DNA of 64,000 nucleotides from Methylocystis sp. (lineage in GTDB: Bacteria; Pseudomonadota; Alphaproteobacteria; Rhizobiales; Beijerinckiaceae). Made by a program: the position numbers and the translations under genes. The notes beneath the pieces were generated by a model, which was not told the DNA's origin, searched no databases, and worked only from the letters and a program-made list of their open reading frames with translations. This document shows, piece by piece, positions 1 through 64,000 of the stretch (position 1 is the stretch's first letter; every line of letters starts with the position of its first letter). The stretch covers positions 1 to 64,000 of the forward strand of contig PERY01000014.1 of NCBI GenBank assembly GCA_002929055.1. Reading direction: 5' to 3'.

Positions 1-1123
<1,123 letters not shown>

Positions 1124-1124
<1 letters not shown>

Positions 1125-1687
1125 CAGCCGACCTCTTTCATGCGTGTGCGGATTGAATTGAGCTTGGTGCGGACGCTGGCGTCGACCATGCGCGAACCGA
1201 GTTTGACGACGATGCCGCCGATGATCGACGGATCGGTGCGAACGTTGAGGCTCACCGACTTGCCGCCGGTCACGCCCGCGAGCGCCTGACGCAGCGCGGC
1301 TTCGTGATCGGGCTTCATCGGCGCGGCGACGGTGACGTCGGCGCGAACCAGACCCTTCGCCGTGTCGTGCAGGCTCTGATAGGCGGCGATCATGTCGGGA
1401 AGGACGAAGAGGCGGCGCTTGCTGGCGACGAGGCGGATGAAATTTGCGGCGATGCCGGAAATGCCCGCCGCGGAGAGAACCGCGTCGAGGGCCTTGACCT
1501 GCTCCTGAGCGGTGAAGACCGGGCTCTTGACGAGCCGCTTGAGGTCCGCGCTCTCGTTTACGAGGCTCTGGAACGCGGCGAGCGCGGCGGCGACCTCGTC
1601 AGTCGCGCGCTTTTCCGAAGCCAGGTCGTAAAGGGCGGAAGCGTAACGTCCTGCGACGCCGGAAAGCGAAACTCCGTCTTGAGCCAC
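1124..1687 (-). CDS. atpH: ATP synthase F1 subunit delta
   Basis: OSCP-type delta subunit (187 aa) that joins F1 to the peripheral stalk of ATP synthase. The sequence has the family layout: an all-helical N-terminal domain ([15 protein letters not shown]) and a C-terminal part with the conserved block [20 protein letters not shown] followed by KLNSI. Length is normal. It is the first gene of the atp operon and overlaps atpA by one base. Upstream lies a 277-bp intergenic stretch and then a divergent restriction-modification cassette rather than another housekeeping gene. Confidence 0.96.
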
Positions 1688-1964
1688 TTGGATCGCTCGT
1701 CAAATTCGCATCGCTCGAAGCGCCGGCCGCGACGCAAGTCGCCGTTCGCGGCAGATAGCGGTCAGCTTCGAAGCGACGGATGCTGTAGGAACAAGGAACG
1801 GGAGCAGCAACGCCCCAGTCCCAAGGCGAGCGCCTCGTAACACAGCGATTTTTGCGGCGCAACCCTTTGGCCCGATGCTGCCGGCTGCGCTCGACGAAAA
1901 ACAGACCTGTGGATTCTGTATTTGTTCCTAGCTTGGAGAATGGAAGACGGCTAAACTGCACACC
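1688..1964. other. Intergenic region between atpH and the divergent methyltransferase gene
   Basis: A 277-bp region that must hold the atp operon promoter (minus strand) and the promoter of the methyltransferase gene (plus strand). The right half, from about 1850, becomes visibly more AT-rich, in line with the following cassette. I could not pick out a convincing -35/-10 pair for either direction and see no open frame with coding character. Confidence 0.4.
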
Positions 1965-3341
1965 ATGAAAAATCCAGAGCCTGTCGAAAAAGAAACTTAT
2001 AAACCAAAGCGATATAGAGTCGTTTCCCTGTTTTCAGGGGCGATGGGTTTGGATTTGGGCCTTCACAAGACGGGCCGTTTCGAAGTGCTTGCCTGCCTGG
2101 AAAAGGAGCGGTCATTCTGCGATACGATCCGCGCGAACCGAGATCGCGGGAACCTGCCCCGAAGTCTTAAGGTATACGAAGGGGATATCAGCCAGTTCGA
2201 TCCTCTGCGAATTTTAGAAGACTGCGAGCTAAAGCCGGGCGAAGTTGATGTTCTACTGGGCGGGCCGCCTTGTCAGTCGTTCAGCACCGCGGGGCGACGC
2301 GGGACTGTTCAGGATCCGCGCGGGACTCTTCTTTGGGAGTACCTTCGTTTCATTGAAGCAGTTCGCCCCCGTTTCTTCATTATGGAAAACGTCCGAGGGC
2401 TGCTATCGGCCGCTTTGCGGCACCGCCCCATCGCTAAGCGCAAGGGAGAACCGCTTGAGCCAGACGAAGTGTCTGGGTCGGTGGTGCGCCGGTTTGCTGA
2501 CGATTTGCAGAAGATCGCCGGAGGCCCCTACCACATGGACTGCTTCGAGGTGAACGCGGTCAATTATGGCGCGCCACAGCTTCGCGAACGCGCCATTTTC
2601 ATTGGCAATCGGTTTAATACTTCCGTTGATTTTCCTGATCCGACGCATGGCCCGCATTCTGTCGATATGGCGCCAACACTTTTTGAGGCTCCGTCCCAAC
2701 TTAAGCCATGGAGAACGCTGAGAGATGCGATTGGTCATTTCACCGACCCCGGTGACATAATTATGGACTTTAGCCCGCGGAAAAAGAATTTCTTGAGCTT
2801 GGTGCCTCCGGGCTCCAATTGGCGGAGCCTTCCCGAACAATTACAACGAGAATCCATGGGAAAGGCTTGGGCGGCGAAAGGCGGCCGATCAGGATGGTGG
2901 CGGCGTCTTAGTTTTGACCTGCCCTGCCCAACATTGGTGACAATGCCAAATCATGCGAGCACCTCACTCTGTCACCCTACCGAAGTGCGTGCTCTCTCTC
3001 TGCGAGAATATGCGGCGATTCAGGAATTTCCATCTGATTGGGAGTTCTGCGGCACTACGAGCCAGCGTTACGCGCAGGTCGGCAATGCCGTACCTGTCCG
3101 CCTCGGGGAGGTCGCGGGGCAGGTTGTCGCCGAAGAAATGGACCGCCTTGGCGCTCGAGGTTGGAAACGTTCAGCGCGCGCGCCGGAGCATTACAGAGTG
3201 ATTTACGTGCAATCCCACGTGAGGACGCGCATGTGGTTCAAGCGCGGCGAGACATTTGTTTGGTCCGACGGCGAAGAAAACACCCACGCTACCTACGAGT
3301 CGCCGCAAACACTGCGACGAATTAGCGAAATGCGAGGGTAA
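1965..3341 (+). CDS. DNA (cytosine-5-)-methyltransferase, type II modification enzyme
   Basis: S-adenosylmethionine-dependent C5-cytosine methyltransferase, 458 aa. All main motifs are visible in order: motif I FSGAMGLDLG (about residues 23-32), motif IV GGPPCQSFS with catalytic Cys103, motif VI ENVRG, motif VIII APQLRERAIFIG, motif IX LSLREYAAIQEFP and motif X YAQVGNAVP. A C-terminal tail of roughly 75 residues follows motif X. The stretch before motif IX (target recognition region) gives no hint of the recognised sequence. Codon use is less GC-biased than in the neighbouring atp and mtnP genes, suggesting transfer. A likely restriction partner follows 46 bp downstream on the same strand. 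Confidence 0.93.
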   Translation: MKNPEPVEKETYKPKRYRVVSLFSGAMGLDLGLHKTGRFEVLACLEKERSFCDTIRANRDRGNLPRSLKVYEGDISQFDPLRILEDCELKPGEVDVLLGGPPCQSFSTAGRRGTVQDPRGTLLWEYLRFIEAVRPRFFIMENVRGLLSAALRHRPIAKRKGEPLEPDEVSGSVVRRFADDLQKIAGGPYHMDCFEVNAVNYGAPQLRERAIFIGNRFNTSVDFPDPTHGPHSVDMAPTLFEAPSQLKPWRTLRDAIGHFTDPGDIIMDFSPRKKNFLSLVPPGSNWRSLPEQLQRESMGKAWAAKGGRSGWWRRLSFDLPCPTLVTMPNHASTSLCHPTEVRALSLREYAAIQEFPSDWEFCGTTSQRYAQVGNAVPVRLGEVAGQVVAEEMDRLGARGWKRSARAPEHYRVIYVQSHVRTRMWFKRGETFVWSDGEENTHATYESPQTLRRISEMRG

Positions 3342-3387
3342 AGGACGTGACACAGGGCTCAACGAAGACATGATTTCGGTGAATTAA

Positions 3388-4371
3388 ATGGCGCGCGGGC
3401 ATAGCGACCTGCCGAGCACATCGGCTCCGATTAGGTTAGAAAAATCCAAAATCTTTGCAGCTTTGGCGCGCATTGATGCGAGTTCCGCGGCGCGCGACCG
3501 AGTCCTTCGGATGGAGTGCGATTTCCGTCGTCGAATTGACAGCCACATTAGCGCGCTTCCGGCATCGAGCGCGGAGTTCCGAAAGTTCAATACTAGCCCT
3601 TTCGTGCTCATGTTTTATTCGCGGCAACAGGGCTATCACCACGTATCCCAGATCGAGAAGGATATCATTCCTGCAAAAGTATTTTCCTCGATGGAAACAT
3701 CGGCTGGCCGGATGGTTGAAACGGTCGCTTTGCCTGTCTACGGCTGGCAAGCGGTACCGAGCACGATGCACTCTGTGGAGTCCGTAATAGACGGTTGCAA
3801 GGAGACCAACGACGGCACTTTCATGGCCGCGACTCTCAAGAGCGGGCCTCGGTGCCTGAACGACGAAATGGCAAAGGACATCGGCGTCGATGTCGTGACA
3901 CATGCCCGCTCCTGGGCAACCAATCACAATTCGCAAGCTGTCGAATTCACTTACGGCGTCCTCTATGGAACGAAGAGGCAATCGAACAAGAAGGATTGGC
4001 ACATTCTCCGCAATATGGGCCAAGTTTTGCCTTCGTCCGTGGAATTAACCGAATCATGGAAGAACCGTTGGTCTCTTCGTTACAAGGACGACGACCTCGT
4101 GGTAAGCGCGACAGTAAGGGTAGGTATTGAGTGGTGGGACTACCTTGGAGACCGCGACACTTGGTTGGAGATATGCGTGTCGTTGATACGCGCCTGTGTC
4201 TTGCCTGCCAATCCGGAGGCATCAACCCCTAATTACGCGATTTTCGATCTTGCCAGTATAATAGATACATCCTGCCTTCCTGACGATTATAATGTCTCGC
4301 TCTTGCAACGGAGCCAGCTTGAGTGGCTGCTGTTCCTTAGTCGTCATTTTTGCGACGAGCTTGTTCCCTGA
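3388..4371 (+). CDS. Probable type II restriction endonuclease partner of the C5-methyltransferase
   Basis: Protein of 327 aa with no signal peptide or membrane segment. Its position directly behind a C5-methyltransferase and its shared AT-richer codon use mark it as the cognate restriction enzyme. Blocks such as SSMETSAGRMVE, LPVYGWQAV, a VIDG segment followed 11-12 residues later by AATLKSGPRCLNDEM, and YGVLYGTKRQSNKKDWHIL look like a conserved enzyme family and recall the PmeII-type endonucleases from memory. The Asp of VIDG and the Lys of TLKSG would fit a variant PD-(D/E)XK core in which the middle acidic residue is replaced; this is an inference. Recognition sequence unknown. Confidence 0.7.
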   Translation: MARGHSDLPSTSAPIRLEKSKIFAALARIDASSAARDRVLRMECDFRRRIDSHISALPASSAEFRKFNTSPFVLMFYSRQQGYHHVSQIEKDIIPAKVFSSMETSAGRMVETVALPVYGWQAVPSTMHSVESVIDGCKETNDGTFMAATLKSGPRCLNDEMAKDIGVDVVTHARSWATNHNSQAVEFTYGVLYGTKRQSNKKDWHILRNMGQVLPSSVELTESWKNRWSLRYKDDDLVVSATVRVGIEWWDYLGDRDTWLEICVSLIRACVLPANPEASTPNYAIFDLASIIDTSCLPDDYNVSLLQRSQLEWLLFLSRHFCDELVP

Positions 4372-4452
4372 AATCGTCATATCGGAGTTAATCATGACCG
4401 ATCTGAAATTGGCGAACTTCGTAGCAAGCCAGGCAAATCTGAGGGAAATGTG

Positions 4453-5328
4453 ATGGCGAAATCCGTCGTCGGCATTATCGGGGGGTCCGGCGTCTATGAT
4501 CTGCCCGGCGCAGAAAATGTGCGCCGCGAGCGAATTTCGACCCCCTGGGGCGAGCCTTCCGACGAACTGGTCTTCGGCGAGATCGGCGGCACGCAGGCGG
4601 TCTTTCTGCCGCGCCACGGCCGCGGACACCGGCTCTCGCCCTCGACCATCAACTATCGCGCGAACATCGACGCGATGAAGCGCGCGGGCGTCACCGACAT
4701 CATTTCGGTCTCCGCCTGCGGCTCGTTCAAATCACAGTTTTATCCGGGCCTTTTCGTGCTGGTCGACCAATTCGTCGACCGCACCTTTGCGCGACAGTCT
4801 TCGTTTTTCGGCGATGGCTGCGTCGCGCATGTGTCGATGGCGCACCCCATCGCGCCGAAGCTCTCCGCACGCATTGCGAAGGCCGCGCGCGACGAGAATA
4901 TCGAGATCGCCGTCGGCGGCACATATGTCTGCATGGAAGGCCCGCAATTCTCGACCTACGCCGAATCGCTGCACTACAAGGCTTGCGGCTTCGATCTCAT
5001 CGGCATGACGGCGATGCCGGAGGCGAAACTCGCGCGCGAAGCGGAGATTTCCTACGCGACGATCGCCATGGTGACGGATTTCGATTGCTGGCACCCGGAA
5101 CACGACCATGTGGACGTGGCGTCCGTGATTCAAATCGTGCGGGAAAACTCCGCCAGGGCGGCGCGGCTCGTCGCCCGCGTGCTGCAGGATTTTCCCGCCG
5201 AGCACGAGCCCTGCCCCATCGGCTCCGACCGCGGGCTGGACAACGCGATTCTCACGACGCCCGACGCGCGCGATCCGGCGCTGCTGAAGAAACTTGACGC
5301 GGTGATGAAGCGGTTGAATGGCGCCTAG
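4453..5328 (+). CDS. mtnP: S-methyl-5'-thioadenosine phosphorylase
   Basis: Cytosolic purine phosphorylase (291 aa) that splits 5'-methylthioadenosine into adenine and 5-methylthioribose-1-phosphate. The N-terminus VGIIGGSGVYDLPG, the LPRHGRGH phosphate/nucleoside-site block, the CMEGPQFST stretch and the GMTAMPEAKLAREAEI signature are all classic for the MtnP branch. ATG 4453 is preceded at 7-bp spacing by GAGGG; a GTG codon just upstream (4450) is a possible alternative. The released adenine would be recycled by the Apt enzyme encoded a little downstream. The 3' end overlaps the convergent small gene by four bases. Confidence 0.95.
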   Translation: MAKSVVGIIGGSGVYDLPGAENVRRERISTPWGEPSDELVFGEIGGTQAVFLPRHGRGHRLSPSTINYRANIDAMKRAGVTDIISVSACGSFKSQFYPGLFVLVDQFVDRTFARQSSFFGDGCVAHVSMAHPIAPKLSARIAKAARDENIEIAVGGTYVCMEGPQFSTYAESLHYKACGFDLIGMTAMPEAKLAREAEISYATIAMVTDFDCWHPEHDHVDVASVIQIVRENSARAARLVARVLQDFPAEHEPCPIGSDRGLDNAILTTPDARDPALLKKLDAVMKRLNGA

Positions 5329-5606
5329 TAATACCACCACCCATTCCGCCACTGGCCCTGCAGCCGCAGGGGCGGCGCGGGGCGGCGGGCGGTGACGTTG
5401 CTCCCGTAATAGTCACCCGTATAGCTGCAGCCGAAGCAGCCGCCATAGCCCTGCTGGCCCGGGCCGAAATCTCCCTGCTGCGGAGGCGGGGGCTGGGACG
5501 GGCGCGGCGGATATCCGCCCCACATCGGCGGCGCCGGCGGCATGCCCTGCGCCTGCGCGAGGGAGCCGACAGACAGCAAAACCAGAATAGCGAACAGGCG
5601 CGGCAT
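5325..5606 (-). CDS. Small exported proline/glycine-rich protein
   Basis: Predicted 93-aa protein. Residues 1-19 form a signal peptide (hydrophobic core [12 protein letters not shown], likely cut after AQA). The mature part is rich in Pro, Gly, Gln and Tyr, has two cysteines in the segment GGCFGCSY and ends in WRNGWWYY. No known domain is recognised. It converges on mtnP with a four-base overlap of the stops and its start faces the apt promoter region. A structural or envelope role is possible but nothing in the sequence proves it. Confidence 0.65.
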
Positions 5607-5730
5607 CGGGGATACGTCCTTGGAGGTTTACTGGCCTGAGTGTATGGAGCTTGGCTGCGCGCGCCAGCGCGAATTCAACCTATGGCTGAAACCGCTCCAG
5701 CTTCACGAAAGCTCGCCCAAGGAAAGCTCT

Positions 5731-6258
5731 ATGCCGCTTCGCGCCTCGATCCGCACCATCCCCGACTACCCCAAGAAGGGCATTCTCTTTCGCGACATCA
5801 CGACTTTGCTCGGCGACCCCAAGGCGTTCCGCAAGGCGGTGGACGAGCTGGTGCAGCCCTGGGCGGGCGCGAAGATCGAGAAAGTCGCGGGCATGGAGGC
5901 GCGCGGGTTCATTCTGGGCGGCGCCGTCGCCCATCAGCTTTCGGCGGGTTTCGTTCCCATCCGTAAAAAAGGCAAACTGCCGCACAAGACTGTCTCCATG
6001 TCCTACGAACTGGAATACGGGACCGACGAGATGGAGATGCATGTCGACGCCGTCGCGCAAGGCGAAAAGGTCATTCTCGTCGACGACCTGATCGCAACAG
6101 GCGGGACGGCGGAAGGCGCCATCAAGCTGCTTCAGAAGATGGGCGCGAATGTCGTCGCCGCCTGTTTCGTGATCGACCTGCCGGACCTTGGCGGCGCGAA
6201 GAAGATCGAGGCGCTGGGCGTGCCGGTTCGCACGCTCGTCGCCTTCGAGGGACATTGA
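5731..6258 (+). CDS. apt: Adenine phosphoribosyltransferase
   Basis: Salvage enzyme (175 aa, normal length) that makes AMP from adenine and PRPP. It starts with the family-typical [20 protein letters not shown], contains the [11 protein letters not shown] block and ends the catalytic part with the PRPP-binding loop [16 protein letters not shown]. The frame is open to 5542, but ATG 5731 is preferred because it has AAGGAAAG a few bases upstream and matches the start of homologues. The pairing with mtnP about 400 bp upstream suggests a small methylthioadenosine/adenine recycling locus. Confidence 0.95.
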
Positions 6259-6322
6259 AGGTCAAGTTTACGATCCGTTTGCCACGTCGAGGCCCAGCCA
6301 ATAGGATGCGCCCGCACTACCC

Positions 6323-7852
6323 ATGAAGCCGCGTCTCACCCATCTCCTGTTCGCCACGGTCGCCCTCGCCGCCATTCTCGGCGGCGTGGCGGTGCTGCGC
6401 TACATGCCGGGACAGGGCGGGACGCGCGGCGCGCAGAAGCAGACGGCGATGGTGGGCGCGCCGCATCCGGCCGGGGGCTCCATCCTGCCGGGCCTGCGCC
6501 GCACGACCGCGCCCCCGCAGGCCGCCCGGACGCCAGTCGCGCCGCCGCCCGTCGCGCCGCTTCCGCCCGTCGCCCAGAGCCCGCAGCCGGCGCCGCCCTT
6601 GCCCGAGGCGCCGCCCTTAGCGCAAGCATCCGCGCCCGCGCCTGCCCTTGCCCCTGCCCCTGCCCCTGCCCCAGTCGCCGAGACGCAGGCCGAGGGCGTC
6701 GAGGGCCTCGTCTCCTTCCCGCCGGAGGCGCCGGTCCCGCCCGCGCGCCCCGCCGATCTCGCCAGGGCGCCGGCCGTGCCGCTGCCGCCCACGCGCCCGA
6801 GCGATCTCGCCGCGCTCGAGACGCCCGCGCCCGAGCCCTCCGCCGCCACGCCGCAGCCAGCCCCCGCTCAGCCCGCCGCGCCCCAGACCCAACCGCAGCC
6901 GCCCCAGTCGCAACCCTGGAGCTTCCCCTGGCCGCAGGCGCATCAGCCCGCGCCAGAGACGCCCCAGGCTCCCGGAGCCGCCCCGGCGCCGGTCTACGCC
7001 GATGTGCCGACGCCGCCGACGCGCCCCGCCGACCTCGAGGCGCTCGCCGCCCGCGCCGCACAACCGGCGCAGCAGGCCGCCGCAGCCCCGGCGACCGCGC
7101 CCGCCGCCGAAAGCGCGCCCGCCGCAAGCGCCGCGCAGGGCCAGCAGGTCGCCCGCCTGCCGGAGCCCGCGCTGCGCCCCGCGCCCGACGACGCCTTTAC
7201 GGCCCCACCGCCGAAGGTCGGGATGGGCGACCCGGTTTTCGTGCGCATCTTCAAGCAGGAAGGCCAGCTCGAGCTGTGGCTCAAGAAGGGCGGCCGCTAT
7301 ACGCTCTACAAGACGTTCCCGATCTGCAAATGGTCCGGCAGGCTCGGACCCAAGATTCGGGAGGCGGACTATCAGTCGCCCGAAGGCTTCTACAGCGTCT
7401 CGGCCAAGCAACTGAATCCGCATTCGAACTACTATCGCGCTTTCAATGTCGGCTATCCCAACGCCTTCGACCGGCAGAACGGCCGCACCGGCGGGCTGGT
7501 GATGGTGCACGGCTCCTGCAAGTCGGTCGGCTGCTTCGCCATGACCGACCGGGGCATCGAGGAAATCTACGGTTTCGTCGAAGCGGCGTTGCGCGCGGGA
7601 CAGAAGGAAATTCCCGTCCACATCTTCCCCTTCCGCATGAGCGAGCACAATATCGCCCGCGAGACAGGGGGCGGCTGGCTCGCCTTCGTCGCGGGGGGCG
7701 GCTATGCGCAATGGTCGGAGTTCTGGAAGAACCTCAAGCAGGGCCACGACCTCTTCGAGCAGACGGGCGAACCGCCTGTCGCCTTCGCCTGCGGCGACCA
7801 TTATGAGTTCGGGGGCGGTTCCGCGACCTGCCGCCGCGTCGCCGGCTGGTGA
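6323..7852 (+). CDS. L,D-transpeptidase (YafK/YkuD type) with long proline-rich linker
   Basis: Predicted 509-aa protein. Residues 1-30 hold a membrane anchor or uncleaved signal (HLLFATVALAAILGGVAVL). Residues about 40-290 are a low-complexity Pro/Ala linker with recurring PPTRPADL units, probably spanning the periplasm or cell wall. The C-terminal catalytic domain (about 300-450) matches the YafK branch: FVRIFKQEGQLELWL, TFPICKWSGRLGPK and the active-site signature MVHGSCKSVGCFAMTD with catalytic Cys near residue 404. Such enzymes form or trim 3-3 crosslinks in peptidoglycan or attach proteins to it. The linker is unusually long for the family. Confidence 0.85.
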   Translation: MKPRLTHLLFATVALAAILGGVAVLRYMPGQGGTRGAQKQTAMVGAPHPAGGSILPGLRRTTAPPQAARTPVAPPPVAPLPPVAQSPQPAPPLPEAPPLAQASAPAPALAPAPAPAPVAETQAEGVEGLVSFPPEAPVPPARPADLARAPAVPLPPTRPSDLAALETPAPEPSAATPQPAPAQPAAPQTQPQPPQSQPWSFPWPQAHQPAPETPQAPGAAPAPVYADVPTPPTRPADLEALAARAAQPAQQAAAAPATAPAAESAPAASAAQGQQVARLPEPALRPAPDDAFTAPPPKVGMGDPVFVRIFKQEGQLELWLKKGGRYTLYKTFPICKWSGRLGPKIREADYQSPEGFYSVSAKQLNPHSNYYRAFNVGYPNAFDRQNGRTGGLVMVHGSCKSVGCFAMTDRGIEEIYGFVEAALRAGQKEIPVHIFPFRMSEHNIARETGGGWLAFVAGGGYAQWSEFWKNLKQGHDLFEQTGEPPVAFACGDHYEFGGGSATCRRVAGW

Positions 7853-7943
7853 TGTTCAGGGACGCTTCAGCCGTAAAAGCGCTAGATCGTCCGCTCCCGC
7901 GTTAGTGGGAGCGAACACCCCGGCCCCATAGGAAACCATCGCC

Positions 7944-8282
7944 ATGCGCATCGCCCTAAACGCCCTTCTCATCGCGGCGGTCGCCGCGCCGCTTTCTGGA
8001 TCGAGCGCGCTGGCTGGCCCGAATGTGGCGCTCTGCCTCGCCATCCAGAACAATTACAACCATTGCATCGTCCAGCAGCAGAGAGGCGGCGGCTGGCATG
8101 GTGGGTATGGGGGCGGCTATGGCGGCTATGGGGGAGGATATGGCGGCGGTTATGGCGGCTACGACGGCTATGACGACGACGACGGATATTACCGCCAGCA
8201 GCGGCGGGCGGCCCGCGGCGCCCGCGCCCAGCAGGCCTGCATGCCCTGGCTGATCCAGTTGCAAGCCAACCACTGCTTCTAG
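7944..8282 (+). CDS. Small exported glycine/tyrosine-rich protein
   Basis: 112-aa protein with a signal peptide (residues 1-24, ending SSALA). The mature part begins with two cysteines (ALCLAIQNNYNHC), continues into about 35 residues of GGY/GGGY repeats and an acidic DDDD patch, then an Arg-rich stretch, and ends QACMPWLIQLQANHCF with two more cysteines. The four cysteines flanking the glycine-rich loop suggest two disulfides in the periplasm. Function unknown; no family recognised. Confidence 0.65.
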   Translation: MRIALNALLIAAVAAPLSGSSALAGPNVALCLAIQNNYNHCIVQQQRGGGWHGGYGGGYGGYGGGYGGGYGGYDGYDDDDGYYRQQRRAARGARAQQACMPWLIQLQANHCF

Positions 8283-8327
8283 AAACCCGCGAACGGGCGC
8301 GGCGCGGCGGCCGCGCCCTTCAGCCGC

Positions 8328-8648
8328 CTATTTGTAGCCCGGGCAGGCTCCGTCCGACTGCTTTGCGACCTTCGCCGCGCGGCGCTCGCAGTCGTTGCCA
8401 TAGGTCTTGCCGTCGCATCCGCAGACAGGCATGTATTCCTTCGTGCAGATCGTCGGCACGCTGATGCATGTCCCCGCGACGTCCGCGCCCTTGCATTTGC
8501 CCAGTTCAGGATCGCACCACAGCCCCTTGTCGCATTGGATGCCCGCTATCCCGGCGCACATCTCGCCCATCTTGGCGGCGGGAGCCGGCAGGGAGGAGGC
8601 AAGAAGTCCCGCGGCCGCAAACGCGAGGGTTCTGAGAAACTTTCTCAT
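8328..8648 (-). CDS. Exported Kazal-type protease-inhibitor-like protein
   Basis: 106 aa. A clear signal peptide (residues 1-24, RTLAFAAAGLLASSLPAPAA) is followed by two cysteine-rich segments. The first (about 30-55, CAGIAGIQCDKGLWC) resembles a small insulin-growth-factor-binding-like knot. The second (about 65-104, CTKEYMPVCGCDGKTYGNDC and a later GAC) has the spacing of the Kazal serine-protease-inhibitor domain, including the VCGCDGKTYGN core. It lies divergent from the rplU promoter. Such proteins occur in scattered proteobacteria; the target protease here is unknown. Confidence 0.8.
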   Translation of the reverse strand: MRKFLRTLAFAAAGLLASSLPAPAAKMGEMCAGIAGIQCDKGLWCDPELGKCKGADVAGTCISVPTICTKEYMPVCGCDGKTYGNDCERRAAKVAKQSDGACPGYK

Positions 8649-8729
8649 GGAAATCGCTCCTTCGATGACAAATAATAAAATACCGCTTCGACTTAACGCG
8701 CTCCGCCCCGCTCGCGTTCCATCGCCCCA

Positions 8730-8758
8730 TTGACAAAAACGGCGCAGGCGCGCTATCT
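8730..8758 (+). promoter_or_regulatory. Sigma-70-type promoter of rplU-rpmA
   Basis: TTGACA at 8730-8735, a 17-bp spacer and CTATCT at 8753-8758, which is very close to the alphaproteobacterial housekeeping consensus. The transcript would have a leader of about 130 nt before rplU, where autogenous ribosomal-protein control could act. Confidence 0.75.
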
Positions 8759-8896
8759 CTCGCCCGCTAAGGCGCGGCGGGTTTCGCCGCGCTTTTCATT
8801 TGCGCTCCGGCGCAAAAAACCAACCGGTCCACTGCCAAAAAGCCGGCCTGTCTGCAAAAAGCGGAACAAGAGCCGGGTTGAACACGAGGAAAACCG

Positions 8897-9199
8897 ATGT
8901 TCGCAGTCATCAAAACCGGCGGCAAGCAGTATAGCGTGTCCGCTGGCGATATCATCACGGTCATGGCGCTTGAAGGCGCGCCGGGCGACAAGGTCAGCTT
9001 CGACGAGGTGCTGATGCTCGGGGGCGATTCCCCCAAAATCGGCGCTCCCACCGTCGCGGGCGCTTCCGTCTCGGCCGAAATTGTCGAGCAGGCGCGCAGC
9101 GAGAAGTCGATCGCCTTCAAGAAGCGCCGCCGCCAGAACTCCAAGCGCAAGCGCGGCCACCGTCAGGACTTGACCCGCGTCAAGATTCTTTCAATCTAA
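8897..9199 (+). CDS. rplU: 50S ribosomal protein L21
   Basis: L21 of the large ribosomal subunit, 100 aa. The N-terminus [14 protein letters not shown] and the basic stretch [16 protein letters not shown] that contacts 23S rRNA are diagnostic. It is followed 60 bp later by rpmA, the conserved bacterial pairing, and both sit behind the promoter at 8730. The leader (8760-8896) is the site where L21 leader elements are found in other bacteria; I did not fold it. Confidence 0.97.
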
Positions 9200-9259
9200 T
9201 CCAACCGAATTCATGGCGGCCACGGCGCCGCCGCAGAAAGAACAACTCGGAGCAGGACA

Positions 9260-9526
9260 ATGGCTCACAAGAAAGCTGGCGGCTCGTCGCGCAACGGCCG
9301 CGACTCGGACGGGCGGCGCCTCGGCGTCAAGAAATTCGGCGGCGAAGCCGTCGTCGCTGGCAATATCATTATTCGCCAGCGCGGCACCAAGTGGCATCCC
9401 GGCCGCAACATCGGCATGGGCAAGGACCACACGCTCTTCGCCCTCGTCGACGGCAGGGTGGAATTCAAGGCCGTCCGCGGACGCTCGAGCGTATCCGTGG
9501 TCCCGGCCGCCCAGGCCGCAGAGTAA
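9260..9526 (+). CDS. rpmA: 50S ribosomal protein L27
   Basis: L27, 88 aa, whose N-terminal tail reaches the peptidyl-transferase centre. The sequence begins [20 protein letters not shown] and continues [11 protein letters not shown], standard for the family, with no N-terminal cleavage extension of the Firmicutes type. Second gene of the rplU operon; a hairpin follows before the GNAT gene. Confidence 0.97.
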
Positions 9527-9648
9527 GGCGGACGGATCGTCAAGCGACCCGCCGCCGGCCAATTCCCCGGCGGACAGGTCGCATCCGACCCGCTTCAGGA
9601 GCAAGACGCTCTCTGGCGAATGTCCGGAAAAGCCCTAACTAGGCTTCT

Positions 9649-9678
9649 AGGGGAAAGCGGCCGCGCTTTCCCCTTTGT
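9649..9678 (+). terminator. Hairpin after rplU-rpmA
   Basis: A perfect 10-bp stem (AGGGGAAAGC at 9649-9658 with GCTTTCCCCT at 9665-9674) closed by a 6-nt loop and followed by TTGTC. The T tract is weak, so it may terminate only part of transcription and let some through to the GNAT gene and obgE. Confidence 0.55.
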
Positions 9679-9719
9679 CACGTCCGGGGCCGCATTCGGT
9701 CTTTCGCTTGGAGCTATTG

Positions 9720-10322
9720 ATGTTTCCCGAGATTACCCACGACGACGTTTTCAGACTGGAAACGGAGCGGATGTGGCTGCGCTGGCCTCGGATGGCGGAC
9801 GCCGACGCCTTCTTGCGGCTCGCGGGCGATCCGGACGTCTCGTCCCAGACCGCGACCATCCCGCACCCTTACAATATCTCGGACGGCGAGCAGTTCGTCC
9901 GCCGCGCCCGCGCCGAGAACGAATCGGGCCAGGGCCTGGTGCTGGCGATGGCCTTCAAGCGCCAGCCCAATGACGCGATCGGCGTCATTGGCGCGCATGG
10001 CTCCGACTTTCGTGGCACGGCGCATCTGGGCTATTGGCTGGGCCGCGAATTCTGGGGCCAGGGCCTGATGACGGAAGCGGCACGCGTCTTCGTCGATCTC
10101 GTCTTCGGCGTGACCTCGCTGGGCGAGATCGTCTCCGACGCGCTGCCGGGCAATCTCGTCTCCCGCCGCGTGCAGGAGAAACTGGGCTTCGCCAGCCTCG
10201 GCGAGTTCGAGATCGACGCGCCGGCCCGCGGCGGCCGCGTCAAAGTCCTGCGCAGCCGCCTGACCCGCGGCGCGGCGCATACCGCCTTTGGCGCAAAGCG
10301 CCCTAAATTCACGTCGACGTGA
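9720..10322 (+). CDS. GNAT family N-acetyltransferase (RimJ/RimL-like)
   Basis: 200-aa acetyl-CoA-dependent acyltransferase. It shows the N-terminal LETERMWLRWPRMADADAFL block of the RimJ/RimL-type GNAT group, then IGVIGAHG, GYWLGREFWGQGLMTEAA (acetyl-CoA-binding loop) and NLVSRRVQEKLGF near the end. The ATG at 9720 with TTGGAG just upstream is preferred over a TTG 45 bases earlier. It lies six bases before obgE and is probably cotranscribed with it, as is common in Rhizobiales. The substrate cannot be read from the sequence. Confidence 0.88.
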   Translation: MFPEITHDDVFRLETERMWLRWPRMADADAFLRLAGDPDVSSQTATIPHPYNISDGEQFVRRARAENESGQGLVLAMAFKRQPNDAIGVIGAHGSDFRGTAHLGYWLGREFWGQGLMTEAARVFVDLVFGVTSLGEIVSDALPGNLVSRRVQEKLGFASLGEFEIDAPARGGRVKVLRSRLTRGAAHTAFGAKRPKFTST

Positions 10323-11390
<1,068 letters not shown>

Positions 11391-11524
11391 GCCGAAGGGC
11401 GCCGTCCGCAGAGCGAAGCGCGCCATTTTTGCAAATGGTAACAATGCGCTGTGGCCGGCCTCGCTTTCGGCCGCGACCGCGCGCCATTGACCTTGCGCTG
11501 GTCAATGACTAGCTTTGACCCATC

Positions 11525-11914
11525 ATGAACCCCCGCGGCGAAAAGACACGGCACTTCGGCACGACAGCGGCGACGCTGCTCGTCGCCTATCTGCTCATGC
11601 TGCAAGGCATCGCGGCCGGGGTCGTTACTTCCGCGCGCGGGGCGGAGCTTTTTGCGGACGCGATTTGCGTGAGCAAGGGCTCGGGGCCGCTCGACGGGCC
11701 CGCGGCGCCGATCCGTCCGACTCGCCATGGCGACGCCTGCTGCGTCTTCCATTGCACGTCGCTTGGCGGCGCGACGACGCCCTCGCCCTTCGTGGGAGAG
11801 ACGCCTCCGGCGCTCAATTACGTCGAGGCGAAGCTCGCCTTCGACCATGCGCTCCCCGGCTCCGAAGTCGCCACGCCCCCGCTCGGGTCGCGCGCGCCTC
11901 CATCCCTGATCTGA
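11525..11914 (+). CDS. Small cysteine/histidine-containing membrane-anchored protein (DUF2946-like)
   Basis: 129 aa. A hydrophobic segment at about 16-34 (AATLLVAYLLMLQGIAAGV) acts as signal or anchor. The remainder holds the cluster HGDACCVFHC, which recalls DUF2946-type proteins associated with metal handling, although the match is by pattern only. It stands alone behind obgE with a 134-bp gap. A role in copper or other metal export is possible but not shown by the neighbours. Confidence 0.5.
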   Translation: MNPRGEKTRHFGTTAATLLVAYLLMLQGIAAGVVTSARGAELFADAICVSKGSGPLDGPAAPIRPTRHGDACCVFHCTSLGGATTPSPFVGETPPALNYVEAKLAFDHALPGSEVATPPLGSRAPPSLI

Positions 11915-12072
11915 ATCGAGCCGCAGCAAGGCGGCGAGCCGCGACCTGCGTCGCCCCTCGGGCGTCCGGGTGATCGCTTATTCGCGCATCTCAGAAGACC
12001 CAGCCGAGGCGGATTCCCCGCATTTTCGGCATCTTCAGGCTTGGAGCGCGCGCTGTTCAGTGACGTTCGAAC

Positions 12073-12555
12073 ATGGAACACAAATCCCAGCATATGCGAA
12101 AGCCGGTCGGGACGGCTTCGCGCGTCCCGAGGGAGCGTCGCTGCTCCCAGAACGGCGTGATCACGGCGTCCATCGACGGCGCCATCCGGCTTGGCAGCGA
12201 CCCTGAGCGGACGGCGCAAAGCGAGACCCAACGCGCCGAGGCGCTGTTCGCCGAGGCGCGCTCCAAAGGCCGGATCGAAGTCGTGGAGGCCTATTTCGAC
12301 GCAGAAGGTCTGCCGATCAAGCGCAAGGGACTAGGCGCCGCGCGCGTCGCCCGCGCCTATGACGCGCAGGGCAACCAGGTCGAGGAGGCCTATTTCAACA
12401 CGGAGGGCAAGCCGATGGTGCGCAAGGACGTGGGCGCCGCGCGAATCGCCTGGCGCTACGACGCCAGCGGCAATCGCGTCGACGCCGCCTTCTACGGCGC
12501 AGACGGAGCCCCGGTCCGCCAGCGGGCGCCAGGTCGCAAGGGAGCCGGCGCCTGA
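12073..12555 (+). CDS. Small protein with tandem YFDxEGxP / YDxxGN repeats
   Basis: 160 aa with no signal peptide. From residue ~70 there are about two and a half copies of a ~35-residue unit: VEAYFDAEGLPIKRKG...YDAQGNQ, then EEAYFNTEGKPMVRKD...YDASGNR, then DAAFYGADGAPVRQR. The unit resembles repeats found at the C-termini of some bacterial caspase-like and kinase proteins (EAYFDADGKP, YDARGN pattern). Here the repeats stand alone with only a short, charged N-terminus. The start at 12073 is tentative; ATG 12094 is an alternative. Confidence 0.55.
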   Translation: MEHKSQHMRKPVGTASRVPRERRCSQNGVITASIDGAIRLGSDPERTAQSETQRAEALFAEARSKGRIEVVEAYFDAEGLPIKRKGLGAARVARAYDAQGNQVEEAYFNTEGKPMVRKDVGAARIAWRYDASGNRVDAAFYGADGAPVRQRAPGRKGAGA

Positions 12556-12594
12556 TTCAACGCCCCGCGCGCGACCCTCGGGCGGCGGCGGCCT

Positions 12595-13257
12595 CTACTT
12601 CACGAGAGCGATCAGAAATCCGTCCCAACCCTTGGAGCCGACCGTCTGGATCGCGGTGGCCGTGACGCGCGGCTCCGTGGCCACCGCGTCGAAGAGCTTG
12701 CGGGCGCCGAGGCCGCCGTCGTCTTTCGTGGCGTCGTCGGCGACGGCGCCCTCGCGCACGACATTATCGACAATGATGAGGGCGCCGGGCCGGGAAAGCT
12801 TGAGCGCCCACTGGAAGTAGACGGCGTTGCTGGCCTTGTCCGCGTCGATGAACGACAGATCGAAAGGCGCCCCTCCTTCGGCCTCGACGACAGGCAGGAC
12901 ATCGAGCGCCGCGCCGATGCGTAGATCGACCCTGTCGGCGACCCCCTCGCGCGTGATGTTGGCGCGCGCGACGTCTGCGTGTCTGGGATCGAATTCGATG
13001 GTGACGACCTTGCCGCCATCAGACATCGCGCGCGCCAGCCACACCGTGGAGAAGCCGCCGAGCGTTCCAATCTCCAGAATGCGCCGGGCGCCGATGGCGG
13101 CGGCCAGCAGATGCAGGAGCTTGCCCTGCGGCGTGGAAACGTCGATAGGCGGAAGCCCGGATCGCTTGTTGGCGTCAAGAGTTACGTCCTGCCGCTCTGC
13201 CGGAGACATCAACCTGCCGCTGATGTAGTCGTCGACCGCCCGCCATCCGTTGATCAT
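12595..13257 (-). CDS. SAM-dependent O-methyltransferase (caffeoyl-CoA OMT-like, Methyltransf_3)
   Basis: 220-aa class I methyltransferase. The glycine-rich SAM loop is LEIGTLGGFSTVWLA, followed by VVTIEFDPRHADVARANI, the metal-binding block DLSFIDADKASN and LIIVDNVVREG, all typical of cation-dependent catechol-type O-methyltransferases. It is a single gene with no pathway neighbours, so the substrate is unknown; bacterial members act on catechols and flavonoids or remain uncharacterised. Confidence 0.88.
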   Translation of the reverse strand: MINGWRAVDDYISGRLMSPAERQDVTLDANKRSGLPPIDVSTPQGKLLHLLAAAIGARRILEIGTLGGFSTVWLARAMSDGGKVVTIEFDPRHADVARANITREGVADRVDLRIGAALDVLPVVEAEGGAPFDLSFIDADKASNAVYFQWALKLSRPGALIIVDNVVREGAVADDATKDDGGLGARKLFDAVATEPRVTATAIQTVGSKGWDGFLIALVK

Positions 13258-13463
13258 GTTCTAGCCTCGCCATTGAAACAAACTTGACGAACCCGCAACT
13301 CGAAACCATTTGACCTTGAGCGGCTCTTCATGCGAAGTGCCGCAGTTCGCGCTCGCGTGTCGAAGCGGAACAGGGAAGGCTTGATGGCCGCGTTTCTCAA
13401 GCCTCAGTTTCCTGCGGCAGACAGTGCCGCTCATCAGCCACAAAATCTATGGGAGCGAAACAG

Positions 13464-13832
13464 ATGATCAAGCTTGCTTTGACCACGGCCGCCGCCGTCG
13501 TGGCGTTCAGCGCCTCCGCCTACGCCGCTGGCTTCAGCGTCACCGAGATCGCCACGTCGGGCATCAAGCGCGCCAACGGCACGTGGACGGTCACCGCCGA
13601 AGGCGACAAGGTTTCCGGCAAGGCCGAGATGCAGCTCGATAACGGCACGCCCCAGACCTACAAGATCGACGGCAAGATCGAGGGCGGCGTCTACACGCTC
13701 AACCTCACCGACCGCACCGACGGCAAGAAGGACTGCGTGTGGGTTGGCAAGCCGAACGAAGGCGCCAAGGTCTACAACGGCGACGTGACCTGCGGCAGCG
13801 AGAAGTTCTCGATCCGCGCCGGCGTGCAATAA
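13464..13832 (+). CDS. Exported small beta-rich protein of unknown function
   Basis: 122 aa from ATG 13464, which has GGGAGCG at good spacing; the frame is open 15 bases further up. The signal peptide is MIKLALTTAAAVVAFSASAYA. The mature part has alternating polar/hydrophobic strands (GTWTVTAEGDKVSGKAEMQL, YKIDGKIEGGVYTL) and two cysteines (KKDCVWVG, DVTCGSEK), which suggests a small beta-barrel or sandwich with one disulfide. No named family recognised. A strong terminator follows, so it is probably monocistronic. Confidence 0.7.
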   Translation: MIKLALTTAAAVVAFSASAYAAGFSVTEIATSGIKRANGTWTVTAEGDKVSGKAEMQLDNGTPQTYKIDGKIEGGVYTLNLTDRTDGKKDCVWVGKPNEGAKVYNGDVTCGSEKFSIRAGVQ

Positions 13833-13857
13833 GTCGCTCTCGCCGAATAAATCAGCA

Positions 13858-13887
13858 AACGCCGGCCAGAGGCCGGCGTTTTAATTT
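13858..13887 (+). terminator. Rho-independent terminator
   Basis: Stem AACGCCGGCC / GGCCGGCGTT with an AGA loop, followed by TTAATTT. It ends the transcript of the small exported protein and, because of flanking A residues, may also serve the pepF side. Confidence 0.85.
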
Positions 13888-13917
13888 GTGGACAGGCGAC
13901 GGCTCTCCGTCAGCGCT

Positions 13918-14084
13918 TCAAGGCAAGCCGTCGACAAAGAGATCGTCCGCGCGCTTCGCCTTGTCCCATCCGTCGAGCCAAAGCGCGCGACGCTCGTCCT
14001 CTGCGGGATAGGGGCAATCCTCGCGGTTTCTCCCGCGAGAAAAGGCGTCCACCCCTTCCTCGAAGGCGCTTTCTCATTTTTCAT
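13918..14084 (-). pseudogene. Ribosome modulation factor-like (Rmf/CrpP family) gene with an apparent N-terminal frameshift
   Basis: On the minus strand the frame ending with TGA at 13918 encodes FEEGVDAFSRGRNREDCPYP, then AEDERRALWLDGWDKAKRAD, which matches the Rmf-type pattern (EGxDAxxxGxxRxxCPYP...WLxGWDxA) found as small genes in Rhizobiales. That frame has no ATG: a stop lies just upstream, at 14076-14074. The only well-placed start, ATG 14084 with AGGAGGGC before it, is in another frame; adding one base to the AAA run at about 14070-14072 would join them (MKNEKSAFEEG...). A GTG at 14052 would give 44 residues but has no spaced ribosome site. Rmf proteins dimerise and silence 70S ribosomes in slow growth. 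The gene follows pepF by 24 bp on the same strand. Either a real frameshift or a sequence error. Confidence 0.65.
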
Positions 14085-14108
14085 AGCCGCCCTCCTGCCC
14101 CGTGCGGC

Positions 14109-15941
14109 CTACTCCTCCATCGCCTCCAGCTCGCTGATCAGCCCGTCGATCATGTCGAGGCCGATGCCCCAGAAGGCGGGATCGCGCGCGTCGAGGCCGA
14201 AGGGCTTCAGGAGTTCGTTGTAGGGCTTCGCGCCGCCGGCTTCGAGCAGCGCGAAATAGCGCTCGGCGAAGCCTTCATGGGCGTTCTGGTAGACGCCGTA
14301 GAGCGAATTCACCAGACAATCGCCGAAGGCGTAGGCGTAAACGTAAAATGGCGAGTGGATGAAATGCGGGATATAGGCCCAGAAGGTCTCATAGCCCGGC
14401 CCGAGGCGAATCGACGGGCCGAGGCTGTCGCCCTGCACGCTCATCCAGATCTCGCAAAGCTGATCGGCGGTCAGTTCGCCGTTGCGGCGCTCGGTATGGA
14501 CCTTCCGCTCGAAGGCGTAGAAGGCCATCTGCCGCACGACGGTGTTGATCATGTCCTCGACCTTGGTGGCGAGCAGCGCGCGGCGCTGCGCCTTGTCGGT
14601 CGCCTGCGAGATGAGCGCGCGGAAGGTGAGCATCTCGCCAAAGACGGAAGCCGTCTCCGCGAGCGTCAACGGCGTCGGCGCCATGAGCGCGCCCTGGCGC
14701 GCGGCGAGCACCTGATGCACGCCATGACCGAGCTCATGCGCCAGCGTCATGACGTCGCGCGTCTTGCCCTGGAAATTCAGCAGAACATAGGGATGCGCGG
14801 AAGGGACGGTTGGATGCGAGAAGGCGCCCGGCGCCTTTCCGGGCCGCACCGGCGCGTCGATCCAGCGCTTGTCGAAGAAGTCGCCGGCGATCTGCGCCAT
14901 GCGCGGCGCGAAGCCGCCATAGGCGCCGAGCACGATGCTGCGCGCCTCCTCCCATGAATAGCGCTTCGATGGCGTCGCGGGCAGAGGCGCGCTGCGATCC
15001 CAATAGTCGAGCGCGTCCTTCTTGAACCATTTCGCCTTGAGCTTGTAATAGCGGTGCGAGAGGCGCGGATGCGCGCCCGTCACCGCCTTGGCGAGCGCCT
15101 CCACGACCTCGCGTTCGACGCGATTGGACAGATGCCGCGAATCCGCCACGTCCTCGAACCCGCGCCAGCGGTCAGAGATTTCCTTGTCCTTCGCCAGCGT
15201 ATTGGTGATGAGCGAGAATGTGCGCAGATTGGCCTTCAGCGTCGCGCCGACCGCCTGCGCCGCCTCGCGGCGTTTCTCCTCATTCGTGTCCTGCATGAGG
15301 TTGAGGACGGGTTCGATCGCCAGCTCCTCGCTCCCGACCTTGAAGCGCAGCGACGCGATGGTCTCGTCGAAGAGGCGATTCCAGGCGGCGGCGCCCGAGA
15401 TATACTTCTCGTGGAAAAGCTCCTCGAGCTTGTCCTCGAGCTCGTAGGGCTTCTCCTTTCGAATATCTTCGAGCCACGGCTTCCAGCGCGCCAGCGGTTC
15501 GCTTCCGGCGGCGGCCATCAGCGTCGCGTCCTCGATGCGATTGAGTTCGAGCTGAAAGAACAGGAGTTGCGCGGAGGCGTTCGTCACTTTCTCCTGAACG
15601 TCGCCATAAAATTTGGCGCGCGCGGGATCGGTGGTGTCGCCGCTATAGAGGAGCCCGGCGAAGGACATCAGCCGCCCCAGGAGATCCTGCAATGATTCAT
15701 AGCGCGCGAGCGCCGCGCCGAGGCGCGCGCTGGCGTCGACTCCTTTGGCGAACTCCGCCAGCTTCCCGCGATAATCCTTGCCGAAGGCGGCGACATCTTC
15801 CGCCGCACGGGCAAGGTCGTTCTTCAGCGCGGGCGAATCGGTCCCCTCGTAGAGATCGGCGAGGTTCCACTCGGGAAGCGTCTCGGAGAGGCCTGCCGCG
15901 GCCTCCGCGGGCGAACGGGCGGCGGACTGTTTCAGGTGCAT
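14109..15941 (-). CDS. pepF: Oligoendopeptidase F (M3 family metallopeptidase)
   Basis: Cytosolic zinc peptidase for oligopeptides, 610 aa from the ATG at 15941 (MHLKQSAARSP). The frame continues upstream to 16019, but the extra 26 residues do not look like family sequence. The zinc motif is LAHELGHGVHQV, with the second part ETASVFGEML supplying the third ligand; both are intact. The N-terminal helical half (LPEWNLADLYEG, then the long amphipathic region) is typical of PepF. The length is normal. It is followed at 24 bp by the Rmf-like gene and is divergent from the NtrC-type regulator. Confidence 0.93.
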   Translation of the reverse strand: MHLKQSAARSPAEAAAGLSETLPEWNLADLYEGTDSPALKNDLARAAEDVAAFGKDYRGKLAEFAKGVDASARLGAALARYESLQDLLGRLMSFAGLLYSGDTTDPARAKFYGDVQEKVTNASAQLLFFQLELNRIEDATLMAAAGSEPLARWKPWLEDIRKEKPYELEDKLEELFHEKYISGAAAWNRLFDETIASLRFKVGSEELAIEPVLNLMQDTNEEKRREAAQAVGATLKANLRTFSLITNTLAKDKEISDRWRGFEDVADSRHLSNRVEREVVEALAKAVTGAHPRLSHRYYKLKAKWFKKDALDYWDRSAPLPATPSKRYSWEEARSIVLGAYGGFAPRMAQIAGDFFDKRWIDAPVRPGKAPGAFSHPTVPSAHPYVLLNFQGKTRDVMTLAHELGHGVHQVLAARQGALMAPTPLTLAETASVFGEMLTFRALISQATDKAQRRALLATKVEDMINTVVRQMAFYAFERKVHTERRNGELTADQLCEIWMSVQGDSLGPSIRLGPGYETFWAYIPHFIHSPFYVYAYAFGDCLVNSLYGVYQNAHEGFAERYFALLEAGGAKPYNELLKPFGLDARDPAFWGIGLDMIDGLISELEAMEE

Positions 15942-16223
15942 GGCGAAAACCGTCGAAGCGTTGCGAATGGAGCCCCGGGCGGGCGATCCTTCATATGGCC
16001 AAAGCCCAAGCGCGATCAACCCGCGCGCTGGACTCCCGCGCTCCGTCGGGCGCTGCCCAAAAGATCAAAATTTCCTAATTCCTACCATGTCTTGTGACCC
16101 ATAATGATGCGCTCGGGGCGGCGAATTAACTCGCCCTTTACCCTGTTTGGCAACGATAGGCCGCTGACAAATCGTTCCGGCGCATGCGGCGCTTGCGGCG
16201 TCGCCGGGACCGTTAGGATAAAG

Positions 16224-17717
16224 ATGACCTCCACAATTCTGATTGCCGACGACGATCCGGTTCAACGCCGCCTGCTGGAGGCCATGGTGAGACGCTTCGG
16301 TTATGAAGCGGAAACTGTCGAAGGGGGCGAAGAGGCGCTGACCCGGCTGACCAGGGCGGGAGCGCCTCAGGTCGCGCTTCTCATCCTGGACCTCGTCATG
16401 CCGGACCTCGACGGCATGGGCGTTCTGACGCGGATGCGCGACGCCAAGCTCGGTACGCCGGTCATCGTGCAGACGGCGCATGGCTCGATCGAGGCGGTGA
16501 TTTCCGCCATGCGCGCCGGCGCCCATGATTTCGTCGTGAAGCCGGTCGGCGCCGAGCGGCTTCAGATATCCATCAAGAACGCGCTCTCGGCCGATGCGCT
16601 CGCCGGCGAAATCCGCCGCATCAGCCGCCGTGCGCAGGGCCACCTCACCTTCAAGGATCTTGTCTCGCGCAGCCCCGAAATGGCGCGCGTCATCCGGCTC
16701 GGCGAGCGCGCCGCGCATTCGTCGATCCCCGTCCTCATCGAAGGCGAGTCGGGCGTCGGCAAGGAACTTGTCGCGCGCGCCATCCAGGGCGGCTCCGACC
16801 GCAAGGGCAAGCCATTCGTCACGGTGAATTGCGGCGCCCTGCCAGCCAATCTCGTCGAGTCGATACTGTTTGGCCACGAGAAAGGCGCCTTCACCGGCGC
16901 GACGGAGAAGCACGCCGGCAAATTCCTCGAGGCCAATGGCGGGACGCTTTTCCTCGACGAGATCGGCGAATTGCCGCTCGACATTCAGGTGAAGCTGCTG
17001 CGCGCGCTGCAGGAGGGCGAGATCGATCCCGTGGGCGGGAAGCGCCCGGTGCGCGTCGACATCCGCCTCATCTCGGCGACGAACCAGAACCTTATCGAAC
17101 TCGTCAAGCGCGGCCAGTTCCGCGAGGATCTCTTCTATCGCCTCAACGTGTTTCCGATCGGCATTCCGCCCTTGCGCTCTCGGCGCGAGGACATCGCCGA
17201 TCTTGCGCGGCGCTTCGCGGCGCGCTTTGCAGCGGAAGAGGGACGCAACATTCGCGGCCTCACGGCGGAGGCGCTGACTCTGCTGACGACCTACGACTGG
17301 CCCGGCAATGTCCGGCAGCTCGAAAACACCGTGTTTCGCGCGGTGGTGCTTTCCGACGGCGACGAGCTGACGGTCGCAGAATTTCCGCAGATCGCGACGC
17401 ATGTGCAGGGCTTCGACGTGCGGGTGCCGCCGGTTCCGGCAATGGCCCCCGTCTCCGACGCGCCGCGCGAGCGCGAGATCGTGCGCGTCGAGATTCGCGA
17501 TCCCAATGTGATGCCGCTGCTCACCTCCACGGGCGAAATGCGCAAGCTCGACGAATTGGAGAAGGAATCGATCCGCTTCGCCCTTACGCATTATCGCGGG
17601 CAGATGTCGGAAATCGCACGGCGCCTCGGCATCGGCCGCTCGACCCTCTATCGCAAGATGAAGGAATACGGGCTGGAGGAGGAAGGCGCGCAGACCTCCG
17701 ACAGCCTGGTGGCGTAA
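16224..17717 (+). CDS. Sigma-54-dependent response regulator (NtrC family)
   Basis: 497 aa from ATG 16224. Domains: receiver (1-120, acidic pocket DDD at 9-11, phospho-acceptor Asp56 in LILDLVMPD), AAA+ sigma-54 activator (about 150-385; Walker A GESGVGKE, the sigma-54 contact loop GAFTGA, Walker B TLFLDEIGE, arginine finger region FREDLFYRLNVFPI), and a C-terminal Fis-type helix-turn-helix (about 450-490, MSEIARRLGIGRSTLYRKM). It activates transcription from -24/-12 promoters after phosphorylation. No histidine kinase gene is adjacent, so the partner and targets are unknown. Confidence 0.95.
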   Translation: MTSTILIADDDPVQRRLLEAMVRRFGYEAETVEGGEEALTRLTRAGAPQVALLILDLVMPDLDGMGVLTRMRDAKLGTPVIVQTAHGSIEAVISAMRAGAHDFVVKPVGAERLQISIKNALSADALAGEIRRISRRAQGHLTFKDLVSRSPEMARVIRLGERAAHSSIPVLIEGESGVGKELVARAIQGGSDRKGKPFVTVNCGALPANLVESILFGHEKGAFTGATEKHAGKFLEANGGTLFLDEIGELPLDIQVKLLRALQEGEIDPVGGKRPVRVDIRLISATNQNLIELVKRGQFREDLFYRLNVFPIGIPPLRSRREDIADLARRFAARFAAEEGRNIRGLTAEALTLLTTYDWPGNVRQLENTVFRAVVLSDGDELTVAEFPQIATHVQGFDVRVPPVPAMAPVSDAPREREIVRVEIRDPNVMPLLTSTGEMRKLDELEKESIRFALTHYRGQMSEIARRLGIGRSTLYRKMKEYGLEEEGAQTSDSLVA

Positions 17718-17758
17718 GCCGGGAATCTATGCGAGCCTCCAAGCCAAAGGAGGCCCGC

Positions 17759-18238
17759 ATGACAGCCATCTACGACATCGAAGCCAGGACCATCACGGGC
17801 GAGACCAAGCCTTTGCGGGAGTTTTCCGGCAAGGCGCTGCTCATCGTGAACGTCGCGAGCAAATGCGGCTTCACGCCCCAATACGCCGGGCTCGAAGCGC
17901 TCTATGAAAAATACGCGGACAAGGGCCTCGTCGTCCTCGGCTTTCCGTGCAACCAGTTCGGCGCACAGGAGCCGGCCGCGGAAGGCGAGATCGCCTCCTT
18001 CTGCTCGGCGACATACGGCGTGAGCTTTCCGATGTTCGCCAAGATCGACGTCAACGGCGACGCTGCGCATCCGCTCTATAAATTCCTCAAGCACGAAGCG
18101 CCCGGCATCCTCGGCTCAGAGGCGATCAAATGGAACTTCACCAAGTTCCTCATCGACAGGAGCGGCAAGATGGTGAAGCGCTACGCCCCCACCGACACGC
18201 CGCTGTCTCTGGAAAAGGACATTGAGGCGCTGCTGTGA
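17759..18238 (+). CDS. Glutathione peroxidase (Cys-type)
   Basis: 159-aa peroxidase of the GPx family that reduces hydroperoxides using glutathione or thioredoxin. Peroxidatic Cys36 sits in VNVASKCGFTPQYAGLE; the partner motifs GFPCNQFGAQEP and KWNFTKFLIDRSG (Trp of the catalytic triad) are present. ATG 17759 has a strong AAGGAGG site. It is followed by a GTGA overlap with a small gene, so the two are coupled. Confidence 0.94.
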   Translation: MTAIYDIEARTITGETKPLREFSGKALLIVNVASKCGFTPQYAGLEALYEKYADKGLVVLGFPCNQFGAQEPAAEGEIASFCSATYGVSFPMFAKIDVNGDAAHPLYKFLKHEAPGILGSEAIKWNFTKFLIDRSGKMVKRYAPTDTPLSLEKDIEALL

Positions 18239-18543
18239 GCGAGGCCGAGATCGTCGTCACACGCGAAGCGGATGGCGATCCCTCGACGTTCAGCGTGATC
18301 GTTCGTGACGCGCGCGGCGAAACGCGTCACTCGGTCACGATGACGCAAAAGGATCTTATCCGGCTCTCGCATGGACACGACCCCGCCGACATCGTCCAGG
18401 CGGCCTTTCGCTTCCTGCTCGACAGGGAGCCGAAGGAATCAATTCTCGCGCGCTTCGACGTCAGCGTGATCGCGCGCTACTTCCCGCAGTTCGAGGAGAG
18501 GTTGCCCGGCTATCTGAAACGGACTCAAAACGCCGCGCGATAG
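18235..18543 (+). CDS. Conserved hypothetical protein coupled to glutathione peroxidase
   Basis: 102 aa starting with GTG 18235 inside the stop of the peroxidase gene (GTGA overlap). Hydrophilic, no signal peptide, with mixed strands and helices (FSVIVRDARGETRHSVTMTQ, DIVQAAFRFLLDREP, ISVIARYFPQFEERLPGYL-like ending). No family recognised. Its 3' end overlaps the end of the convergent porin gene by 19 bases. Confidence 0.7.
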   Translation: MSEAEIVVTREADGDPSTFSVIVRDARGETRHSVTMTQKDLIRLSHGHDPADIVQAAFRFLLDREPKESILARFDVSVIARYFPQFEERLPGYLKRTQNAAR

Positions 18544-20636
18544 CGCAGGCCAAAGACGTTGATCGGCCCGCGCGCGAGATTATGAGCGGGATTGACCAGC
18601 AACTGATAGTCGAAGGTGACGTCCATATTCTTGCCGAAGCCCAGCTTGTAATAGGCCTCCATGTTCTTCTCGCCGCCATAGCTCAACGCGCCGTCGCCGA
18701 TATAGACGCTCGTGCCGCCAAGCGCGAAATAGCGCACGCGGTCGCCATGCAACCCACTGAGCGCGCCCGCGAGGCCGATCTCGTCATCGTCCCGGCCCCA
18801 GAGCGCGCCGGCGCCCACGAGACCGAAAGAAAGGGTCCGGTCGATGTCCGTGTAGTCGACGGTCTCATAACGCCCGTCGCTGATGCCCGCGCGCAGGAAA
18901 AAACCCAGATTCGGCATGATCTGCTGCTTGATGTTGATTCCGCCGCCAAACTTGACCGCGCGATTTCGGGCTGTGTCGAAGCTCGGCGGAAACTGGCCGG
19001 TGACGAAGGCGACATTCACGACGTCGGCGATTTTTGAAAGGTTTCCGTTATTGCCATAGACGAGGAATTTCACCGCTCCCGGCTGGCCCAGCAAGTCGTA
19101 TCGCGCCTCGAGCTCGGACACGCCCATATATTGCCGAAAAAGAACCGGCTCGATTTCCTCTCCGTTCGGAATCGTCGAGAGCTGGAAAACGCCGCCGCGC
19201 GCCGTCCACCAGTTCTGCTTCCACTCGACGGCGAGCCCGTGGGTATAACCCCAGCTATCGGCTGCGTAGTCGAAATTGCCGAGCGTGTTGAAGGCGAAAT
19301 TCATAAAACCCGTCGTTGGATCGTGCGCATAGACATTGTCGTCGAAGACATCGCCCACCGCGAATTTGCCCAGCGTCACGACTATGCGGTCCTTGTCGAC
19401 ATGTCCGGAGATCTGGTTCTGCACGGATTCGAGCACTTCGCTTCGCGAACCTTCGTCCGGGTCGCGCCCTCGCTCCTCGCCGCCCAGACCGATGATCTGT
19501 CGCAGAAAATAACGTTGAAACCGCATATAGGGCGCGGCGCGTCCGACCTTGGCGACCGCGCCGTTCACATAGGAGGCCGCGCCCACGGAGTTGGCGAGAC
19601 CGTAACCGATGTCGACCTCCGGGTTGAGATAGACGGCGCCACCCTTCCAGAGCCGCAGGCCCATGAAGATGTTGCTCGTCGATCCGACATTGGCCAGGCC
19701 GCCGGAGGGAAAGCTGTTCGGGCCGTCATAGTCTGCGCGAAAACGCGGATAGGCCTGCACGACATTGGTCGTCTGGCCGTGCACGCTGTATTGCTCCTCC
19801 TTGCCCTCCTCCTTTGCGCCATTGCCGCGATGCGCGACGCCATACTGGATCGCGCCAGGTATCTCATTGGCTTCGCCGAAATGATAATTCAGCCCGAAGC
19901 GCAGGACATGATTTTCGTTGCGGATGCGGGAGAAGTAAGTCGAACCCGCGCCGTCGTCGAAGAGCTGCGTGTTGAGCGACTGGCTGAGGAAGAGATATTC
20001 GGCGCGCGCCGACCATGAATCCGCAAAGGCGTATTCGAAGCCGGCGCCCACCGCATATTTCAGGCGGGAGGATTGCGACCACGAGGCTCCGAATTGCGCC
20101 CCCCCGACCGTGAGCGTCGAGGGTCCGCGCGCGCCGCCCGCCGCGACCCCGCCGGTGAGATAGAGCAAGGCGCGGTCATAGGCGAAGCCTGCGCGTCCGC
20201 GAATGGTCGCAAAGAAATTCGCGCTGGACTGCGCCTCGAGCGTGAAGAATGGCGGCGCCGGATAGGCCGGCGAGGCGGCGAAGACGCCAGCGGGCGCGCG
20301 CCGCCCGTCGAGCAGGCTGAAATCCGTCTCGAAGCCCCAGACCCACGGCCCGCTCCGCCAATTGTAGCCCGCCTGCGCGCCGACAGTGAGGCCGGGACGG
20401 GTGATCGAGCTGGGGAAGAGGTCGAAGGCCGCCGACGTGAAGCCGCTGCCCGCCTGCAGCCTCTCGCCGCCATGCAAGGGAAAGCCGCCGCCAAAGCTGG
20501 CGCCAAGATAGAGCCCGGCCCAGTTGAAGGCCGGCGGCGGCGGCGACTCAGCCAGAGCTGCGCCGCATGCGGCAGGGAGACAAAAAGCCGCATGTGCGAG
20601 GAGCGCTGTTGCGGAAAGTCGTCTCACAGCAATCAT
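18525..20636 (-). CDS. Fused outer-membrane protein: Omp31/OmpA-like barrel plus OprB-type carbohydrate porin
   Basis: 703 aa with an N-terminal signal peptide (LLAHAAFCLPAACGAALA). Residues ~33-255 form an eight-strand Omp25/31-like barrel (FNWAGLYLGASFGGGFP, YNWRSGPWVWGFETDFSLLD, LRFGLNYHF closing strand). Residues ~275-703 form an OprB-like porin (YSVHGQTTNVVQAYPRFRA, GLRLWKGGAVYLNPEVDIGYG, and a terminal strand ending in the aromatic RYRAAF needed for BAM recognition). Two barrels in one polypeptide occur in some Rhizobiales relatives. Likely a sugar or small-solute channel of the outer membrane. Confidence 0.85.
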   Translation of the reverse strand: MIAVRRLSATALLAHAAFCLPAACGAALAESPPPPAFNWAGLYLGASFGGGFPLHGGERLQAGSGFTSAAFDLFPSSITRPGLTVGAQAGYNWRSGPWVWGFETDFSLLDGRRAPAGVFAASPAYPAPPFFTLEAQSSANFFATIRGRAGFAYDRALLYLTGGVAAGGARGPSTLTVGGAQFGASWSQSSRLKYAVGAGFEYAFADSWSARAEYLFLSQSLNTQLFDDGAGSTYFSRIRNENHVLRFGLNYHFGEANEIPGAIQYGVAHRGNGAKEEGKEEQYSVHGQTTNVVQAYPRFRADYDGPNSFPSGGLANVGSTSNIFMGLRLWKGGAVYLNPEVDIGYGLANSVGAASYVNGAVAKVGRAAPYMRFQRYFLRQIIGLGGEERGRDPDEGSRSEVLESVQNQISGHVDKDRIVVTLGKFAVGDVFDDNVYAHDPTTGFMNFAFNTLGNFDYAADSWGYTHGLAVEWKQNWWTARGGVFQLSTIPNGEEIEPVLFRQYMGVSELEARYDLLGQPGAVKFLVYGNNGNLSKIADVVNVAFVTGQFPPSFDTARNRAVKFGGGINIKQQIMPNLGFFLRAGISDGRYETVDYTDIDRTLSFGLVGAGALWGRDDDEIGLAGALSGLHGDRVRYFALGGTSVYIGDGALSYGGEKNMEAYYKLGFGKNMDVTFDYQLLVNPAHNLARGPINVFGLRYRAAF

Positions 20637-20665
20637 GAACGCGCTCTACCGCGATATGCGAGCCG

Positions 20666-20696
20666 AAAAAAGGGCCATCCCACCGGGGAGATGGCC
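20666..20696 (-). terminator. Terminator-like hairpin 30 bp upstream of the porin start
   Basis: Read on the minus strand: GGCCATC at 20696-20690, a GC-rich loop, GATGGCC at 20679-20673 and then a run of six T (20671-20666). It has the form of an intrinsic terminator but lies in the 5' leader of the porin gene rather than after a gene. It could end an upstream small RNA on the minus strand or act as an attenuator. Confidence 0.6.
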
Positions 20697-20850
20697 GTCT
20701 AGCCCAGCTAGATGCATAGTGTGTGAATGATGTGACAGGCTCGAGCCGAGGCGCTCCGCCAATTGGCACGCTTCTTGTCTCAATCTCCACGAAGGCGACG
20801 CCCAAGCGCCCGAACAGCAAGGGCGCGGGCGAGGAGAGGAGCGTGCACAG

Positions 20851-22296
20851 GTGGACCATCGCGTGACGCAATTCGATGAGATGGACGGCGTAGACGGAGC
20901 GACCCGCCCCCCCTATCACAAGCTTTCCCAATGGCTCGCCGGCACGCCGCCGGAGCTTCTCGCCTCCCGGCGCGAACAGGCCGAGCTTCTGTTTCGCCGC
21001 ATCGGCATCACCTTCGCCGTCTATGGCGCGCAGGAGGCGACCGAGCGCCTCATCCCCTTCGACATTCTCCCGCGCATCATCGCCCGCAGCGAATGGAGCG
21101 CGCTGGAGAAGGGACTCGTGCAGCGCGTCACCGCGCTCAACCTTTTCCTCAAGGACATCTACGGCGCGGGCGACATCCTCAAGGCCGGCGTCGTGCCGTC
21201 CGAACTCGTCTACCGCAACCCGGGCTATTGCCCCGAGATGGCCGGCCGACGCGTGCCGCATGACGTTTACTGCCACATCGCCGGCGTCGACATCGTGCGC
21301 ACCGACGACCACGGTTTCTATGTGCTGGAGGACAACGCCCGCACCCCGTCCGGCGTCTCCTACATGCTCGAAAACCGCGAAGTGATGATGCGGCTCTTCC
21401 CCGAGCTTTTCGCCATGCATCGCGTCGCGCCGATCGAGGACTATCCGGACGAACTGCTGGCGACGCTGCGCTCCGTCGCGCCGCCGCGGGCGCCCGGCGA
21501 CCCGACCATCGCCGTGCTGACGCCGGGCCAGTACAACTCGGCCTATTACGAACACTCCTTCCTGGCGGACAAGCTCGGCGTCGAACTCGTCGAGGGGCGC
21601 GATCTCTTCGTCAAGGACGACATCGTCTACATGCGCACGACGGAGGGGCCGCGGCGGGTCGACGTCATCTATCGGCGCATCGACGACGACTTCCTCGATC
21701 CGCTGACCTTCCGGCCGGATTCGGCGCTCGGCGTCGCCGGGCTGATCGGCGCCTATCATGCAGGCAATGTGACGCTCGCGAATGCAGTGGGCACCGGCGT
21801 CGCCGACGACAAGGCGATGTACACCTATATGCCGGAGATCATTAAGTTCTATCTCGGGCAGGAGCCGCTGCTCCAGAATGTGCCCACCTGGCGCTGCCGC
21901 GAGCCGGACGCCCTGTCCTATGTGCTCGACCATCTCGACGAACTGGTGGTGAAGGAGGTCAATGGCTCCGGCGGATACGGCATGCTGGTCGGGCCGCACG
22001 CCTCCAGGGCGCAGATCGAGGAGTTTCGCGCCAAGCTCAAGGCGCATCCGGATAATTTCATTGCGCAGCCCACGCTCGCTCTCTCAACCTGTCCGATCTC
22101 CCTCGCGAAGGGCGTCGCGCCTCGTCACGTCGACCTGCGGCCCTTCGTGCTTTCGGGCGCCAAGGGCGTGCGCGTCGTGCCCGGCGGCCTGACCCGCGTC
22201 GCCATGACCGAGAAGTCGCTGGTGGTGAACTCCAGCCAGGGCGGCGGCACCAAGGACACCTGGGTGATCGATGACGCGATATTGGGGCCGGCATGA
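20851..22296 (+). CDS. Circularly permuted type-2 ATP-grasp protein (DUF404/DUF407)
   Basis: 481 aa starting at GTG 20851, eight bases behind GAGGAGAGGAGC. It carries the blocks of the circularly permuted ATP-grasp family: RIGITFAVYGAQEATERLIP, YRNPGYCPEM, DIVRTDDHGFYVLEDNARTP (metal/ATP site), VDVIYRRIDDDFLDPL, VVKEVNGSGGYGMLVGP (ATP-binding lysine loop) and VDLRPFVL. Such proteins are predicted, from gene neighbourhoods, to be peptide-bond-forming ligases. The next two genes (alpha-E protein and transglutaminase-like protein) are its standard partners, and the ATGA overlap with the next gene implies coupled expression. Confidence 0.92.
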   Translation: MDHRVTQFDEMDGVDGATRPPYHKLSQWLAGTPPELLASRREQAELLFRRIGITFAVYGAQEATERLIPFDILPRIIARSEWSALEKGLVQRVTALNLFLKDIYGAGDILKAGVVPSELVYRNPGYCPEMAGRRVPHDVYCHIAGVDIVRTDDHGFYVLEDNARTPSGVSYMLENREVMMRLFPELFAMHRVAPIEDYPDELLATLRSVAPPRAPGDPTIAVLTPGQYNSAYYEHSFLADKLGVELVEGRDLFVKDDIVYMRTTEGPRRVDVIYRRIDDDFLDPLTFRPDSALGVAGLIGAYHAGNVTLANAVGTGVADDKAMYTYMPEIIKFYLGQEPLLQNVPTWRCREPDALSYVLDHLDELVVKEVNGSGGYGMLVGPHASRAQIEEFRAKLKAHPDNFIAQPTLALSTCPISLAKGVAPRHVDLRPFVLSGAKGVRVVPGGLTRVAMTEKSLVVNSSQGGGTKDTWVIDDAILGPA

Positions 22297-23381
22297 TGCT
22301 CGACGGACAACGCTCACTCGAGGACTTCGAGCGCCGTGGCCAGGACGCCGGCGAAGCCGCCGCTCATCTCCCGGCCCCGCTTGCGACGATCAAGCAGGAC
22401 ATCATACGCGAGCGCGCGCAAACGGAACGCCACATGCTTTCAAGCACCGCCGACAATCTCTACTGGCTCGCGCGCTATATGGAGCGCGCCGACTTTCTCG
22501 CCCGCGCGATCGAAGCCTCGCGGCGCCTCGCCGCCCTGCCCAAGACCTATGGCGGCGCCGACACCGAATGGGAAAGCGTGCTTCTCTCGTCGGGCGCCTC
22601 GGACGCGTTCGAGAAGACGGGCGAGACGGTGAATGAGGCGAATGTCATCGAGTTCCTCACCTTCTCGCGCGAGAACGCCGGCTCCATCCGCAACTGCATC
22701 GAATTCGCGCGCACCAACGCCCGCGCCGTGCGCACGGCGCTCACCGTCGAGATGTGGGAGGCGATCAACGGCGCCTATCTCGAAATGAAGGCGATGGAGG
22801 CGCGGCGCGGCGCCTATTCGGGCGACGAACTCGGGCGCTTCCTGGAATTCGTGAAGCAGACCTCGCTGACATATGACGGCGGCGCCTATCGCACCATGCT
22901 GCGCAACGACGCCTACTGGTTCTCGCGCGTCGGGCTGTTCATCGAACGCGCGGACAACACCGCGCGCCTGCTCGATGTGAAATACCACGTGCTGTTGCCG
23001 GAGAAAGAAGTCGTCGGCGGTTCGCTCGACTATTTCCAGTGGTCGGCGATCCTGCGCGCCGTCTCGGCCCACACCGCCTATCACTGGGTCTACCGCACCA
23101 GCATGAAACCGTGGCTTGTCGCCGATCTCCTGATCCTGCGGCCCGAAATGCCGCGCTCGCTCATCTCCTGTTACGAAAGCATCGTGCGCAATCTCGACCA
23201 TCTCGCCCGCGCGCATGGGCGGCAGGGCGCGGCGCAGCGTCAGGCGCGGGGGGTCTACGGCAAGCTGGAGACGCTGAACATGGAGAGCGTCTTCCAGGGC
23301 GGGCTGCATGAATTCGTGCAGGGGTTCATCACCGAGAACAACAAGCTCGGGGCGCTGATTTCGGAGCAATATCTCTTCTAG
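22293..23381 (+). CDS. Alpha-E domain protein (DUF403)
   Basis: 362 aa as started from the ATGA overlap with the ATP-grasp gene; the recognised all-helical alpha-E domain begins at internal Met48 (MLSSTADNLYWLARYMERAD, ATG 22434), which is where most homologues start. The first 47 codons still have GC-rich third positions, so the longer form is plausible. The domain contains the repeated acidic/helix patterns RNDAYWFSRVGLFIERADNTARLLDVK and SAHTAYHWVYR. It always travels with type-2 ATP-grasp and transglutaminase proteins and is thought to form a complex with them; its activity is unknown. Confidence 0.9.
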   Translation: MMLDGQRSLEDFERRGQDAGEAAAHLPAPLATIKQDIIRERAQTERHMLSSTADNLYWLARYMERADFLARAIEASRRLAALPKTYGGADTEWESVLLSSGASDAFEKTGETVNEANVIEFLTFSRENAGSIRNCIEFARTNARAVRTALTVEMWEAINGAYLEMKAMEARRGAYSGDELGRFLEFVKQTSLTYDGGAYRTMLRNDAYWFSRVGLFIERADNTARLLDVKYHVLLPEKEVVGGSLDYFQWSAILRAVSAHTAYHWVYRTSMKPWLVADLLILRPEMPRSLISCYESIVRNLDHLARAHGRQGAAQRQARGVYGKLETLNMESVFQGGLHEFVQGFITENNKLGALISEQYLF

Positions 23382-23462
23382 ATCCTGCCGCTTTCCTCTG
23401 CGATGCTGGAAGGAACGCTGCGTTTGCGCGCGGCGAGAAATCCGACAGCCCAAGAGTCCCGC

Positions 23463-24290
23463 ATGCGCATCCGCATCCGCCACGAGACGACCTACCGCTA
23501 TCTGGAGCCCGCGAAATCCGCGATCCAGCATCTGCGGCTCACGCCCCGCAATTACGACGGGCAGCATGTCTCCGACTGGCGGATCGACGTCGATCGCGAT
23601 TGCCGCCTGCTGCAGTCCGAGGACGCCTTCGGCAATATCGTGCATCGCTTCACGGCGGACGGGCCTTTCGATTCCCTCAGCACCGTGGTCGAGGGCGAAA
23701 TCACGACTTTCGACACGGCGGGCGTCGCGTCGGGAACGCTGGAGCGCTTTCCGCCAGAACTTTATCTGCGCCAGACCGCCCTGACGGCGCCCAACGCCGC
23801 CATCGCCGACTTTGCGCGCGCATCGACGGCTGGTGAAAGCGGGATGCTCGCGGCGCTCCACGCGCTGCTCGCCGCGCTCCACGAAAGGATGGCCTTCGAT
23901 ACGGACGCCACCCATTCGGCGACGACCGCGGCCGAGGCCTTCGCGCACGGCAGGGGCGTGTGTCAGGATTTCGCGCATCTCTACATCGCCTGCGCGCGCG
24001 CGATCGGCGCGCCGGCCCGCTATGTGAGCGGCTATTATCTGCGCACCGACGGCGACGAGCAGGTCGCGGGCCACGCATGGGCCGAAGCCTATGTGGAGGA
24101 TCTGGGCTGGGTCGGCTTCGATCCCGCCAACGGGGTTTCGCCGGGCGAGCGCCATATCCGCCTCGCCATCGCGCTCGACTATCTGAGCGCGGCGCCGATC
24201 CGCGGCGCGCGCGCCGGCGGCGCGGGCGAGACGATGGAAGTGAAGGTCCGGGTCGCGCCGACGCAGCAAACGCAATCCCAGTCGCAATAA
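23463..24290 (+). CDS. Transglutaminase-like cysteine peptidase family protein
   Basis: 275 aa from ATG 23463. It has an N-terminal bacterial-transglutaminase-associated domain (IRHETTYRYLEPAKSAIQHL, with RLTPRNYDGQ) and a transglutaminase-like catalytic domain with the triad Cys167 in GRGVCQDFAHL, His in AGHAWAEAY and Asp in GFDPANG, all present. Third member of the ATP-grasp / alpha-E set; by family knowledge it is expected to be a peptidase or amidohydrolase acting on the product of the ligase. It ends right next to the IS5-like fragment on the other strand. Confidence 0.92.
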   Translation: MRIRIRHETTYRYLEPAKSAIQHLRLTPRNYDGQHVSDWRIDVDRDCRLLQSEDAFGNIVHRFTADGPFDSLSTVVEGEITTFDTAGVASGTLERFPPELYLRQTALTAPNAAIADFARASTAGESGMLAALHALLAALHERMAFDTDATHSATTAAEAFAHGRGVCQDFAHLYIACARAIGAPARYVSGYYLRTDGDEQVAGHAWAEAYVEDLGWVGFDPANGVSPGERHIRLAIALDYLSAAPIRGARAGGAGETMEVKVRVAPTQQTQSQSQ

Positions 24291-24292
24291 GC

Positions 24293-24667
24293 TCAGGCGG
24301 CCGCCGCCTTGCTGGCGGGTCTTGGGCCGGGGCGGACGACGGCCGGCGCCGAAGCCCAGCGCAATCCCGTCCGGTCGTAGGAGAGTTCATGCGCGCCGCG
24401 CGCCTGCAACTCCTCGACGACCCGGGGCCAGACGCCGCGCTTCTCCCAGCGGTTGTAACGCGTGTAGGTCGTATACCATTTGCCGAATTCGCCCGGCAAA
24501 TCGCGCCAGGGCGCGCCTGTCCGCGCGATCCACAGCACGGCCTCGAGGAAGAGGCGGTTGTCGCGCGCGCTGCATCCGGGATCGCCCTGCTTACCGGGCA
24601 GGAGCGGCGCGACCGCCGCCCAGGCTTCATCCGTCACTATCCGGTCAATGGTCACGCCAGCCTCCAT
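24293..24667 (-). mobile_element. IS5-like transposase N-terminal remnant (DUF4096 domain)
   Basis: About 124 aa. The part DEAWAAVAPLLPG...ARDNRLFLEAVLWIARTG, APWRDLPGEFGKWYTTYTRY and KRGVWPRVVEELQ is the conserved first-half domain of IS5-group transposases (orfA of IS427-type elements). The second half with the DDE catalytic residues is missing: the frame ends in a short unrelated tail rich in Ala/Pro. No inverted repeats or target duplication were found around it, so it is an old fragment or a solitary retained domain. It lies between the transglutaminase gene and tRNA-Thr. Confidence 0.75.
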
Positions 24668-24976
24668 GCCTCGTCTCAAAATGGGGGCGGGCCAGCCCCG
24701 TCCCGCCCCCGGCCGCGCCGCTGCGACGACGCACCCCGAAGGGACCGGCCGGCCGCGAGCAAGCGCGAAGCGCAATTTCCAATAATGCTACCTTAGGTTG
24801 TATCGACTGGCAACATGGGCTTAACCGTGCGGCCCGCCTCGCGAAAGCTTCGCGCTGCCGGCTTGTGGCCGGATGCGGGCTGTCGCGTTAGAATCGGAAC
24901 GGCTTGCGACTTGCGCCGCGCTGTGGCACAAGGCCGACGTTCTCGCGGCCGCAGGGTCAGGCGAGGCAAACCCAGC

Positions 24977-25051
<75 letters not shown>

Positions 25052-25082
25052 TCAATTTTTCCCGCCAGTCCCGCTCGCCGGC

Positions 25083-25364
25083 TTACTCCGCCGCTAGAAA
25101 ATATGCGACCGCCGCCGCGACCATCAGAATCGAAAACATCAACGACCAGGCGATCCAGACCTTGAAGGCCCTGCGCGGCGCGTCGAGGTTCTGCCGCTTG
25201 TTGACGGCGCGGATGTAAAGGCCGACCATGAAGACGCCGACAAAGCAGATGTAGAGCGAGATTAGCGCCGTCAGTTGAGCGGTGTATCGCTCGGTCGCCT
25301 CCGGCGTCGGCGCGCCGTTGAAGACGGCGGAGACGAGGTCGCTCAACGAAGCGGAGAGGTACAT
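25083..25364 (-). CDS. Small two-helix inner-membrane protein
   Basis: 93 aa. Two predicted transmembrane segments: about 30-52 (TALISLYICFVGVFMVGLYI) and 68-90 (IAWSLMFSILMVAAAVAYFL), joined by a basic loop (RAVNKRQNLDAPRRAFK). No family recognised. It starts 28 bp from, and divergent to, the start of the exported protein gene at 25393, so the two may share a control region. Confidence 0.65.
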   Translation of the reverse strand: MYLSASLSDLVSAVFNGAPTPEATERYTAQLTALISLYICFVGVFMVGLYIRAVNKRQNLDAPRRAFKVWIAWSLMFSILMVAAAVAYFLAAE

Positions 25365-25392
25365 TCGCTTGAGGCTCCTGTTGCAAACATCG

Positions 25393-25791
25393 ATGAAAGC
25401 GCCCGTCGTTTTCCTCGCCGCCGCACTTGCGCAGGCGCCGGTCTCGGCGGCGGAGTGGCTGCTCGTGTCGCAGGACGGCTTCTCGAAGATCTATATCGAC
25501 CCCGCCTCGCGCAAGATCGCTGGCGACATCGCCTCCGTGGCCGCGCTGACGGACTATGATCCGCGCGCGCCCGAGGCGGCAAGCTTCAAGCTCTCCGAAA
25601 AAGGCCTCTCGGAAATCGAATCCGTGAGGCTCGATTGCGGCAGGCGGCAATATAGCTCCGGCGGCGGACGCTGGTTCGCGGGCCAGATGGCGGATGGCGC
25701 GGCAAGAAGCGACTATCCGGCCAAGACCGCCTGGTCGAAAGTCCCGTCCTTCTACGACGGCCTCTACGCGAAGGTCTGCGCGAAGAACTGA
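25393..25791 (+). CDS. Exported protein of the surface-adhesin-E-like type
   Basis: 132 aa from ATG 25393. The signal peptide is MKAPVVFLAAALAQAPVSAA. The mature part, EWLLVSQDGFSKIYIDPASR, then VAALTDYDPR...SVRLDCGRRQY and a second Cys in YAKVCAKN, follows the pattern of small proteobacterial secreted proteins (W...Y/D-x-x-S...DC...C) grouped as surface-adhesin E-like. Two cysteines probably form a disulfide. Function unknown. Confidence 0.7.
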   Translation: MKAPVVFLAAALAQAPVSAAEWLLVSQDGFSKIYIDPASRKIAGDIASVAALTDYDPRAPEAASFKLSEKGLSEIESVRLDCGRRQYSSGGGRWFAGQMADGAARSDYPAKTAWSKVPSFYDGLYAKVCAKN

Positions 25792-25794
25792 CGC

Positions 25795-26073
25795 TCAATC
25801 GATGAAGACGCCCACCGCCCGCGAAAAATCGAAGCCCGCACCGGCGAGATAATATAAGCCGATGAGCGACAGGCCGAAATAGGCGTAGCGCCCCGCATAG
25901 GGAATGAGGCTCACGACAAAGACGCCGATGAGCGCGAGCCACCAGGACAGCGCAAACCAGCGCATCAGCGTGATGACGCTCGCGGGCACGGCGAGGAGCG
26001 ACAAAGCGAAAAACGCCCAGCCCAGCGTGAGGCCGACAGGCTTGCGCAGTGACGGCGGCAGCTTTTCCAGCAT
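25795..26073 (-). CDS. Small multi-helix membrane protein
   Basis: 92 aa with two to three hydrophobic stretches: WAFFALSLLAVPASVITLM (about 19-37), WWLALIGVFVVSLIPYAG (about 44-61) and YFGLSLIGLYYLAGAGF (about 65-81). Converges with the exported protein gene, leaving three bases between the stops. No family recognised. Confidence 0.65.
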   Translation of the reverse strand: MLEKLPPSLRKPVGLTLGWAFFALSLLAVPASVITLMRWFALSWWLALIGVFVVSLIPYAGRYAYFGLSLIGLYYLAGAGFDFSRAVGVFID

Positions 26074-26246
26074 CTCGTCTCTCTCCCTCTAGGACTCCCC
26101 TTTGTAGGCGCACGCGCAAGTCGCCGCCACGCGTCGTTCCGCCAAAAAGCGCGTGCGCGCCGTCATGTGCGGGCGCGCACATTCCTTGCGCCGCGCATCT
26201 GCCATTCTGACTGCGGGTTCCGGAAAGTTCGTTTCAGGAGAGAGCA

Positions 26247-26480
26247 ATGTTTCGCAAGCTGACTTTGATCGCCGCCGTCGCTTCCGCGTTGGCCTTCCCG
26301 ACCGCTTCCTTCGCCCACGGCTTCGGCGGCCACGGGCACGGCCACGGCTGGCATGGCCATTGGAACGGGCCGCATTGGGGCTTCGGCGGCGGCCGCTACT
26401 GGGGCGGGGCCTGGTATCCCTACGGCCGCGGCTCCTGCTGGCGTCCCGGTTACGCCGGCTGGGTCTGGGTCTGCGGTTGA
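26247..26480 (+). CDS. Small exported His/Gly/Trp-rich protein
   Basis: 77 aa. The signal peptide runs through FPTASFA; the mature part begins HGFGGHGHGHGWHGHW and ends SCWRPGYAGWVWVCG. The histidine density suggests metal binding; the two C-terminal cysteines may pair. Preceded by a GGAGAG ribosome site. Similar tiny proteins are common in Rhizobiales and lack assigned functions. Confidence 0.7.
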   Translation: MFRKLTLIAAVASALAFPTASFAHGFGGHGHGHGWHGHWNGPHWGFGGGRYWGGAWYPYGRGSCWRPGYAGWVWVCG

Positions 26481-26519
26481 TCGAGCAAGGGGCGCCGCGC
26501 CGGAAAGGTTGCGGCGCCC

Positions 26520-29500
26520 TCAATATTCATATTCGACGCCGACGCCGAGCGAGGTCTTGCCGTCAACGGCGGTCTCGCTCTGCACCCTTATGCCGCGCGT
26601 GACGTCGACGCCGACGTTCACCGACGTCTGTTCTGGCTTCGAGCCCGTCTTCACGCCGACGCTCACCCCATCCATGATGTAGCGCGAGGCGCCGATCGTC
26701 GGCCCGTTCGCGCCGCCGGCGTCGAGATCGAGAGAATCGACGCCGAGCGCCTTGCGCATCTTCTCAAAGGCGTCGACGCCCGTCGCGGCGCCGGAGAATT
26801 GCGCCAGCGCCGCCGCAAGCTGCACCGCCTGAAAGGGCGTGAGCGAACCCGACGCCTTTGCGAAGAGAAGCCGCGACAGCACTTCATCCTGCGGCATCTC
26901 TGGCGAAGAGGAGAATGCGAAATTCGGCGCGGCTGCGGGTCCGGTGACGCCGATCCGGGCCGTAATCTCCGCCGCCCTGGTCTCGGCCAGAAAGTCGAGC
27001 GTCGGCGCGAGGCCGCCGGTGAAGGCGAGCTTGCCGCGCGTGATGTCGATGCGCTGCGTGAGAAGCTGCAGCTTGCCGCGGCGCAGATCGAATCCGCCGA
27101 CGACATTGGGCTTCTTGATCGTGCCGCCGATCTTGAGATTGCCGCCGAACTCCGCGTCGATGCCTCGCCCGCGCACGAAGATCTTGCTGGGCGCGCTGAG
27201 CGCCAGATCGAGCGTCGCGTCGAAAGGCGACTGGCGCGCGGCCTTCGCCTTCTGCTTCTGTTCGAGCGCAAGCATCTGCGCGGCGAATCCACGGGCGTCG
27301 ATATGCGTCGATCCGGGAAGCGGCTTGAGATTCGCCGGCAGGCGATCGGGCACGCTCACATCCATCGAGTCGATATTGACCTTGCCGGCGATCTTCGGCG
27401 CGCGCGCAAGAGGGCCGCTGATGTTCAGGTCGAGATCGCCGATAGAGGAGACGACGTCGGTGTTCGCGAGCTGCGCATTATTGGCGACGATATGCAGCGC
27501 GCCGGGCATGCCGGCGTCCGGCGCGACAGCGATCTTGCCCGCGACCGCGATGCTGCCGCCATTCTTGGTCTGCGCGGTGAAGCCGTTGATGGTGAGATCA
27601 TGCCCGCGCCCCTCGAGCCGTCCGTTGATCTTCTCGAGGTTCACGCCGTTCAGCGGATCGCTGAAGGCGCCGTTGGCGAGAGTGATCCCGCCGCCGATGA
27701 CGGGATTGGCGATCGGCCCCGCGAGGCGCAGATCGACACTCGCCTTGCCGGCGACCGTCTGCCCGTTCGCGGCGAGCATGGCGTTGGCGAGCGATGCGTC
27801 TAGCGCGCCCTTGACGCCGAGATCGAGCGCGCCCTCGCCGAGCGGCGCCGAACCCGCGAGTTTGAGGCGGCTCGCCGCGCCCAGCGCAATATCGGCGTCG
27901 AGCGTCGTGCGCGAACCGGAAAGCCGGCCGCTCGCTGCGGCGTCTACGGCGGGAAGGCCGTTGGCGCGCAGTTGCGGCGCCGTCGCCTTCGTCACCTTCA
28001 CGCGCCAATCGCCATCAGGCGCCGACTTGCTCCCCGTGATGCGCGCGTCCGCCTCGAGCGTTCCGTCGAGACCGAGCGCGGGATCGACGATGGACGCGAT
28101 GGAAAGCGGCACGCCGCGCGCCTTGGCGGTGACGTCGAGACGCTCGCCGGCGGCGCCGTCAATGTCGAGACGCCCCGAACCCAGCCCCAGCGCAACGCCC
28201 CTGAACTCCGCCGCGCCGCGCTGAAAGGCGACGACGGCCGGCTGCAGAAGCGAGATTTTCTTGCCGGCGCGCTGCGCAACGAGCTGCGCGATGTCGATGC
28301 GTGTTTTTTCGCCGGGCGTGAGAACGCCGTGGCTCGCGATATTGAAGCCGCGCGCGTCGAGTGTCAGATCGAGGGCGGCAGCGCCGTCGCCCGCCGGTCG
28401 CGCGAAGAGGCGCGCCTTGTTGATCGTCTCCTTGCCGGCGCGCAGATTGTCCAGGGCGATATCGCCGTCGAGCGCGGGCCTGCGATAGAGATCGCGCGCC
28501 GAGAATTTCGCCGCGAGCCGCTCGACCGTCGCTCCGGGCGCCTCGACGCCGGCGCCCTGCGCATCGACGGCGAGGTTCTGACCTTCGCCGACTGCGTCGA
28601 GCGCAATGTCCGCGGAGAGCCGCTCGCCAAGTTTTTGCAGCGCGAGCGCCGAGAGATCGTCGAGATCGGGCGCAGCGACGACGAGCCTCCCCTTGGCAAG
28701 TCCGCCCCCGTCGAGCGCGAGCGCGCCCTTCGCTGTCGCCGAGCCTATGGCGATGTCGATCTCGTCCAGATTCCATCCCGCGCCAGCGCGCGCGAGCGAG
28801 AGACGGCCCCTGGCCGGCTTGCGGTCGACGACGCCCTCCAGCGTCGCAAGCGCTGCAAGCTGGCCAAGAATGTCCTGCGCCTCGCCCTGCAGCGTGAGTT
28901 TTGGAATCGGCCGCCCGTTCGCGCTTGCGTCCTGCAGCGTCGCTGCAATGCGTGCGTCGGGCTTGTCGAGCGTGCCCGTCATAGTCGCCGTGATGTCGGC
29001 GCGGCCCGTCAGAGGCAGGCCGGCGTAACGCAGTTCGGGAAGGTCGATCTTCGCATTTATGTCCGCCTTCTCTTTCGTCGCCTGCCCATCGACGCGCGCC
29101 GAGACATGCGCGCCATCGAGCGCAAGCTTCTCGAACGAGACGCCGCCCTCGGCGAGCGTCGCCACCTTGCCCGCGAGCGTGAGTTTCTCGCCGACGAGGC
29201 CGTCGAGTGCGGCGACGCCGGAGCCAAGCGATGCGACGGAACCATTCAGCGTCGCCTCCAGGACGCCGTCAAACGGCCTGCCGGAAAGGTCCGCCGAAAG
29301 ATCGAGCGCGCCGCGCATCTCGCGCCCGGCCAGACGCGAGAAGCGGCCAAGGTCGGGCGCTGTGATCTTTGCGGCGCCGGCGCCGGCGCCGTCGGAGCCG
29401 AGACGGCCGGAGGCGCCGATCTGGAAGGCTGCGGCGTCAATCGAAAGAGCATCGAGCGTCTGAACGCCGTCGTCGCCAAGATGCGCGCGGGCTTCAAACC

Positions 29501-30389
29501 TCGTCGTCTCGCCAAGTAGAGGCGCAATATCCCGCGTAAGGACATCGGCAAGTTGCGCGGACAGGTCGACATCGATGCGCCGCGACGCATTCTCGCGCGC
29601 GACGTTCACCGCGCCCTGTGCGGACGCTTCACCTGCCTTTGCGGCGATGGTCGCATGAAAAGCGTCGAGCGGTCCGTCGCCGTCGATGGCGGCTTCAACG
29701 GGCGGCAGGCCCGGGATCTTCGCGAGCCTTGCGATCAAACCGTCGCCCGGTTCGGAAGCGGCCAATTTCACACGCAGGTGGCCGTCGCCGGAATAAGCGG
29801 CTTCGGCGCCGATCGAACCCGGCGCGTCGAGTCTCTGGATGAGCAGATTCAGCGCCGCGCTTGCGCCGCCGAGTTCGCCGCCGGCGTTCACCGACAATGT
29901 CGCGGGCGCGCCGGCGACAGGCTCGAAGAGCACAAGCTTGCCGAGCGCGAATTGCCCGAGGCGAAGGCCGACGGGCAATTTCGGCAGGAAAGCGCCGCCG
30001 GGCCTTGCTTCGGCGGCAGGCTTCTCAATCGCCGGCGCCGGCCGGCGCAATATATCGACCTCGCCGATGTCGATGCGGCCGATGTCGAGCGTGAGCGCAA
30101 GCAACGCAAGCCGCGACCACTGCGCCTCGATGCGGTCGATCTTCAGCCAGGGTCCGTCGCGGTCGGAAAGCGTCACGCCCTCGACGACAGGATTCGACGA
30201 CAGCACGCCCTCGATGGCGCCAATGTCGAGCTTCATGTCGGGAGAGGACGCAGCCTCTGAGACGTAAGCAGCGAGCCTTCTGCCGCCGGCGGCGCTGTTG
30301 AGCGACAGCGCCAGGGCGACGATCGCGAGAGTCACAAGGACAGCAAACCCCGCGACAATGGCCGGCAGTCTCGAGCCGCGACGCATCAA
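26520..30389 (-). CDS. tamB: Translocation and assembly module subunit TamB (DUF490/AsmA-like)
   Basis: 1289-aa inner-membrane-anchored periplasmic protein. It has one N-terminal transmembrane segment (LPAIVAGFAVLVTLAIVALAL), then a very long repetitive beta-taco region, and the conserved C-terminal TamB domain ending in GVGVEYEY, which plugs into the TamA barrel. It helps insert outer-membrane proteins and may move phospholipids to the outer membrane. Its start overlaps the tamA stop by four bases, the classic tamA-tamB operon. The length is normal for alphaproteobacteria. Confidence 0.94.
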   Translation of the reverse strand: MMRRGSRLPAIVAGFAVLVTLAIVALALSLNSAAGGRRLAAYVSEAASSPDMKLDIGAIEGVLSSNPVVEGVTLSDRDGPWLKIDRIEAQWSRLALLALTLDIGRIDIGEVDILRRPAPAIEKPAAEARPGGAFLPKLPVGLRLGQFALGKLVLFEPVAGAPATLSVNAGGELGGASAALNLLIQRLDAPGSIGAEAAYSGDGHLRVKLAASEPGDGLIARLAKIPGLPPVEAAIDGDGPLDAFHATIAAKAGEASAQGAVNVARENASRRIDVDLSAQLADVLTRDIAPLLGETTRFEARAHLGDDGVQTLDALSIDAAAFQIGASGRLGSDGAGAGAAKITAPDLGRFSRLAGREMRGALDLSADLSGRPFDGVLEATLNGSVASLGSGVAALDGLVGEKLTLAGKVATLAEGGVSFEKLALDGAHVSARVDGQATKEKADINAKIDLPELRYAGLPLTGRADITATMTGTLDKPDARIAATLQDASANGRPIPKLTLQGEAQDILGQLAALATLEGVVDRKPARGRLSLARAGAGWNLDEIDIAIGSATAKGALALDGGGLAKGRLVVAAPDLDDLSALALQKLGERLSADIALDAVGEGQNLAVDAQGAGVEAPGATVERLAAKFSARDLYRRPALDGDIALDNLRAGKETINKARLFARPAGDGAAALDLTLDARGFNIASHGVLTPGEKTRIDIAQLVAQRAGKKISLLQPAVVAFQRGAAEFRGVALGLGSGRLDIDGAAGERLDVTAKARGVPLSIASIVDPALGLDGTLEADARITGSKSAPDGDWRVKVTKATAPQLRANGLPAVDAAASGRLSGSRTTLDADIALGAASRLKLAGSAPLGEGALDLGVKGALDASLANAMLAANGQTVAGKASVDLRLAGPIANPVIGGGITLANGAFSDPLNGVNLEKINGRLEGRGHDLTINGFTAQTKNGGSIAVAGKIAVAPDAGMPGALHIVANNAQLANTDVVSSIGDLDLNISGPLARAPKIAGKVNIDSMDVSVPDRLPANLKPLPGSTHIDARGFAAQMLALEQKQKAKAARQSPFDATLDLALSAPSKIFVRGRGIDAEFGGNLKIGGTIKKPNVVGGFDLRRGKLQLLTQRIDITRGKLAFTGGLAPTLDFLAETRAAEITARIGVTGPAAAPNFAFSSSPEMPQDEVLSRLLFAKASGSLTPFQAVQLAAALAQFSGAATGVDAFEKMRKALGVDSLDLDAGGANGPTIGASRYIMDGVSVGVKTGSKPEQTSVNVGVDVTRGIRVQSETAVDGKTSLGVGVEYEY

Positions 30390-32335
30390 AAGGATTCTCC
30401 AATGCCGATGAACAGCGCCAGCCGGCTGTCGACGGGGCGTGGATTGAGCGGCGTCGCGACATCGACGCGAATGGGGCCGATGCCCGTGTAATACCGCAGG
30501 CCGAGGCCCGCCGCCGCGCGCAATGTGGAGTTGAAATCGGGCCAGGGGGACGAGAAGGCGGCGCCGACGTCGAGGAAGGGCACGACGCCGATGTTCTGCG
30601 TCACCTTGATGCGCGCTTCCGCCGAGGCCTCGAAGAGGCTGAGGCCGCCGGTGGGGAAGCCGAAGCCGTTCTCGGGGCTGATCGAGCGATAGCGATAACC
30701 GCGCACCGAGCCGCCGCCGCCCGCAAAGAAGCGGCGGTTCGCCGGCACGTCCTGGACCGGCGAACCGACGATGGAGCCAAGACCGACGCGGCCTGCAAGA
30801 ATGTACCAGGCGTCGTCGTCGAGCGCATAATAGGCCGAAGCCTGCCCTTTGGATTCGACCATGCCGACGCCATTGGGCAGCGCCTTCACATAGGGCGCGA
30901 CGCGTCCGGTGATGCGAACGCCCTTCGTCGGCGCCAGCGCATTGTCGGTGCTGTCGTAGGTTCCAGACAGTGGGAAGCCGAGCAGCGAATAATTATGAAG
31001 GCCGAAGACGTCGTAGAACTGCCCGCCCTCGACCTCGACGCCCGCCTGAATCGCTGCCGTGTCGCTGAAGCGATGACGGATCGCGCCGTTGAAATTGCCG
31101 AAAGCCGCCCAGTAATAGACCGTGCGCTCACGGACGAGCGAGGCGTCGAGCAGGAGATCGTTGCGGGAGCCAAAGAGCGCGGGCTTGATGAAACCGACAT
31201 GCGCGACGCCGACGAGATTGCTCGCCTTCAATTCCGGGAAATCCAGAAAGGCGGCCGAATTATTGTAATAGGCGAGGCCGCCCTCGAGATCGAACCTCAG
31301 CCGCTCCGCGCCGCCGAAGAGATTGCGGTCCATCCAATAGGCGCGCAGCGAAGGTCCATTGATGTTGGAGAACATCGCCGAGGCGCCGAGCGCATGCGCC
31401 TTGCGTTCGCTCGTCTCGACGAGGATCGGAAGATTGCCGTTCCTGTCGAGATGCGGCCCGTCCTCGACCTTCACGCCGCCGATCGCCTCTATGCGCGAAA
31501 TGGACTTGCGCGTGTCGGCGAGCTTCCTGGGGCTGTAGGGCTCGCCTTCCTCAAGATAGATGAAAGAGCGGATGACTGCGGGATCGACGCCGGGCGAACC
31601 GGAGAGCTGCACCTCGCCAATGCCGGCCTTCGGCCCCGTATCGATGGTGACGGCGACATCCATTGTATGTTCGCGATGGTCGATGACCGGGCGGGAGGAG
31701 ACGACCTTCGCGAGCGGGAAGGATTTGTCGCGCAGCGCGTCCACCCACTCCGCTTCTCGGGCGCGAAGGGCCGCCGCGGCGGCGGGATCGTCGTCGCCGA
31801 AGATCAGCGCCTTGCGAGAGAAGAGCGCGGGATCGATTGGCGCGTTGGTTCGCGAATCGTAGACGACGACGTGGCGCAGCTTGAATCGCGGCCCCGGGTC
31901 TATGTCGAAAGTTACCGGAACGAGCGCGACGCCTTTGTAGCGCTCCGCGGCGGCCGCCGCGGCGTCGGCGCCTTTCCCGTCCGGCGAGACGGGAACGCCC
32001 GCGACGCTCGCGCGCACCGTTGCGTCGAAATAGCCGCTCGCCCACAGTGCGTCGGCGATCCTGGGATAGTCCGCGACGACGCGGCGGGTCAGGCCGACGC
32101 CGGCCGCGGGCGAATCGAGCCTCAGCCGCCAGCTGTTGGCGGCGTCCTTGACGTTGCGCTCCAGAGCGCCGTCGAGGCCGGCGACCGTGATCTCATAGGC
32201 GACGGCGTCCGGGCTCGGCTTCGCCGTCTCAGGCTCGCCGAAGAGGCCGAAAAAATCGAAGGCGTATACGGGATTAGCGCTCGAGAGGCACAGAGCGCAG
32301 ACCGTCGCTACAAGGAAATTACCCGCTGGTCTCAC
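30386..32335 (-). CDS. tamA: Autotransporter/outer-membrane assembly protein TamA (Omp85 family)
   Basis: 649 aa from GTG 32335, which begins a good signal peptide (VRPAGNFLVATVCALCLSSA, then NPVYA); the frame stays open to an ATG at 32488, but that extra sequence is AT-richer and not protein-like. POTRA-type domains occupy about 25-290, followed by the Omp85 16-strand barrel with ANRRFFAGGGGSVRGYRY (the lid-lock VRGY motif) and a final strand ending in FIGIGESF with C-terminal Phe. It sits in the outer membrane and works with TamB, the next gene. Confidence 0.92.
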   Translation of the reverse strand: MRPAGNFLVATVCALCLSSANPVYAFDFFGLFGEPETAKPSPDAVAYEITVAGLDGALERNVKDAANSWRLRLDSPAAGVGLTRRVVADYPRIADALWASGYFDATVRASVAGVPVSPDGKGADAAAAAAERYKGVALVPVTFDIDPGPRFKLRHVVVYDSRTNAPIDPALFSRKALIFGDDDPAAAAALRAREAEWVDALRDKSFPLAKVVSSRPVIDHREHTMDVAVTIDTGPKAGIGEVQLSGSPGVDPAVIRSFIYLEEGEPYSPRKLADTRKSISRIEAIGGVKVEDGPHLDRNGNLPILVETSERKAHALGASAMFSNINGPSLRAYWMDRNLFGGAERLRFDLEGGLAYYNNSAAFLDFPELKASNLVGVAHVGFIKPALFGSRNDLLLDASLVRERTVYYWAAFGNFNGAIRHRFSDTAAIQAGVEVEGGQFYDVFGLHNYSLLGFPLSGTYDSTDNALAPTKGVRITGRVAPYVKALPNGVGMVESKGQASAYYALDDDAWYILAGRVGLGSIVGSPVQDVPANRRFFAGGGGSVRGYRYRSISPENGFGFPTGGLSLFEASAEARIKVTQNIGVVPFLDVGAAFSSPWPDFNSTLRAAAGLGLRYYTGIGPIRVDVATPLNPRPVDSRLALFIGIGESF

Positions 32336-32764
32336 GCCGGTCCCGCCGAAAACTGAAGCGAGAGAATAGGCGCTGGGGCGAACATCGTCCAATCCATTAA
32401 GCTTAAAGCATCGCGCATAGTTAAAACTTTCAACGGTTTTCTGTTTCACGGAAGAAAGGGGAAACCTCTCGCGGGCCAGGGGCCGCAACCTAGCCGGTCA
32501 GAGAAAGACGGGGACAAAATCGCCGCCAACTTGACCGCAGTAACCCTGAAACGCCGCGATTAAACCTTGGGCCAGCGCTTTTTCGTCAAATTGCGTTCAT
32601 GCGTGCAAAACTTCGCATACGGCGTTGCATCAAAAAGCCGCTGCGTCGCAGGCGGGCCACTTCTTGACGTAACCGGTCTCGATTAAAGTTACCTCATGAG
32701 ACCAGTGCGGCGTCGCTCTCACGGGAGGGAACGACGGGCTGACAGTAAAGGCGACGGTGCGGTC
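32336..32764. other. Divergent intergenic region between tamA and the PilZ gene
   Basis: About 430 bp, locally AT-richer than its surroundings around 32390-32460 and 32570-32640. A possible plus-strand -35 (TTGACG at 32664-32669) lies about 100 bp before the PilZ start, without a clear -10. No coding frame with native codon bias and no clear RNA structure was seen. Confidence 0.4.
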
Positions 32765-33373
32765 ATGGGCGTTAATCTTCTCCATTCGATCAGCCACTTC
32801 GAATCTGATCGTTTCCAGCGCGTGCAGCTCTCTCTCGAGGGCAGATACATGCTGATGAGGTCGAGCGAGGAATATGCGTGCCGGACCTTCGAGATCTCTC
32901 CCGGAGAAGCCTATCTCTTCGCGCCGGTGGCGCCGATGCCCGGCGAAAAGGTCGTGCTCTACCTCAATGAACTGGGCCGCTTCACCGGCTCCGCCCTGAA
33001 GGCCCGTCACATGGGCTTCGAGATGGAGTTGCAGCTCACGCCCAAGAAGCGCGATCGGCTCGCCGACCAGCTCACATGGTTCGCCAACCGCTCCACGCTC
33101 AGCGTCGAGGACCGCCGGCGCCACGACCGCATCGTCCCGCTGATGGATCTATCGGTTCTCAGACTGCCGCGCGGCGACGAGCATATCGTGCGCATCCGCA
33201 GCCTGTCGCTTTCGGGCGCGTCGATTGAAACGGACCATAGCGTTCCGGTCGGAGCGGAGGTCGTCATCGGCAATACGCCGGCCACGGTGGTGCGCATCCT
33301 CGACGATGGAATCGCCTGCGAATTCCACAAGCACTTTCGTCCGGGCGACATCGACGAGACGACGCGCCTCTGA
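32765..33373 (+). CDS. Tandem PilZ-domain protein (predicted c-di-GMP receptor)
   Basis: 202 aa from ATG 32765 (frame open to 32696). Two PilZ-like beta-barrels in tandem: residues ~10-100 (FESDRFQRVQLSLEGRYMLM, with FEISPGEAYLFAPV) and ~110-195 (DRRRHDRIVPLMDLSVLRLP, with IRSLSLSGASIETD). The second keeps a basic N-terminal stretch and a D/N-x-S-x-x-G-like turn (SLSLSGAS), the c-di-GMP-binding parts; the first looks degenerate. No signal peptide. Probably couples cyclic-di-GMP levels to motility, polysaccharide or cell-cycle behaviour; the partner is unknown. Confidence 0.82.
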   Translation: MGVNLLHSISHFESDRFQRVQLSLEGRYMLMRSSEEYACRTFEISPGEAYLFAPVAPMPGEKVVLYLNELGRFTGSALKARHMGFEMELQLTPKKRDRLADQLTWFANRSTLSVEDRRRHDRIVPLMDLSVLRLPRGDEHIVRIRSLSLSGASIETDHSVPVGAEVVIGNTPATVVRILDDGIACEFHKHFRPGDIDETTRL

Positions 33374-33426
33374 GACGGTAGAGAATATGTTGAGCAAGGA
33401 CGCGCGGCGCTGAAACGCCGCGCGGT

Positions 33427-33816
33427 TCATATTGTCGGCGTCATCCAGGCGACGACGGCGCCGCCGGGCTCCTGCAGCACAGCCATGCGGCCGACGCCCG
33501 GAATGTCGAAGGGCGCCTTGCAGCTCTTGGCGCCGGCGGCCACAGCCTTGTTGAGACGTGCGTCCACATCGTCGACGCCGATATAGGTCAGCCAGTGCTC
33601 GGGCACGCCGTCGAACTCCGGCCCCTTCATCTCGAAAAGCCCGCCGACGCGCGTCGCGCCTGACAGGATGATCCAATAGGTGAAACCCTCCATTGGCATG
33701 GCCTCGAAGCGCCAGCCGAGCGTCTCCGCGTAGAAGTTCCTGGCGCGCTCCATGTCGCGGACGTTGAGTTCGCTCCAGCAGACGACGCCGTGCGGCGCGA
33801 GATGTTCATCGGCCAT
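33427..33816 (-). CDS. VOC (glyoxalase/bleomycin resistance) superfamily protein
   Basis: 129 aa with the paired beta-alpha-beta-beta-beta modules of the vicinal-oxygen-chelate fold: VCWSELNVRDMERARNFYAE, then LGWRFEAMP, and later HWLTYIGVDDVDARLNKA with the end PGGAVVAWMTP. This subgroup resembles lactoylglutathione-lyase-related proteins of unknown substrate (the 27-kDa antigen CFP30B-like group). It overlaps the preceding SDR gene by 11 bases and is probably cotranscribed with it. Confidence 0.85.
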   Translation of the reverse strand: MADEHLAPHGVVCWSELNVRDMERARNFYAETLGWRFEAMPMEGFTYWIILSGATRVGGLFEMKGPEFDGVPEHWLTYIGVDDVDARLNKAVAAGAKSCKAPFDIPGVGRMAVLQEPGGAVVAWMTPTI

Positions 33817-34720
33817 GCGTTTCTCCTTCGTCGCTCTCCGCTCGCAATCTATCGCGCATGTCGAGGAAGCCCAGACGACGGGCGGTGAGCCAGTCGATGA
33901 GCCGCATGGGCAGGAGGCCCGGCAGGGTCCAGCCGAGGAAACGGTTCTTCACCACCGGAATGCGTATGGGCGCGCGATGCGCCGTCAGCGCGCGCAGCAC
34001 GGCGTCGGCGACCATCTGCGGTCCGGGCGCGGCGCGGCCGCCCTCCACCGCCCATTTCTGCACGCGCCGCGCGGCAGCGGCGTAGATCGTGTCGTCGAAG
34101 GCGCTGAAGTCGACGCTCTCCGCCTTGTCCCAGATGGGCGTCGCAATCATTCCGGGCGCGATGAGCACGACGTCGATCCCGTAAATCATCAGCTCGCGCC
34201 GCAAGGCGTCGGACATGCCCTCGAGCGCGAACTTCGAGGCGTTGTAGGCGCCAAGAAAAGGCGTGGCGAAACGGCCGGCGACGGAGCTCATGTTGACGAT
34301 GCGGCCGGGGACGCCGCCCTGCGGCCGGCGCGCGCCCAGCAAGGGCGCGAAGGCCTGCGTGACCTGCAATTGCCCCACGAGATTGGTGTCGATCTGACGC
34401 TGGAAATCCTCGACTGGCAGATGCAGCAAAGGCCCCGGCACAGCGATGCCGGCGTTGTTGACGAGGCCCGCCAGCGTCTTTCCTTGCAGCCAGTCCTCGA
34501 CTTCCCGCGCGGCGCGGGCGATCGCTCCCGCGTCGGTCACGTCGAAAAGGAGCGGGGCATAATTCTCGCCGTAGCGCTCCTTCAGCCGCTCGGCGTCCTG
34601 CGTCTTGCGCACAGAACCGAAAACAAGGAAACCGCGTTCGATCAGCGTCGCGACGCAGGCTTCGCCGATGCCGGTGGAAGCGCCGGTGACGACGACGGCG
34701 CGCTTCAATTCACTCTTCAT
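33806..34720 (-). CDS. Short-chain dehydrogenase/reductase
   Basis: 304-aa classical SDR. NAD(P)-binding TGASTGIGEA at about 13-22, the NNAG motif (LVNNAGIAVPG), catalytic Ser in VNMSSVAG and the YxxxK pair in YNASKFALEG are all intact. The C-terminal extension (about 250-304) with RFLGWTLPGLLPMRLIDWL is hydrophobic and suggests membrane association. Substrate unknown. It overlaps both neighbours by a few bases (ThiE-amidase fusion upstream, VOC gene downstream), so the three may form one transcript. Confidence 0.9.
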   Translation of the reverse strand: MKSELKRAVVVTGASTGIGEACVATLIERGFLVFGSVRKTQDAERLKERYGENYAPLLFDVTDAGAIARAAREVEDWLQGKTLAGLVNNAGIAVPGPLLHLPVEDFQRQIDTNLVGQLQVTQAFAPLLGARRPQGGVPGRIVNMSSVAGRFATPFLGAYNASKFALEGMSDALRRELMIYGIDVVLIAPGMIATPIWDKAESVDFSAFDDTIYAAAARRVQKWAVEGGRAAPGPQMVADAVLRALTAHRAPIRIPVVKNRFLGWTLPGLLPMRLIDWLTARRLGFLDMRDRLRAESDEGETHGR

Positions 34721-36117
34721 GCAAGCCCCTCACGCGCCAGAAGCCGCGCCAGAACGTCGAGCGTCGATGCGTCGGCGCGGCCGTCGACCCGCGATCTGCG
34801 ATAATGCCGCTGAAACGCCGCGACGACCGCGACAGTATCCTCGTCATAGACGCCGCTTTGCGCGATTTTATAGCCGAAGCTGGCAAGCTGGCCCTGCAGG
34901 CGGGAAACGTCTTCGCCAGCGCAATCGGGCTCGAGCGGCCGCTCCTCGCGCATCGGCAACATCATCAAGTCACGTCCGACCCCCGAGGCGGCGAGCGCGT
35001 CCCAGGGGAAAAATTCGCCCGGATCGATCTTGCGGCGCGGCGCAATGTCGGAATGGGCGAGCACGCGTTCGGGCGCAATGTCCCGGCGCGCGCAAATGTC
35101 TTTCGACAGCGCGATCACGGACGCGATCTGCGCGGGGGGATAGGGCCGCGGATCGATATGGCCGGGATGCACGATCTCTATGCCGATGGAGGCGGAGTTC
35201 ATGTCAGTCTCGCCGGCCCAGTAGCTTGCGCCCGCATGCCAGGCGCGGCGCTCTTCGGGAACAAGCTGCAGGACGCGGCCGTCCTCTTCGACGACATAGT
35301 GAGCGGAGACTTCCGCAATGGGCGAGCAAAGCAGCTCCAGCGCGCTCTCGGCCGTCGGCATGCCGGTGTAATGCAGAACGAGCGCGGAGATGGGCTTTGC
35401 GCGAGGCCCGTGGTTGGGCGAGGGGAAAACCTTCGCTCCTGCATGATCGGGCGCAAAGCTCCGCGTGAGTTCGGGCGCGTTGCGCCAGGGCGTCGTCGCG
35501 GCGATCCATTCGACGCTTCGCGCCTCGGGATCGGCCGCGCGCAGAATATCCGTCACCACGCAGGCGCTGTCGGCGCCCGCCGCAAGCGCAAGGCAGGCGC
35601 GGTTCGGCGTCAGTCCGCCAATCGCGACCAGCGGAAGGCCGCCGATGCGCTTCTTCCAGATCGCGAGTTTTTCGAGCCCCTGCGGCGCGAATTTCATTTG
35701 CTTGAGCAATGTCGGCCAGACGGGGCCAAGCGCGACGTAATCGGGCGAAAGCGAGAGGGCGCGCTCCAGCTCCGCATCATTGTGAGTCGAAACGCCGAGC
35801 TGCACCCCGTGACGGCGCAGCGCCGCAATGTCGGCGCGATCGAGATCCTCCTGCCCCAGATGCACGAAGTCGCAGCCTTCGTCGATCGCGAGCTTCCAAT
35901 AATCATTGACGACGAGCTGCGCGCCAGCCGCGCGGCAAAGATCGCGCGCGCGAATGATCTCGTCTCGCACTTGCGACTCGGGCCTGTCCTTCACGCGCAA
36001 CTGCACGAGCTTCACGCCCAGCGGCAGAAGGCGCGCGAGCCAGTCGGCGTTATCGACAATGAGATAAAAGGGGTCCAATCTCAGCGCCTCCATTTCGTCC
36101 GAACGCGTGGAAGCCAT
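34717..36117 (-). CDS. Fusion protein: thiamine phosphate synthase (ThiE) + AmpD/AmiD-like amidase + peptidoglycan-binding domain
   Basis: One uninterrupted 466-aa frame from ATG 36117 (CGGAGCG upstream; the frame is open to 36237). Residues ~8-215 are a full ThiE: KLVQLRVKDR, VNDYWKLAIDEG, VHLGQED, GVSTHNDAELERAL, DYVALGPVWPT and VAIGGLTPNRA. Residues ~230-385 are an Amidase_2 domain: PSPNHGPR, LVLHYTGMP (Zn His), AWHAG, IGIEIVHPGH and VLAHSDIAPRRKIDPG (Zn His and Asp). Residues ~400-460 are PG_binding_1 (VSRLQGQLASFGY, AVVAAFQRHYR). No in-frame ATG/GTG/TTG lies at the junction, so a separate amidase start is not available. ThiE joins HMP-PP and thiazole phosphate; the amidase would cleave muropeptides in the cytosol (no signal peptide). 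Confidence 0.88.
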   Translation of the reverse strand: MASTRSDEMEALRLDPFYLIVDNADWLARLLPLGVKLVQLRVKDRPESQVRDEIIRARDLCRAAGAQLVVNDYWKLAIDEGCDFVHLGQEDLDRADIAALRRHGVQLGVSTHNDAELERALSLSPDYVALGPVWPTLLKQMKFAPQGLEKLAIWKKRIGGLPLVAIGGLTPNRACLALAAGADSACVVTDILRAADPEARSVEWIAATTPWRNAPELTRSFAPDHAGAKVFPSPNHGPRAKPISALVLHYTGMPTAESALELLCSPIAEVSAHYVVEEDGRVLQLVPEERRAWHAGASYWAGETDMNSASIGIEIVHPGHIDPRPYPPAQIASVIALSKDICARRDIAPERVLAHSDIAPRRKIDPGEFFPWDALAASGVGRDLMMLPMREERPLEPDCAGEDVSRLQGQLASFGYKIAQSGVYDEDTVAVVAAFQRHYRRSRVDGRADASTLDVLARLLAREGLA

Positions 36118-36155
36118 AGACGCTCCGGGCCGCAAGGGGAAGGCGAGCCGCCTCG

Positions 36156-37268
36156 ATGACGCAGCAGTCCGAATTTCCTGGCGTCTTCGTGGATGACCCC
36201 CCTGCCCCGACTCGGCCGGTCGTTCCGGCTGCGACATCAGTGGCCCTGTTTATCGGGCGCGCGCCGCAAGGGCCTTCGCAGCCTACGCCTGTCGCGGCTC
36301 TCGCCGAGATTGAACGCGCCTATGGCGCGAGCCCCACGATTTTTTTCACCAGCCTGCGCGCGTTTTTCGAGAACGGCGGACGCACGGCAGTCGTCCTGCG
36401 TCTCGACGCTCCGGAAGGGGATTCGGCGGCCTTTCTCGCGGCGCTGGCCGCAGCCGTTGCAGAGGGCGGCGCGGCTGACGCCGTTGCTTTCAACCTTATG
36501 TGCGTTCCCGGCCTCGTCGAGCCGCCGGCGATCGCGCCGCTGCAGGCTTTTTGCCGACGCAAGCGGGCGTTTCTCATTCTCGACGCACCCGCGCAAGCGA
36601 CGATTCAGGACGTCTTGCAGACGCTGCCCATGATCGCCGGGCCTGACGCGATGAATGCGGCGCTCTACTATCCCTGGGTTGAGACGGCGGCGGGTCCGTC
36701 GCCGCCCTGCGGTTTCGTCGCGGGGGTCTATGCGCGCACGGACCAGACGCGCGGCCTGTGGAAGGCCCCGGCCGGCCTGGAAGCTTCGCTCGCCGGGGCC
36801 ACGGGACTGGAGCGGACGCTCACTGACGACGAAAACGGCGTGCTGAACCCGCGCGGTGTGAACTGCCTGCGCGGCTTCCTCAATTCTGGGATCGTCGTCT
36901 GGGGCGCGCGCACGCTTCATGGCGACGACGGCCGCGGATCGGACTGGAAATATGTCCCTGTCCGCCGCATGGCGCTCTTCATTGAGGAGAGCCTCGCCCG
37001 GTCGCTGCAATGGACGGTTTTCGAACCCAATGGCCCGCAACTCTGGCAATCCATCCGGCTGACGGTCGGCAGCTTTCTGCAAGAGCTTTTCCGACAGGGA
37101 GCCTTCGCAGGCCAGACTCCGAGGGACGCCTATTTCGTCGTCTGCGACGCTGCGACGACGACGCAGACGGATGTGGATGCGGGAATCGTCAATCTGCAGG
37201 TCGGCTTCGCGCCGCTGAAGCCCGCGGAATTCGTCGTGCTGCAGATTCAGTTGAAGGCGGCCGTTTAG
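36156..37268 (+). CDS. Orphan contractile-tail sheath-like protein
   Basis: 370 aa. N-terminus [20 protein letters not shown] and [12 protein letters not shown] match the sheath N-terminal arm pattern (YPGVYVEE...AFVGRA.GP); the middle keeps [14 protein letters not shown]; the C-terminal part [58 protein letters not shown] and AYFVVCD is the conserved sheath C-terminal domain. Shorter than typical phage sheaths, as in extracellular contractile systems. No tube, baseplate, spike or ATPase gene is in this window. It lies between, and opposite to, the thiG-thiS-thiO genes and the ThiE fusion, 38 bp from the latter's start. Confidence 0.85.
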
Positions 37269-38074
37269 CCGACCCCATCGAAAGGCCGCCCGATGACCGG
37301 CGTCGAGGGCTCGGCCATGTCGCGCGGCGTCATCGGCTTTGCGAGACAGGCGAGCCGCCCCGCCTCCACTGCAAGCCCGAAGGCGCGCGCCATCGCCACC
37401 GGATCGCCCGCGCGCGAGACCGCCGTATTCAGCAGCACGGCGTCATAGCCCATCTCCATCACCGTCGCGGCGTGGGAGGGCGCGCCTAGCCCCGCGTCGA
37501 CGACGAGCGGCACATCGGGAAAATGCGCGCGCAACGCACGCAAGGCGAAGGCGTTGTTGACGCCGCGGCCCGAGCCAATGGGCGCCGCCCAGGGCATCAG
37601 CACCTTGCAGCCGGCGTCGAGCAGCTTCTCGGCGACGACGAGATCGTCGGTGGTGTAGGGAAACACCTTGAAGCCGTCGTCGCAAAGCGCCCGCGCCGCT
37701 TCCACCAGCCCGAAAACGTCGGGTTGCAGCGTGTCCTCCTCGCCGATGACCTCGAGCTTGATCCAATCGGTTTCGAACACGTCGCGCGCCATCTGCGCCG
37801 TCGTGACCGCCTCCTTCGCCGTGCGGCAGCCGGCGGTGTTGGGCAGGACGCGCACGCCAAGGTCGCGGATGAGGCTCCAGAAACTCTCGCCCGCGCGCCC
37901 GCCGCCCGCTTCGCGCCGCAGCGAGACGGTCACGATCTCGCAGGCCGAGGCGCGGATCGACTCGGCGAGGATCGCGGGCGAAGGATAGCGCGCCGTGCCG
38001 AGCAGCAGCCGCGAACGCAGCGCCGCGTCGTAGAGCGTCAGCGGATCGGCCGCAATTTCGGGATGAGCGTTCAT
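37265..38074 (-). CDS. thiG: Thiazole synthase
   Basis: 269 aa from ATG 38074 (a GTG at 38089 inside the thiS stop region is possible). TIM-barrel enzyme that makes thiamine thiazole phosphate from DXP, dehydroglycine and ThiS thiocarboxylate. [55 protein letters not shown] and [13 protein letters not shown] are all family signatures, and the Schiff-base Lys lies in IKLEVIG. It follows thiO and thiS directly and is the last gene of this riboswitch-controlled transcript before the convergent sheath gene, with a four-base overlap of the stops. Confidence 0.95.
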
Positions 38075-38081
38075 CTGCCTG

Positions 38082-38279
38082 TCATCCACCCTGCCTTGGC
38101 GTCACGATCTCCACGGCGTCGCCCTCGTGAAGGACGATTTTCTCGCGGTCCCTGTCGCGCACGAACTCCTGATTCAGCGCCGTGCCGACCTTCTGGTCCT
38201 CGAAGCCCAGTTCGCGCAACAGCGCTTCCAGCGTCGTCGCTTCCACCTCACGCGGGCGCCCGTTCACTTGAATTCGCAT
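38082..38279 (-). CDS. thiS: Sulfur carrier protein ThiS
   Basis: 65-aa ubiquitin-like carrier ending in the essential GlyGly (VTPRQGG). N-terminus [21 protein letters not shown]; the [20 protein letters not shown] stretch is typical. Its start lies 32 bases inside the 3' end of thiO, an unusually long overlap but common in this operon type. It donates sulfur to ThiG. Confidence 0.95.
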
Positions 38280-39258
38280 CCATGACCTCCGGGAAATGGG
38301 CGTCCTTCAGAATGACCTCGGCGGCCCGGCGCGCGAGCGCGGGAGCGAGCAGGAAGCCGTGTCTGTAGAGCCCATTGATATAGATCGTCCGCCCCCGACG
38401 GATAAGGCGGGGGAGATTGTCGGGAAAGGCCGGACGCAGGTCCGAGCCCGTCTCGACGACTTCCGCCTCGGCGAAGGCGGGGTGAATGGCGAAGGCGGAG
38501 TTGACGAGTTCCACCACCGAACGCGCCGTCACCCGCGCGCGCTCCTCGTTCTCGATCATGGTGGCGCCCACCATGAACAGCCCCTGCCCGCGCGGCACGA
38601 CATAGACCGGGCGGCGCGGATGCAGCATGCGGATGGGGCGAGCGAGCGAAACTTCCTCGCTGCGCAGGATCAGCATCTCGCCTTTCACGCCCCGCAGCCC
38701 CGGCAGCGCCTCGCGGGCGAGAAAGCCCCTGCAGTCGATGGTCCAGTCCGGGGCGGCCGGCAGCTTCTCGACCTCGACGCCAAAATGCTGCGCAATATTC
38801 TCCATCGCGGCGAGACGGTCCGAAAGGGCTCCGAGCGCCGCGCGCGGGTCGAGATGCGCTTCCTCAGCAAAGAAGAGCGCCGCGTCGAAGCGTCCGGCCA
38901 GATCGGGCTCGAGCCGCGCCACGCCCTCGGCGTCCAGCCGCTCGAAATGATTGGTGCGGCGGGCGAAATCGGAGAGCTCGGCGCGCTCGCGCGGCGCGGC
39001 GACGACAAGGCTGCCCGCGCGCGTCGCGACCGGAAGCTCGCGGGTCCAGAAGGCGAGCGCCTCCTGCCCCAACTCCGCGACCAGGGGCTCGGCGCTCTCC
39101 AGTTCGCACCAGGGCGCGATCATGCCGCCCGCGTAACGCGAGCAGCCGAGACCCGGCCCCGCCGCGCGCTCGACGAGCTCGACCTCGAGCCCGGCGCGCG
39201 CCAGCGCATAGGCGGCGCAAAGACCGGCGACGCCGGCGCCGATCACCCGGGCGCGCAT
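38248..39258 (-). CDS. thiO: Glycine oxidase, thiamine biosynthesis
   Basis: 336-aa FAD-dependent amine oxidase that turns glycine into dehydroglycine for ThiG. The dinucleotide-binding motif VIGAGVAGLCAAYALARAGL opens the protein; further marks are CSRYAGGMIAPWCE, GFLAREALPGLRGVKGEM and the C-terminal YINGLYRHGFLLAPALA. First gene behind the TPP riboswitch; use of ThiO rather than ThiH implies an aerobic pathway. No thiC gene is present in this window. Confidence 0.94.
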   Translation of the reverse strand: MRARVIGAGVAGLCAAYALARAGLEVELVERAAGPGLGCSRYAGGMIAPWCELESAEPLVAELGQEALAFWTRELPVATRAGSLVVAAPRERAELSDFARRTNHFERLDAEGVARLEPDLAGRFDAALFFAEEAHLDPRAALGALSDRLAAMENIAQHFGVEVEKLPAAPDWTIDCRGFLAREALPGLRGVKGEMLILRSEEVSLARPIRMLHPRRPVYVVPRGQGLFMVGATMIENEERARVTARSVVELVNSAFAIHPAFAEAEVVETGSDLRPAFPDNLPRLIRRGRTIYINGLYRHGFLLAPALARRAAEVILKDAHFPEVMDANSSERAPA

Positions 39259-39290
39259 GCCGCGCCTCTGACGAGATAAAGAGCGAACAC

Positions 39291-39419
39291 CATCCCTCCG
39301 CCAGCTTTGAACTGGATCAGGTTCGAAGGGTCGCCGCGCCCGGCGCCCAGACGCCCCCGCAGCCTCTCAGCCCCGTGACGGCGGAAAACGCTCACCGCCG
39401 CCGGGCGGGGCTCCCCCGG
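39291..39419 (-). promoter_or_regulatory. TPP riboswitch (THI element) controlling thiO-thiS-thiG
   Basis: On the minus strand the region shows the conserved THI-box: GGGGGAGCCCCG at the 5' side (39416 downward), GGGGCTGAGAGGCTG (about 39376-39362), then ACCCTTCGAACCTGATC (about 39334-39318) and the closing GGCGGAGGGA (39301-39292). The aptamer lies 33 bp before thiO and would shut expression when thiamine pyrophosphate is plentiful, probably by masking the ribosome site. Confidence 0.95.
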
Positions 39420-39544
39420 CGCGGGAAGAGTCGCGCGAAACGCCCGTCTGCGTCAAGCGCCACGCGGCGTCGGATGACGGTTCTATGGCGGTCGGAAGGG
39501 TTGCAAGACCGGCGGCGATAGACCAAGTTCATCCGCAACGATGA

Positions 39545-39573
39545 CGCGCGCCACAGGAAAACAGGCGCGCCTT
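39545..39573 (+). promoter_or_regulatory. GC-rich hairpin in the leader of the coiled-coil exported protein gene
   Basis: GCGCGCC at 39546-39552 pairs with GGCGCGC at 39564-39570 around an 11-nt A-rich loop, followed by CTTTCT and then the ribosome site TGGGAGTG. It could be a weak terminator/attenuator or an mRNA-stabilising 5' stem. Function not known. Confidence 0.4.
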
Positions 39574-39590
39574 TCTGGGAGTGAAATGAT

Positions 39591-40169
39591 ATGCCCGCCT
39601 ACAAATTTGCTCGGCTGCGCGCGTCTCTCGCCGCTGCGGCGCTCGCCGGCGTTCTTGCCGCCGCGCCCGCGCAGGCCGCCAAGCTCGGCCCCTATTTTCC
39701 CATTCCCAACGGCTTCAACCTGAACGGCGTCGCCCGCGATTCGCTCCTTGCGATCCAGTCGAACTGGCTCAAGAACGGCCTCGACAATCTGGAGAAGGCC
39801 AGGAAGGAGGCCGACGCCGCGCTGGAGAAGGCCAAGGGCGGCGCGCAGGATCAGGCCGCCGCGGCGGAGCAGAAGGTCAAGGATCTCGACAAGCTGATCG
39901 AGGACACCAAGGCCGAAATCGCCATCGCCACCAACAGCGACGCCTCGCTCGAGGTCCAGCGCGAACGCAAGAACAAGCTGCTCGCCAACGTCAACCAGTG
40001 GATCAACGAGCTGGATCACATGGCGACCGAGCAGATGAAGATCGCCATCATGTCGGACGGCGGCGCGGCGATGACCGCCGAGAAGCTCAACCACCAATAT
40101 TCGCAGGCCGCCGACGATCTTCAGCACGCCAAGCGCGACAACAGCGTCGAGAGCTGGGGCAAGCAGTAA
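39591..40169 (+). CDS. Exported coiled-coil protein of unknown function
   Basis: 192 aa. Signal peptide about 1-29 (LRASLAAAALAGVLAAAPAQA). The mature protein starts KLGPYFPIPNGFNLNG, then is mostly helical and charged (LEKARKEADAALEKAKGG, AEQKVKDLDKLIEDTKAEI), with a predicted coiled coil at about 65-115. Periplasmic. No family recognised. It converges with zapA, three bases between the stops, and has a hairpin in its 5' leader. Confidence 0.75.
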   Translation: MPAYKFARLRASLAAAALAGVLAAAPAQAAKLGPYFPIPNGFNLNGVARDSLLAIQSNWLKNGLDNLEKARKEADAALEKAKGGAQDQAAAAEQKVKDLDKLIEDTKAEIAIATNSDASLEVQRERKNKLLANVNQWINELDHMATEQMKIAIMSDGGAAMTAEKLNHQYSQAADDLQHAKRDNSVESWGKQ

Positions 40170-40172
40170 CGC

Positions 40173-40553
40173 TTACGGGAAGTCGTCGCGGGTTGTCGGC
40201 TTCTGCAGGTCGGAATTGAGCTGTTCGAGGCGCCGCGCGGCGTCCTCGACAGCCGCCGCCACCCGCTCCTCCAGCGCCGCCGCGGCTTTCCTCGCGGCGT
40301 CGAGTTCGGCGCGCAGGGCGGCGAGGTCCATCTCCATGGCCTGAGACTTGCCGCGCGCGTCGGTGGCCTCGTCGGCGATGGCGAGCGCCGCCATGACGAT
40401 GATCCGCTGCTCGCCGATCTCGCCGAAGCCGTCCTTCATCGCCAGGATCTTGCCCTCGACGTAGCGGGCGAGCTGCTCCAGACGCGGCTCCTCGCCGTCG
40501 CCGCAGGAGAGGCGATAGCTGCGCCCGGCGATGGAGACGAGGACGGCGGCCAT
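40173..40553 (-). CDS. zapA: Cell division protein ZapA
   Basis: 126-aa cytosolic FtsZ-ring stabiliser. The N-terminal part VLVSIAGRSYRLSCGDGEEP, followed by LARYVEGKILAMKDGFGEIG and RIIVMAALAIADE, fits ZapA, then a C-terminal coiled coil (about 75-115). It forms a pair with the DUF4164 gene seven bases upstream, the usual Rhizobiales arrangement. Confidence 0.9.
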   Translation of the reverse strand: MAAVLVSIAGRSYRLSCGDGEEPRLEQLARYVEGKILAMKDGFGEIGEQRIIVMAALAIADEATDARGKSQAMEMDLAALRAELDAARKAAAALEERVAAAVEDAARRLEQLNSDLQKPTTRDDFP

Positions 40554-40560
40554 CGGACCG

Positions 40561-40860
40561 TTACTCTCCGCGCCCGACGAGGGCGGAGGCCGATCCGAGC
40601 GCGGCGGCCACCCCGGCCCCGGCGCTGTCGAGCCGTCGCAGAACCTCGTCCCGCGCCTTCTCCAGTCCGCTGACCCTTGCGAGCGCGGCGTCGAGATCGA
40701 GCGCGAGGCGCCCGCGGTCGTCCTGCATGATGGCGAGTTCTTCCTCGAGTTCGGCGCTGGAGAGGTCGTCCTCGAGCTTCAGCGCCACAGTGAGCTCGAG
40801 CTGGCCGAGCGCCCCGGCAAGGCGGGCCAGCGCGGCGTCGAGCTTTTCGGAATGCGTCAT
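40561..40860 (-). CDS. DUF4164 family small coiled-coil protein
   Basis: 99 aa from ATG 40860 (MTHSEKLDAALARLAGALGQ); the frame is open upstream to 40956 but the extra part is not family-like. Almost wholly helical with heptads across residues 5-85 (ELEEELAIMQDDRGRLALDL). It is conserved next to zapA in Rhizobiales and may take part in cell division; no direct function is known. Seven bases separate it from zapA. Confidence 0.8.
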   Translation of the reverse strand: MTHSEKLDAALARLAGALGQLELTVALKLEDDLSSAELEEELAIMQDDRGRLALDLDAALARVSGLEKARDEVLRRLDSAGAGVAAALGSASALVGRGE

Positions 40861-41121
40861 CGCGAGGCGCCGCCCTATGTCTCGAAGAGAGGCGGTTTGC
40901 GGAGAAACCGCCGATTCGTCGTCACGCGTTGGTAGCATGAATCGCGCAAATCCCAAGGCGCCGGCGCATGGTCAAGGCGCGCGGCGCGCGGCCGCGTTGA
41001 CAGGGGGGCGCGAGGTGCTATCACACCCTCGCCTCGACACCCGGCCCGGCGCGCGGAAAAAGGACGCCGCGGGGCCATTGCCGCCCTTCCTAAAGCTGGC
41101 GGCGACAAGGAGATTTTCCAA

Positions 41122-42129
41122 ATGACCGTCAGAGTGGCCATCAACGGCTTCGGGCGCATCGGCCGCAATGTCCTGCGCTTCATCATCGAGTCGGGCCGCA
41201 AAGACCTCGAGGTCGTGGCCATCAACGATCTCGGCTCGGTCGAGACCAACGCCCATCTCTTGCGCTACGACTCGGTCCACGGCCGCTTCCCCCATGAGGT
41301 GAAGGTCGCCGGCGACACGATCGACGCCGGCCGCGGGCCGATCAAGGTCACCGCCATCAAGAACCCGGCGGAACTCCCCTACAAGGAGATCGGCGTCGAT
41401 GTGGCGCTGGAGTGCACGGGCCTCTTCACGGCGCGCGACAAGGCGAAACTGCTGCTCGACGCGGGCGCCAGGCGCGTTCTGGTCTCGGCGCCGGGCGACG
41501 GCGCGGACCTGACGGTCGTCTATGGCGTCAACCACGACAAGCTGACGAAAGACCATCTCGTCGTCTCCAACGCCTCCTGCACGACCAACTGCCTCGCGCC
41601 GGTCGCCAAGGTTCTCAACGACGCCATCGGCATCGAAAAGGGGATCATGACCACGATCCACTCCTATACGGGCGACCAGCCGACGCTCGACACCTTCCAC
41701 AAGGATCTCTACCGCGCCCGCGCGGCGGCCCTGTCCATGATCCCGACCTCGACGGGCGCCGCCAAGGCGGTGGGCCTCGTGCTCCCCGAACTCAATGGCA
41801 AGCTCGACGGCTACGCCATCCGCGTGCCGACGCCCAACGTCTCCGCCGTGGACCTGAAATTCATCGCGAAGCGCCCGACGACGAAGGACGAGATCCATGC
41901 GGCGATCATCGCGGCGGCCGACGGCCCGCTGAAGGGCGTGCTGGCCTACACCACCGAGAAGCTCGTCTCCTGCGACTTCAATCACAATCCGGCGTCCTCG
42001 ACCTTCCATCTCGACCAGACGAAGGTGATGGACGGCAATCTCGTCTCGATCCTGTCGTGGTACGACAATGAATGGGGCTTCTCCGGCCGCATGACCGATA
42101 CGGCGGCGCTGATCGGCTCGCTGATCTAA
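41122..42129 (+). CDS. gap: Glyceraldehyde-3-phosphate dehydrogenase, type I
   Basis: 335-aa central glycolysis/gluconeogenesis enzyme. NAD-binding start [17 protein letters not shown], catalytic Cys153 in [26 protein letters not shown], and the end [13 protein letters not shown] are all canonical. Start ATG 41122 is preceded by GGCGACAAGGAG. It is followed after 75 bp by pgk, with a terminator-like hairpin between them, so pgk may be expressed at a different level. Confidence 0.97.
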
Positions 42130-42151
42130 GCGCAAGGCCAACCCAAATTGC

Positions 42152-42183
42152 GACGCGGGCCCTTGGGTCCGCGTCTTCTTTTC
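42152..42183 (+). terminator. Hairpin with T-rich tail between gap and pgk
   Basis: GACGCGGGCCC at 42152-42162 pairs with GGGTCCGCGTC at 42165-42175 (11-bp stem including one G-T pair, two-base loop), followed by TTCTTTTC. It looks like a Rho-independent terminator placed inside the gap-pgk pair, possibly partial. Confidence 0.7.
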
Positions 42184-42204
42184 GGACGATCACAGGAGCC
42201 GCAG

Positions 42205-43398
42205 ATGACCTCCTTCAAGACCCTCGACGACGTCGACGTCAAAGGCAAACGCGTGCTGCTGCGCGTCGATCTCAACGTGCCGATGGAAGACGGCCGCGTG
42301 ACCGACGCGACCCGCATCGAGCGCATTCTGCCGACGATTGACGAGATCGCAGGCAAGGGCGGCAAGGTCATCCTGCTCGCGCATTTCGGACGGCCCAAGG
42401 GCCAGCGCGCGCCCGAAGAATCGCTGCGTCCCGTGCTTCCCGCCCTGGAGCAGCATCTCGGGCGCAAGGTCGCCTTCGCCGACGATTGCGTCGGCGCCCC
42501 CGCGGAGGCCGTGATCGCGGCGATGAAGGACGGCGACGTCGCGCTGCTTGAAAACACCCGCTACCACAAGGGCGAGGAAAAGAATGATCCGGCCTTCGCC
42601 GACGAAGTGGCGAAGCTCGGCGACATTTTCGTCAACGACGCCTTTTCGGCCGCGCATCGCGCCCACGCCACGACGGAAGGCCTCGCCCACAAGCTCCCCG
42701 CCATCGCCGGGCGCACCATGCAGGCGGAACTCGAGGCGCTGGAGTCGGCGCTCACCAGCCCGGCCCGCCCCGTGATGGCGGTCGTCGGCGGCGCGAAGGT
42801 CTCCACCAAGCTGGAATTGCTTGGCAATCTCGTCGCCAAGGTGGACTATCTCGTCATTGGCGGCGGCATGGCCAACACCTTTCTGGCCGCGCAGGGCAAG
42901 GCGGTCGGCAAGTCGCTCTGCGAGCATGATCTCGCCGGCACCGCGCGCGAGATTCTGGAAAAGGCGAAGGCCGCCAATTGCACGATCGTCCTGCCTGTCG
43001 ACGCCGTCGTCGCGCAGAAATTCGCGGCGCATGCGCCGTCCCATGTCGTCTCCGTCGACCATGTCGGCGCGGACGACATGATCCTCGACGTCGGCCCCAA
43101 ATCGGTGGCGCATGTCGAAGACATCCTCGGAAAGTGCAAGACGCTGGTCTGGAACGGCCCCTTCGGCGCCTTCGAGCTGCCGCCCTTCGACGAGAGCACC
43201 AACGCCATCGCAAAGACGGCGGCGCGGCTCACCGTCGACGGCAAGCTTCTTTCCATCGCGGGGGGCGGCGACACGGTCGCGGCGCTCAATCAGGCCCACG
43301 CCGGGCAGGAGTTCTCCTATGTGTCGACCGCCGGCGGCGCATTCCTGGAATGGCTCGAGGGCAAAACCCTTCCGGGGGTCGCCGCGCTGCAGGCATGA
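42205..43398 (+). CDS. pgk: Phosphoglycerate kinase
   Basis: 397-aa glycolytic kinase (1,3-bisphosphoglycerate + ADP to 3-phosphoglycerate + ATP). ATG 42205 has ACAGGAG upstream. Family marks: [67 protein letters not shown] and the glycine-rich nucleotide loop [11 protein letters not shown]. Length is normal. It pairs with gap. Confidence 0.97.
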
Positions 43399-43481
43399 GG
43401 GCGCCATTGCGCCGTTGACGGCGCCAAGGCCCCTGCGCTACCAAATGCGGGAGTAAACACCGCGTTAAAGGCGTCGCAGAA

Positions 43482-43814
43482 ATGCCGCACGAGAGCACTG
43501 CAAAATTCGCGATCGGCCAGGTTGTGAAGCACCGCCGGTATCCGTTCCGCGGCGTCATCTATGACGTCGACCCGGTTTTCGCCAACACCGAGGAATGGTG
43601 GCTTTCGATCCCGGAGGAGTTGCGCCCGCGCAAGGACCAGCCCTTCTACCATCTCTTCGCGGAAAACTCCGAAACCGAATATGTGGCCTATGTGTCGGAG
43701 CAGAATCTCGTGCCCGACACCTCCGGCGACCCCGTGCGCCATCCACAGGTCGAGGAGACCTTCGAGCGCGACGGCGACGGCGTGTATCGCGTGCGCGCGC
43801 CGAAAAGGCACTGA
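43482..43814 (+). CDS. hspQ: Heat shock protein HspQ
   Basis: 110-aa YccV-like DNA-binding/adaptor protein. AKFAIGQVVKHRRYPFRGVI, then YDVDPVFANTEEWW, HLFAENSETEYVAYVSEQNL and the HPQVEETFERDGDGVY ending fit HspQ. In enterobacteria it acts as a Lon specificity factor and hemimethylated-DNA binder; the role here is inferred by family. It precedes a strong bidirectional terminator. Confidence 0.9.
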   Translation: MPHESTAKFAIGQVVKHRRYPFRGVIYDVDPVFANTEEWWLSIPEELRPRKDQPFYHLFAENSETEYVAYVSEQNLVPDTSGDPVRHPQVEETFERDGDGVYRVRAPKRH

Positions 43815-43870
43815 TCTCCCGCGTCTGACGCACGCAGACCCTGCAACGCCGGAATTCGTCGCATCTCCCA

Positions 43871-43910
43871 AAAAAAACGCCCGCGCTCATCACGCGGGCG
43901 TCTTTGTTTT
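43871..43910. terminator. Bidirectional Rho-independent terminator between hspQ and ialB
   Basis: ACGCCCGCG (43877-43885) pairs with CGCGGGCGT (43893-43901), with seven A on the left and TCTTTGTTTT on the right. It serves hspQ (plus strand) and the convergent IalB-family gene (minus strand). Confidence 0.9.
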
Positions 43911-43926
43911 GAAGTCTGGAAAACGC

Positions 43927-44631
43927 TTACGGCTTGGCGGGAGCCGGGGCGGCGCCCTTGGCCTCGAGCTTCTTGCGCTCTTCGTCGGCCTTCTTCTGCA
44001 GCTCTTCCTGGAGCTTCTTCTGCTGCTCCTCGAGCACCTTGGGGTCGACCGCAGGGCCGTCGAAAGCCTTGCCGAAATTCGCGAGCGGCAGATAGAAGGT
44101 CACCTCGGCGTTGGCCTGGTTCTTGACGACGACCGTCATCTTCTGGGCCTTCTTCATGCCGTCGACGGTGGCCTTCTTCACCTTCGCTTCCGCGAAACAG
44201 CCGTTCGGGAAGCAGATTTCGAAGGCGCCGGCCTCGGCCGCGCCGCTGTCGATGGAGAAGCGGAAGCCCGGCTTCAGCATCAGACCCGGCGGCAGGAGCA
44301 GACGGATGATCTTGGTGTCGTCGCCCTTGGGATCGTAGACCGCCAGCGCGAGCAGCGGCTGGGGCGCTTCGCCCTCCTTGGCCGCGGCGCCGAAGTCACG
44401 GGTGGTGTAGCAGATTTCCTTCTTGGTCGACGGATCGGAGCCGCAGACCTTGGTCCAGTCGGGCTGCACGGCCTGCAGCGTGGCCGCGATGGGGCCCTGC
44501 TGTTGCGCCGCCTGCTGCTGGGCCGGAGCCGCGCCGCCAGCGGCGGGAGCCTGAGCCTGAGCCGTTGCGCCGGCCAGCAGGAAAGCTCCCGCCAGCGCGA
44601 CCGCGGCGGACCGCGAGAAGAGGATCGACAT
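43927..44631 (-). CDS. Invasion-associated locus B (IalB) family protein
   Basis: 234-aa exported protein from ATG 44631. Signal peptide MSILFSRSAAVALAGAFLLA, cut near AQA. A Gln/Ala-rich spacer leads to the IalB domain (about 60-185) with WTKVCGSDPSTKKEICYTTR, IRLLLPPGLMLKPGFRFSID, FEICFPNGCFAEAKV (conserved cysteine pairs) and VKNQANAEVTFYLPLANFGKAF. A Lys/Glu-rich coiled tail (EEQQKKLQEELQKKADEE) and an Ala-Pro end follow. Despite the name, the family is widespread in free-living alphaproteobacteria; molecular function is unknown. Confidence 0.88.
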   Translation of the reverse strand: MSILFSRSAAVALAGAFLLAGATAQAQAPAAGGAAPAQQQAAQQQGPIAATLQAVQPDWTKVCGSDPSTKKEICYTTRDFGAAAKEGEAPQPLLALAVYDPKGDDTKIIRLLLPPGLMLKPGFRFSIDSGAAEAGAFEICFPNGCFAEAKVKKATVDGMKKAQKMTVVVKNQANAEVTFYLPLANFGKAFDGPAVDPKVLEEQQKKLQEELQKKADEERKKLEAKGAAPAPAKP

Positions 44632-44961
44632 TTCCGAAGTCCCTTTCGATTGTCTGCTAGCCGGCGCCATTCCGGCTGCGCAAAGTGTTATTGTGATCGC
44701 GTCCTCGCGGGGGCCGCCCGCATGAAGCAGCGCCGAAAAACAACGCCGTGGAACCTTTGCCCTGACCGCGGTCGCGCCCCGTCGCAGCCGTTGCGGCGGA
44801 GCGCCGGCAAAGCTCTTACATGGTCGCAGCCGCAAATTCCAGCGGGTCGTTGCAGGAACTCAGGGCTTTCGGGCCGCGCCACACGCAAAAATTCGAAAAA
44901 TGAGGCGAAATGAAGCCCGCGCCCGGCTTCAAGCCGCCATAGGTTCGACTATGGTCGGTGC
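44632..44961. other. Divergent intergenic region with adjacent inverted repeats before the peptide-binding protein gene
   Basis: 330 bp between divergent genes. The last 40 bp hold two neighbouring inverted repeats: CGGCTT-C-AAGCCG (44925-44937) and CCATAG-GTTCGA-CTATGG (44938-44955), the latter ending six bases before the ATG at 44962. They may be an operator or an mRNA structure covering the ribosome site. Nothing else was recognised in this region. Confidence 0.5.
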
Positions 44962-46815
44962 ATGACGCCAAAAGCGATTCGCGCGCGCCCTGCCCGATTC
45001 ATGCGGAATTTTCTCGTTCTGGCCGCCGCCCTGACGCTCGCCGCGCCGTCCGCTCCCTCCGCGCCCCCGCGCGCCGCCGAGCCCGCACATGGCCTGGCGA
45101 CGCATGGCGCGCCAGCCCTGCCCAGGGACTTCGACCATTTTCCCTACGCGGACCCGCAAGCGAAGAAGGGCGGCAGGCTCCGCGTCGGCCTCCCCGGCAC
45201 TTTCGACAGCCTCAATCCTTTCAACCTCAAGTCGGGTTCGGCCGCGCAGGGTCTCGTGGGCAATGTTTTTCAGGGGATGATGGCGCGTTCGGCCGATGAG
45301 CCCTTCACGCTCTATCCGCTGATCGCCCGATCTATCGACATCGACCCCGCCCGCACGAAGATCGTCTTCCACCTCGATCCGCGGGCGCATTTCTCCGACG
45401 GCGAGCCGATCACTTCGGAGGACGTGCTGTTCTCCTTTGATCTGCTGAAGGGCAAGGGCCGGCCGCAGCAGCGCATCGCCTATGGGCTGGTGAAATCCAT
45501 CACGGCGCCCGACGCCCATACGGTCGCCTATGACCTCGCGGGCGTCGACGACCGCGAGTTGCCGCTCATCCTCGCCATCATGCCAGTGCTGCCCAAACAT
45601 GCGACCGACGTCGAACATTTCTCCGACGCGACGCTCGCAAAGCCCGTCGGCTCCGGCCCCTATGTGATCCAGGATGCGCAGGCGGGCGCCCGCGTCCTGC
45701 TCAAGCGCGACCCGAATTATTGGGGCGCGGACGTTCCCAGCCAGCGCGGCTTCTATAATTTCGACGAGATCGACATCCAGTATTTCCGCGACGGCAATTC
45801 GCTCTTCGAGGCCTTCAAGGCCGGGCTCGTCGATTTTCGCGAGGAGACGAGCACGACGCGCTGGTCGACCGGCTACGACTTCCCCGCGCTGCGCGACGGC
45901 CGCATGGCGAAGGAGGCGCTCAGGAACGAGAGCCCCAAGGGGCTGAACGGCTTCGTCTTCAACACGCGCCGCGCGCTCTTCAAGGATGCGCGGCTGCGCG
46001 AAGCCTTCGGCATGATGTTCGACTTCGAGTGGATCAACGCCAGCTATTACGCCGGCCTCTACACGCGCACCAAAAGCTTCTTCGACGAATCTGAACTCTC
46101 CTCGTCTGGCCGCCCCGCAAGCGAAAAGGAGCGCAAGCTCCTCGCGCCTTTCCCCGGCGCCGTGCGCGCCGACATTATGGCCGGCGAATGGCGCCCGCCG
46201 GTGAGCGACGGCAGCGGCCGCGACCGCGAAATGGCCAAGCGCGCCCTGGCGCTTCTCGCCGACGCCGGCTACCGTGTCGAGGGCGACAGGCTGACAAAAG
46301 ACGGCGAGCCGGTCTCCTTCGAAATCATGGTGAAGGACCGCGATCAGGAACGTCTGGCGCTGAGCTACGCCTCCTCGCTCTCGCGGATCGGCGTCGAGGC
46401 GCGCGTTCGGCTGGTCGACGAGGTGCAGTATCAGCGCCGCCGCCAGAAATTCGACTTTGACATGATGATCGGCCAATATCTGGCCTCGGCGTCTCCGGGC
46501 AACGAACAGCGGATGCGCTGGGGCTCCTCGAGCGCGACGCAGGAGTCCTCGTTCAACCTTGCTGGCGCCTCTTCTGCGGCGATCGACGCGCTGATCGCGG
46601 CGCTGCTGGCGGCGCAGAGCCAGGATGATTTCGTCACCGCCGTGCGCGCCTATGACCGCGTGCTGCTTTCGGGATTTTACCTCGTGCCCCTGTTTCACGC
46701 CTCCGAGCAATGGATCGCGCATTCGACGGACATCGCGCGCCCCGAGCGTCTGCCGCGCTACGGCGCGCCGCTCTTCGGCCCGACGCTCGAAAGCTGGTGG
46801 AGAAAGAATCCATGA
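44962..46815 (+). CDS. Periplasmic extracellular solute-binding protein, family 5 (YejA-like peptide binder)
   Basis: 617 aa. The N-terminus carries a signal peptide beginning near Met14 (MRNFLVLAAALTLAAPSA, cut near AAE). The mature part shows FPYADPQAKKGGRLRVGLPG, FDSLNPFNLKSG, ITSEDVLFSFDLLKGKGRPQ, KPVGSGPYVIQ (family SBP_bac_5 signature GSGPY) and FNTRRALFKDARLREAFGMM. It resembles the YejA group that feeds oligopeptides to ABC importers, but the permease and ATPase genes (yejBEF) are not next to it. The stop overlaps the following gene (ATGA). Confidence 0.9.
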   Translation: MTPKAIRARPARFMRNFLVLAAALTLAAPSAPSAPPRAAEPAHGLATHGAPALPRDFDHFPYADPQAKKGGRLRVGLPGTFDSLNPFNLKSGSAAQGLVGNVFQGMMARSADEPFTLYPLIARSIDIDPARTKIVFHLDPRAHFSDGEPITSEDVLFSFDLLKGKGRPQQRIAYGLVKSITAPDAHTVAYDLAGVDDRELPLILAIMPVLPKHATDVEHFSDATLAKPVGSGPYVIQDAQAGARVLLKRDPNYWGADVPSQRGFYNFDEIDIQYFRDGNSLFEAFKAGLVDFREETSTTRWSTGYDFPALRDGRMAKEALRNESPKGLNGFVFNTRRALFKDARLREAFGMMFDFEWINASYYAGLYTRTKSFFDESELSSSGRPASEKERKLLAPFPGAVRADIMAGEWRPPVSDGSGRDREMAKRALALLADAGYRVEGDRLTKDGEPVSFEIMVKDRDQERLALSYASSLSRIGVEARVRLVDEVQYQRRRQKFDFDMMIGQYLASASPGNEQRMRWGSSSATQESSFNLAGASSAAIDALIAALLAAQSQDDFVTAVRAYDRVLLSGFYLVPLFHASEQWIAHSTDIARPERLPRYGAPLFGPTLESWWRKNP

Positions 46816-47873
46816 CCGCCCGCGCCGCTCCATCCGAAGACGACGACGCGGCGCTCGCCCGCGCTCATCCGCTCACGCTCTTTGGTTTCGACGCGCTTGT
46901 CGCCGGCGCCGCGCGCCCCCGCCCCGGGGCCGTAGCCTTCCGCGACGACCATGACGGCGCCGCCGAGGAAGTGAGCTACGCAGACCTCTATCAGCGCGTC
47001 GGCGCCTGTCTGTCGCGCCTGCGCGCCTTCGAGTTTGCGCGTGGCGAGAAAATTCTCATCTGCTGCCAGCCCGGCGCGCAGAGCTTCGCCGCGCTCACCG
47101 CGGCGGTCGCAGCGGGTCTCGATCCCGTGCTTGCGCCTTTGCCGCTGCCCTATTCCGTGACAGCCATCGTCAATGCGGCGAAGGCGCTGCAGGTTGTCGG
47201 CCTTCTTGCCCCGGCGCGTTTCTGCGGCCTCGAATTTGACGCCCCCCTGCTCGAGATCGCCGCCGATACGCCGTCCATCCGTCTCATCGGTTCGCTCAGC
47301 GGCGCGCTCGACGGCGCCGAGGACTTTACGGCGGCGGCATTCGCGGCCTCGACGCCCCGCACGCGCCTTGCGGACGAATGGTCCAGCGATGAGCGCGCGC
47401 AAATCGGCGCCCTCGACGAAATCGGCTGCATCAATTTCGCTTCGCAGGGCGCCTTGCTCGGCGCGGCGCTCGATCTCGTGCGGGCCACGAGAGCCGCGGG
47501 CGACGCGCCGATCCTCTCGCTGAGCGCGCCTTCGTCGCTGGGCGCCCTGGTGGCCGGCCCGCTCGCGGCGCTCCTTGCCGGGCGTCCCCTGCATTTCCTC
47601 GCGCCCTTCACCGCGGCGGGCTTTCTGGCGACGCTCGACGCGCTCGGACCGACCCGGCTCGTCGCCCCCGCCTCCATTCTTCCCGATCTCGGCCGCGCGG
47701 GCCTTCTCGCCAATGGCGCGCTCGTCTGCGTCGCCGCGATCGGCGCGGGCGCGGCCCCCCCGCGGCCGCGGATCGAGGCTAACTGCCTCATCGTGGACAT
47801 TCGCGTCGCAAACGGCGGCGTCTCCCTGACGACGCATGCGCCAGCGCACGGCGAACCGGGGGAGGACGCGTAG
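46812..47873 (+). CDS. Degenerate AMP-binding (acyl/aminoacyl-adenylate-forming) enzyme-like protein
   Basis: 353 aa starting in the ATGA overlap with the solute-binding protein gene. The N-terminal half follows the ANL ligase fold: VAFRDDHDGAAEEVSYADLY, ARGEKILICCQPG, FAALTAAVAAGLDPVLAPLP, and later LSLSAPSSLGALVAGPLAAL and LLAGRPLHFLAPF. The nucleotide loop expected as SSGTTGxPKG is replaced by FASQGALLGAAL, the A5-A8 motifs and the whole C-terminal lid domain are missing. So it is probably not an active ligase; a pseudo-enzyme or an erosion product. The tight coupling to the SBP suggests it is still expressed. Confidence 0.6.
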   Translation: MTARAAPSEDDDAALARAHPLTLFGFDALVAGAARPRPGAVAFRDDHDGAAEEVSYADLYQRVGACLSRLRAFEFARGEKILICCQPGAQSFAALTAAVAAGLDPVLAPLPLPYSVTAIVNAAKALQVVGLLAPARFCGLEFDAPLLEIAADTPSIRLIGSLSGALDGAEDFTAAAFAASTPRTRLADEWSSDERAQIGALDEIGCINFASQGALLGAALDLVRATRAAGDAPILSLSAPSSLGALVAGPLAALLAGRPLHFLAPFTAAGFLATLDALGPTRLVAPASILPDLGRAGLLANGALVCVAAIGAGAAPPRPRIEANCLIVDIRVANGGVSLTTHAPAHGEPGEDA

Positions 47874-47935
47874 TCTGGCGTCGCCGCCTGAGAAGCTTTC
47901 GCTTCCGGTTCATTCACGCCCCGACGGAGGAATCC

Positions 47936-48928
47936 ATGGGCTTTCCGCTTTTCGTCATCGGCGCCGTTTCAATCGGCCTGCTAATTCTCGACCATAATTT
48001 GAACCTCGGCCTGCCGGTCCTTCACAGCCCGCTCTTCTGGTTCGTCTATGTCGTGCTGCTGGCGCTCGGCACGATGGTGCGCTTCGTGCGCCAGCAGACC
48101 GTGCTCGTCATCGAGCGTCTCGGCCGTTACAACCGCACGCTGACGGCGGGCGTCAATCTCGTCTATCCGATCGTCGAGCGCGTCGCCTACACCTTCGATC
48201 TGCGCGAGCAGGTGATCGACGTGCCCGAGCAGGACGCGATCACCAAGGACAACGCCACCGTCACCATCGACGGCGTGCTCTACTACAAGATCATGAACGC
48301 CAAGGACGCCGCCTATGGCGCCGAGGACATCCGCCGCGCCATCGTCAACCTCGCGCAGACGTCCATGCGCTCCGCCATCGGCTCGATGGAACTCGACAAG
48401 ACCTTCGAGAACCGAAGCGACATCAACGAGCGCGTCGTGCGCGCGGTCTCCGACGCCGCGCAGCTCTGGGGCGCGCATGTGACGCGCTACGAGATCAAGG
48501 ACATCACCATGCCGGAATCGCTGCGCCAGTCGATGGAGCGGCAGATGAAGGCCGAGCGCGACAAGCGTGCGACCGTGCTGGAATCCGAGGGCGTGAAACA
48601 GTCCGAGATCAACCGCGCCGAGGGCGAGAAGCAGGCCGCCATCCTGCGCGCCGAAGGCCAGGCGAAGGCCATCGAACTCGTGCGCTCGCAGATCACGCAG
48701 CAGGGCGGCGACGCGGCCGTGCAGCTTGAAGTCGCCAAAAGCGCCATCGAGCAATATGGGCGCCTCGCCAAGGCCGGCAACTCCATCGTGCTGATGGGCG
48801 ACGGCGCCGATCCCGCGGGCTGGATTGCAAAAGCGATGGCGGTGCTCAATACGGTGAACAAGGGCGCCGCCCCCGGTCTATCTTCCGCCGCCGCCGGCCG
48901 CACCCAGCCCTGGCAGAAGCCCGAATAA
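47936..48928 (+). CDS. SPFH/Band 7 (stomatin-like, QmcA-type) membrane protein
   Basis: 330 aa. N-terminal hydrophobic region (about 2-45) anchors it; the SPFH domain follows with VRFVRQQTVLVIERLGRY, YTFDLREQVIDVPEQDAITK, ALYYKIMNAKDAAY-like VLYYKIMNAKDAAYG and SMRSAIGSMELDKTFENR; then a coiled coil with AEGEKQAAILRAEGQAKAIE. It forms membrane microdomain scaffolds. It is followed 12 bp later by an NfeD protein, the standard partner. Confidence 0.93.
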   Translation: MGFPLFVIGAVSIGLLILDHNLNLGLPVLHSPLFWFVYVVLLALGTMVRFVRQQTVLVIERLGRYNRTLTAGVNLVYPIVERVAYTFDLREQVIDVPEQDAITKDNATVTIDGVLYYKIMNAKDAAYGAEDIRRAIVNLAQTSMRSAIGSMELDKTFENRSDINERVVRAVSDAAQLWGAHVTRYEIKDITMPESLRQSMERQMKAERDKRATVLESEGVKQSEINRAEGEKQAAILRAEGQAKAIELVRSQITQQGGDAAVQLEVAKSAIEQYGRLAKAGNSIVLMGDGADPAGWIAKAMAVLNTVNKGAAPGLSSAAAGRTQPWQKPE

Positions 48929-48940
48929 GGAGAAACGCGC

Positions 48941-49402
48941 ATGGAGCCGGCGTTCCTGACCGATCCCGCCAACGCCAGCCTGATCGCCGGGCTTGCGCTT
49001 CTGGCGCTCGACATCGGCGTGATCGGCCTGTCGCCGGTGATGTATGTGGCGCTCGGCGCGCTGCTCACGAGCGCCGGGCTCTACGCCACGGGCGCGCGGC
49101 CGGGGCTTCTGGAGACCGCGGCCATCGCCGCGGGCCTCAGCCTCGTGATCGCGATTCTGGGCCACAAGCCGCTGCAGCGCTTCCAGAACGCGGATGTGCA
49201 GGAAGACCAGAGCAGCGACCTCATCGGCCGCGAACTCGTCACGACGCAGGAAGTGACGAAGGCCGGCGGCCGGGTTTATTGGTCCGGCGTGGATTGGGAC
49301 GCGCGGCTTGCCGCTGACGCGGCGGTCGAGACGCTTCAACCAGGCGCCCGCGCGCGGGTGGCGCGGGTGGAGAATTTGACGCTGGTGCTGGCGCCGGTGT
49401 GA
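48941..49402 (+). CDS. NfeD family membrane protein
   Basis: 153 aa with two to three transmembrane segments (about 8-30 and 35-75: SLIAGLALLALDIGVIGLS and AAIAAGLSLVIAILGH) followed by an OB-fold C-terminal domain (about 90-150: LIGRELVTTQEVTKAGGRVY, VDWDARLA and VENLTLVLAPV). It belongs to the short NfeD class without a protease domain and works with the stomatin-like protein encoded just upstream. Confidence 0.9.
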   Translation: MEPAFLTDPANASLIAGLALLALDIGVIGLSPVMYVALGALLTSAGLYATGARPGLLETAAIAAGLSLVIAILGHKPLQRFQNADVQEDQSSDLIGRELVTTQEVTKAGGRVYWSGVDWDARLAADAAVETLQPGARARVARVENLTLVLAPV

Positions 49403-49490
49403 TCGTCAGTAGCAATCGAAGTGAAGCAATCCAGAAGTGCGGCCTCCCTCGCAATGACGGAAAGCGGCCGGTAGTGCTATAAGCGTCCCG

Positions 49491-51284
49491 ATGCCCGTTC
49501 GCCGCCTCGACCCCATCCTCGTCGACCGCATCGCCGCGGGCGAAGTCGTCGAACGCCCGGCCTCCGCAGTTAAGGAGCTGGTCGAGAATGCGCTCGATGC
49601 GGGCGCGATGCGCATCGACGTGGCCATTGAGGACGGCGGGCGCCGGCTCATTCGCGTCATCGACGACGGGAGCGGAATGGACGAGCATGATCTGGCGCTG
49701 GCCATCGAGCGCCACGCCACCTCGAAAATCCCCGACGGCGATCTCACCCACATCGCTACCCTCGGCTTTCGCGGCGAGGCGCTGCCCTCCATCGCCGCCG
49801 TCGCCGATCTCACCATCGAGACGCGCGCGAGGAACGCGCCGCATGGCTTCACGATCCGCGTCGAAGCGGGCGAGAAGCGCGGGCTCGTCCCCTCCGCCTG
49901 GCCACGCGGCACGAAGATCGAGGCGCGCGCGCTCTTCGCCGCGACTCCCGCGCGACTGAAGTTCCTCAAGACCGACCGCACCGAGGCGAGCGCCGTCGTA
50001 GATGTCGTGAAGCGCCTCGCCATGGCGCATCCGCACGTGCGCTTCTCGCTGTCAGCCGACAACGGGACGCTCTTCGACTATCCCGCCTGCGGCGCGGACA
50101 GCGCGCGGCGCATCGCGCAGGTGCTGGGCGAAGAGTTCCGCGCCAACGCCATTTCAATCGACGCCATCCGCGAGGGCGTGCGCCTCACCGGCCTTGCAAG
50201 CCTGCCGACCTACAATCGCGGCAATGCGCAGCTGCAATATGTCTATGTGAATGGGCGGCCCGTTCGCGACAAGCTCTTCGCCGGCGCCATTCGCGCCGCC
50301 TATCTCGATTTTCTCAGCTCCGATCGCCATCCGGTTGTCGCGCTTTTCATCGATTGCGACCCGCGCATCGTCGACGTCAATGTGCATCCGGCGAAGGCGG
50401 AAGTGCGCTTTTCCGATCCCGGCCTCGTGCGCGGCCTCGTCGTCGGCGCGCTGAAGCAGGCGCTCGGCCAGCAAAGCCATCGCAGCGCGGATACGAATGC
50501 GCGCGCGGCGATCGACATGCTCACGCGCTACGACGGGCCGAAGGGAGCGCCCGCCTATCACGCGCCGGCGCCGACGCATTGGGACATTCGCCATTCCCCG
50601 TACGCGCCGCAGGGCTTCGCGGAACAGCCGCAGGCGGCTTTCCACACCGGCGCCCCGATGGCCGACGCGCGCGCGCATGAGACGCCCGTCGAGACGTTGG
50701 ATGACGCGCCGCTCGGCGCCGCGCGCGCGCAATTGCACGAGACTTATATTGTCGCGCAAACCCGCGACGGTCTCGTCATCGTCGACCAGCACGCCGCGCA
50801 TGAACGTCTTGTGTATGAGAAGCTGAAGAAGCAGCGCGACGCGGCGGGCGTCGAGCGGCAGATGCTGCTCATCCCCGTCGTCGTCGATCTGGACGAACCG
50901 CGCATGAATGCGCTCGCGCCCGCCTTCGACGAGCTTGCGGCGCTCGGCCTGACGCTCGAGCCCTTCGGCCCCGGCGCCGTGCTGGTGCGCGAGGCGCCGG
51001 CCGTCCTCGGCGAGGTCAACCACAAGCGGCTTGTCGAGGACATCGCCGATCTCCTTTCCGAAGACGGCGACGCGCGCGCCCTCTCGCGCAAACTCGACCA
51101 TGTGCTGGCCACCTGCGCCTGTCATCATTCGGTGCGCGCTGGACGCCGCCTCGGCGCGACGGAGATGAACGCGCTGTTGCGCGAGATGGAGACGACGCCG
51201 GGCGCGGCGCAATGCAACCATGGCCGCCCGACCTATGTGGAGCTGAAGCTCTCCGACATAGAGAAGCTTTTCGGCCGGAAGTAG
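49491..51284 (+). CDS. mutL: DNA mismatch repair protein MutL (endonuclease type)
   Basis: 597 aa. N-terminal GHKL ATPase motifs: ELVENALDAGA (Mg-binding Asn), IDDGSGMDEHD, HATSKI and LGFRGEALPSIAAVADL; transducer part with YVNGRPVRDK and VDVNVHPAKAEVRF. A short variable linker leads to the C-terminal dimerisation domain with DQHAAHERLVYEKL, which fits the DQHA(x)2E(x)4E endonuclease motif, plus ACHHSVRAGRRL. So this MutL nicks DNA itself, as expected where mutH is absent. Confidence 0.96.
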   Translation: MPVRRLDPILVDRIAAGEVVERPASAVKELVENALDAGAMRIDVAIEDGGRRLIRVIDDGSGMDEHDLALAIERHATSKIPDGDLTHIATLGFRGEALPSIAAVADLTIETRARNAPHGFTIRVEAGEKRGLVPSAWPRGTKIEARALFAATPARLKFLKTDRTEASAVVDVVKRLAMAHPHVRFSLSADNGTLFDYPACGADSARRIAQVLGEEFRANAISIDAIREGVRLTGLASLPTYNRGNAQLQYVYVNGRPVRDKLFAGAIRAAYLDFLSSDRHPVVALFIDCDPRIVDVNVHPAKAEVRFSDPGLVRGLVVGALKQALGQQSHRSADTNARAAIDMLTRYDGPKGAPAYHAPAPTHWDIRHSPYAPQGFAEQPQAAFHTGAPMADARAHETPVETLDDAPLGAARAQLHETYIVAQTRDGLVIVDQHAAHERLVYEKLKKQRDAAGVERQMLLIPVVVDLDEPRMNALAPAFDELAALGLTLEPFGPGAVLVREAPAVLGEVNHKRLVEDIADLLSEDGDARALSRKLDHVLATCACHHSVRAGRRLGATEMNALLREMETTPGAAQCNHGRPTYVELKLSDIEKLFGRK

Positions 51285-51297
51285 AGCGCGGCAAAAT

Positions 51298-51612
51298 TCA
51301 CTCGATGCCGGCGTTGCGCATGCGCGTGTTCCACGCGTCGCTCAGGCGCTTCGAGATTTCGCCGGGGTCCGTGACAGGCGCCTGCGCCGCCATCAGGGCG
51401 CCCCGCACCGCGGAGGCTTCCTCGGCGGTCAGGACGAGCGGTCCCGCCATATGCGTGGCGTTGGGAACGGCGGCCAGTATCGCCTTGCGATTGGGATGGC
51501 TCTCGACCTCGACCACCGCGTCGGCGACCGGATCGCGACCGACGCAGACATAAGGGCCAATGACTTCGATCGCGCGGCCATCGGATGTGTTTCTGATGAA
51601 GGTCACTTGCAT
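51298..51612 (-). CDS. Conserved hypothetical protein
   Basis: 104 aa, hydrophilic, no signal peptide. Begins MQVTFIRNTSDGRAIEVIGP, with VESHPNRKAILAAVPNATHM and a helical C-terminal half (AEEASAVRGALMAAQ, ISKRLSDAWNTRMRN). No family recognised. It is convergent with mutL at 13 bp and lies opposite to the msrB leader region. Confidence 0.65.
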   Translation of the reverse strand: MQVTFIRNTSDGRAIEVIGPYVCVGRDPVADAVVEVESHPNRKAILAAVPNATHMAGPLVLTAEEASAVRGALMAAQAPVTDPGEISKRLSDAWNTRMRNAGIE

Positions 51613-51809
51613 GATCTTTACCGCCCATCCGGTTGCTTGTCGGCTTTCGGACGCGCGGCGCCTCCGATTCGCCCGGAAATGTGATCAAGCAAATTCCACG
51701 CCTCACCCCGTGGCGGCGGCGCCCGCCATTGTTCCGCCGAAGCCGAACACTAAATGAGGGAGCATTGTCCCCGAGCTTGCACAGGCGCGGGGATGTGACG
51801 GAGGCCGCA

Positions 51810-52349
51810 ATGTTGAGAATCATCGACCGCCGCGCATGGATGACGAGCGCCGCTGCGCTCGCCCTTCTTCCGGGAACCGCCGGCGCTGCGGAATTGGTCG
51901 ATGTCGAAGCTTTCGACGCCGCCGGAAAAAGCCTCGGGGTCTCGCGCGTCGAGAGGGTCGTCAAGAGCAACGCCGAGTGGCGCAGGGCGCTTTCGGCGCT
52001 CGCCTATGAGGTGACGCGGCATGACGGGACGGAGCAGGCCTTCACCGGACCCTATTGGGATGCGCATGACGACGGCCTCTTTCGCTGCGTCTGCTGCGAC
52101 ACGGCGCTCTTCGATTCGAAGACGAAATACGATTCCGGCACGGGCTGGCCGAGCTTCTTCGCGCCGATCTCGAAAGCCAATGTCGCAGAGATGGTCGACA
52201 GTTCCTTCGGCATGCGCCGCACCGCGGTCTCCTGCAAACGGTGCGACGCGCATCTGGGCCACGTCTTCACCGACGGGCCGAAGCCCACCGGCCTGCGCTA
52301 TTGCATGAACGGCGTCGCGCTGCGCTTCGTCGCGCGCGGGCAGGCGTGA
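51810..52349 (+). CDS. msrB: Exported peptide-methionine (R)-S-oxide reductase
   Basis: 179 aa from ATG 51810 with ACGGAGG upstream. The N-terminus has a twin-arginine-like signal (DRRAWMTSAAALALL, cut near GAA). The catalytic domain holds both zinc CxxC pairs (CVCC, CKRC), GTGWPSFFAPI, HLGHVFTDGP and the active-site Cys165 in RYCMNGVALRF. It repairs R-methionine sulfoxide in periplasmic proteins. It is followed eight bases later by msrA, also exported. Confidence 0.93.
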   Translation: MLRIIDRRAWMTSAAALALLPGTAGAAELVDVEAFDAAGKSLGVSRVERVVKSNAEWRRALSALAYEVTRHDGTEQAFTGPYWDAHDDGLFRCVCCDTALFDSKTKYDSGTGWPSFFAPISKANVAEMVDSSFGMRRTAVSCKRCDAHLGHVFTDGPKPTGLRYCMNGVALRFVARGQA

Positions 52350-52357
52350 GAGGCGCA

Positions 52358-53032
52358 ATGATGAAGCATCTTCTTCTGGCGCTCGCCGCCCTCGCCTTTA
52401 TCGCCGCGCCGCTCGCCGCCGCCGAGCGCGCCGTCAGCCTGCCCCCGCCCGCCTATGATCCGGCGCCGGCGAAGACGGAAGAGCAGAAGCTCGTCGTCGC
52501 GGGCGGATGTTTCTGGGGCGTGCAGGGCGTCTTTCAACGTGTGAAAGGCGTCACGCGCGCGGTCTCGGGTTATGCCGGCGGCGCGGCGCAGACGGCGCAT
52601 TACAACGAGGTCTCGCGCGGCGACACGGGCCACGCGGAGTCCGTCGAGATCACTTACAATCCGAAGGAGGTGAGTCTCGGCAAGCTGCTGCAGGTCTATT
52701 TCTCGGTTGCGCATGATCCGACGCAACTCAATCGCCAGGGGCCGGACGAAGGGACGCAATATCGCTCGGCGATTTTCATCGCCGCGCCGGAACAGCAGAA
52801 AGTCGCGCGCGAATACATCACGCAACTGTCGTCCGCGAAGGCGTTCGAGGCGCCGATCGCAACGAAGCTCGAGCCGCTCGCGCGCTTCTATCCGGCTGAG
52901 GCCCATCATCAGGATTATCTCATTCACAATCCGCGGCAGCCCTACATCGTCTACAACGACCTGCCGAAGATCGAGAATCTGAAGCGCCTCTTCCCGGCGC
53001 TCTACCGCGACGCGCCGGCGCTGACGAACTAG
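52358..53032 (+). CDS. msrA: Exported peptide-methionine (S)-S-oxide reductase
   Basis: 224 aa from ATG 52358 (GAGAGG upstream). Sec signal peptide KHLLLALAALAFIAAPLAAA. Catalytic Cys51 in AGGCFWGVQGVFQ; VSGYAGGAAQTAHYNEVSRG, GHAESVEITYNP and AEAHHQDYLIHNPRQPY are family-specific. With MsrB it gives the periplasm repair of both methionine sulfoxide isomers. The last four bases overlap the convergent 676-aa gene. Confidence 0.95.
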   Translation: MMKHLLLALAALAFIAAPLAAAERAVSLPPPAYDPAPAKTEEQKLVVAGGCFWGVQGVFQRVKGVTRAVSGYAGGAAQTAHYNEVSRGDTGHAESVEITYNPKEVSLGKLLQVYFSVAHDPTQLNRQGPDEGTQYRSAIFIAAPEQQKVAREYITQLSSAKAFEAPIATKLEPLARFYPAEAHHQDYLIHNPRQPYIVYNDLPKIENLKRLFPALYRDAPALTN

Positions 53033-55059
53033 CCGCCAAAGATCCTGCGGAAGAATCCCCTGGGCTTTTCGGGCTCGGGCGCCGGAGGCGGCGGCGCAGC
53101 GGCGGCGGCCGTCATGCCGGCGGCGACGCGGGTCTGCTGCTCCTCGCGCTCCACGCCCGCGCGCGCGATCAGCGCCGCAAGCGCCGGCGCCGACTGCGCC
53201 GCGACCCAGCGGCCCGCGCGGCGGGCGCCGAGATATTCCTCCAGCGCGCTCGCGCCCTCATCGTCGTTGTATTGCTCGAAATGGGCGATGGCGCGCTCCA
53301 CCGCCCCCACATCGGCGAGCTGGCGGGCGGCGGCGGCGGCGAGGCGGCGCACGGCGGGATCGGGCGAAACGCCGATGCGCGCATCCCGCAAGGCCAGCGC
53401 ATCCTCCTCCTGCATCAGCGCGCGCAAGGCGGCGAACTGCGCGGCGGCGTCGAGCCCCGGCGGCGCCATGCCCTCCGCCCCGCAGGCGGCGGCGTAGCGC
53501 GCGAGGAGCGACGTCCCCGCGCGGGGGTCGAACCGCAGGCTCCGGGCGCTCTGCGCCAGCGGCCCGCCGCAGGCGAGCGCGGACGCAAGCGAAGGGTCTG
53601 CGCCAAAGGCGCCATAGCCGCCTGCGTCCTGAAGCAAGGCGCGCGCGGATGCAGGCGCCTCGGCGGCGATGGCCGCGAAGCTCGCCTGCTGCAGGGGCTC
53701 GAACACGTCCCAGATTCCGGCGGCGGACAGGCGGGCGGGCGCGCCCGCCCGCGTCAGGGATTCGTTCAGCGCCGCGACGAGCTTCTCGCGCCTGCCCTTG
53801 AGCCCGGCGGCGCGCTCGGCGAAGGCGCGGGCGGCGGCGCCCGAATTTGCGCGGCCCGCGACGCTCGCCGCGCGGCGCATCAAGTCTTCGAGGAGCGGAT
53901 CCTCCTCGGCGAGGCGGCGCGGCGTCAGCCCGTCCCCCTCGATTCGGAAAAGCCGAGCGTAAGGCGGGCCGCCCGGGTCGGCGGGCGCGACGCCGATGTC
54001 GCCCAGCCCCGCCGTCGGCGCGACCAGCCCGACGTCGTCGCCAAGCGCCGCGCCATAGAAATCGATCTCGATCGTCTCGCCGAGGCCAGTCGCATGTTTC
54101 TCGCCGATGCGGCGCACCGCGACGCCGTCCGCCTCCGGATCATCGGGATCGAGGATGAGACCGAGAAGATTGGCGACGACGAGCGTGTCGGCGACCTCCA
54201 CCGCGTCGGGATATTCGGCGGGCTCGCCCGTCGCCTGGCGGATGTCGTCGAAGGTCAGCGGATCGATGACCGGCTCGCCGGACTGCTTCTGCTCGTTCAT
54301 CCACCCGCGCAGACGCCGGCGCTGGTTCAGCGCCATCGCGACGCAGGCGCGGCCGAGAAGGGTCGCGCTCTCCTCGAGCGAATCGGGAATGCGCAGACGC
54401 AGCGTCGCGCGCGGCGCGCCATTTTCGCGCAGCCAGTGCTCCATGATCGCGAAAGGAGCCTCCCGCGTATCCGCGGAAGCCTCCGTATCGAGCGGACACG
54501 GCTCCAGCAGCAGGCGGCTCTGGTAGGCGGGGAAGATTCGTCTTGCGGGCGCAAGCCGTGCCACGAGACCCCCGTCGGCGCCCTGCTCGAAGGCGCGGCG
54601 CTGCCCGATGGCCCAAACAAGGCGCGCGCCCGCGCCTGAGGTCTGTTCGCGCGCCAGCCGTTCGATCTCGCCGCGCGCAGAAAGAGAGACGAGCCGGAAG
54701 ACGACTTGCTCCGTCCCGTTGTTCTCAGGGAGCAGCGTCAGCAGCAGGCGATATTCGCCGCCCGGCGGCTGATCGCTCCCGGAACCCAGATGAAGCGTCA
54801 GCTCCGCGCCGTCGCCAGCGGAGAGACGCACGAAACGATGATCGGCCGGAATGTCGGCGACGACCATGCCCGCGCGCCAGCGAAGCGGATCGATGACGTC
54901 GACGAGCGTCGGCTCCGCCCCGAAGCCGGGCTCGCGCGCCGAAACCACTGTGAGGGAGGGGCGCGCCGAGGGCGCGGGTCCACGATCGGCGCCCTCGAAG
55001 GCGCCGATGACCAGCCGCCTGCGGCCGTCCCAGAAATAGTCGAACTGCTCCTGCCACAT
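53029..55059 (-). CDS. Large protein of unknown function with C-terminal basic tail
   Basis: 676 aa, no signal peptide or membrane segment seen. N-terminal ~150 residues are beta-rich (FDYFWDGRRRLVIGAFEGAD, LTLHLGSGSDQPPGGEYRLL); the middle holds acidic segments (LGLILDPDDPEADGVAVRRI); the C-terminal ~300 residues are mainly Ala-rich helices (ARQLADVGAVERAIAHFEQY) that resemble helical-repeat proteins. It ends in a proline run and PEKPRGFFRRIFGG, a basic amphipathic tail that could touch membranes. No domain recognised. It starts 150 bp from the glycine riboswitch on the opposite strand. Confidence 0.7.
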   Translation of the reverse strand: MWQEQFDYFWDGRRRLVIGAFEGADRGPAPSARPSLTVVSAREPGFGAEPTLVDVIDPLRWRAGMVVADIPADHRFVRLSAGDGAELTLHLGSGSDQPPGGEYRLLLTLLPENNGTEQVVFRLVSLSARGEIERLAREQTSGAGARLVWAIGQRRAFEQGADGGLVARLAPARRIFPAYQSRLLLEPCPLDTEASADTREAPFAIMEHWLRENGAPRATLRLRIPDSLEESATLLGRACVAMALNQRRRLRGWMNEQKQSGEPVIDPLTFDDIRQATGEPAEYPDAVEVADTLVVANLLGLILDPDDPEADGVAVRRIGEKHATGLGETIEIDFYGAALGDDVGLVAPTAGLGDIGVAPADPGGPPYARLFRIEGDGLTPRRLAEEDPLLEDLMRRAASVAGRANSGAAARAFAERAAGLKGRREKLVAALNESLTRAGAPARLSAAGIWDVFEPLQQASFAAIAAEAPASARALLQDAGGYGAFGADPSLASALACGGPLAQSARSLRFDPRAGTSLLARYAAACGAEGMAPPGLDAAAQFAALRALMQEEDALALRDARIGVSPDPAVRRLAAAAARQLADVGAVERAIAHFEQYNDDEGASALEEYLGARRAGRWVAAQSAPALAALIARAGVEREEQQTRVAAGMTAAAAAPPPPAPEPEKPRGFFRRIFGG

Positions 55060-55178
55060 CTGCCGCAGCGCCCGGATTCATCGCCAAGGGGATGCATGGC
55101 GCCGCAGCCATGCTTGGAAAAGGCGCCCAAAGAATAGCCGGGCGACGCCGCCTTGCGCAAATGTCGCGGGGATGCGCC

Positions 55179-55207
55179 TTGACGCATTGCGGAATCAGGC
55201 ACATCTT
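55179..55207 (+). promoter_or_regulatory. Candidate promoter of the gcv operon
   Basis: TTGACG at 55179-55184, 17-bp spacer and CATCTT at 55202-55207, just ahead of the glycine riboswitch. The -35 is good; the -10 is weak, so this is a moderate call. Confidence 0.45.
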
Positions 55208-55225
55208 TGGCGTGTAGACTTCTTT

Positions 55226-55418
55226 GCGGGAGAGTCCGGTTCACGCCGGCGCCGAAGGCGAAACCGCCCCGGAAACGCTCAGGCCAAAGGACCGCAAAGG
55301 GGGCAGGACTCTGGAAAGCGACGCGGCGCTCTCGAGCGTTTCGTCCACCGAAGGGCGTAACCCGTCTCTTGAGAAAGAGGCGGGGAAATCTCTCAGGTCA
55401 CCGGACAGAGGGGGCGCG
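55226..55418 (+). promoter_or_regulatory. Tandem glycine riboswitch upstream of gcvT
   Basis: Two glycine aptamers in series. The first (about 55226-55320) opens GCGGGAGAGTCC and closes GGACTCTGGAAAGC, with the internal CGCCGAAGGCGAAACCGCCC loop. The second (about 55328-55418) shows ACCGAAGGGCGTAACC, a stem ending in GGCGGGGAAATCTCTCAGG and ACCGGACAGAGGGGG. This matches the cooperative tandem form that turns on the glycine cleavage genes when glycine is abundant. Confidence 0.95.
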
Positions 55419-55475
55419 CAGGACGAGCGGCGGAGCCGCGACTTGCGCAGGAAGCCCGCTGCCGGAGAGTCTGTC

Positions 55476-56618
55476 GTGACTGCTCAGCCCGACCTGGAAC
55501 AAGCGCCGCTCGCGCGGCTGCCGCTCGACGCCATTCATCGAAGCCTCGGTGCGCGCATGGCGCCTTTCGCCGGCTATGACATGCCCCTGCAATACGCCTC
55601 GGGCATCGTCTCGGAGACGTTGCATACGCGCCAGAAGGCGGGGCTTTTCGACGTGTCGCACATGGGTCAGGCGATCCTTGCCGGCGCCGGCGCCGCGCGG
55701 GCGCTGGAGGGCCTTGTCCCGGCCGACATTCTTGGCCTCGCCCCCGGCCGCACGCGTTACACGCAACTGCTCAGTGAGAGCGGCGGCATTCTCGACGATC
55801 TCCTTGTGACGCGCCTGCCGGGCGTCGAGGAGCGGCTATTGCTCGTCGTCAACGCCGCGCGCAAGGCCGCGGATTTCGCGTTCATAGCGGAGCGCCTGCC
55901 GCAATTCGATTTTCTGCCGTTGAACCGCGCGCTGATCGCCCTCCAGGGTCCGCGCGCGGCTGGCGTCCTCGGCGCCCTCCTCCCCGGCGCCGAGGGCCTT
56001 CCTTTCATGAGCTGGCGCGCCTTCGACGAAGGCGTTTCCAGCTTCTTCGTCTCGCGCACGGGCTATACGGGCGAGGACGGTTTCGAGATATCGATGCGCC
56101 CCGATCGCGCGGAGCTTTTCGTGAAGGCGATGCTGCAGAATCCGGACGTGGCGCCGGTCGGGCTGGGAGCGCGCGACGCGCTGCGGCTGGAGGCGGGTCT
56201 GCCGCTCTACGGCCACGACCTCGACGAAGCGACAGATCCGGTCGAAGCGGGCCTCGCCTGGTCGATCGGCAAGCGGCGCCGGACGGAGGGCGGTTTCCCC
56301 GGCTTCGCGCGCATCGGCGCCGCCCTGCGCGACGGGTCTGCGCGGCTGCGCGTCGGCCTTGCGCCGCAATCCAAGGCGCCCGTGCGCGAGGGCGCAATCC
56401 TTGTCTCGCAGAGCGGCGAGATCGTCGGCAATGTAACCTCGGGCGGCTTCTCGCCCACGCTGCAGCGGCCGATCGCCATGGGCTATGTCGCGCGCGAGCA
56501 TGCCCGGGCCGGCGTCCCGCTCGCCACCGAATTGCGGGGAAGCCGCATTGGCGTCGATGTGGCGCCGCTGCCCTTCGTCGCCCATCGCTACTTCAGAACA
56601 GACGCCAAAGGGGCATGA
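55476..56618 (+). CDS. gcvT: Glycine cleavage system T protein (aminomethyltransferase)
   Basis: 380 aa from GTG 55476 with CGGAGAGT before it; the frame is open through the riboswitch but that part is RNA. Transfers the methylene from H-protein-bound aminomethyl lipoate to tetrahydrofolate. PFAGYDMPLQYASGI, LFDVSHMGQ, YTGEDGFEISM and GARDALRLEAGLPLYGHDLD are typical, as is the C-terminal GNVTSGGFSPTLQRPIAMGY. First gene of the operon, two bases before gcvH. Confidence 0.96.
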   Translation: MTAQPDLEQAPLARLPLDAIHRSLGARMAPFAGYDMPLQYASGIVSETLHTRQKAGLFDVSHMGQAILAGAGAARALEGLVPADILGLAPGRTRYTQLLSESGGILDDLLVTRLPGVEERLLLVVNAARKAADFAFIAERLPQFDFLPLNRALIALQGPRAAGVLGALLPGAEGLPFMSWRAFDEGVSSFFVSRTGYTGEDGFEISMRPDRAELFVKAMLQNPDVAPVGLGARDALRLEAGLPLYGHDLDEATDPVEAGLAWSIGKRRRTEGGFPGFARIGAALRDGSARLRVGLAPQSKAPVREGAILVSQSGEIVGNVTSGGFSPTLQRPIAMGYVAREHARAGVPLATELRGSRIGVDVAPLPFVAHRYFRTDAKGA

Positions 56619-56619
56619 C

Positions 56620-56994
56620 ATGAGCGGTCTGAAATATTCGAAGGATCATGAATATCTGCGCATCGAGGGCGAGGTCGCCGTCGTCGGCATTACCGATTAT
56701 GCGCAGGCGCAATTGGGCGACATCGTCTTCGTCGACCTGCCGACGATCGGCAAGAAGGTGACGAAGGGCGGCGAGCTCGCAGTCATCGAAAGCGTGAAGG
56801 CCGCGAGCGAGGTTTACGCGCCCGTCGCCGGAGAAGTCGTCGAGGTGAACGCCGAGCTTGGCGAAAAGCCCGCGCTCGTCAACGAAGCGCCGCTCTCTGG
56901 CGGCTGGCTCGTGAAGCTGCGGCTCGAAAACCCCGCGGAAATCGAGACGCTGATGGATGAAGCCGCCTATGACGGCTTTCTGAAGACGCTGTAG
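56620..56994 (+). CDS. gcvH: Glycine cleavage system H protein
   Basis: 124-aa lipoyl carrier protein. The lipoylated lysine lies in the block ELAVIESVKAASEVYAPVAG. Start ATG 56620 gives MSGLKYSKDHEYLRIEGEVA, the usual N-terminus. It shuttles the aminomethyl group between the P, T and L proteins. It sits between gcvT and gcvPA with short gaps. Confidence 0.97.
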   Translation: MSGLKYSKDHEYLRIEGEVAVVGITDYAQAQLGDIVFVDLPTIGKKVTKGGELAVIESVKAASEVYAPVAGEVVEVNAELGEKPALVNEAPLSGGWLVKLRLENPAEIETLMDEAAYDGFLKTL

Positions 56995-57015
56995 CGCGAG
57001 AAGGGACGCAAAGAG

Positions 57016-58356
57016 ATGCGCTATCATCCTTTGTCCGAGGCCGACAGAAAAGCGATGCTCGCCACGATCGGCGTCGAGAGCGTCGAGGCGCTTTACGCCG
57101 ACGCGCCGGCCTCGACGCTGCTGCGCACGCCGCTCGATCTCCCCCGCCACAAATCCGAACTCGAGGTCGATCGAATTTTCTCGCGCCTCTCGCAGCGCAA
57201 TATGGCGGCGGGGCGCGTTCCCTTCTTCGTCGGCGCCGGCGCCTACAAACACCACGTGCCCGCGAGCGTCGACCATCTGATCCAGCGCTCGGAGTTTCTC
57301 ACGAGCTACACGCCCTATCAGCCAGAAATCTCGCAGGGCACGCTGCAATATCTTTTCGAATTCCAGACGCAGGTGGCCCTGCTCACCGGCATGGAGGTCG
57401 CCAACGCCTCCATGTACGACGGTTCGACAGCAACCGCCGAAGCCGTGCTGATGGCGCATCGCCTGACAAGGCGCCGCAAGGCGCTCCTCTCCGGCGGCCT
57501 GCATCCGCATTACGCCGAAGTGGTGCGCACCATCTCGCGCCTCGCGGAGGACGAGGTCGCCGATATGGCGCCCGATGCGCTGGGCGACGAAGACATCATT
57601 TCCCGCATCGACGAAAGCGTTTCCTGCGTCGCCGTGCAGACGCCGGACTTTTTCGGCAATCTGCGCGACCTCACGAAGATCGCCGAGGCCTGCCATCGCA
57701 ATGGCGCCTTGCTCATCGCCGTCTTCACGGAGGCCGTGTCGCTCGGGCTGCTCACGCCCCCTGGCGCGATGGGCGCCGACATCGTCGTCGGCGAAGGCCA
57801 GTCGATCGGAAATGCGCTGAATTTCGGCGGACCCTATGTCGGGCTCTTCGCGACCCGTCATGAGTTTCTGCGGCAGACGCCCGGACGACTCGCAGGCGAA
57901 AGCCGCGACGCCGACGGGCGGCGCGCCTATGTGCTGACTCTCTCGACGCGCGAGCAGCATATCCGACGCGACAAGGCGACCTCGAACATCTGCACCAATT
58001 CTGGTCTGTGCGCCCTCGCCTTCACCATCCATCTCACCCTCCTGGGCGAAGCGGGGCTGACGCGTCTCGCCAGGCTCAATCACGCCAACGCCGTCGCGCT
58101 CGCGCAGATGCTGGAGAAGGCGCCGAAGGTCGAAGTGCTGAACAAGAGCTTCTTCAACGAATTCACGTTGCGCGTGACGGGCGACGCGGCCGCGCTCGTC
58201 GAGAAGATGGCGGCGAAGGGCGTGCTTGCGGGCGTGCCCGTCTCGCGCCTCCTGCCCGGGGCCGGGATGGACGATCTCCTGATCGTCGCCAGCACCGAAG
58301 TGAACACGGATGAAGATCGCGCGGCCTTTGTCGCCGCACTGGAAGGATCGCTGTGA
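57016..58356 (+). CDS. gcvPA: Glycine dehydrogenase (decarboxylating) subunit 1
   Basis: 446-aa N-terminal half of the split P protein. YTPYQPEISQGTLQYLFEFQ, MYDGSTATAEAVLMAHRLTRR and VVGEGQSIGNALNFGGPYVG are characteristic, and the end overlaps gcvPB by one to four bases (GTGATG). Together with GcvPB it decarboxylates glycine with pyridoxal phosphate. Split P protein is usual outside most proteobacteria with fused gcvP, and is found in some alphaproteobacteria. Confidence 0.96.
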   Translation: MRYHPLSEADRKAMLATIGVESVEALYADAPASTLLRTPLDLPRHKSELEVDRIFSRLSQRNMAAGRVPFFVGAGAYKHHVPASVDHLIQRSEFLTSYTPYQPEISQGTLQYLFEFQTQVALLTGMEVANASMYDGSTATAEAVLMAHRLTRRRKALLSGGLHPHYAEVVRTISRLAEDEVADMAPDALGDEDIISRIDESVSCVAVQTPDFFGNLRDLTKIAEACHRNGALLIAVFTEAVSLGLLTPPGAMGADIVVGEGQSIGNALNFGGPYVGLFATRHEFLRQTPGRLAGESRDADGRRAYVLTLSTREQHIRRDKATSNICTNSGLCALAFTIHLTLLGEAGLTRLARLNHANAVALAQMLEKAPKVEVLNKSFFNEFTLRVTGDAAALVEKMAAKGVLAGVPVSRLLPGAGMDDLLIVASTEVNTDEDRAAFVAALEGSL

Positions 58357-59882
58357 TGCTCGACCGTCCCGCAAAGATCGAGGGCCCCGACGAGGCGCCC
58401 GCAACCTTCACCGGCAATCGTGCGCTCGATCAGGAAGAGCCCCTTCTCTTCGAGATCGGCCGCCTCGACGCCACCGGCGTCGACGTCGATGCGGCGCCGC
58501 AGGTGGAGAAGCGCCTTGGCGGGTTGGAGCGCAAGGAGGCGATCGGCCTTCCCGGCCTCACCGAGCCCGAGACCATGCGCCATTACGTGCGCCTCTCGCG
58601 CAAGAATTACTCGATCGACGCGGGGCTCTATCCGCTCGGCTCCTGCACGATGAAGCACAATCCACGCATCAACGAAAAGGTCGCGCGCTTCGAGGGCTTC
58701 GCGGACGCGCATCCGCTGGCGCCGCAATCCACTGTTCCAGGCGCGCTAGAGCTGATGGAGACATTGGCGCATTGGCTGATGACGCTCACCGGCATGCATG
58801 CGGTCGCTCTCTCGCCAAAGGCCGGCGCGCATGGCGAACTCTGCGGCATGATGGCGATCAAATCCGCCATCGCCGCGAAGGGCGAAGGCGCGAGCCGCAA
58901 TGTCGTGCTCATTCCGCAATCGGCGCATGGCACCAATCCGGCGACGGCGGCGCTGCTCGGCTTTTCGGTCCGCGTCGTTCCGGCTGCGGAGGACGGAACC
59001 GTGTGCGCGCAGGCCGTGCGCGAGGCGCTCGGTCCCGAGGTCGCGGCGATCATGCTCACCAATCCCAACACCTGCGGCCTCTTCGAGCGCGAGATCGTCG
59101 AGATCGCGCAAGCCGTGCATGACGCGGGCGCTTACTTTTATTGCGACGGCGCGAATTTCAACGCCATCGCGGGCGTCGCGCGGCCTGCCGACTTCGGGGT
59201 CGACGCGATGCATATCAATCTGCACAAGACCTTCTCGACGCCGCATGGCGGCGGCGGTCCGGGCGCCGGACCTGTCGTTCTGTCGGAGCGCCTTGCGCCC
59301 TTCGCGCCCGTTCCATTCCTGCGCCGCGATGGTGAACGTCTGGAGATTGTGGAGCATGCGGAAGGAACGGAGAGCTTTGGCCGCATGACGGCCTTCCACG
59401 GGCAGATGGGCATGTTCGTGCGCGCGCTCGCCTATATGCTCGCGCATGGCGGCGACGGCGTCGCGCAGGCGTCGAAGGACGCGGTGCTTTCGGCCAATTA
59501 CGTGCGCGCCTCGCTGCGCGACGTGATGACCCAGCCCTTTGGCGATCGCGCCTGCATGCATGAGGTTCTGTTCGACGACGCCTGGCTCAAGGGAAGGGGC
59601 GTCTCGACGCTCGATTTCGCCAAGGCGATGATCGACGAGGGCTACCATCCGATGACGATGTATTTCCCGCTCGTCGTGCATGGCGCCATGCTGATTGAAC
59701 CGACGGAATCGGAGTCGAAAGCCTCGCTCGACCTCTTCATCGCAACGCTACGTAATCTGGCGCAGGCCGCGAAGGAAGGGGATGCGAAGCGCTTCACGCA
59801 GGCGCCGCGCTACGCGCCGCGCAAGCGCGTCGACGAAACGCTTGCGGCGAGAAAGCCGGTTCTGCGCTGGAGCGCGGCGTAA
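58356..59882 (+). CDS. gcvPB: Glycine dehydrogenase (decarboxylating) subunit 2
   Basis: 508-aa C-terminal half of P protein, started at ATG 58356 (GTG 58353 possible). SIDAGLYPLGSCTMKHNPRI, SAHGTNPATAALLG, and the PLP-lysine block AMHINLHKTFSTPHGGGGPG are intact. The end is normal at GMTMYFPLVVHGAMLIEPTE-like YHPMTMYFPLVVHGAMLIEP. Last gene of the operon, followed by a strong terminator. No gcvL (lipoamide dehydrogenase) gene is nearby; it is normally shared with other complexes. Confidence 0.96.
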   Translation: MLDRPAKIEGPDEAPATFTGNRALDQEEPLLFEIGRLDATGVDVDAAPQVEKRLGGLERKEAIGLPGLTEPETMRHYVRLSRKNYSIDAGLYPLGSCTMKHNPRINEKVARFEGFADAHPLAPQSTVPGALELMETLAHWLMTLTGMHAVALSPKAGAHGELCGMMAIKSAIAAKGEGASRNVVLIPQSAHGTNPATAALLGFSVRVVPAAEDGTVCAQAVREALGPEVAAIMLTNPNTCGLFEREIVEIAQAVHDAGAYFYCDGANFNAIAGVARPADFGVDAMHINLHKTFSTPHGGGGPGAGPVVLSERLAPFAPVPFLRRDGERLEIVEHAEGTESFGRMTAFHGQMGMFVRALAYMLAHGGDGVAQASKDAVLSANYVRASLRDVMTQPFGDRACMHEVLFDDAWLKGRGVSTLDFAKAMIDEGYHPMTMYFPLVVHGAMLIEPTESESKASLDLFIATLRNLAQAAKEGDAKRFTQAPRYAPRKRVDETLAARKPVLRWSAA

Positions 59883-59890
59883 AAGATAAA

Positions 59891-59917
59891 GGCGGGCATC
59901 CATGCCCGCCTTTTTTG
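59891..59917 (+). terminator. Rho-independent terminator of the gcv operon
   Basis: GGCGGGCAT / ATGCCCGCC stem with a CC loop, followed by TTTTTTG. It lies nine bases after the gcvPB stop and also near the end of the convergent peroxidase gene. Confidence 0.92.
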
Positions 59918-59935
59918 TCCGGATCTGCGCGCCGT

Positions 59936-60997
59936 TTACCGATCGCGCGGCGGCAGGATGGGCAGCACGATCTCTGGCTGCTTGCCGGTGAGCGACTTGA
60001 GGAAAGCGACGATCTTCGTCGTCTCGTCATCCGAGAGCTTCTGCCCGAGCTGCGCTTCCGCCATCACCGTAACGGCCTTCCTGAGATCGAAGGTCGAGCC
60101 CGTGTGGAAGTAGGGCGCGGTCAGCTCGACATTGCGCAGCGAGGGAACCTTGAAGGCGTAGCGGTCGGCGTTGTCCTTCGTCACGCCATAGCGGCCGGCG
60201 TCCTCGGAGGGTAGATGTTCGGGGCCGGGATTCGCGACCACGCCGAATTTGGCGTAGCTCGCGCCGCCGATGTTCACGCCATTATGGCAGGTGGCGCAGC
60301 CCTTCTCGACAAAGAGCTTCAGCCCCGCCTTCTGCGTCTCGTCGAGCGCCGCGTCGTCGCCCGTCAGCCAGCGGTCGAAGGGCGCGTCGGGCGTGATGAG
60401 CGTCGCCTCGAACAGCGCGATGGCGCGGCCGATGTTGTCGTAGACGAGCGGATCGGCCTCGCCCGGGAAGGCCTTCTTGAAGGCCTCGACATACTGCGGC
60501 ACGGCCTTCAGCTGGTCGATCTCATGCTGCTTGGTGGCGGCGAGTTCGGCCGGATTGATCGCCATCGGGCCGCCGCGCGTCTTCAGCATCGCCTTGGGAT
60601 TGGCCATGACCGAATTAACGACCTGATCCTTCAGGTCCGTGGCGCGGCCGTCCCAATATTGCGACTTGTTGAAGACGGCGTTCAGCACCGTCTGCACCTC
60701 GCGCCCGGCGAGCTGGGCGTTGTGGCCGCCCGACAGCACGCCGCCATCCACGCCGCCCATGCTGAGATTGTGGCAGGTGGAGCAGGCGAGGTCGCGATGG
60801 TCCGACAGACGGGGCTCGAAATAAAGCATCTTGCCCAGCAGGAGTTTTTCGGGCGTCGACGGATTGTCGGGAAGCGCGGGAGCCGTTTTGGGGATCGGCT
60901 CGAAAAGGCCCTTCGCCTTGTCGCGAAAGGCGTCTTCCGCCTGGGCGGAGCCGAGCGACACGAGAGCAAAGAAAGAGGCGATCAGGTAATGACGCAT
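59936..60997 (-). CDS. Di-haem cytochrome c peroxidase family protein
   Basis: 353 aa from ATG 60997; the frame is open to 61093 but MRHYLIASFFALVSLGSAQA is the expected signal peptide. Two haem c sites: ACSTCHN (about 73-79) and CATCHNG (about 225-231). The blocks LGKMLYFEPRLSDHRDLACS, NAVFNKSQYWDGRATDL and FKVPSLRNVELTAPYFHTG fit the bacterial CCP/MauG superfamily, more like CcpA-type peroxidases. It reduces hydrogen peroxide in the periplasm with electrons from cytochromes; a MauG-like modifying role is an alternative. Confidence 0.92.
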   Translation of the reverse strand: MRHYLIASFFALVSLGSAQAEDAFRDKAKGLFEPIPKTAPALPDNPSTPEKLLLGKMLYFEPRLSDHRDLACSTCHNLSMGGVDGGVLSGGHNAQLAGREVQTVLNAVFNKSQYWDGRATDLKDQVVNSVMANPKAMLKTRGGPMAINPAELAATKQHEIDQLKAVPQYVEAFKKAFPGEADPLVYDNIGRAIALFEATLITPDAPFDRWLTGDDAALDETQKAGLKLFVEKGCATCHNGVNIGGASYAKFGVVANPGPEHLPSEDAGRYGVTKDNADRYAFKVPSLRNVELTAPYFHTGSTFDLRKAVTVMAEAQLGQKLSDDETTKIVAFLKSLTGKQPEIVLPILPPRDR

Positions 60998-61064
60998 GTT
61001 CCGACCCGGGTTTGGGAGACGTTCGTGACGGGAATCGTTTATAGCACAGCTCGTTGCCGGCGCC

Positions 61065-61706
61065 TCACTGGCTGGCCCACAATATGCGCGCAATCCAGCT
61101 CACGTCCTCGCGCGGAATGACGCGGTCCGGGTAGGCGGGATTGAGCGAGCGCAGCTCGACCGTGCGGCCCGTCAGCCGCTTGAGCTCCTTGGCCATGATC
61201 TCGCCCGCCGCGGTCTTGACCACGACCCTGTCGCCGCGCCGCACGGGCGCGGCGGGCGAGACGATGACGATGTCGCCCTCGCGATAGAGCGGCGCCATTG
61301 AGTCGCCGGAAATCTCCAGCGCATAGGAATGTTCGTCGGCGTCTCCGAGCACGTCGATCTCGTCCCAGCCCGCGCCCGTGGCGAAGCCGGCGTCGTCGAA
61401 ATAGCCGCCGGCGCCCGCCTGGGCGAGGCCGATCAACGGACGGGTGTTGCGCCGCGACGCGCCATTGTTGGCCGAGACCAGCGCCATGAATTCGTCGAGG
61501 CGGGCGCCCGTGGCCTGCAGCACCTTGGCGATGGATTCGGTCGAGGGCCAGCGCTGGCGCCCGGAAGCCGTCTCGCGCTTGGAGCGGTTGAAGGTGGTGG
61601 GATCGAGCCCCGCCTTGCGGGCGAGGCCGGACGGCGTGAGGCCATAGCGCTCGCCAAGCGCGTCGAGCGCCGCCCAGATCTGCGCATGGGAGAGAATGTC
61701 GGTCAT
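61065..61706 (-). CDS. LexA/CI-like transcriptional regulator (HTH + S24 peptidase)
   Basis: 213 aa. N-terminal helix-turn-helix (about 20-65; LTPSGLARKAGLDPTTFNRS) and C-terminal S24 autoprotease domain (about 90-205). Ser136 in ISGDSMAPL and Lys173 in EIMAKELKR are 37 residues apart, as in LexA; possible self-cleavage sites are A97-G98 or A99-G100 in AQAGAGG. Such proteins repress their own promoter and inactivate themselves during stress. It is divergent from the HEPN-like gene with a palindromic sequence near its start. Confidence 0.9.
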   Translation of the reverse strand: MTDILSHAQIWAALDALGERYGLTPSGLARKAGLDPTTFNRSKRETASGRQRWPSTESIAKVLQATGARLDEFMALVSANNGASRRNTRPLIGLAQAGAGGYFDDAGFATGAGWDEIDVLGDADEHSYALEISGDSMAPLYREGDIVIVSPAAPVRRGDRVVVKTAAGEIMAKELKRLTGRTVELRSLNPAYPDRVIPREDVSWIARILWASQ

Positions 61707-61802
61707 GGCGGGGAGCCTGCTAAGGATTTTTTCCTAGCGAGGGGAATATATCTGTTTACATTTCTCTGCAATAGGAAATAAGTTGTATATCCTGACAATT
61801 AC
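61707..61802. promoter_or_regulatory. Divergent control region with palindromic candidate operator
   Basis: AT-rich 96 bp between the S24 regulator and the 205-aa gene. CTAAGGA-TTTTT-TCCTAG (61720-61737) is a near-perfect inverted repeat just inside the regulator's transcript side. A related half-pair AGGA...TCCT sits at about 61773-61792. On the minus strand TTGCAG, a short spacer and TATATT form a possible promoter, which would place the palindrome over its start, fitting autorepression. Binding is inferred. Confidence 0.5.
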
Positions 61803-62420
61803 ATGATCTTCGCTTTTGGACACGCCGTGAAGAAAATCGCAATTGAGAAAGCACGCAACCGCCTTGATAAGGCGAAGGAAGCGCTAGAGCGGGTCCGCTC
61901 CAGCCAAAGATTCCCAGATTTTCAGTCAGCGTGGACAGACTTTCTTGTCGCGCTGAATTCCATTGTATTCATTCTTGAAAAAGGCGCTCGCGGAGATCCC
62001 AAGAGCCGACAATGGTACGGCGGGAAAAAAGCTTTTGGCAGAAGCGACCCTTTGTTGCGGTATCTACATCAGGCCCGGAACGCAGACGAACACGGTCTTG
62101 AACCAGTCACAGAACGCAAACCGGGCCTCACTTGGATAGGAGGCCCTGGAGAATCTGTGCACGTCGACTCCATGATCATAACCGGTAAGACAATCAGCGC
62201 TCAGTTTCTACCTGTCGACGGGAAGCTTCCATCAGTTGGAGTTATCCCCCCGCATGCAGCCTTAATTCCGGTCGTAGACGACAGATTTAGTGAAATATTC
62301 AACCCGCCCGTTGAGCATTTAGGCTTACCGTTGTTGGACACATCCCCAGCCGCGATAGCAGAAGCGGGGCTAAACTATTATCGCGACTTAATCAAAGAGG
62401 CAGAAGAAATGGTTGGTTAG
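61803..62420 (+). CDS. Hypothetical protein with HEPN-like Rx4H motif
   Basis: 205 aa, AT-richer codon use than its neighbours, no signal peptide. The first ~100 residues are helical: KKIAIEKARNRLDKAKEALE, then FQSAWTDFLVALNSIVFILE, and R92-N-A-D-E-H97 (in LHQARNADEHG) fits the Rx4-6H catalytic motif of HEPN RNases, placed at the end of a four-helix region as in that fold. The rest (about 105-205) is beta-rich (PGLTWIGGPGESVHVDSMII) and ends in a helix. Divergent from the S24 regulator. No antitoxin-like gene of known type follows. Confidence 0.55.
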   Translation: MIFAFGHAVKKIAIEKARNRLDKAKEALERVRSSQRFPDFQSAWTDFLVALNSIVFILEKGARGDPKSRQWYGGKKAFGRSDPLLRYLHQARNADEHGLEPVTERKPGLTWIGGPGESVHVDSMIITGKTISAQFLPVDGKLPSVGVIPPHAALIPVVDDRFSEIFNPPVEHLGLPLLDTSPAAIAEAGLNYYRDLIKEAEEMVG

Positions 62421-62463
62421 CAGCGTTTCCGCCCCAGTTTGGCTCCCGCCCAGACTCCGCCCT

Positions 62464-64000
62464 TTACATCTCCTCCTCCGCCTCCTCGGCGCTTTTTCCC
62501 GAGATGCGCCGGCGGGCCTGTTCGCGCTTGATCCGGCTGCGCCGCTCGGTCTGGCGGGCGCGCGCCTCTTCGCCCGTGGGCTGCAGGATCTTGCGGAATT
62601 CGTCGCGCTTTTCATGGATGGAGGCGATGACGTAGCCCATGGGCACGCCGACGTCGACGAGCACGGTCTCGGCGAGCTGGAGGCTGGCCTCGATCGTCTC
62701 GGGGATCGCGTCGCTCGCGCCTAAGCGATAAAGCTCCGTCGCGTGGCGGGCGTCGCGGGCGCGGGCAACGATGATGAGATCGTCCCGGATTTCATGCGCA
62801 AGGCGGACCACCTCCTCGACCGCCGCCGCATTTTCGATCGTGACGACGAGCGCGCGGGCCTGCTCCAGGCCGCAGCGGAGCAGGAAGTCGCGCCGCGCGG
62901 CGTTGCCCCAGTAGATTTCGACGCCCCTCGCCCGTCCCTCGTCAACCAGCGACACGACGTTCTCCACGGCGACATAGGGAACGTTGTGACGTTCCAGCAT
63001 GTCGCCGACGAGGCTGCCGATGCGGCCGAAGCCGACGATCACGACGCGGTCCTCGGCGATCGCGCTTTCCGGCGCGAGATGGGCGTAGCGCTCTTCCTCG
63101 TCCTCGCGCTCGACGGGCCTGGAGAGGCGCGCGCCGAGGAGGCCCAACGGCGGGATGAGGAAGATGCTGAGCGTCACCACCACCATCGCGTCGGCGCCGT
63201 AATGGCCCGGCAGAACGCCCGCGATCATGGCGGAGGTGAGCAGCGCGAAGGCGAATTCGCCGCCCGGCGCGAGCAGCAGGGCGGCCTCGGCGGCCGTGCG
63301 CGCCTCGATGCGGTAGAGCCGCGCGAGGGCGAAGGTGATGGCCGCCTTCACGGCGATGAGGCCAAGCGCGTTGCCAATGATCGGCAGCGGATCCGCCGCA
63401 AGCGCGGCGATGTCGAGCCCCGCCCCGACGGAAACGAAGAAAAGGCCCAGAAGCAGGCCCTTGAAAGGCTCGATCGTGACCTCGATTTCGCGGCGGAACT
63501 CGGTTTCGGCCAGCAGCAGGCCGGCGATGAAGGCGCCGAGCCCCATCGAGAGCCCCGCCGCGGCGGTCACCAAAGCCTCGCCGACGACGACGAGCAGGCA
63601 TGCGGCCATGAAGAGCTCGGTGAGCTGCGCGGAGGCCACGAGCCTGAAAAGCGGACGCAGCAGCAGCCGCCCGAAGACGATGAGCGCGGCGAGGGCGAGA
63701 AAGGCCGGAACGAAGGTCCACACAGCGTCGAGGAGGCTGAAACCCCCGTTCGCGTTCTTGGCCTTGGCGAGCACCGAGACGAGGAAGAGCGCCGGCGCGA
63801 CCATCAGATCCTGCAGAAGCAGCACGGAGAAGGCGACGCGGCCGGGCATTTTGTTGAGCCGGCGCCCCTCGGCCAGCACCGGCATCACCACCGCCGTCGA
63901 GGACATGGCGAGCGCGACGCCCATCAGGATGGAGGGCCCCGGCGCGACGCCGAACCAGAAATGGCCGATGGCGGCGAGCACGCTCGTGCAGACGGCGACC
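62464..64000 (-). CDS. CPA2 family cation/proton antiporter with TrkA-N domain (KefB/YbaL-like; partial, N-terminus outside window)
   Basis: About 512 residues, open to the right edge. Transmembrane exchanger domain (first ~320 residues) with MSSTAVVMPVLAE (the antiporter signature), LLLQDLMVAPALFL, GAFIAGLLLAETEFR and LLAPGGEFAFALLTSA. Then a cytosolic TrkA-N/RCK domain: VVIVGFGRIGSLVGDMLER, VEIYWGNAARRDFLLRCGLE, ALVVTIENAAAVEEVVRLA. The basic C-terminal tail (RRSRIKREQARRRISGKS) is long. It probably exports K+ or Na+ in exchange for protons under redox or nucleotide control. No KefF/KefG ancillary gene is seen. Confidence 0.93.
   Translation of the reverse strand, partial: VAVCTSVLAAIGHFWFGVAPGPSILMGVALAMSSTAVVMPVLAEGRRLNKMPGRVAFSVLLLQDLMVAPALFLVSVLAKAKNANGGFSLLDAVWTFVPAFLALAALIVFGRLLLRPLFRLVASAQLTELFMAACLLVVVGEALVTAAAGLSMGLGAFIAGLLLAETEFRREIEVTIEPFKGLLLGLFFVSVGAGLDIAALAADPLPIIGNALGLIAVKAAITFALARLYRIEARTAAEAALLLAPGGEFAFALLTSAMIAGVLPGHYGADAMVVVTLSIFLIPPLGLLGARLSRPVEREDEEERYAHLAPESAIAEDRVVIVGFGRIGSLVGDMLERHNVPYVAVENVVSLVDEGRARGVEIYWGNAARRDFLLRCGLEQARALVVTIENAAAVEEVVRLAHEIRDDLIIVARARDARHATELYRLGASDAIPETIEASLQLAETVLVDVGVPMGYVIASIHEKRDEFRKILQPTGEEARARQTERRSRIKREQARRRISGKSAEEAEEEM

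Follow-up and report, generated by a model that had tools for sequence, protein, structure and literature searches.

In Caulobacter crescentus, the amidase AmiR strips stem peptides off muropeptides but leaves intact sacculi uncut, and cells that lose it accumulate anhydro-muropeptides in the cytoplasm, according to the available sections of PMC13046382. Cytoplasmic muropeptides also accumulate when AmpD (Atu2113) is deleted in Agrobacterium (available sections of PMC13046382 and PMC9790009). Both of these enzymes stand alone, whereas the Methylocystis amidase described here has an N-terminal ThiE and sits behind thi genes. It has in common with Caulobacter AmiR an Amidase_2 domain and a C-terminal PG_binding_1 domain, in the layout by which the available text of PMC13046382 defines AmiR. 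The word "amidase" is absent from the main text, as far as available, of a survey on B-vitamin pathway fusions (PMC4921024), and a literature search conducted largely outside subscription journals yielded no publication on a ThiE-amidase fusion among the matches listed.

Gene fusions are often taken as a sign that two functions belong together. In Methylocystis, two enzymes of unrelated pathways were fused, apparently once, and the fusion has been kept in most of the genus; a natural re-split provides a control. The locus offers a test case for whether conserved fusions always imply that functions are linked, or whether co-expression is enough to keep them. We consider it likely that ThiE::AmiR is a real, vertically inherited bifunctional protein of Methylocystis, with halves that act independently and an amidase that is made together with ThiE.

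One reading frame encodes ThiE, an amidase and a peptidoglycan-binding domain

The window analyzed here is a stretch of 64,000 nucleotides from a Methylocystis genome, and all coordinates refer to it unless another locus is named. The fusion and its parts are as follows:

34717..36117, minus strand: thiE::amiR fusion ORF, 466 aa from the ATG at 36117
35545..36051, minus strand: ThiE domain (TMP-TENI, PF02581), Pfam, residues 63-231 of the 506-aa form, E 5e-46
35425..35481, minus strand: 19-codon junction (NAPELTRSFAPDHAGAKVF) between ThiE ...TTPWR and amidase PSPNHG
35014..35397, minus strand: Amidase_2 domain (Zn amidase, AmiR/AmpD-like), Pfam, residues 281-408 of the 506-aa form, E 4.6e-38
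34750..34917, minus strand: PG_binding_1 domain, Pfam, residues 441-496 of the 506-aa form, E 8.6e-14

A sequence-only reading of this DNA had claimed a single-frame ThiE-Amidase_2-PGBD fusion with key residues intact in both halves and with no separate amidase start at the junction. All three claims are borne out: one frame of 466 codons carries the TMP-TENI, Amidase_2 and PG_binding_1 domains, each above its Pfam cut-off; the motifs of both halves are conserved in 31 fused proteins; and ATG, GTG and TTG are absent from all 19 junction codons in the window. The frame is also open upstream to an ATG at 36237, which gives the 506-aa form.

Against the NCBIfam equivalog NF000734 (thiamine phosphate synthase), the ThiE half scored 325 bits (cut-off 252), and it also passed the cut-off of TIGR00693 (151.2 bits; cut-off 145.1). 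Its best solved relative is the B. subtilis thiamin phosphate synthase, and it was aligned to 1G4T. The motifs QLR.K, ND, HLGQ.DL and GP..PT..K occur in all 31 fused proteins, GVSTH occurs in 29 (GISTH in the remaining two), and AIGGLT occurs in 29 (AIGGLS and AIGGLA in the remaining two); we take QLRxK, ND, GQxD, PT..K and GG to be the substrate and Mg motifs of ThiE. These matches point to an N-terminal half that would act as a thiamine phosphate synthase, using HMP-PP and thiazole phosphate. The same genome contains a second, distant TMP-TENI gene, so the fused ThiE is possibly not its sole ThiE; this gene aligned best to PRK06512, which likewise bears the name thiamine phosphate synthase, at 105.8 bits over a 168-aa stretch (cut-off 218).

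The sequence-only reading had described the other half as an AmpD/AmiD-like amidase. More closely, its best solved relatives are AmpDh2 and AmiD and not classical AmpD; the score against the classical AmpD equivalog NF008758 (PRK11789) is 106.6, under the cut-off of 143, and the domain layout is that of Caulobacter AmiR. The amidase motifs HYTG, SIG-E and H...RK.D are present in 31/31 fused proteins, and HSDIAP.RK.DPG is present in 30/31, the remaining protein having HSDISPGRKRDPG. Among these motif residues are, presumably, the Zn ligands His/His/Asp and the catalytic Glu/Lys.

Judged by eye, the fusion begins with ThiE and not with a signal peptide. Of the 14 unfused relatives read, 13 have an ATG at most about 17 codons from the amidase core, which leaves no room for a signal peptide if this ATG is the start. 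No other Amidase_2 match was found in the window's own genome, and the fusion is the sole match in 11 of 23 genus genomes (own genome included; seven of these 11 are ≥97% complete), with an additional Amidase_2 gene in the other 12. A glycoside hydrolase 3 (NagZ family) gene was found in 6/6 genomes tried, which makes a recycling route for the amidase plausible. Based on the motifs and by analogy with the characterized enzymes Caulobacter AmiR and Agrobacterium AmpD, the C-terminal half would be a cytosolic Zn amidase that cuts stem peptides off imported muropeptides.

The fusion is conserved within Methylocystis

We searched the window's own genome and 60 relatives with the whole protein. Both halves were matched in a single frame in 31 of 37 genus genomes, and the 24 genomes of other families gave no such match. 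The 31 fused proteins from these 31 genomes are 31 distinct sequences, all single-frame. In a family-wide draw of 397 genomes, the fusion was present in 33/39 Methylocystis genomes. Of the 358 non-genus genomes in this draw, 348 had no match at E 1e-90, and the remaining 10, all from genus g448 (which includes Methylosinus sp. Sm6, Methylosinus sporium DSM 17706, and the MAGs FeB_33 and NC_groundwater_59), had matches at E ≤1e-90 to one half only or to halves that lie apart. Outside the genus, no fusion was found among the matches listed for an order draw of 397 genomes or in draws of 385 (class) and 398 (phylum) genomes. At most four candidates were scored per genome in the family, order, class and phylum draws, and the E-value limits were 1e-90 or 1e-95 in the family, class and phylum draws. 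A search of 72,556 plasmid records gave 765 with a match, none of which spanned 80% of the query at a single place.

The fusion is kept in small genomes too, as in G008 (2.1 Mb, 98% complete). In genome G028, thiE, the amidase half and thiG are all without matches except weak ones; because all three are missing, G028 was not counted as unfused in the tree described below. ThiE::AmiR is a genuine, conserved fusion, found in no sampled genome outside Methylocystis. The sequence-only reading had proposed looking for the same fusion in more than one species and had allowed for homologues that always encode two proteins; within Methylocystis, the former is what we observed and the latter is not.

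In the fused proteins, ...EWIAATTPWR is followed by 16 or 19 residues and then PSPNHG, the junction measures 16 or 19 codons in 31/31, and the sole length difference among linkers is exactly three codons. The window's own genome is a draft of 63 contigs, and such a frame could arise from a sequencing or assembly error that conceals a stop and a restart, as had been suggested earlier. However, the 31 distinct single-frame proteins include those of genomes assembled in 1-4 contigs (G002, G006, G009, G019, G021, G022 and G023). Because 31 genomes keep the frame and differ in linker length by exactly three codons, the fusion is neither chance nor base-call error; a base-call error at the junction is ruled out by these 31 proteins, and we give an artefact practically no weight.

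One frame could still give two products, if the amidase were also made alone through internal initiation or linker proteolysis. Some ATG, GTG or TTG occurs in 7/31 linkers and CTG in 8/31, and at TD[IV]L, roughly 40 codons ahead of the amidase core, Leu is encoded by TTG in 23/31 fused genes, compared with 159 of 1396 Leu codons overall. However, 24/31 linkers, the window's among them, are without ATG, GTG or TTG, and no start codon is conserved in the linker across the 31 fused genes (commonest place, 5/31). At TD[IV]L the window itself has CTG, and no purine-rich Shine-Dalgarno stretch was seen by eye ahead of this position in the six genes read. The TTG excess is probably inertia, as two of the five unfused ThiE genes that have Leu at this site also use TTG, although it may mark an internal start elsewhere in the genus. 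We regard a separately made amidase as quite improbable, and we return to a single bifunctional protein in what follows.

Origin of the fusion

In unfused relatives (Methylosinus and a Methylocystis side branch), thiE and the amidase gene are far apart or on different contigs. In most of the unfused lineages read, thiO and thiG lie near or before thiE, and the unfused ThiE mostly has its usual stop, with C-termini such as ...EWLHATAEWRR (KS32) and ...EWIEATAVWRAGEPR (FeB_33). The unfused KS32 amidase begins MSFVPDYKSARVVPSPNHG at the nearest ATG and from residue 2 matches fused ...RSFAPDHAGAKVFPSPNHG; correspondingly, the fused sequence from SFAPDHAGA on aligns with the KS32 amidase minus its Met. 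A gene for a short-chain dehydrogenase (SDR) adjoins the amidase gene in five of six unfused Methylocystis/Methylosinus amidase loci. This alignment and the loci of unfused relatives indicate that thiE, at the end of the thi run, became joined to the amidase gene, the first of an amidase-SDR pair. Because the unfused relatives read keep the two genes at different loci, a rearrangement brought them together. The earlier suggestion of a lost stop between neighbouring genes is thus unlikely in the sense of long-standing neighbours.

The sole case of adjacent but split genes is G017 (X3_MetaBAT.1, a MAG; L056:6560-6620), in which a 37-bp deletion at the thiE/amidase junction gives two overlapping ORFs: the ThiE frame continues out of frame, and the amidase frame, with its own ATG, overlaps thiE. 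G017 is nested beside fused G005, inside the fused clade, with support 100 in the rpoB tree.

In an rpoB tree of 38 of 44 genomes (five had no rpoB match and the G020 fragment was excluded; G018, G034 and G435 contribute partial rows), one clade with UFBoot 100 unites G017 (re-split), G028 (locus missing) and 25 fused genomes, and 11 unfused genomes fall outside it. The fused genomes also form one clade in the amidase tree (support 100) and in the thiG+thiO tree (SH-aLRT 98). In the ThiE-only tree (199 columns; 10 unfused rows, with the bog906 ThiE, which is in pieces on two contigs, left out), Methylosinus and two relatives are nested among fused rows, so that two changes are needed, and one change is found in just 8% of bootstrap trees. 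Because one fused clade is not rejected by the ThiE data (AU p = 0.204), weak signal and an old thiE exchange are both possible; the conflict of the ThiE tree with the rpoB, amidase and thiG+thiO trees possibly reflects such an exchange. Overall, the trees make a single origin probable, with the fusion retained afterwards.

The simplest account of these data is an in-frame accident that happened once and was kept since both enzymes work and are needed. An ancestral rearrangement would have set the start of the amidase-SDR pair right behind thiE, the last gene of the thiO-thiG-thiE run. The stop of ThiE and the start codon of the amidase would then both have been lost, in an order of steps that we infer, to give the in-frame junction of 16-19 residues.

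Gene neighbourhood and predicted expression

The genes around the fusion, and the riboswitch ahead of them, are as follows:

33806..34720, minus strand: short-chain dehydrogenase (SDR), start overlapping the fusion stop (ATGA)
36156..37268, plus strand: phage-type tail sheath gene of 370 aa (PHROG tail sheath, E 3e-54), lying in the thiG-fusion gap
37265..38089, minus strand: thiG
38082..38279, minus strand: thiS
38248..39258, minus strand: thiO (glycine oxidase), TIGR02352 237.1 bits, just below the 250.8 cut-off
39275..39427, minus strand: TPP riboswitch aptamer (RF00059), 41.9 bits, E 6.4e-6, missed at the gathering threshold (54.3) and detected with an E-value threshold only

The SDR gene lies ≤23 nt behind the fusion in 23/23 loci, and of the 22 loci with thiG on hand, 20 have ≤120 nt separating thiG from the fusion. 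At the gathering threshold, a TPP riboswitch was found upstream of thiO in 5/10 relative loci (54.4 to 61.4 bits; L056 is a member of the fused clade), and by E-value it was found there in 5/5 fused loci tested (47.3 to 52.3 bits). With the riboswitch ahead and a short thiG-fusion gap, TPP control of the amidase is predicted for most of these loci. The amidase and the SDR behind it would be made together with ThiE, putatively under the TPP riboswitch where the operon is unbroken, and cell-wall recycling in Methylocystis is predicted to respond to thiamine.

In the window's own genome, the thi gene run is interrupted by the opposite-strand tail sheath gene, which has no match in any of 80 loci searched. 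The slot between thiG and the fusion is filled by >1.1 kb both in the window and, with a different gene, in L047, so this slot took inserts at least twice. Because the sheath gene splits thiG from the fusion, TPP control of the fusion is doubtful, and possibly lost, in the window's species. The gene at the thiG-thiE slot of L047, another Methylocystis (L047:4930-5955), is 341 aa long and by eye has the look of a PhyH-type dioxygenase. Elsewhere in the window, a glycine riboswitch was found at 55217-55304 on the plus strand (71.5 bits).

Maintenance of the fusion

Pooled Nei-Gojobori estimates of dN/dS were 0.19 (amidase), 0.20 (ThiE), 0.25 (PGBD) and 0.26 (linker), based on the 165 of 465 pairs with pS < 0.5, which are not independent of one another. 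These ratios indicate purifying selection on the linker as well as on both halves. An AF2 model of the fusion has a mean pLDDT of 88 and a pTM of 0.85 (fused model only), and the linker region is also predicted at high confidence. Using Foldseek on the predicted model, we matched the halves to ThiE and AmiD/AmpDh2 folds, in agreement with the sequence-based relatives. The pTM suggests that the halves are packed in a fixed pose.

Two natural cases bear on whether the halves need each other. Barring an assembly error, the fusion is not essential in G017, because two overlapping ORFs are found there; if the re-split is real, the halves are able to live apart again. In Methylosinus sp. Sm6 (L058:6001-7575, plus strand), a ThiE without a stop reads in frame into TrpA, and this single frame matches both TMP-TENI (E 9.6e-51) and Trp_syntA (E 1.3e-95). 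In-frame ATGs stand ahead of TrpA, so TrpA may have its own start, and the other nine of the 10 genomes of this genus have a normal ThiE stop. Because the thiE stop was lost more than once in the family, a permissive ThiE C-terminus is favoured over a special ThiE-amidase link, and thiE may simply tolerate such joins.

The fusion might instead have been selected for functional coupling, with one half controlling the other, for example if thiamine state acts on muropeptide turnover, or if ThiE oligomerisation and domain packing act on amidase activity. Retention in 33 of the 39 genus genomes, small ones such as G008 included, is in keeping with coupling, as are the purifying selection on the linker itself, the fixed domain packing that the pTM suggests, and the position of the amidase behind a TPP-riboswitch operon. 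In Caulobacter, moreover, recycling is inferred to have its bottleneck at the AmiR step (available text of PMC13046382). However, one genome (G017) re-split the gene, the thi run is broken in the window and in L047, and the Methylosinus ThiE-TrpA frame suggests that thiE joins need no link. To our knowledge, no metabolite is shared by thiamine phosphate synthesis and the muropeptide amidase. We therefore consider coupling unlikely; a version in which thiamine status, through the TPP riboswitch and the state of ThiE, sets the rate of peptidoglycan recycling while ThiE holds the amidase in a fixed pose seems to us slightly less likely still. In the bifunctional protein that we favour, the N-terminal half would form thiamine phosphate, the C-terminal half would trim the stem peptides of muropeptides, and the two reactions would probably run independently.

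Comparison with described systems

The ThiE half passes the equivalog cut-off for the alphaproteobacterial ThiE of the thiO-thiG-thiE run (NF000734), and the same gene order is found in relatives. It differs in that the Methylocystis ThiE is without the normal stop and the amidase follows. As in yeast THI6, PRK09517 and the Nudix-ThiE protein PRK08999, ThiE is part of a multidomain protein; however, the partners in THI6 and PRK09517 are thiamine enzymes by name, whereas the Methylocystis partner is a predicted peptidoglycan-recycling amidase.

In the ThiE-TrpA frame of Methylosinus sp. Sm6, as in the Methylocystis fusion, the ThiE stop is missing and the next gene is in frame. The Sm6 case differs in its partner (TrpA), in its in-frame ATGs, and in its occurrence in 1/10 genomes of the genus. 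E. coli AmiD and P. aeruginosa AmpDh2, the best solved matches of the Methylocystis C-terminal half in sequence and fold, are exported enzymes, whereas the Methylocystis protein has ThiE in front and not a signal peptide.
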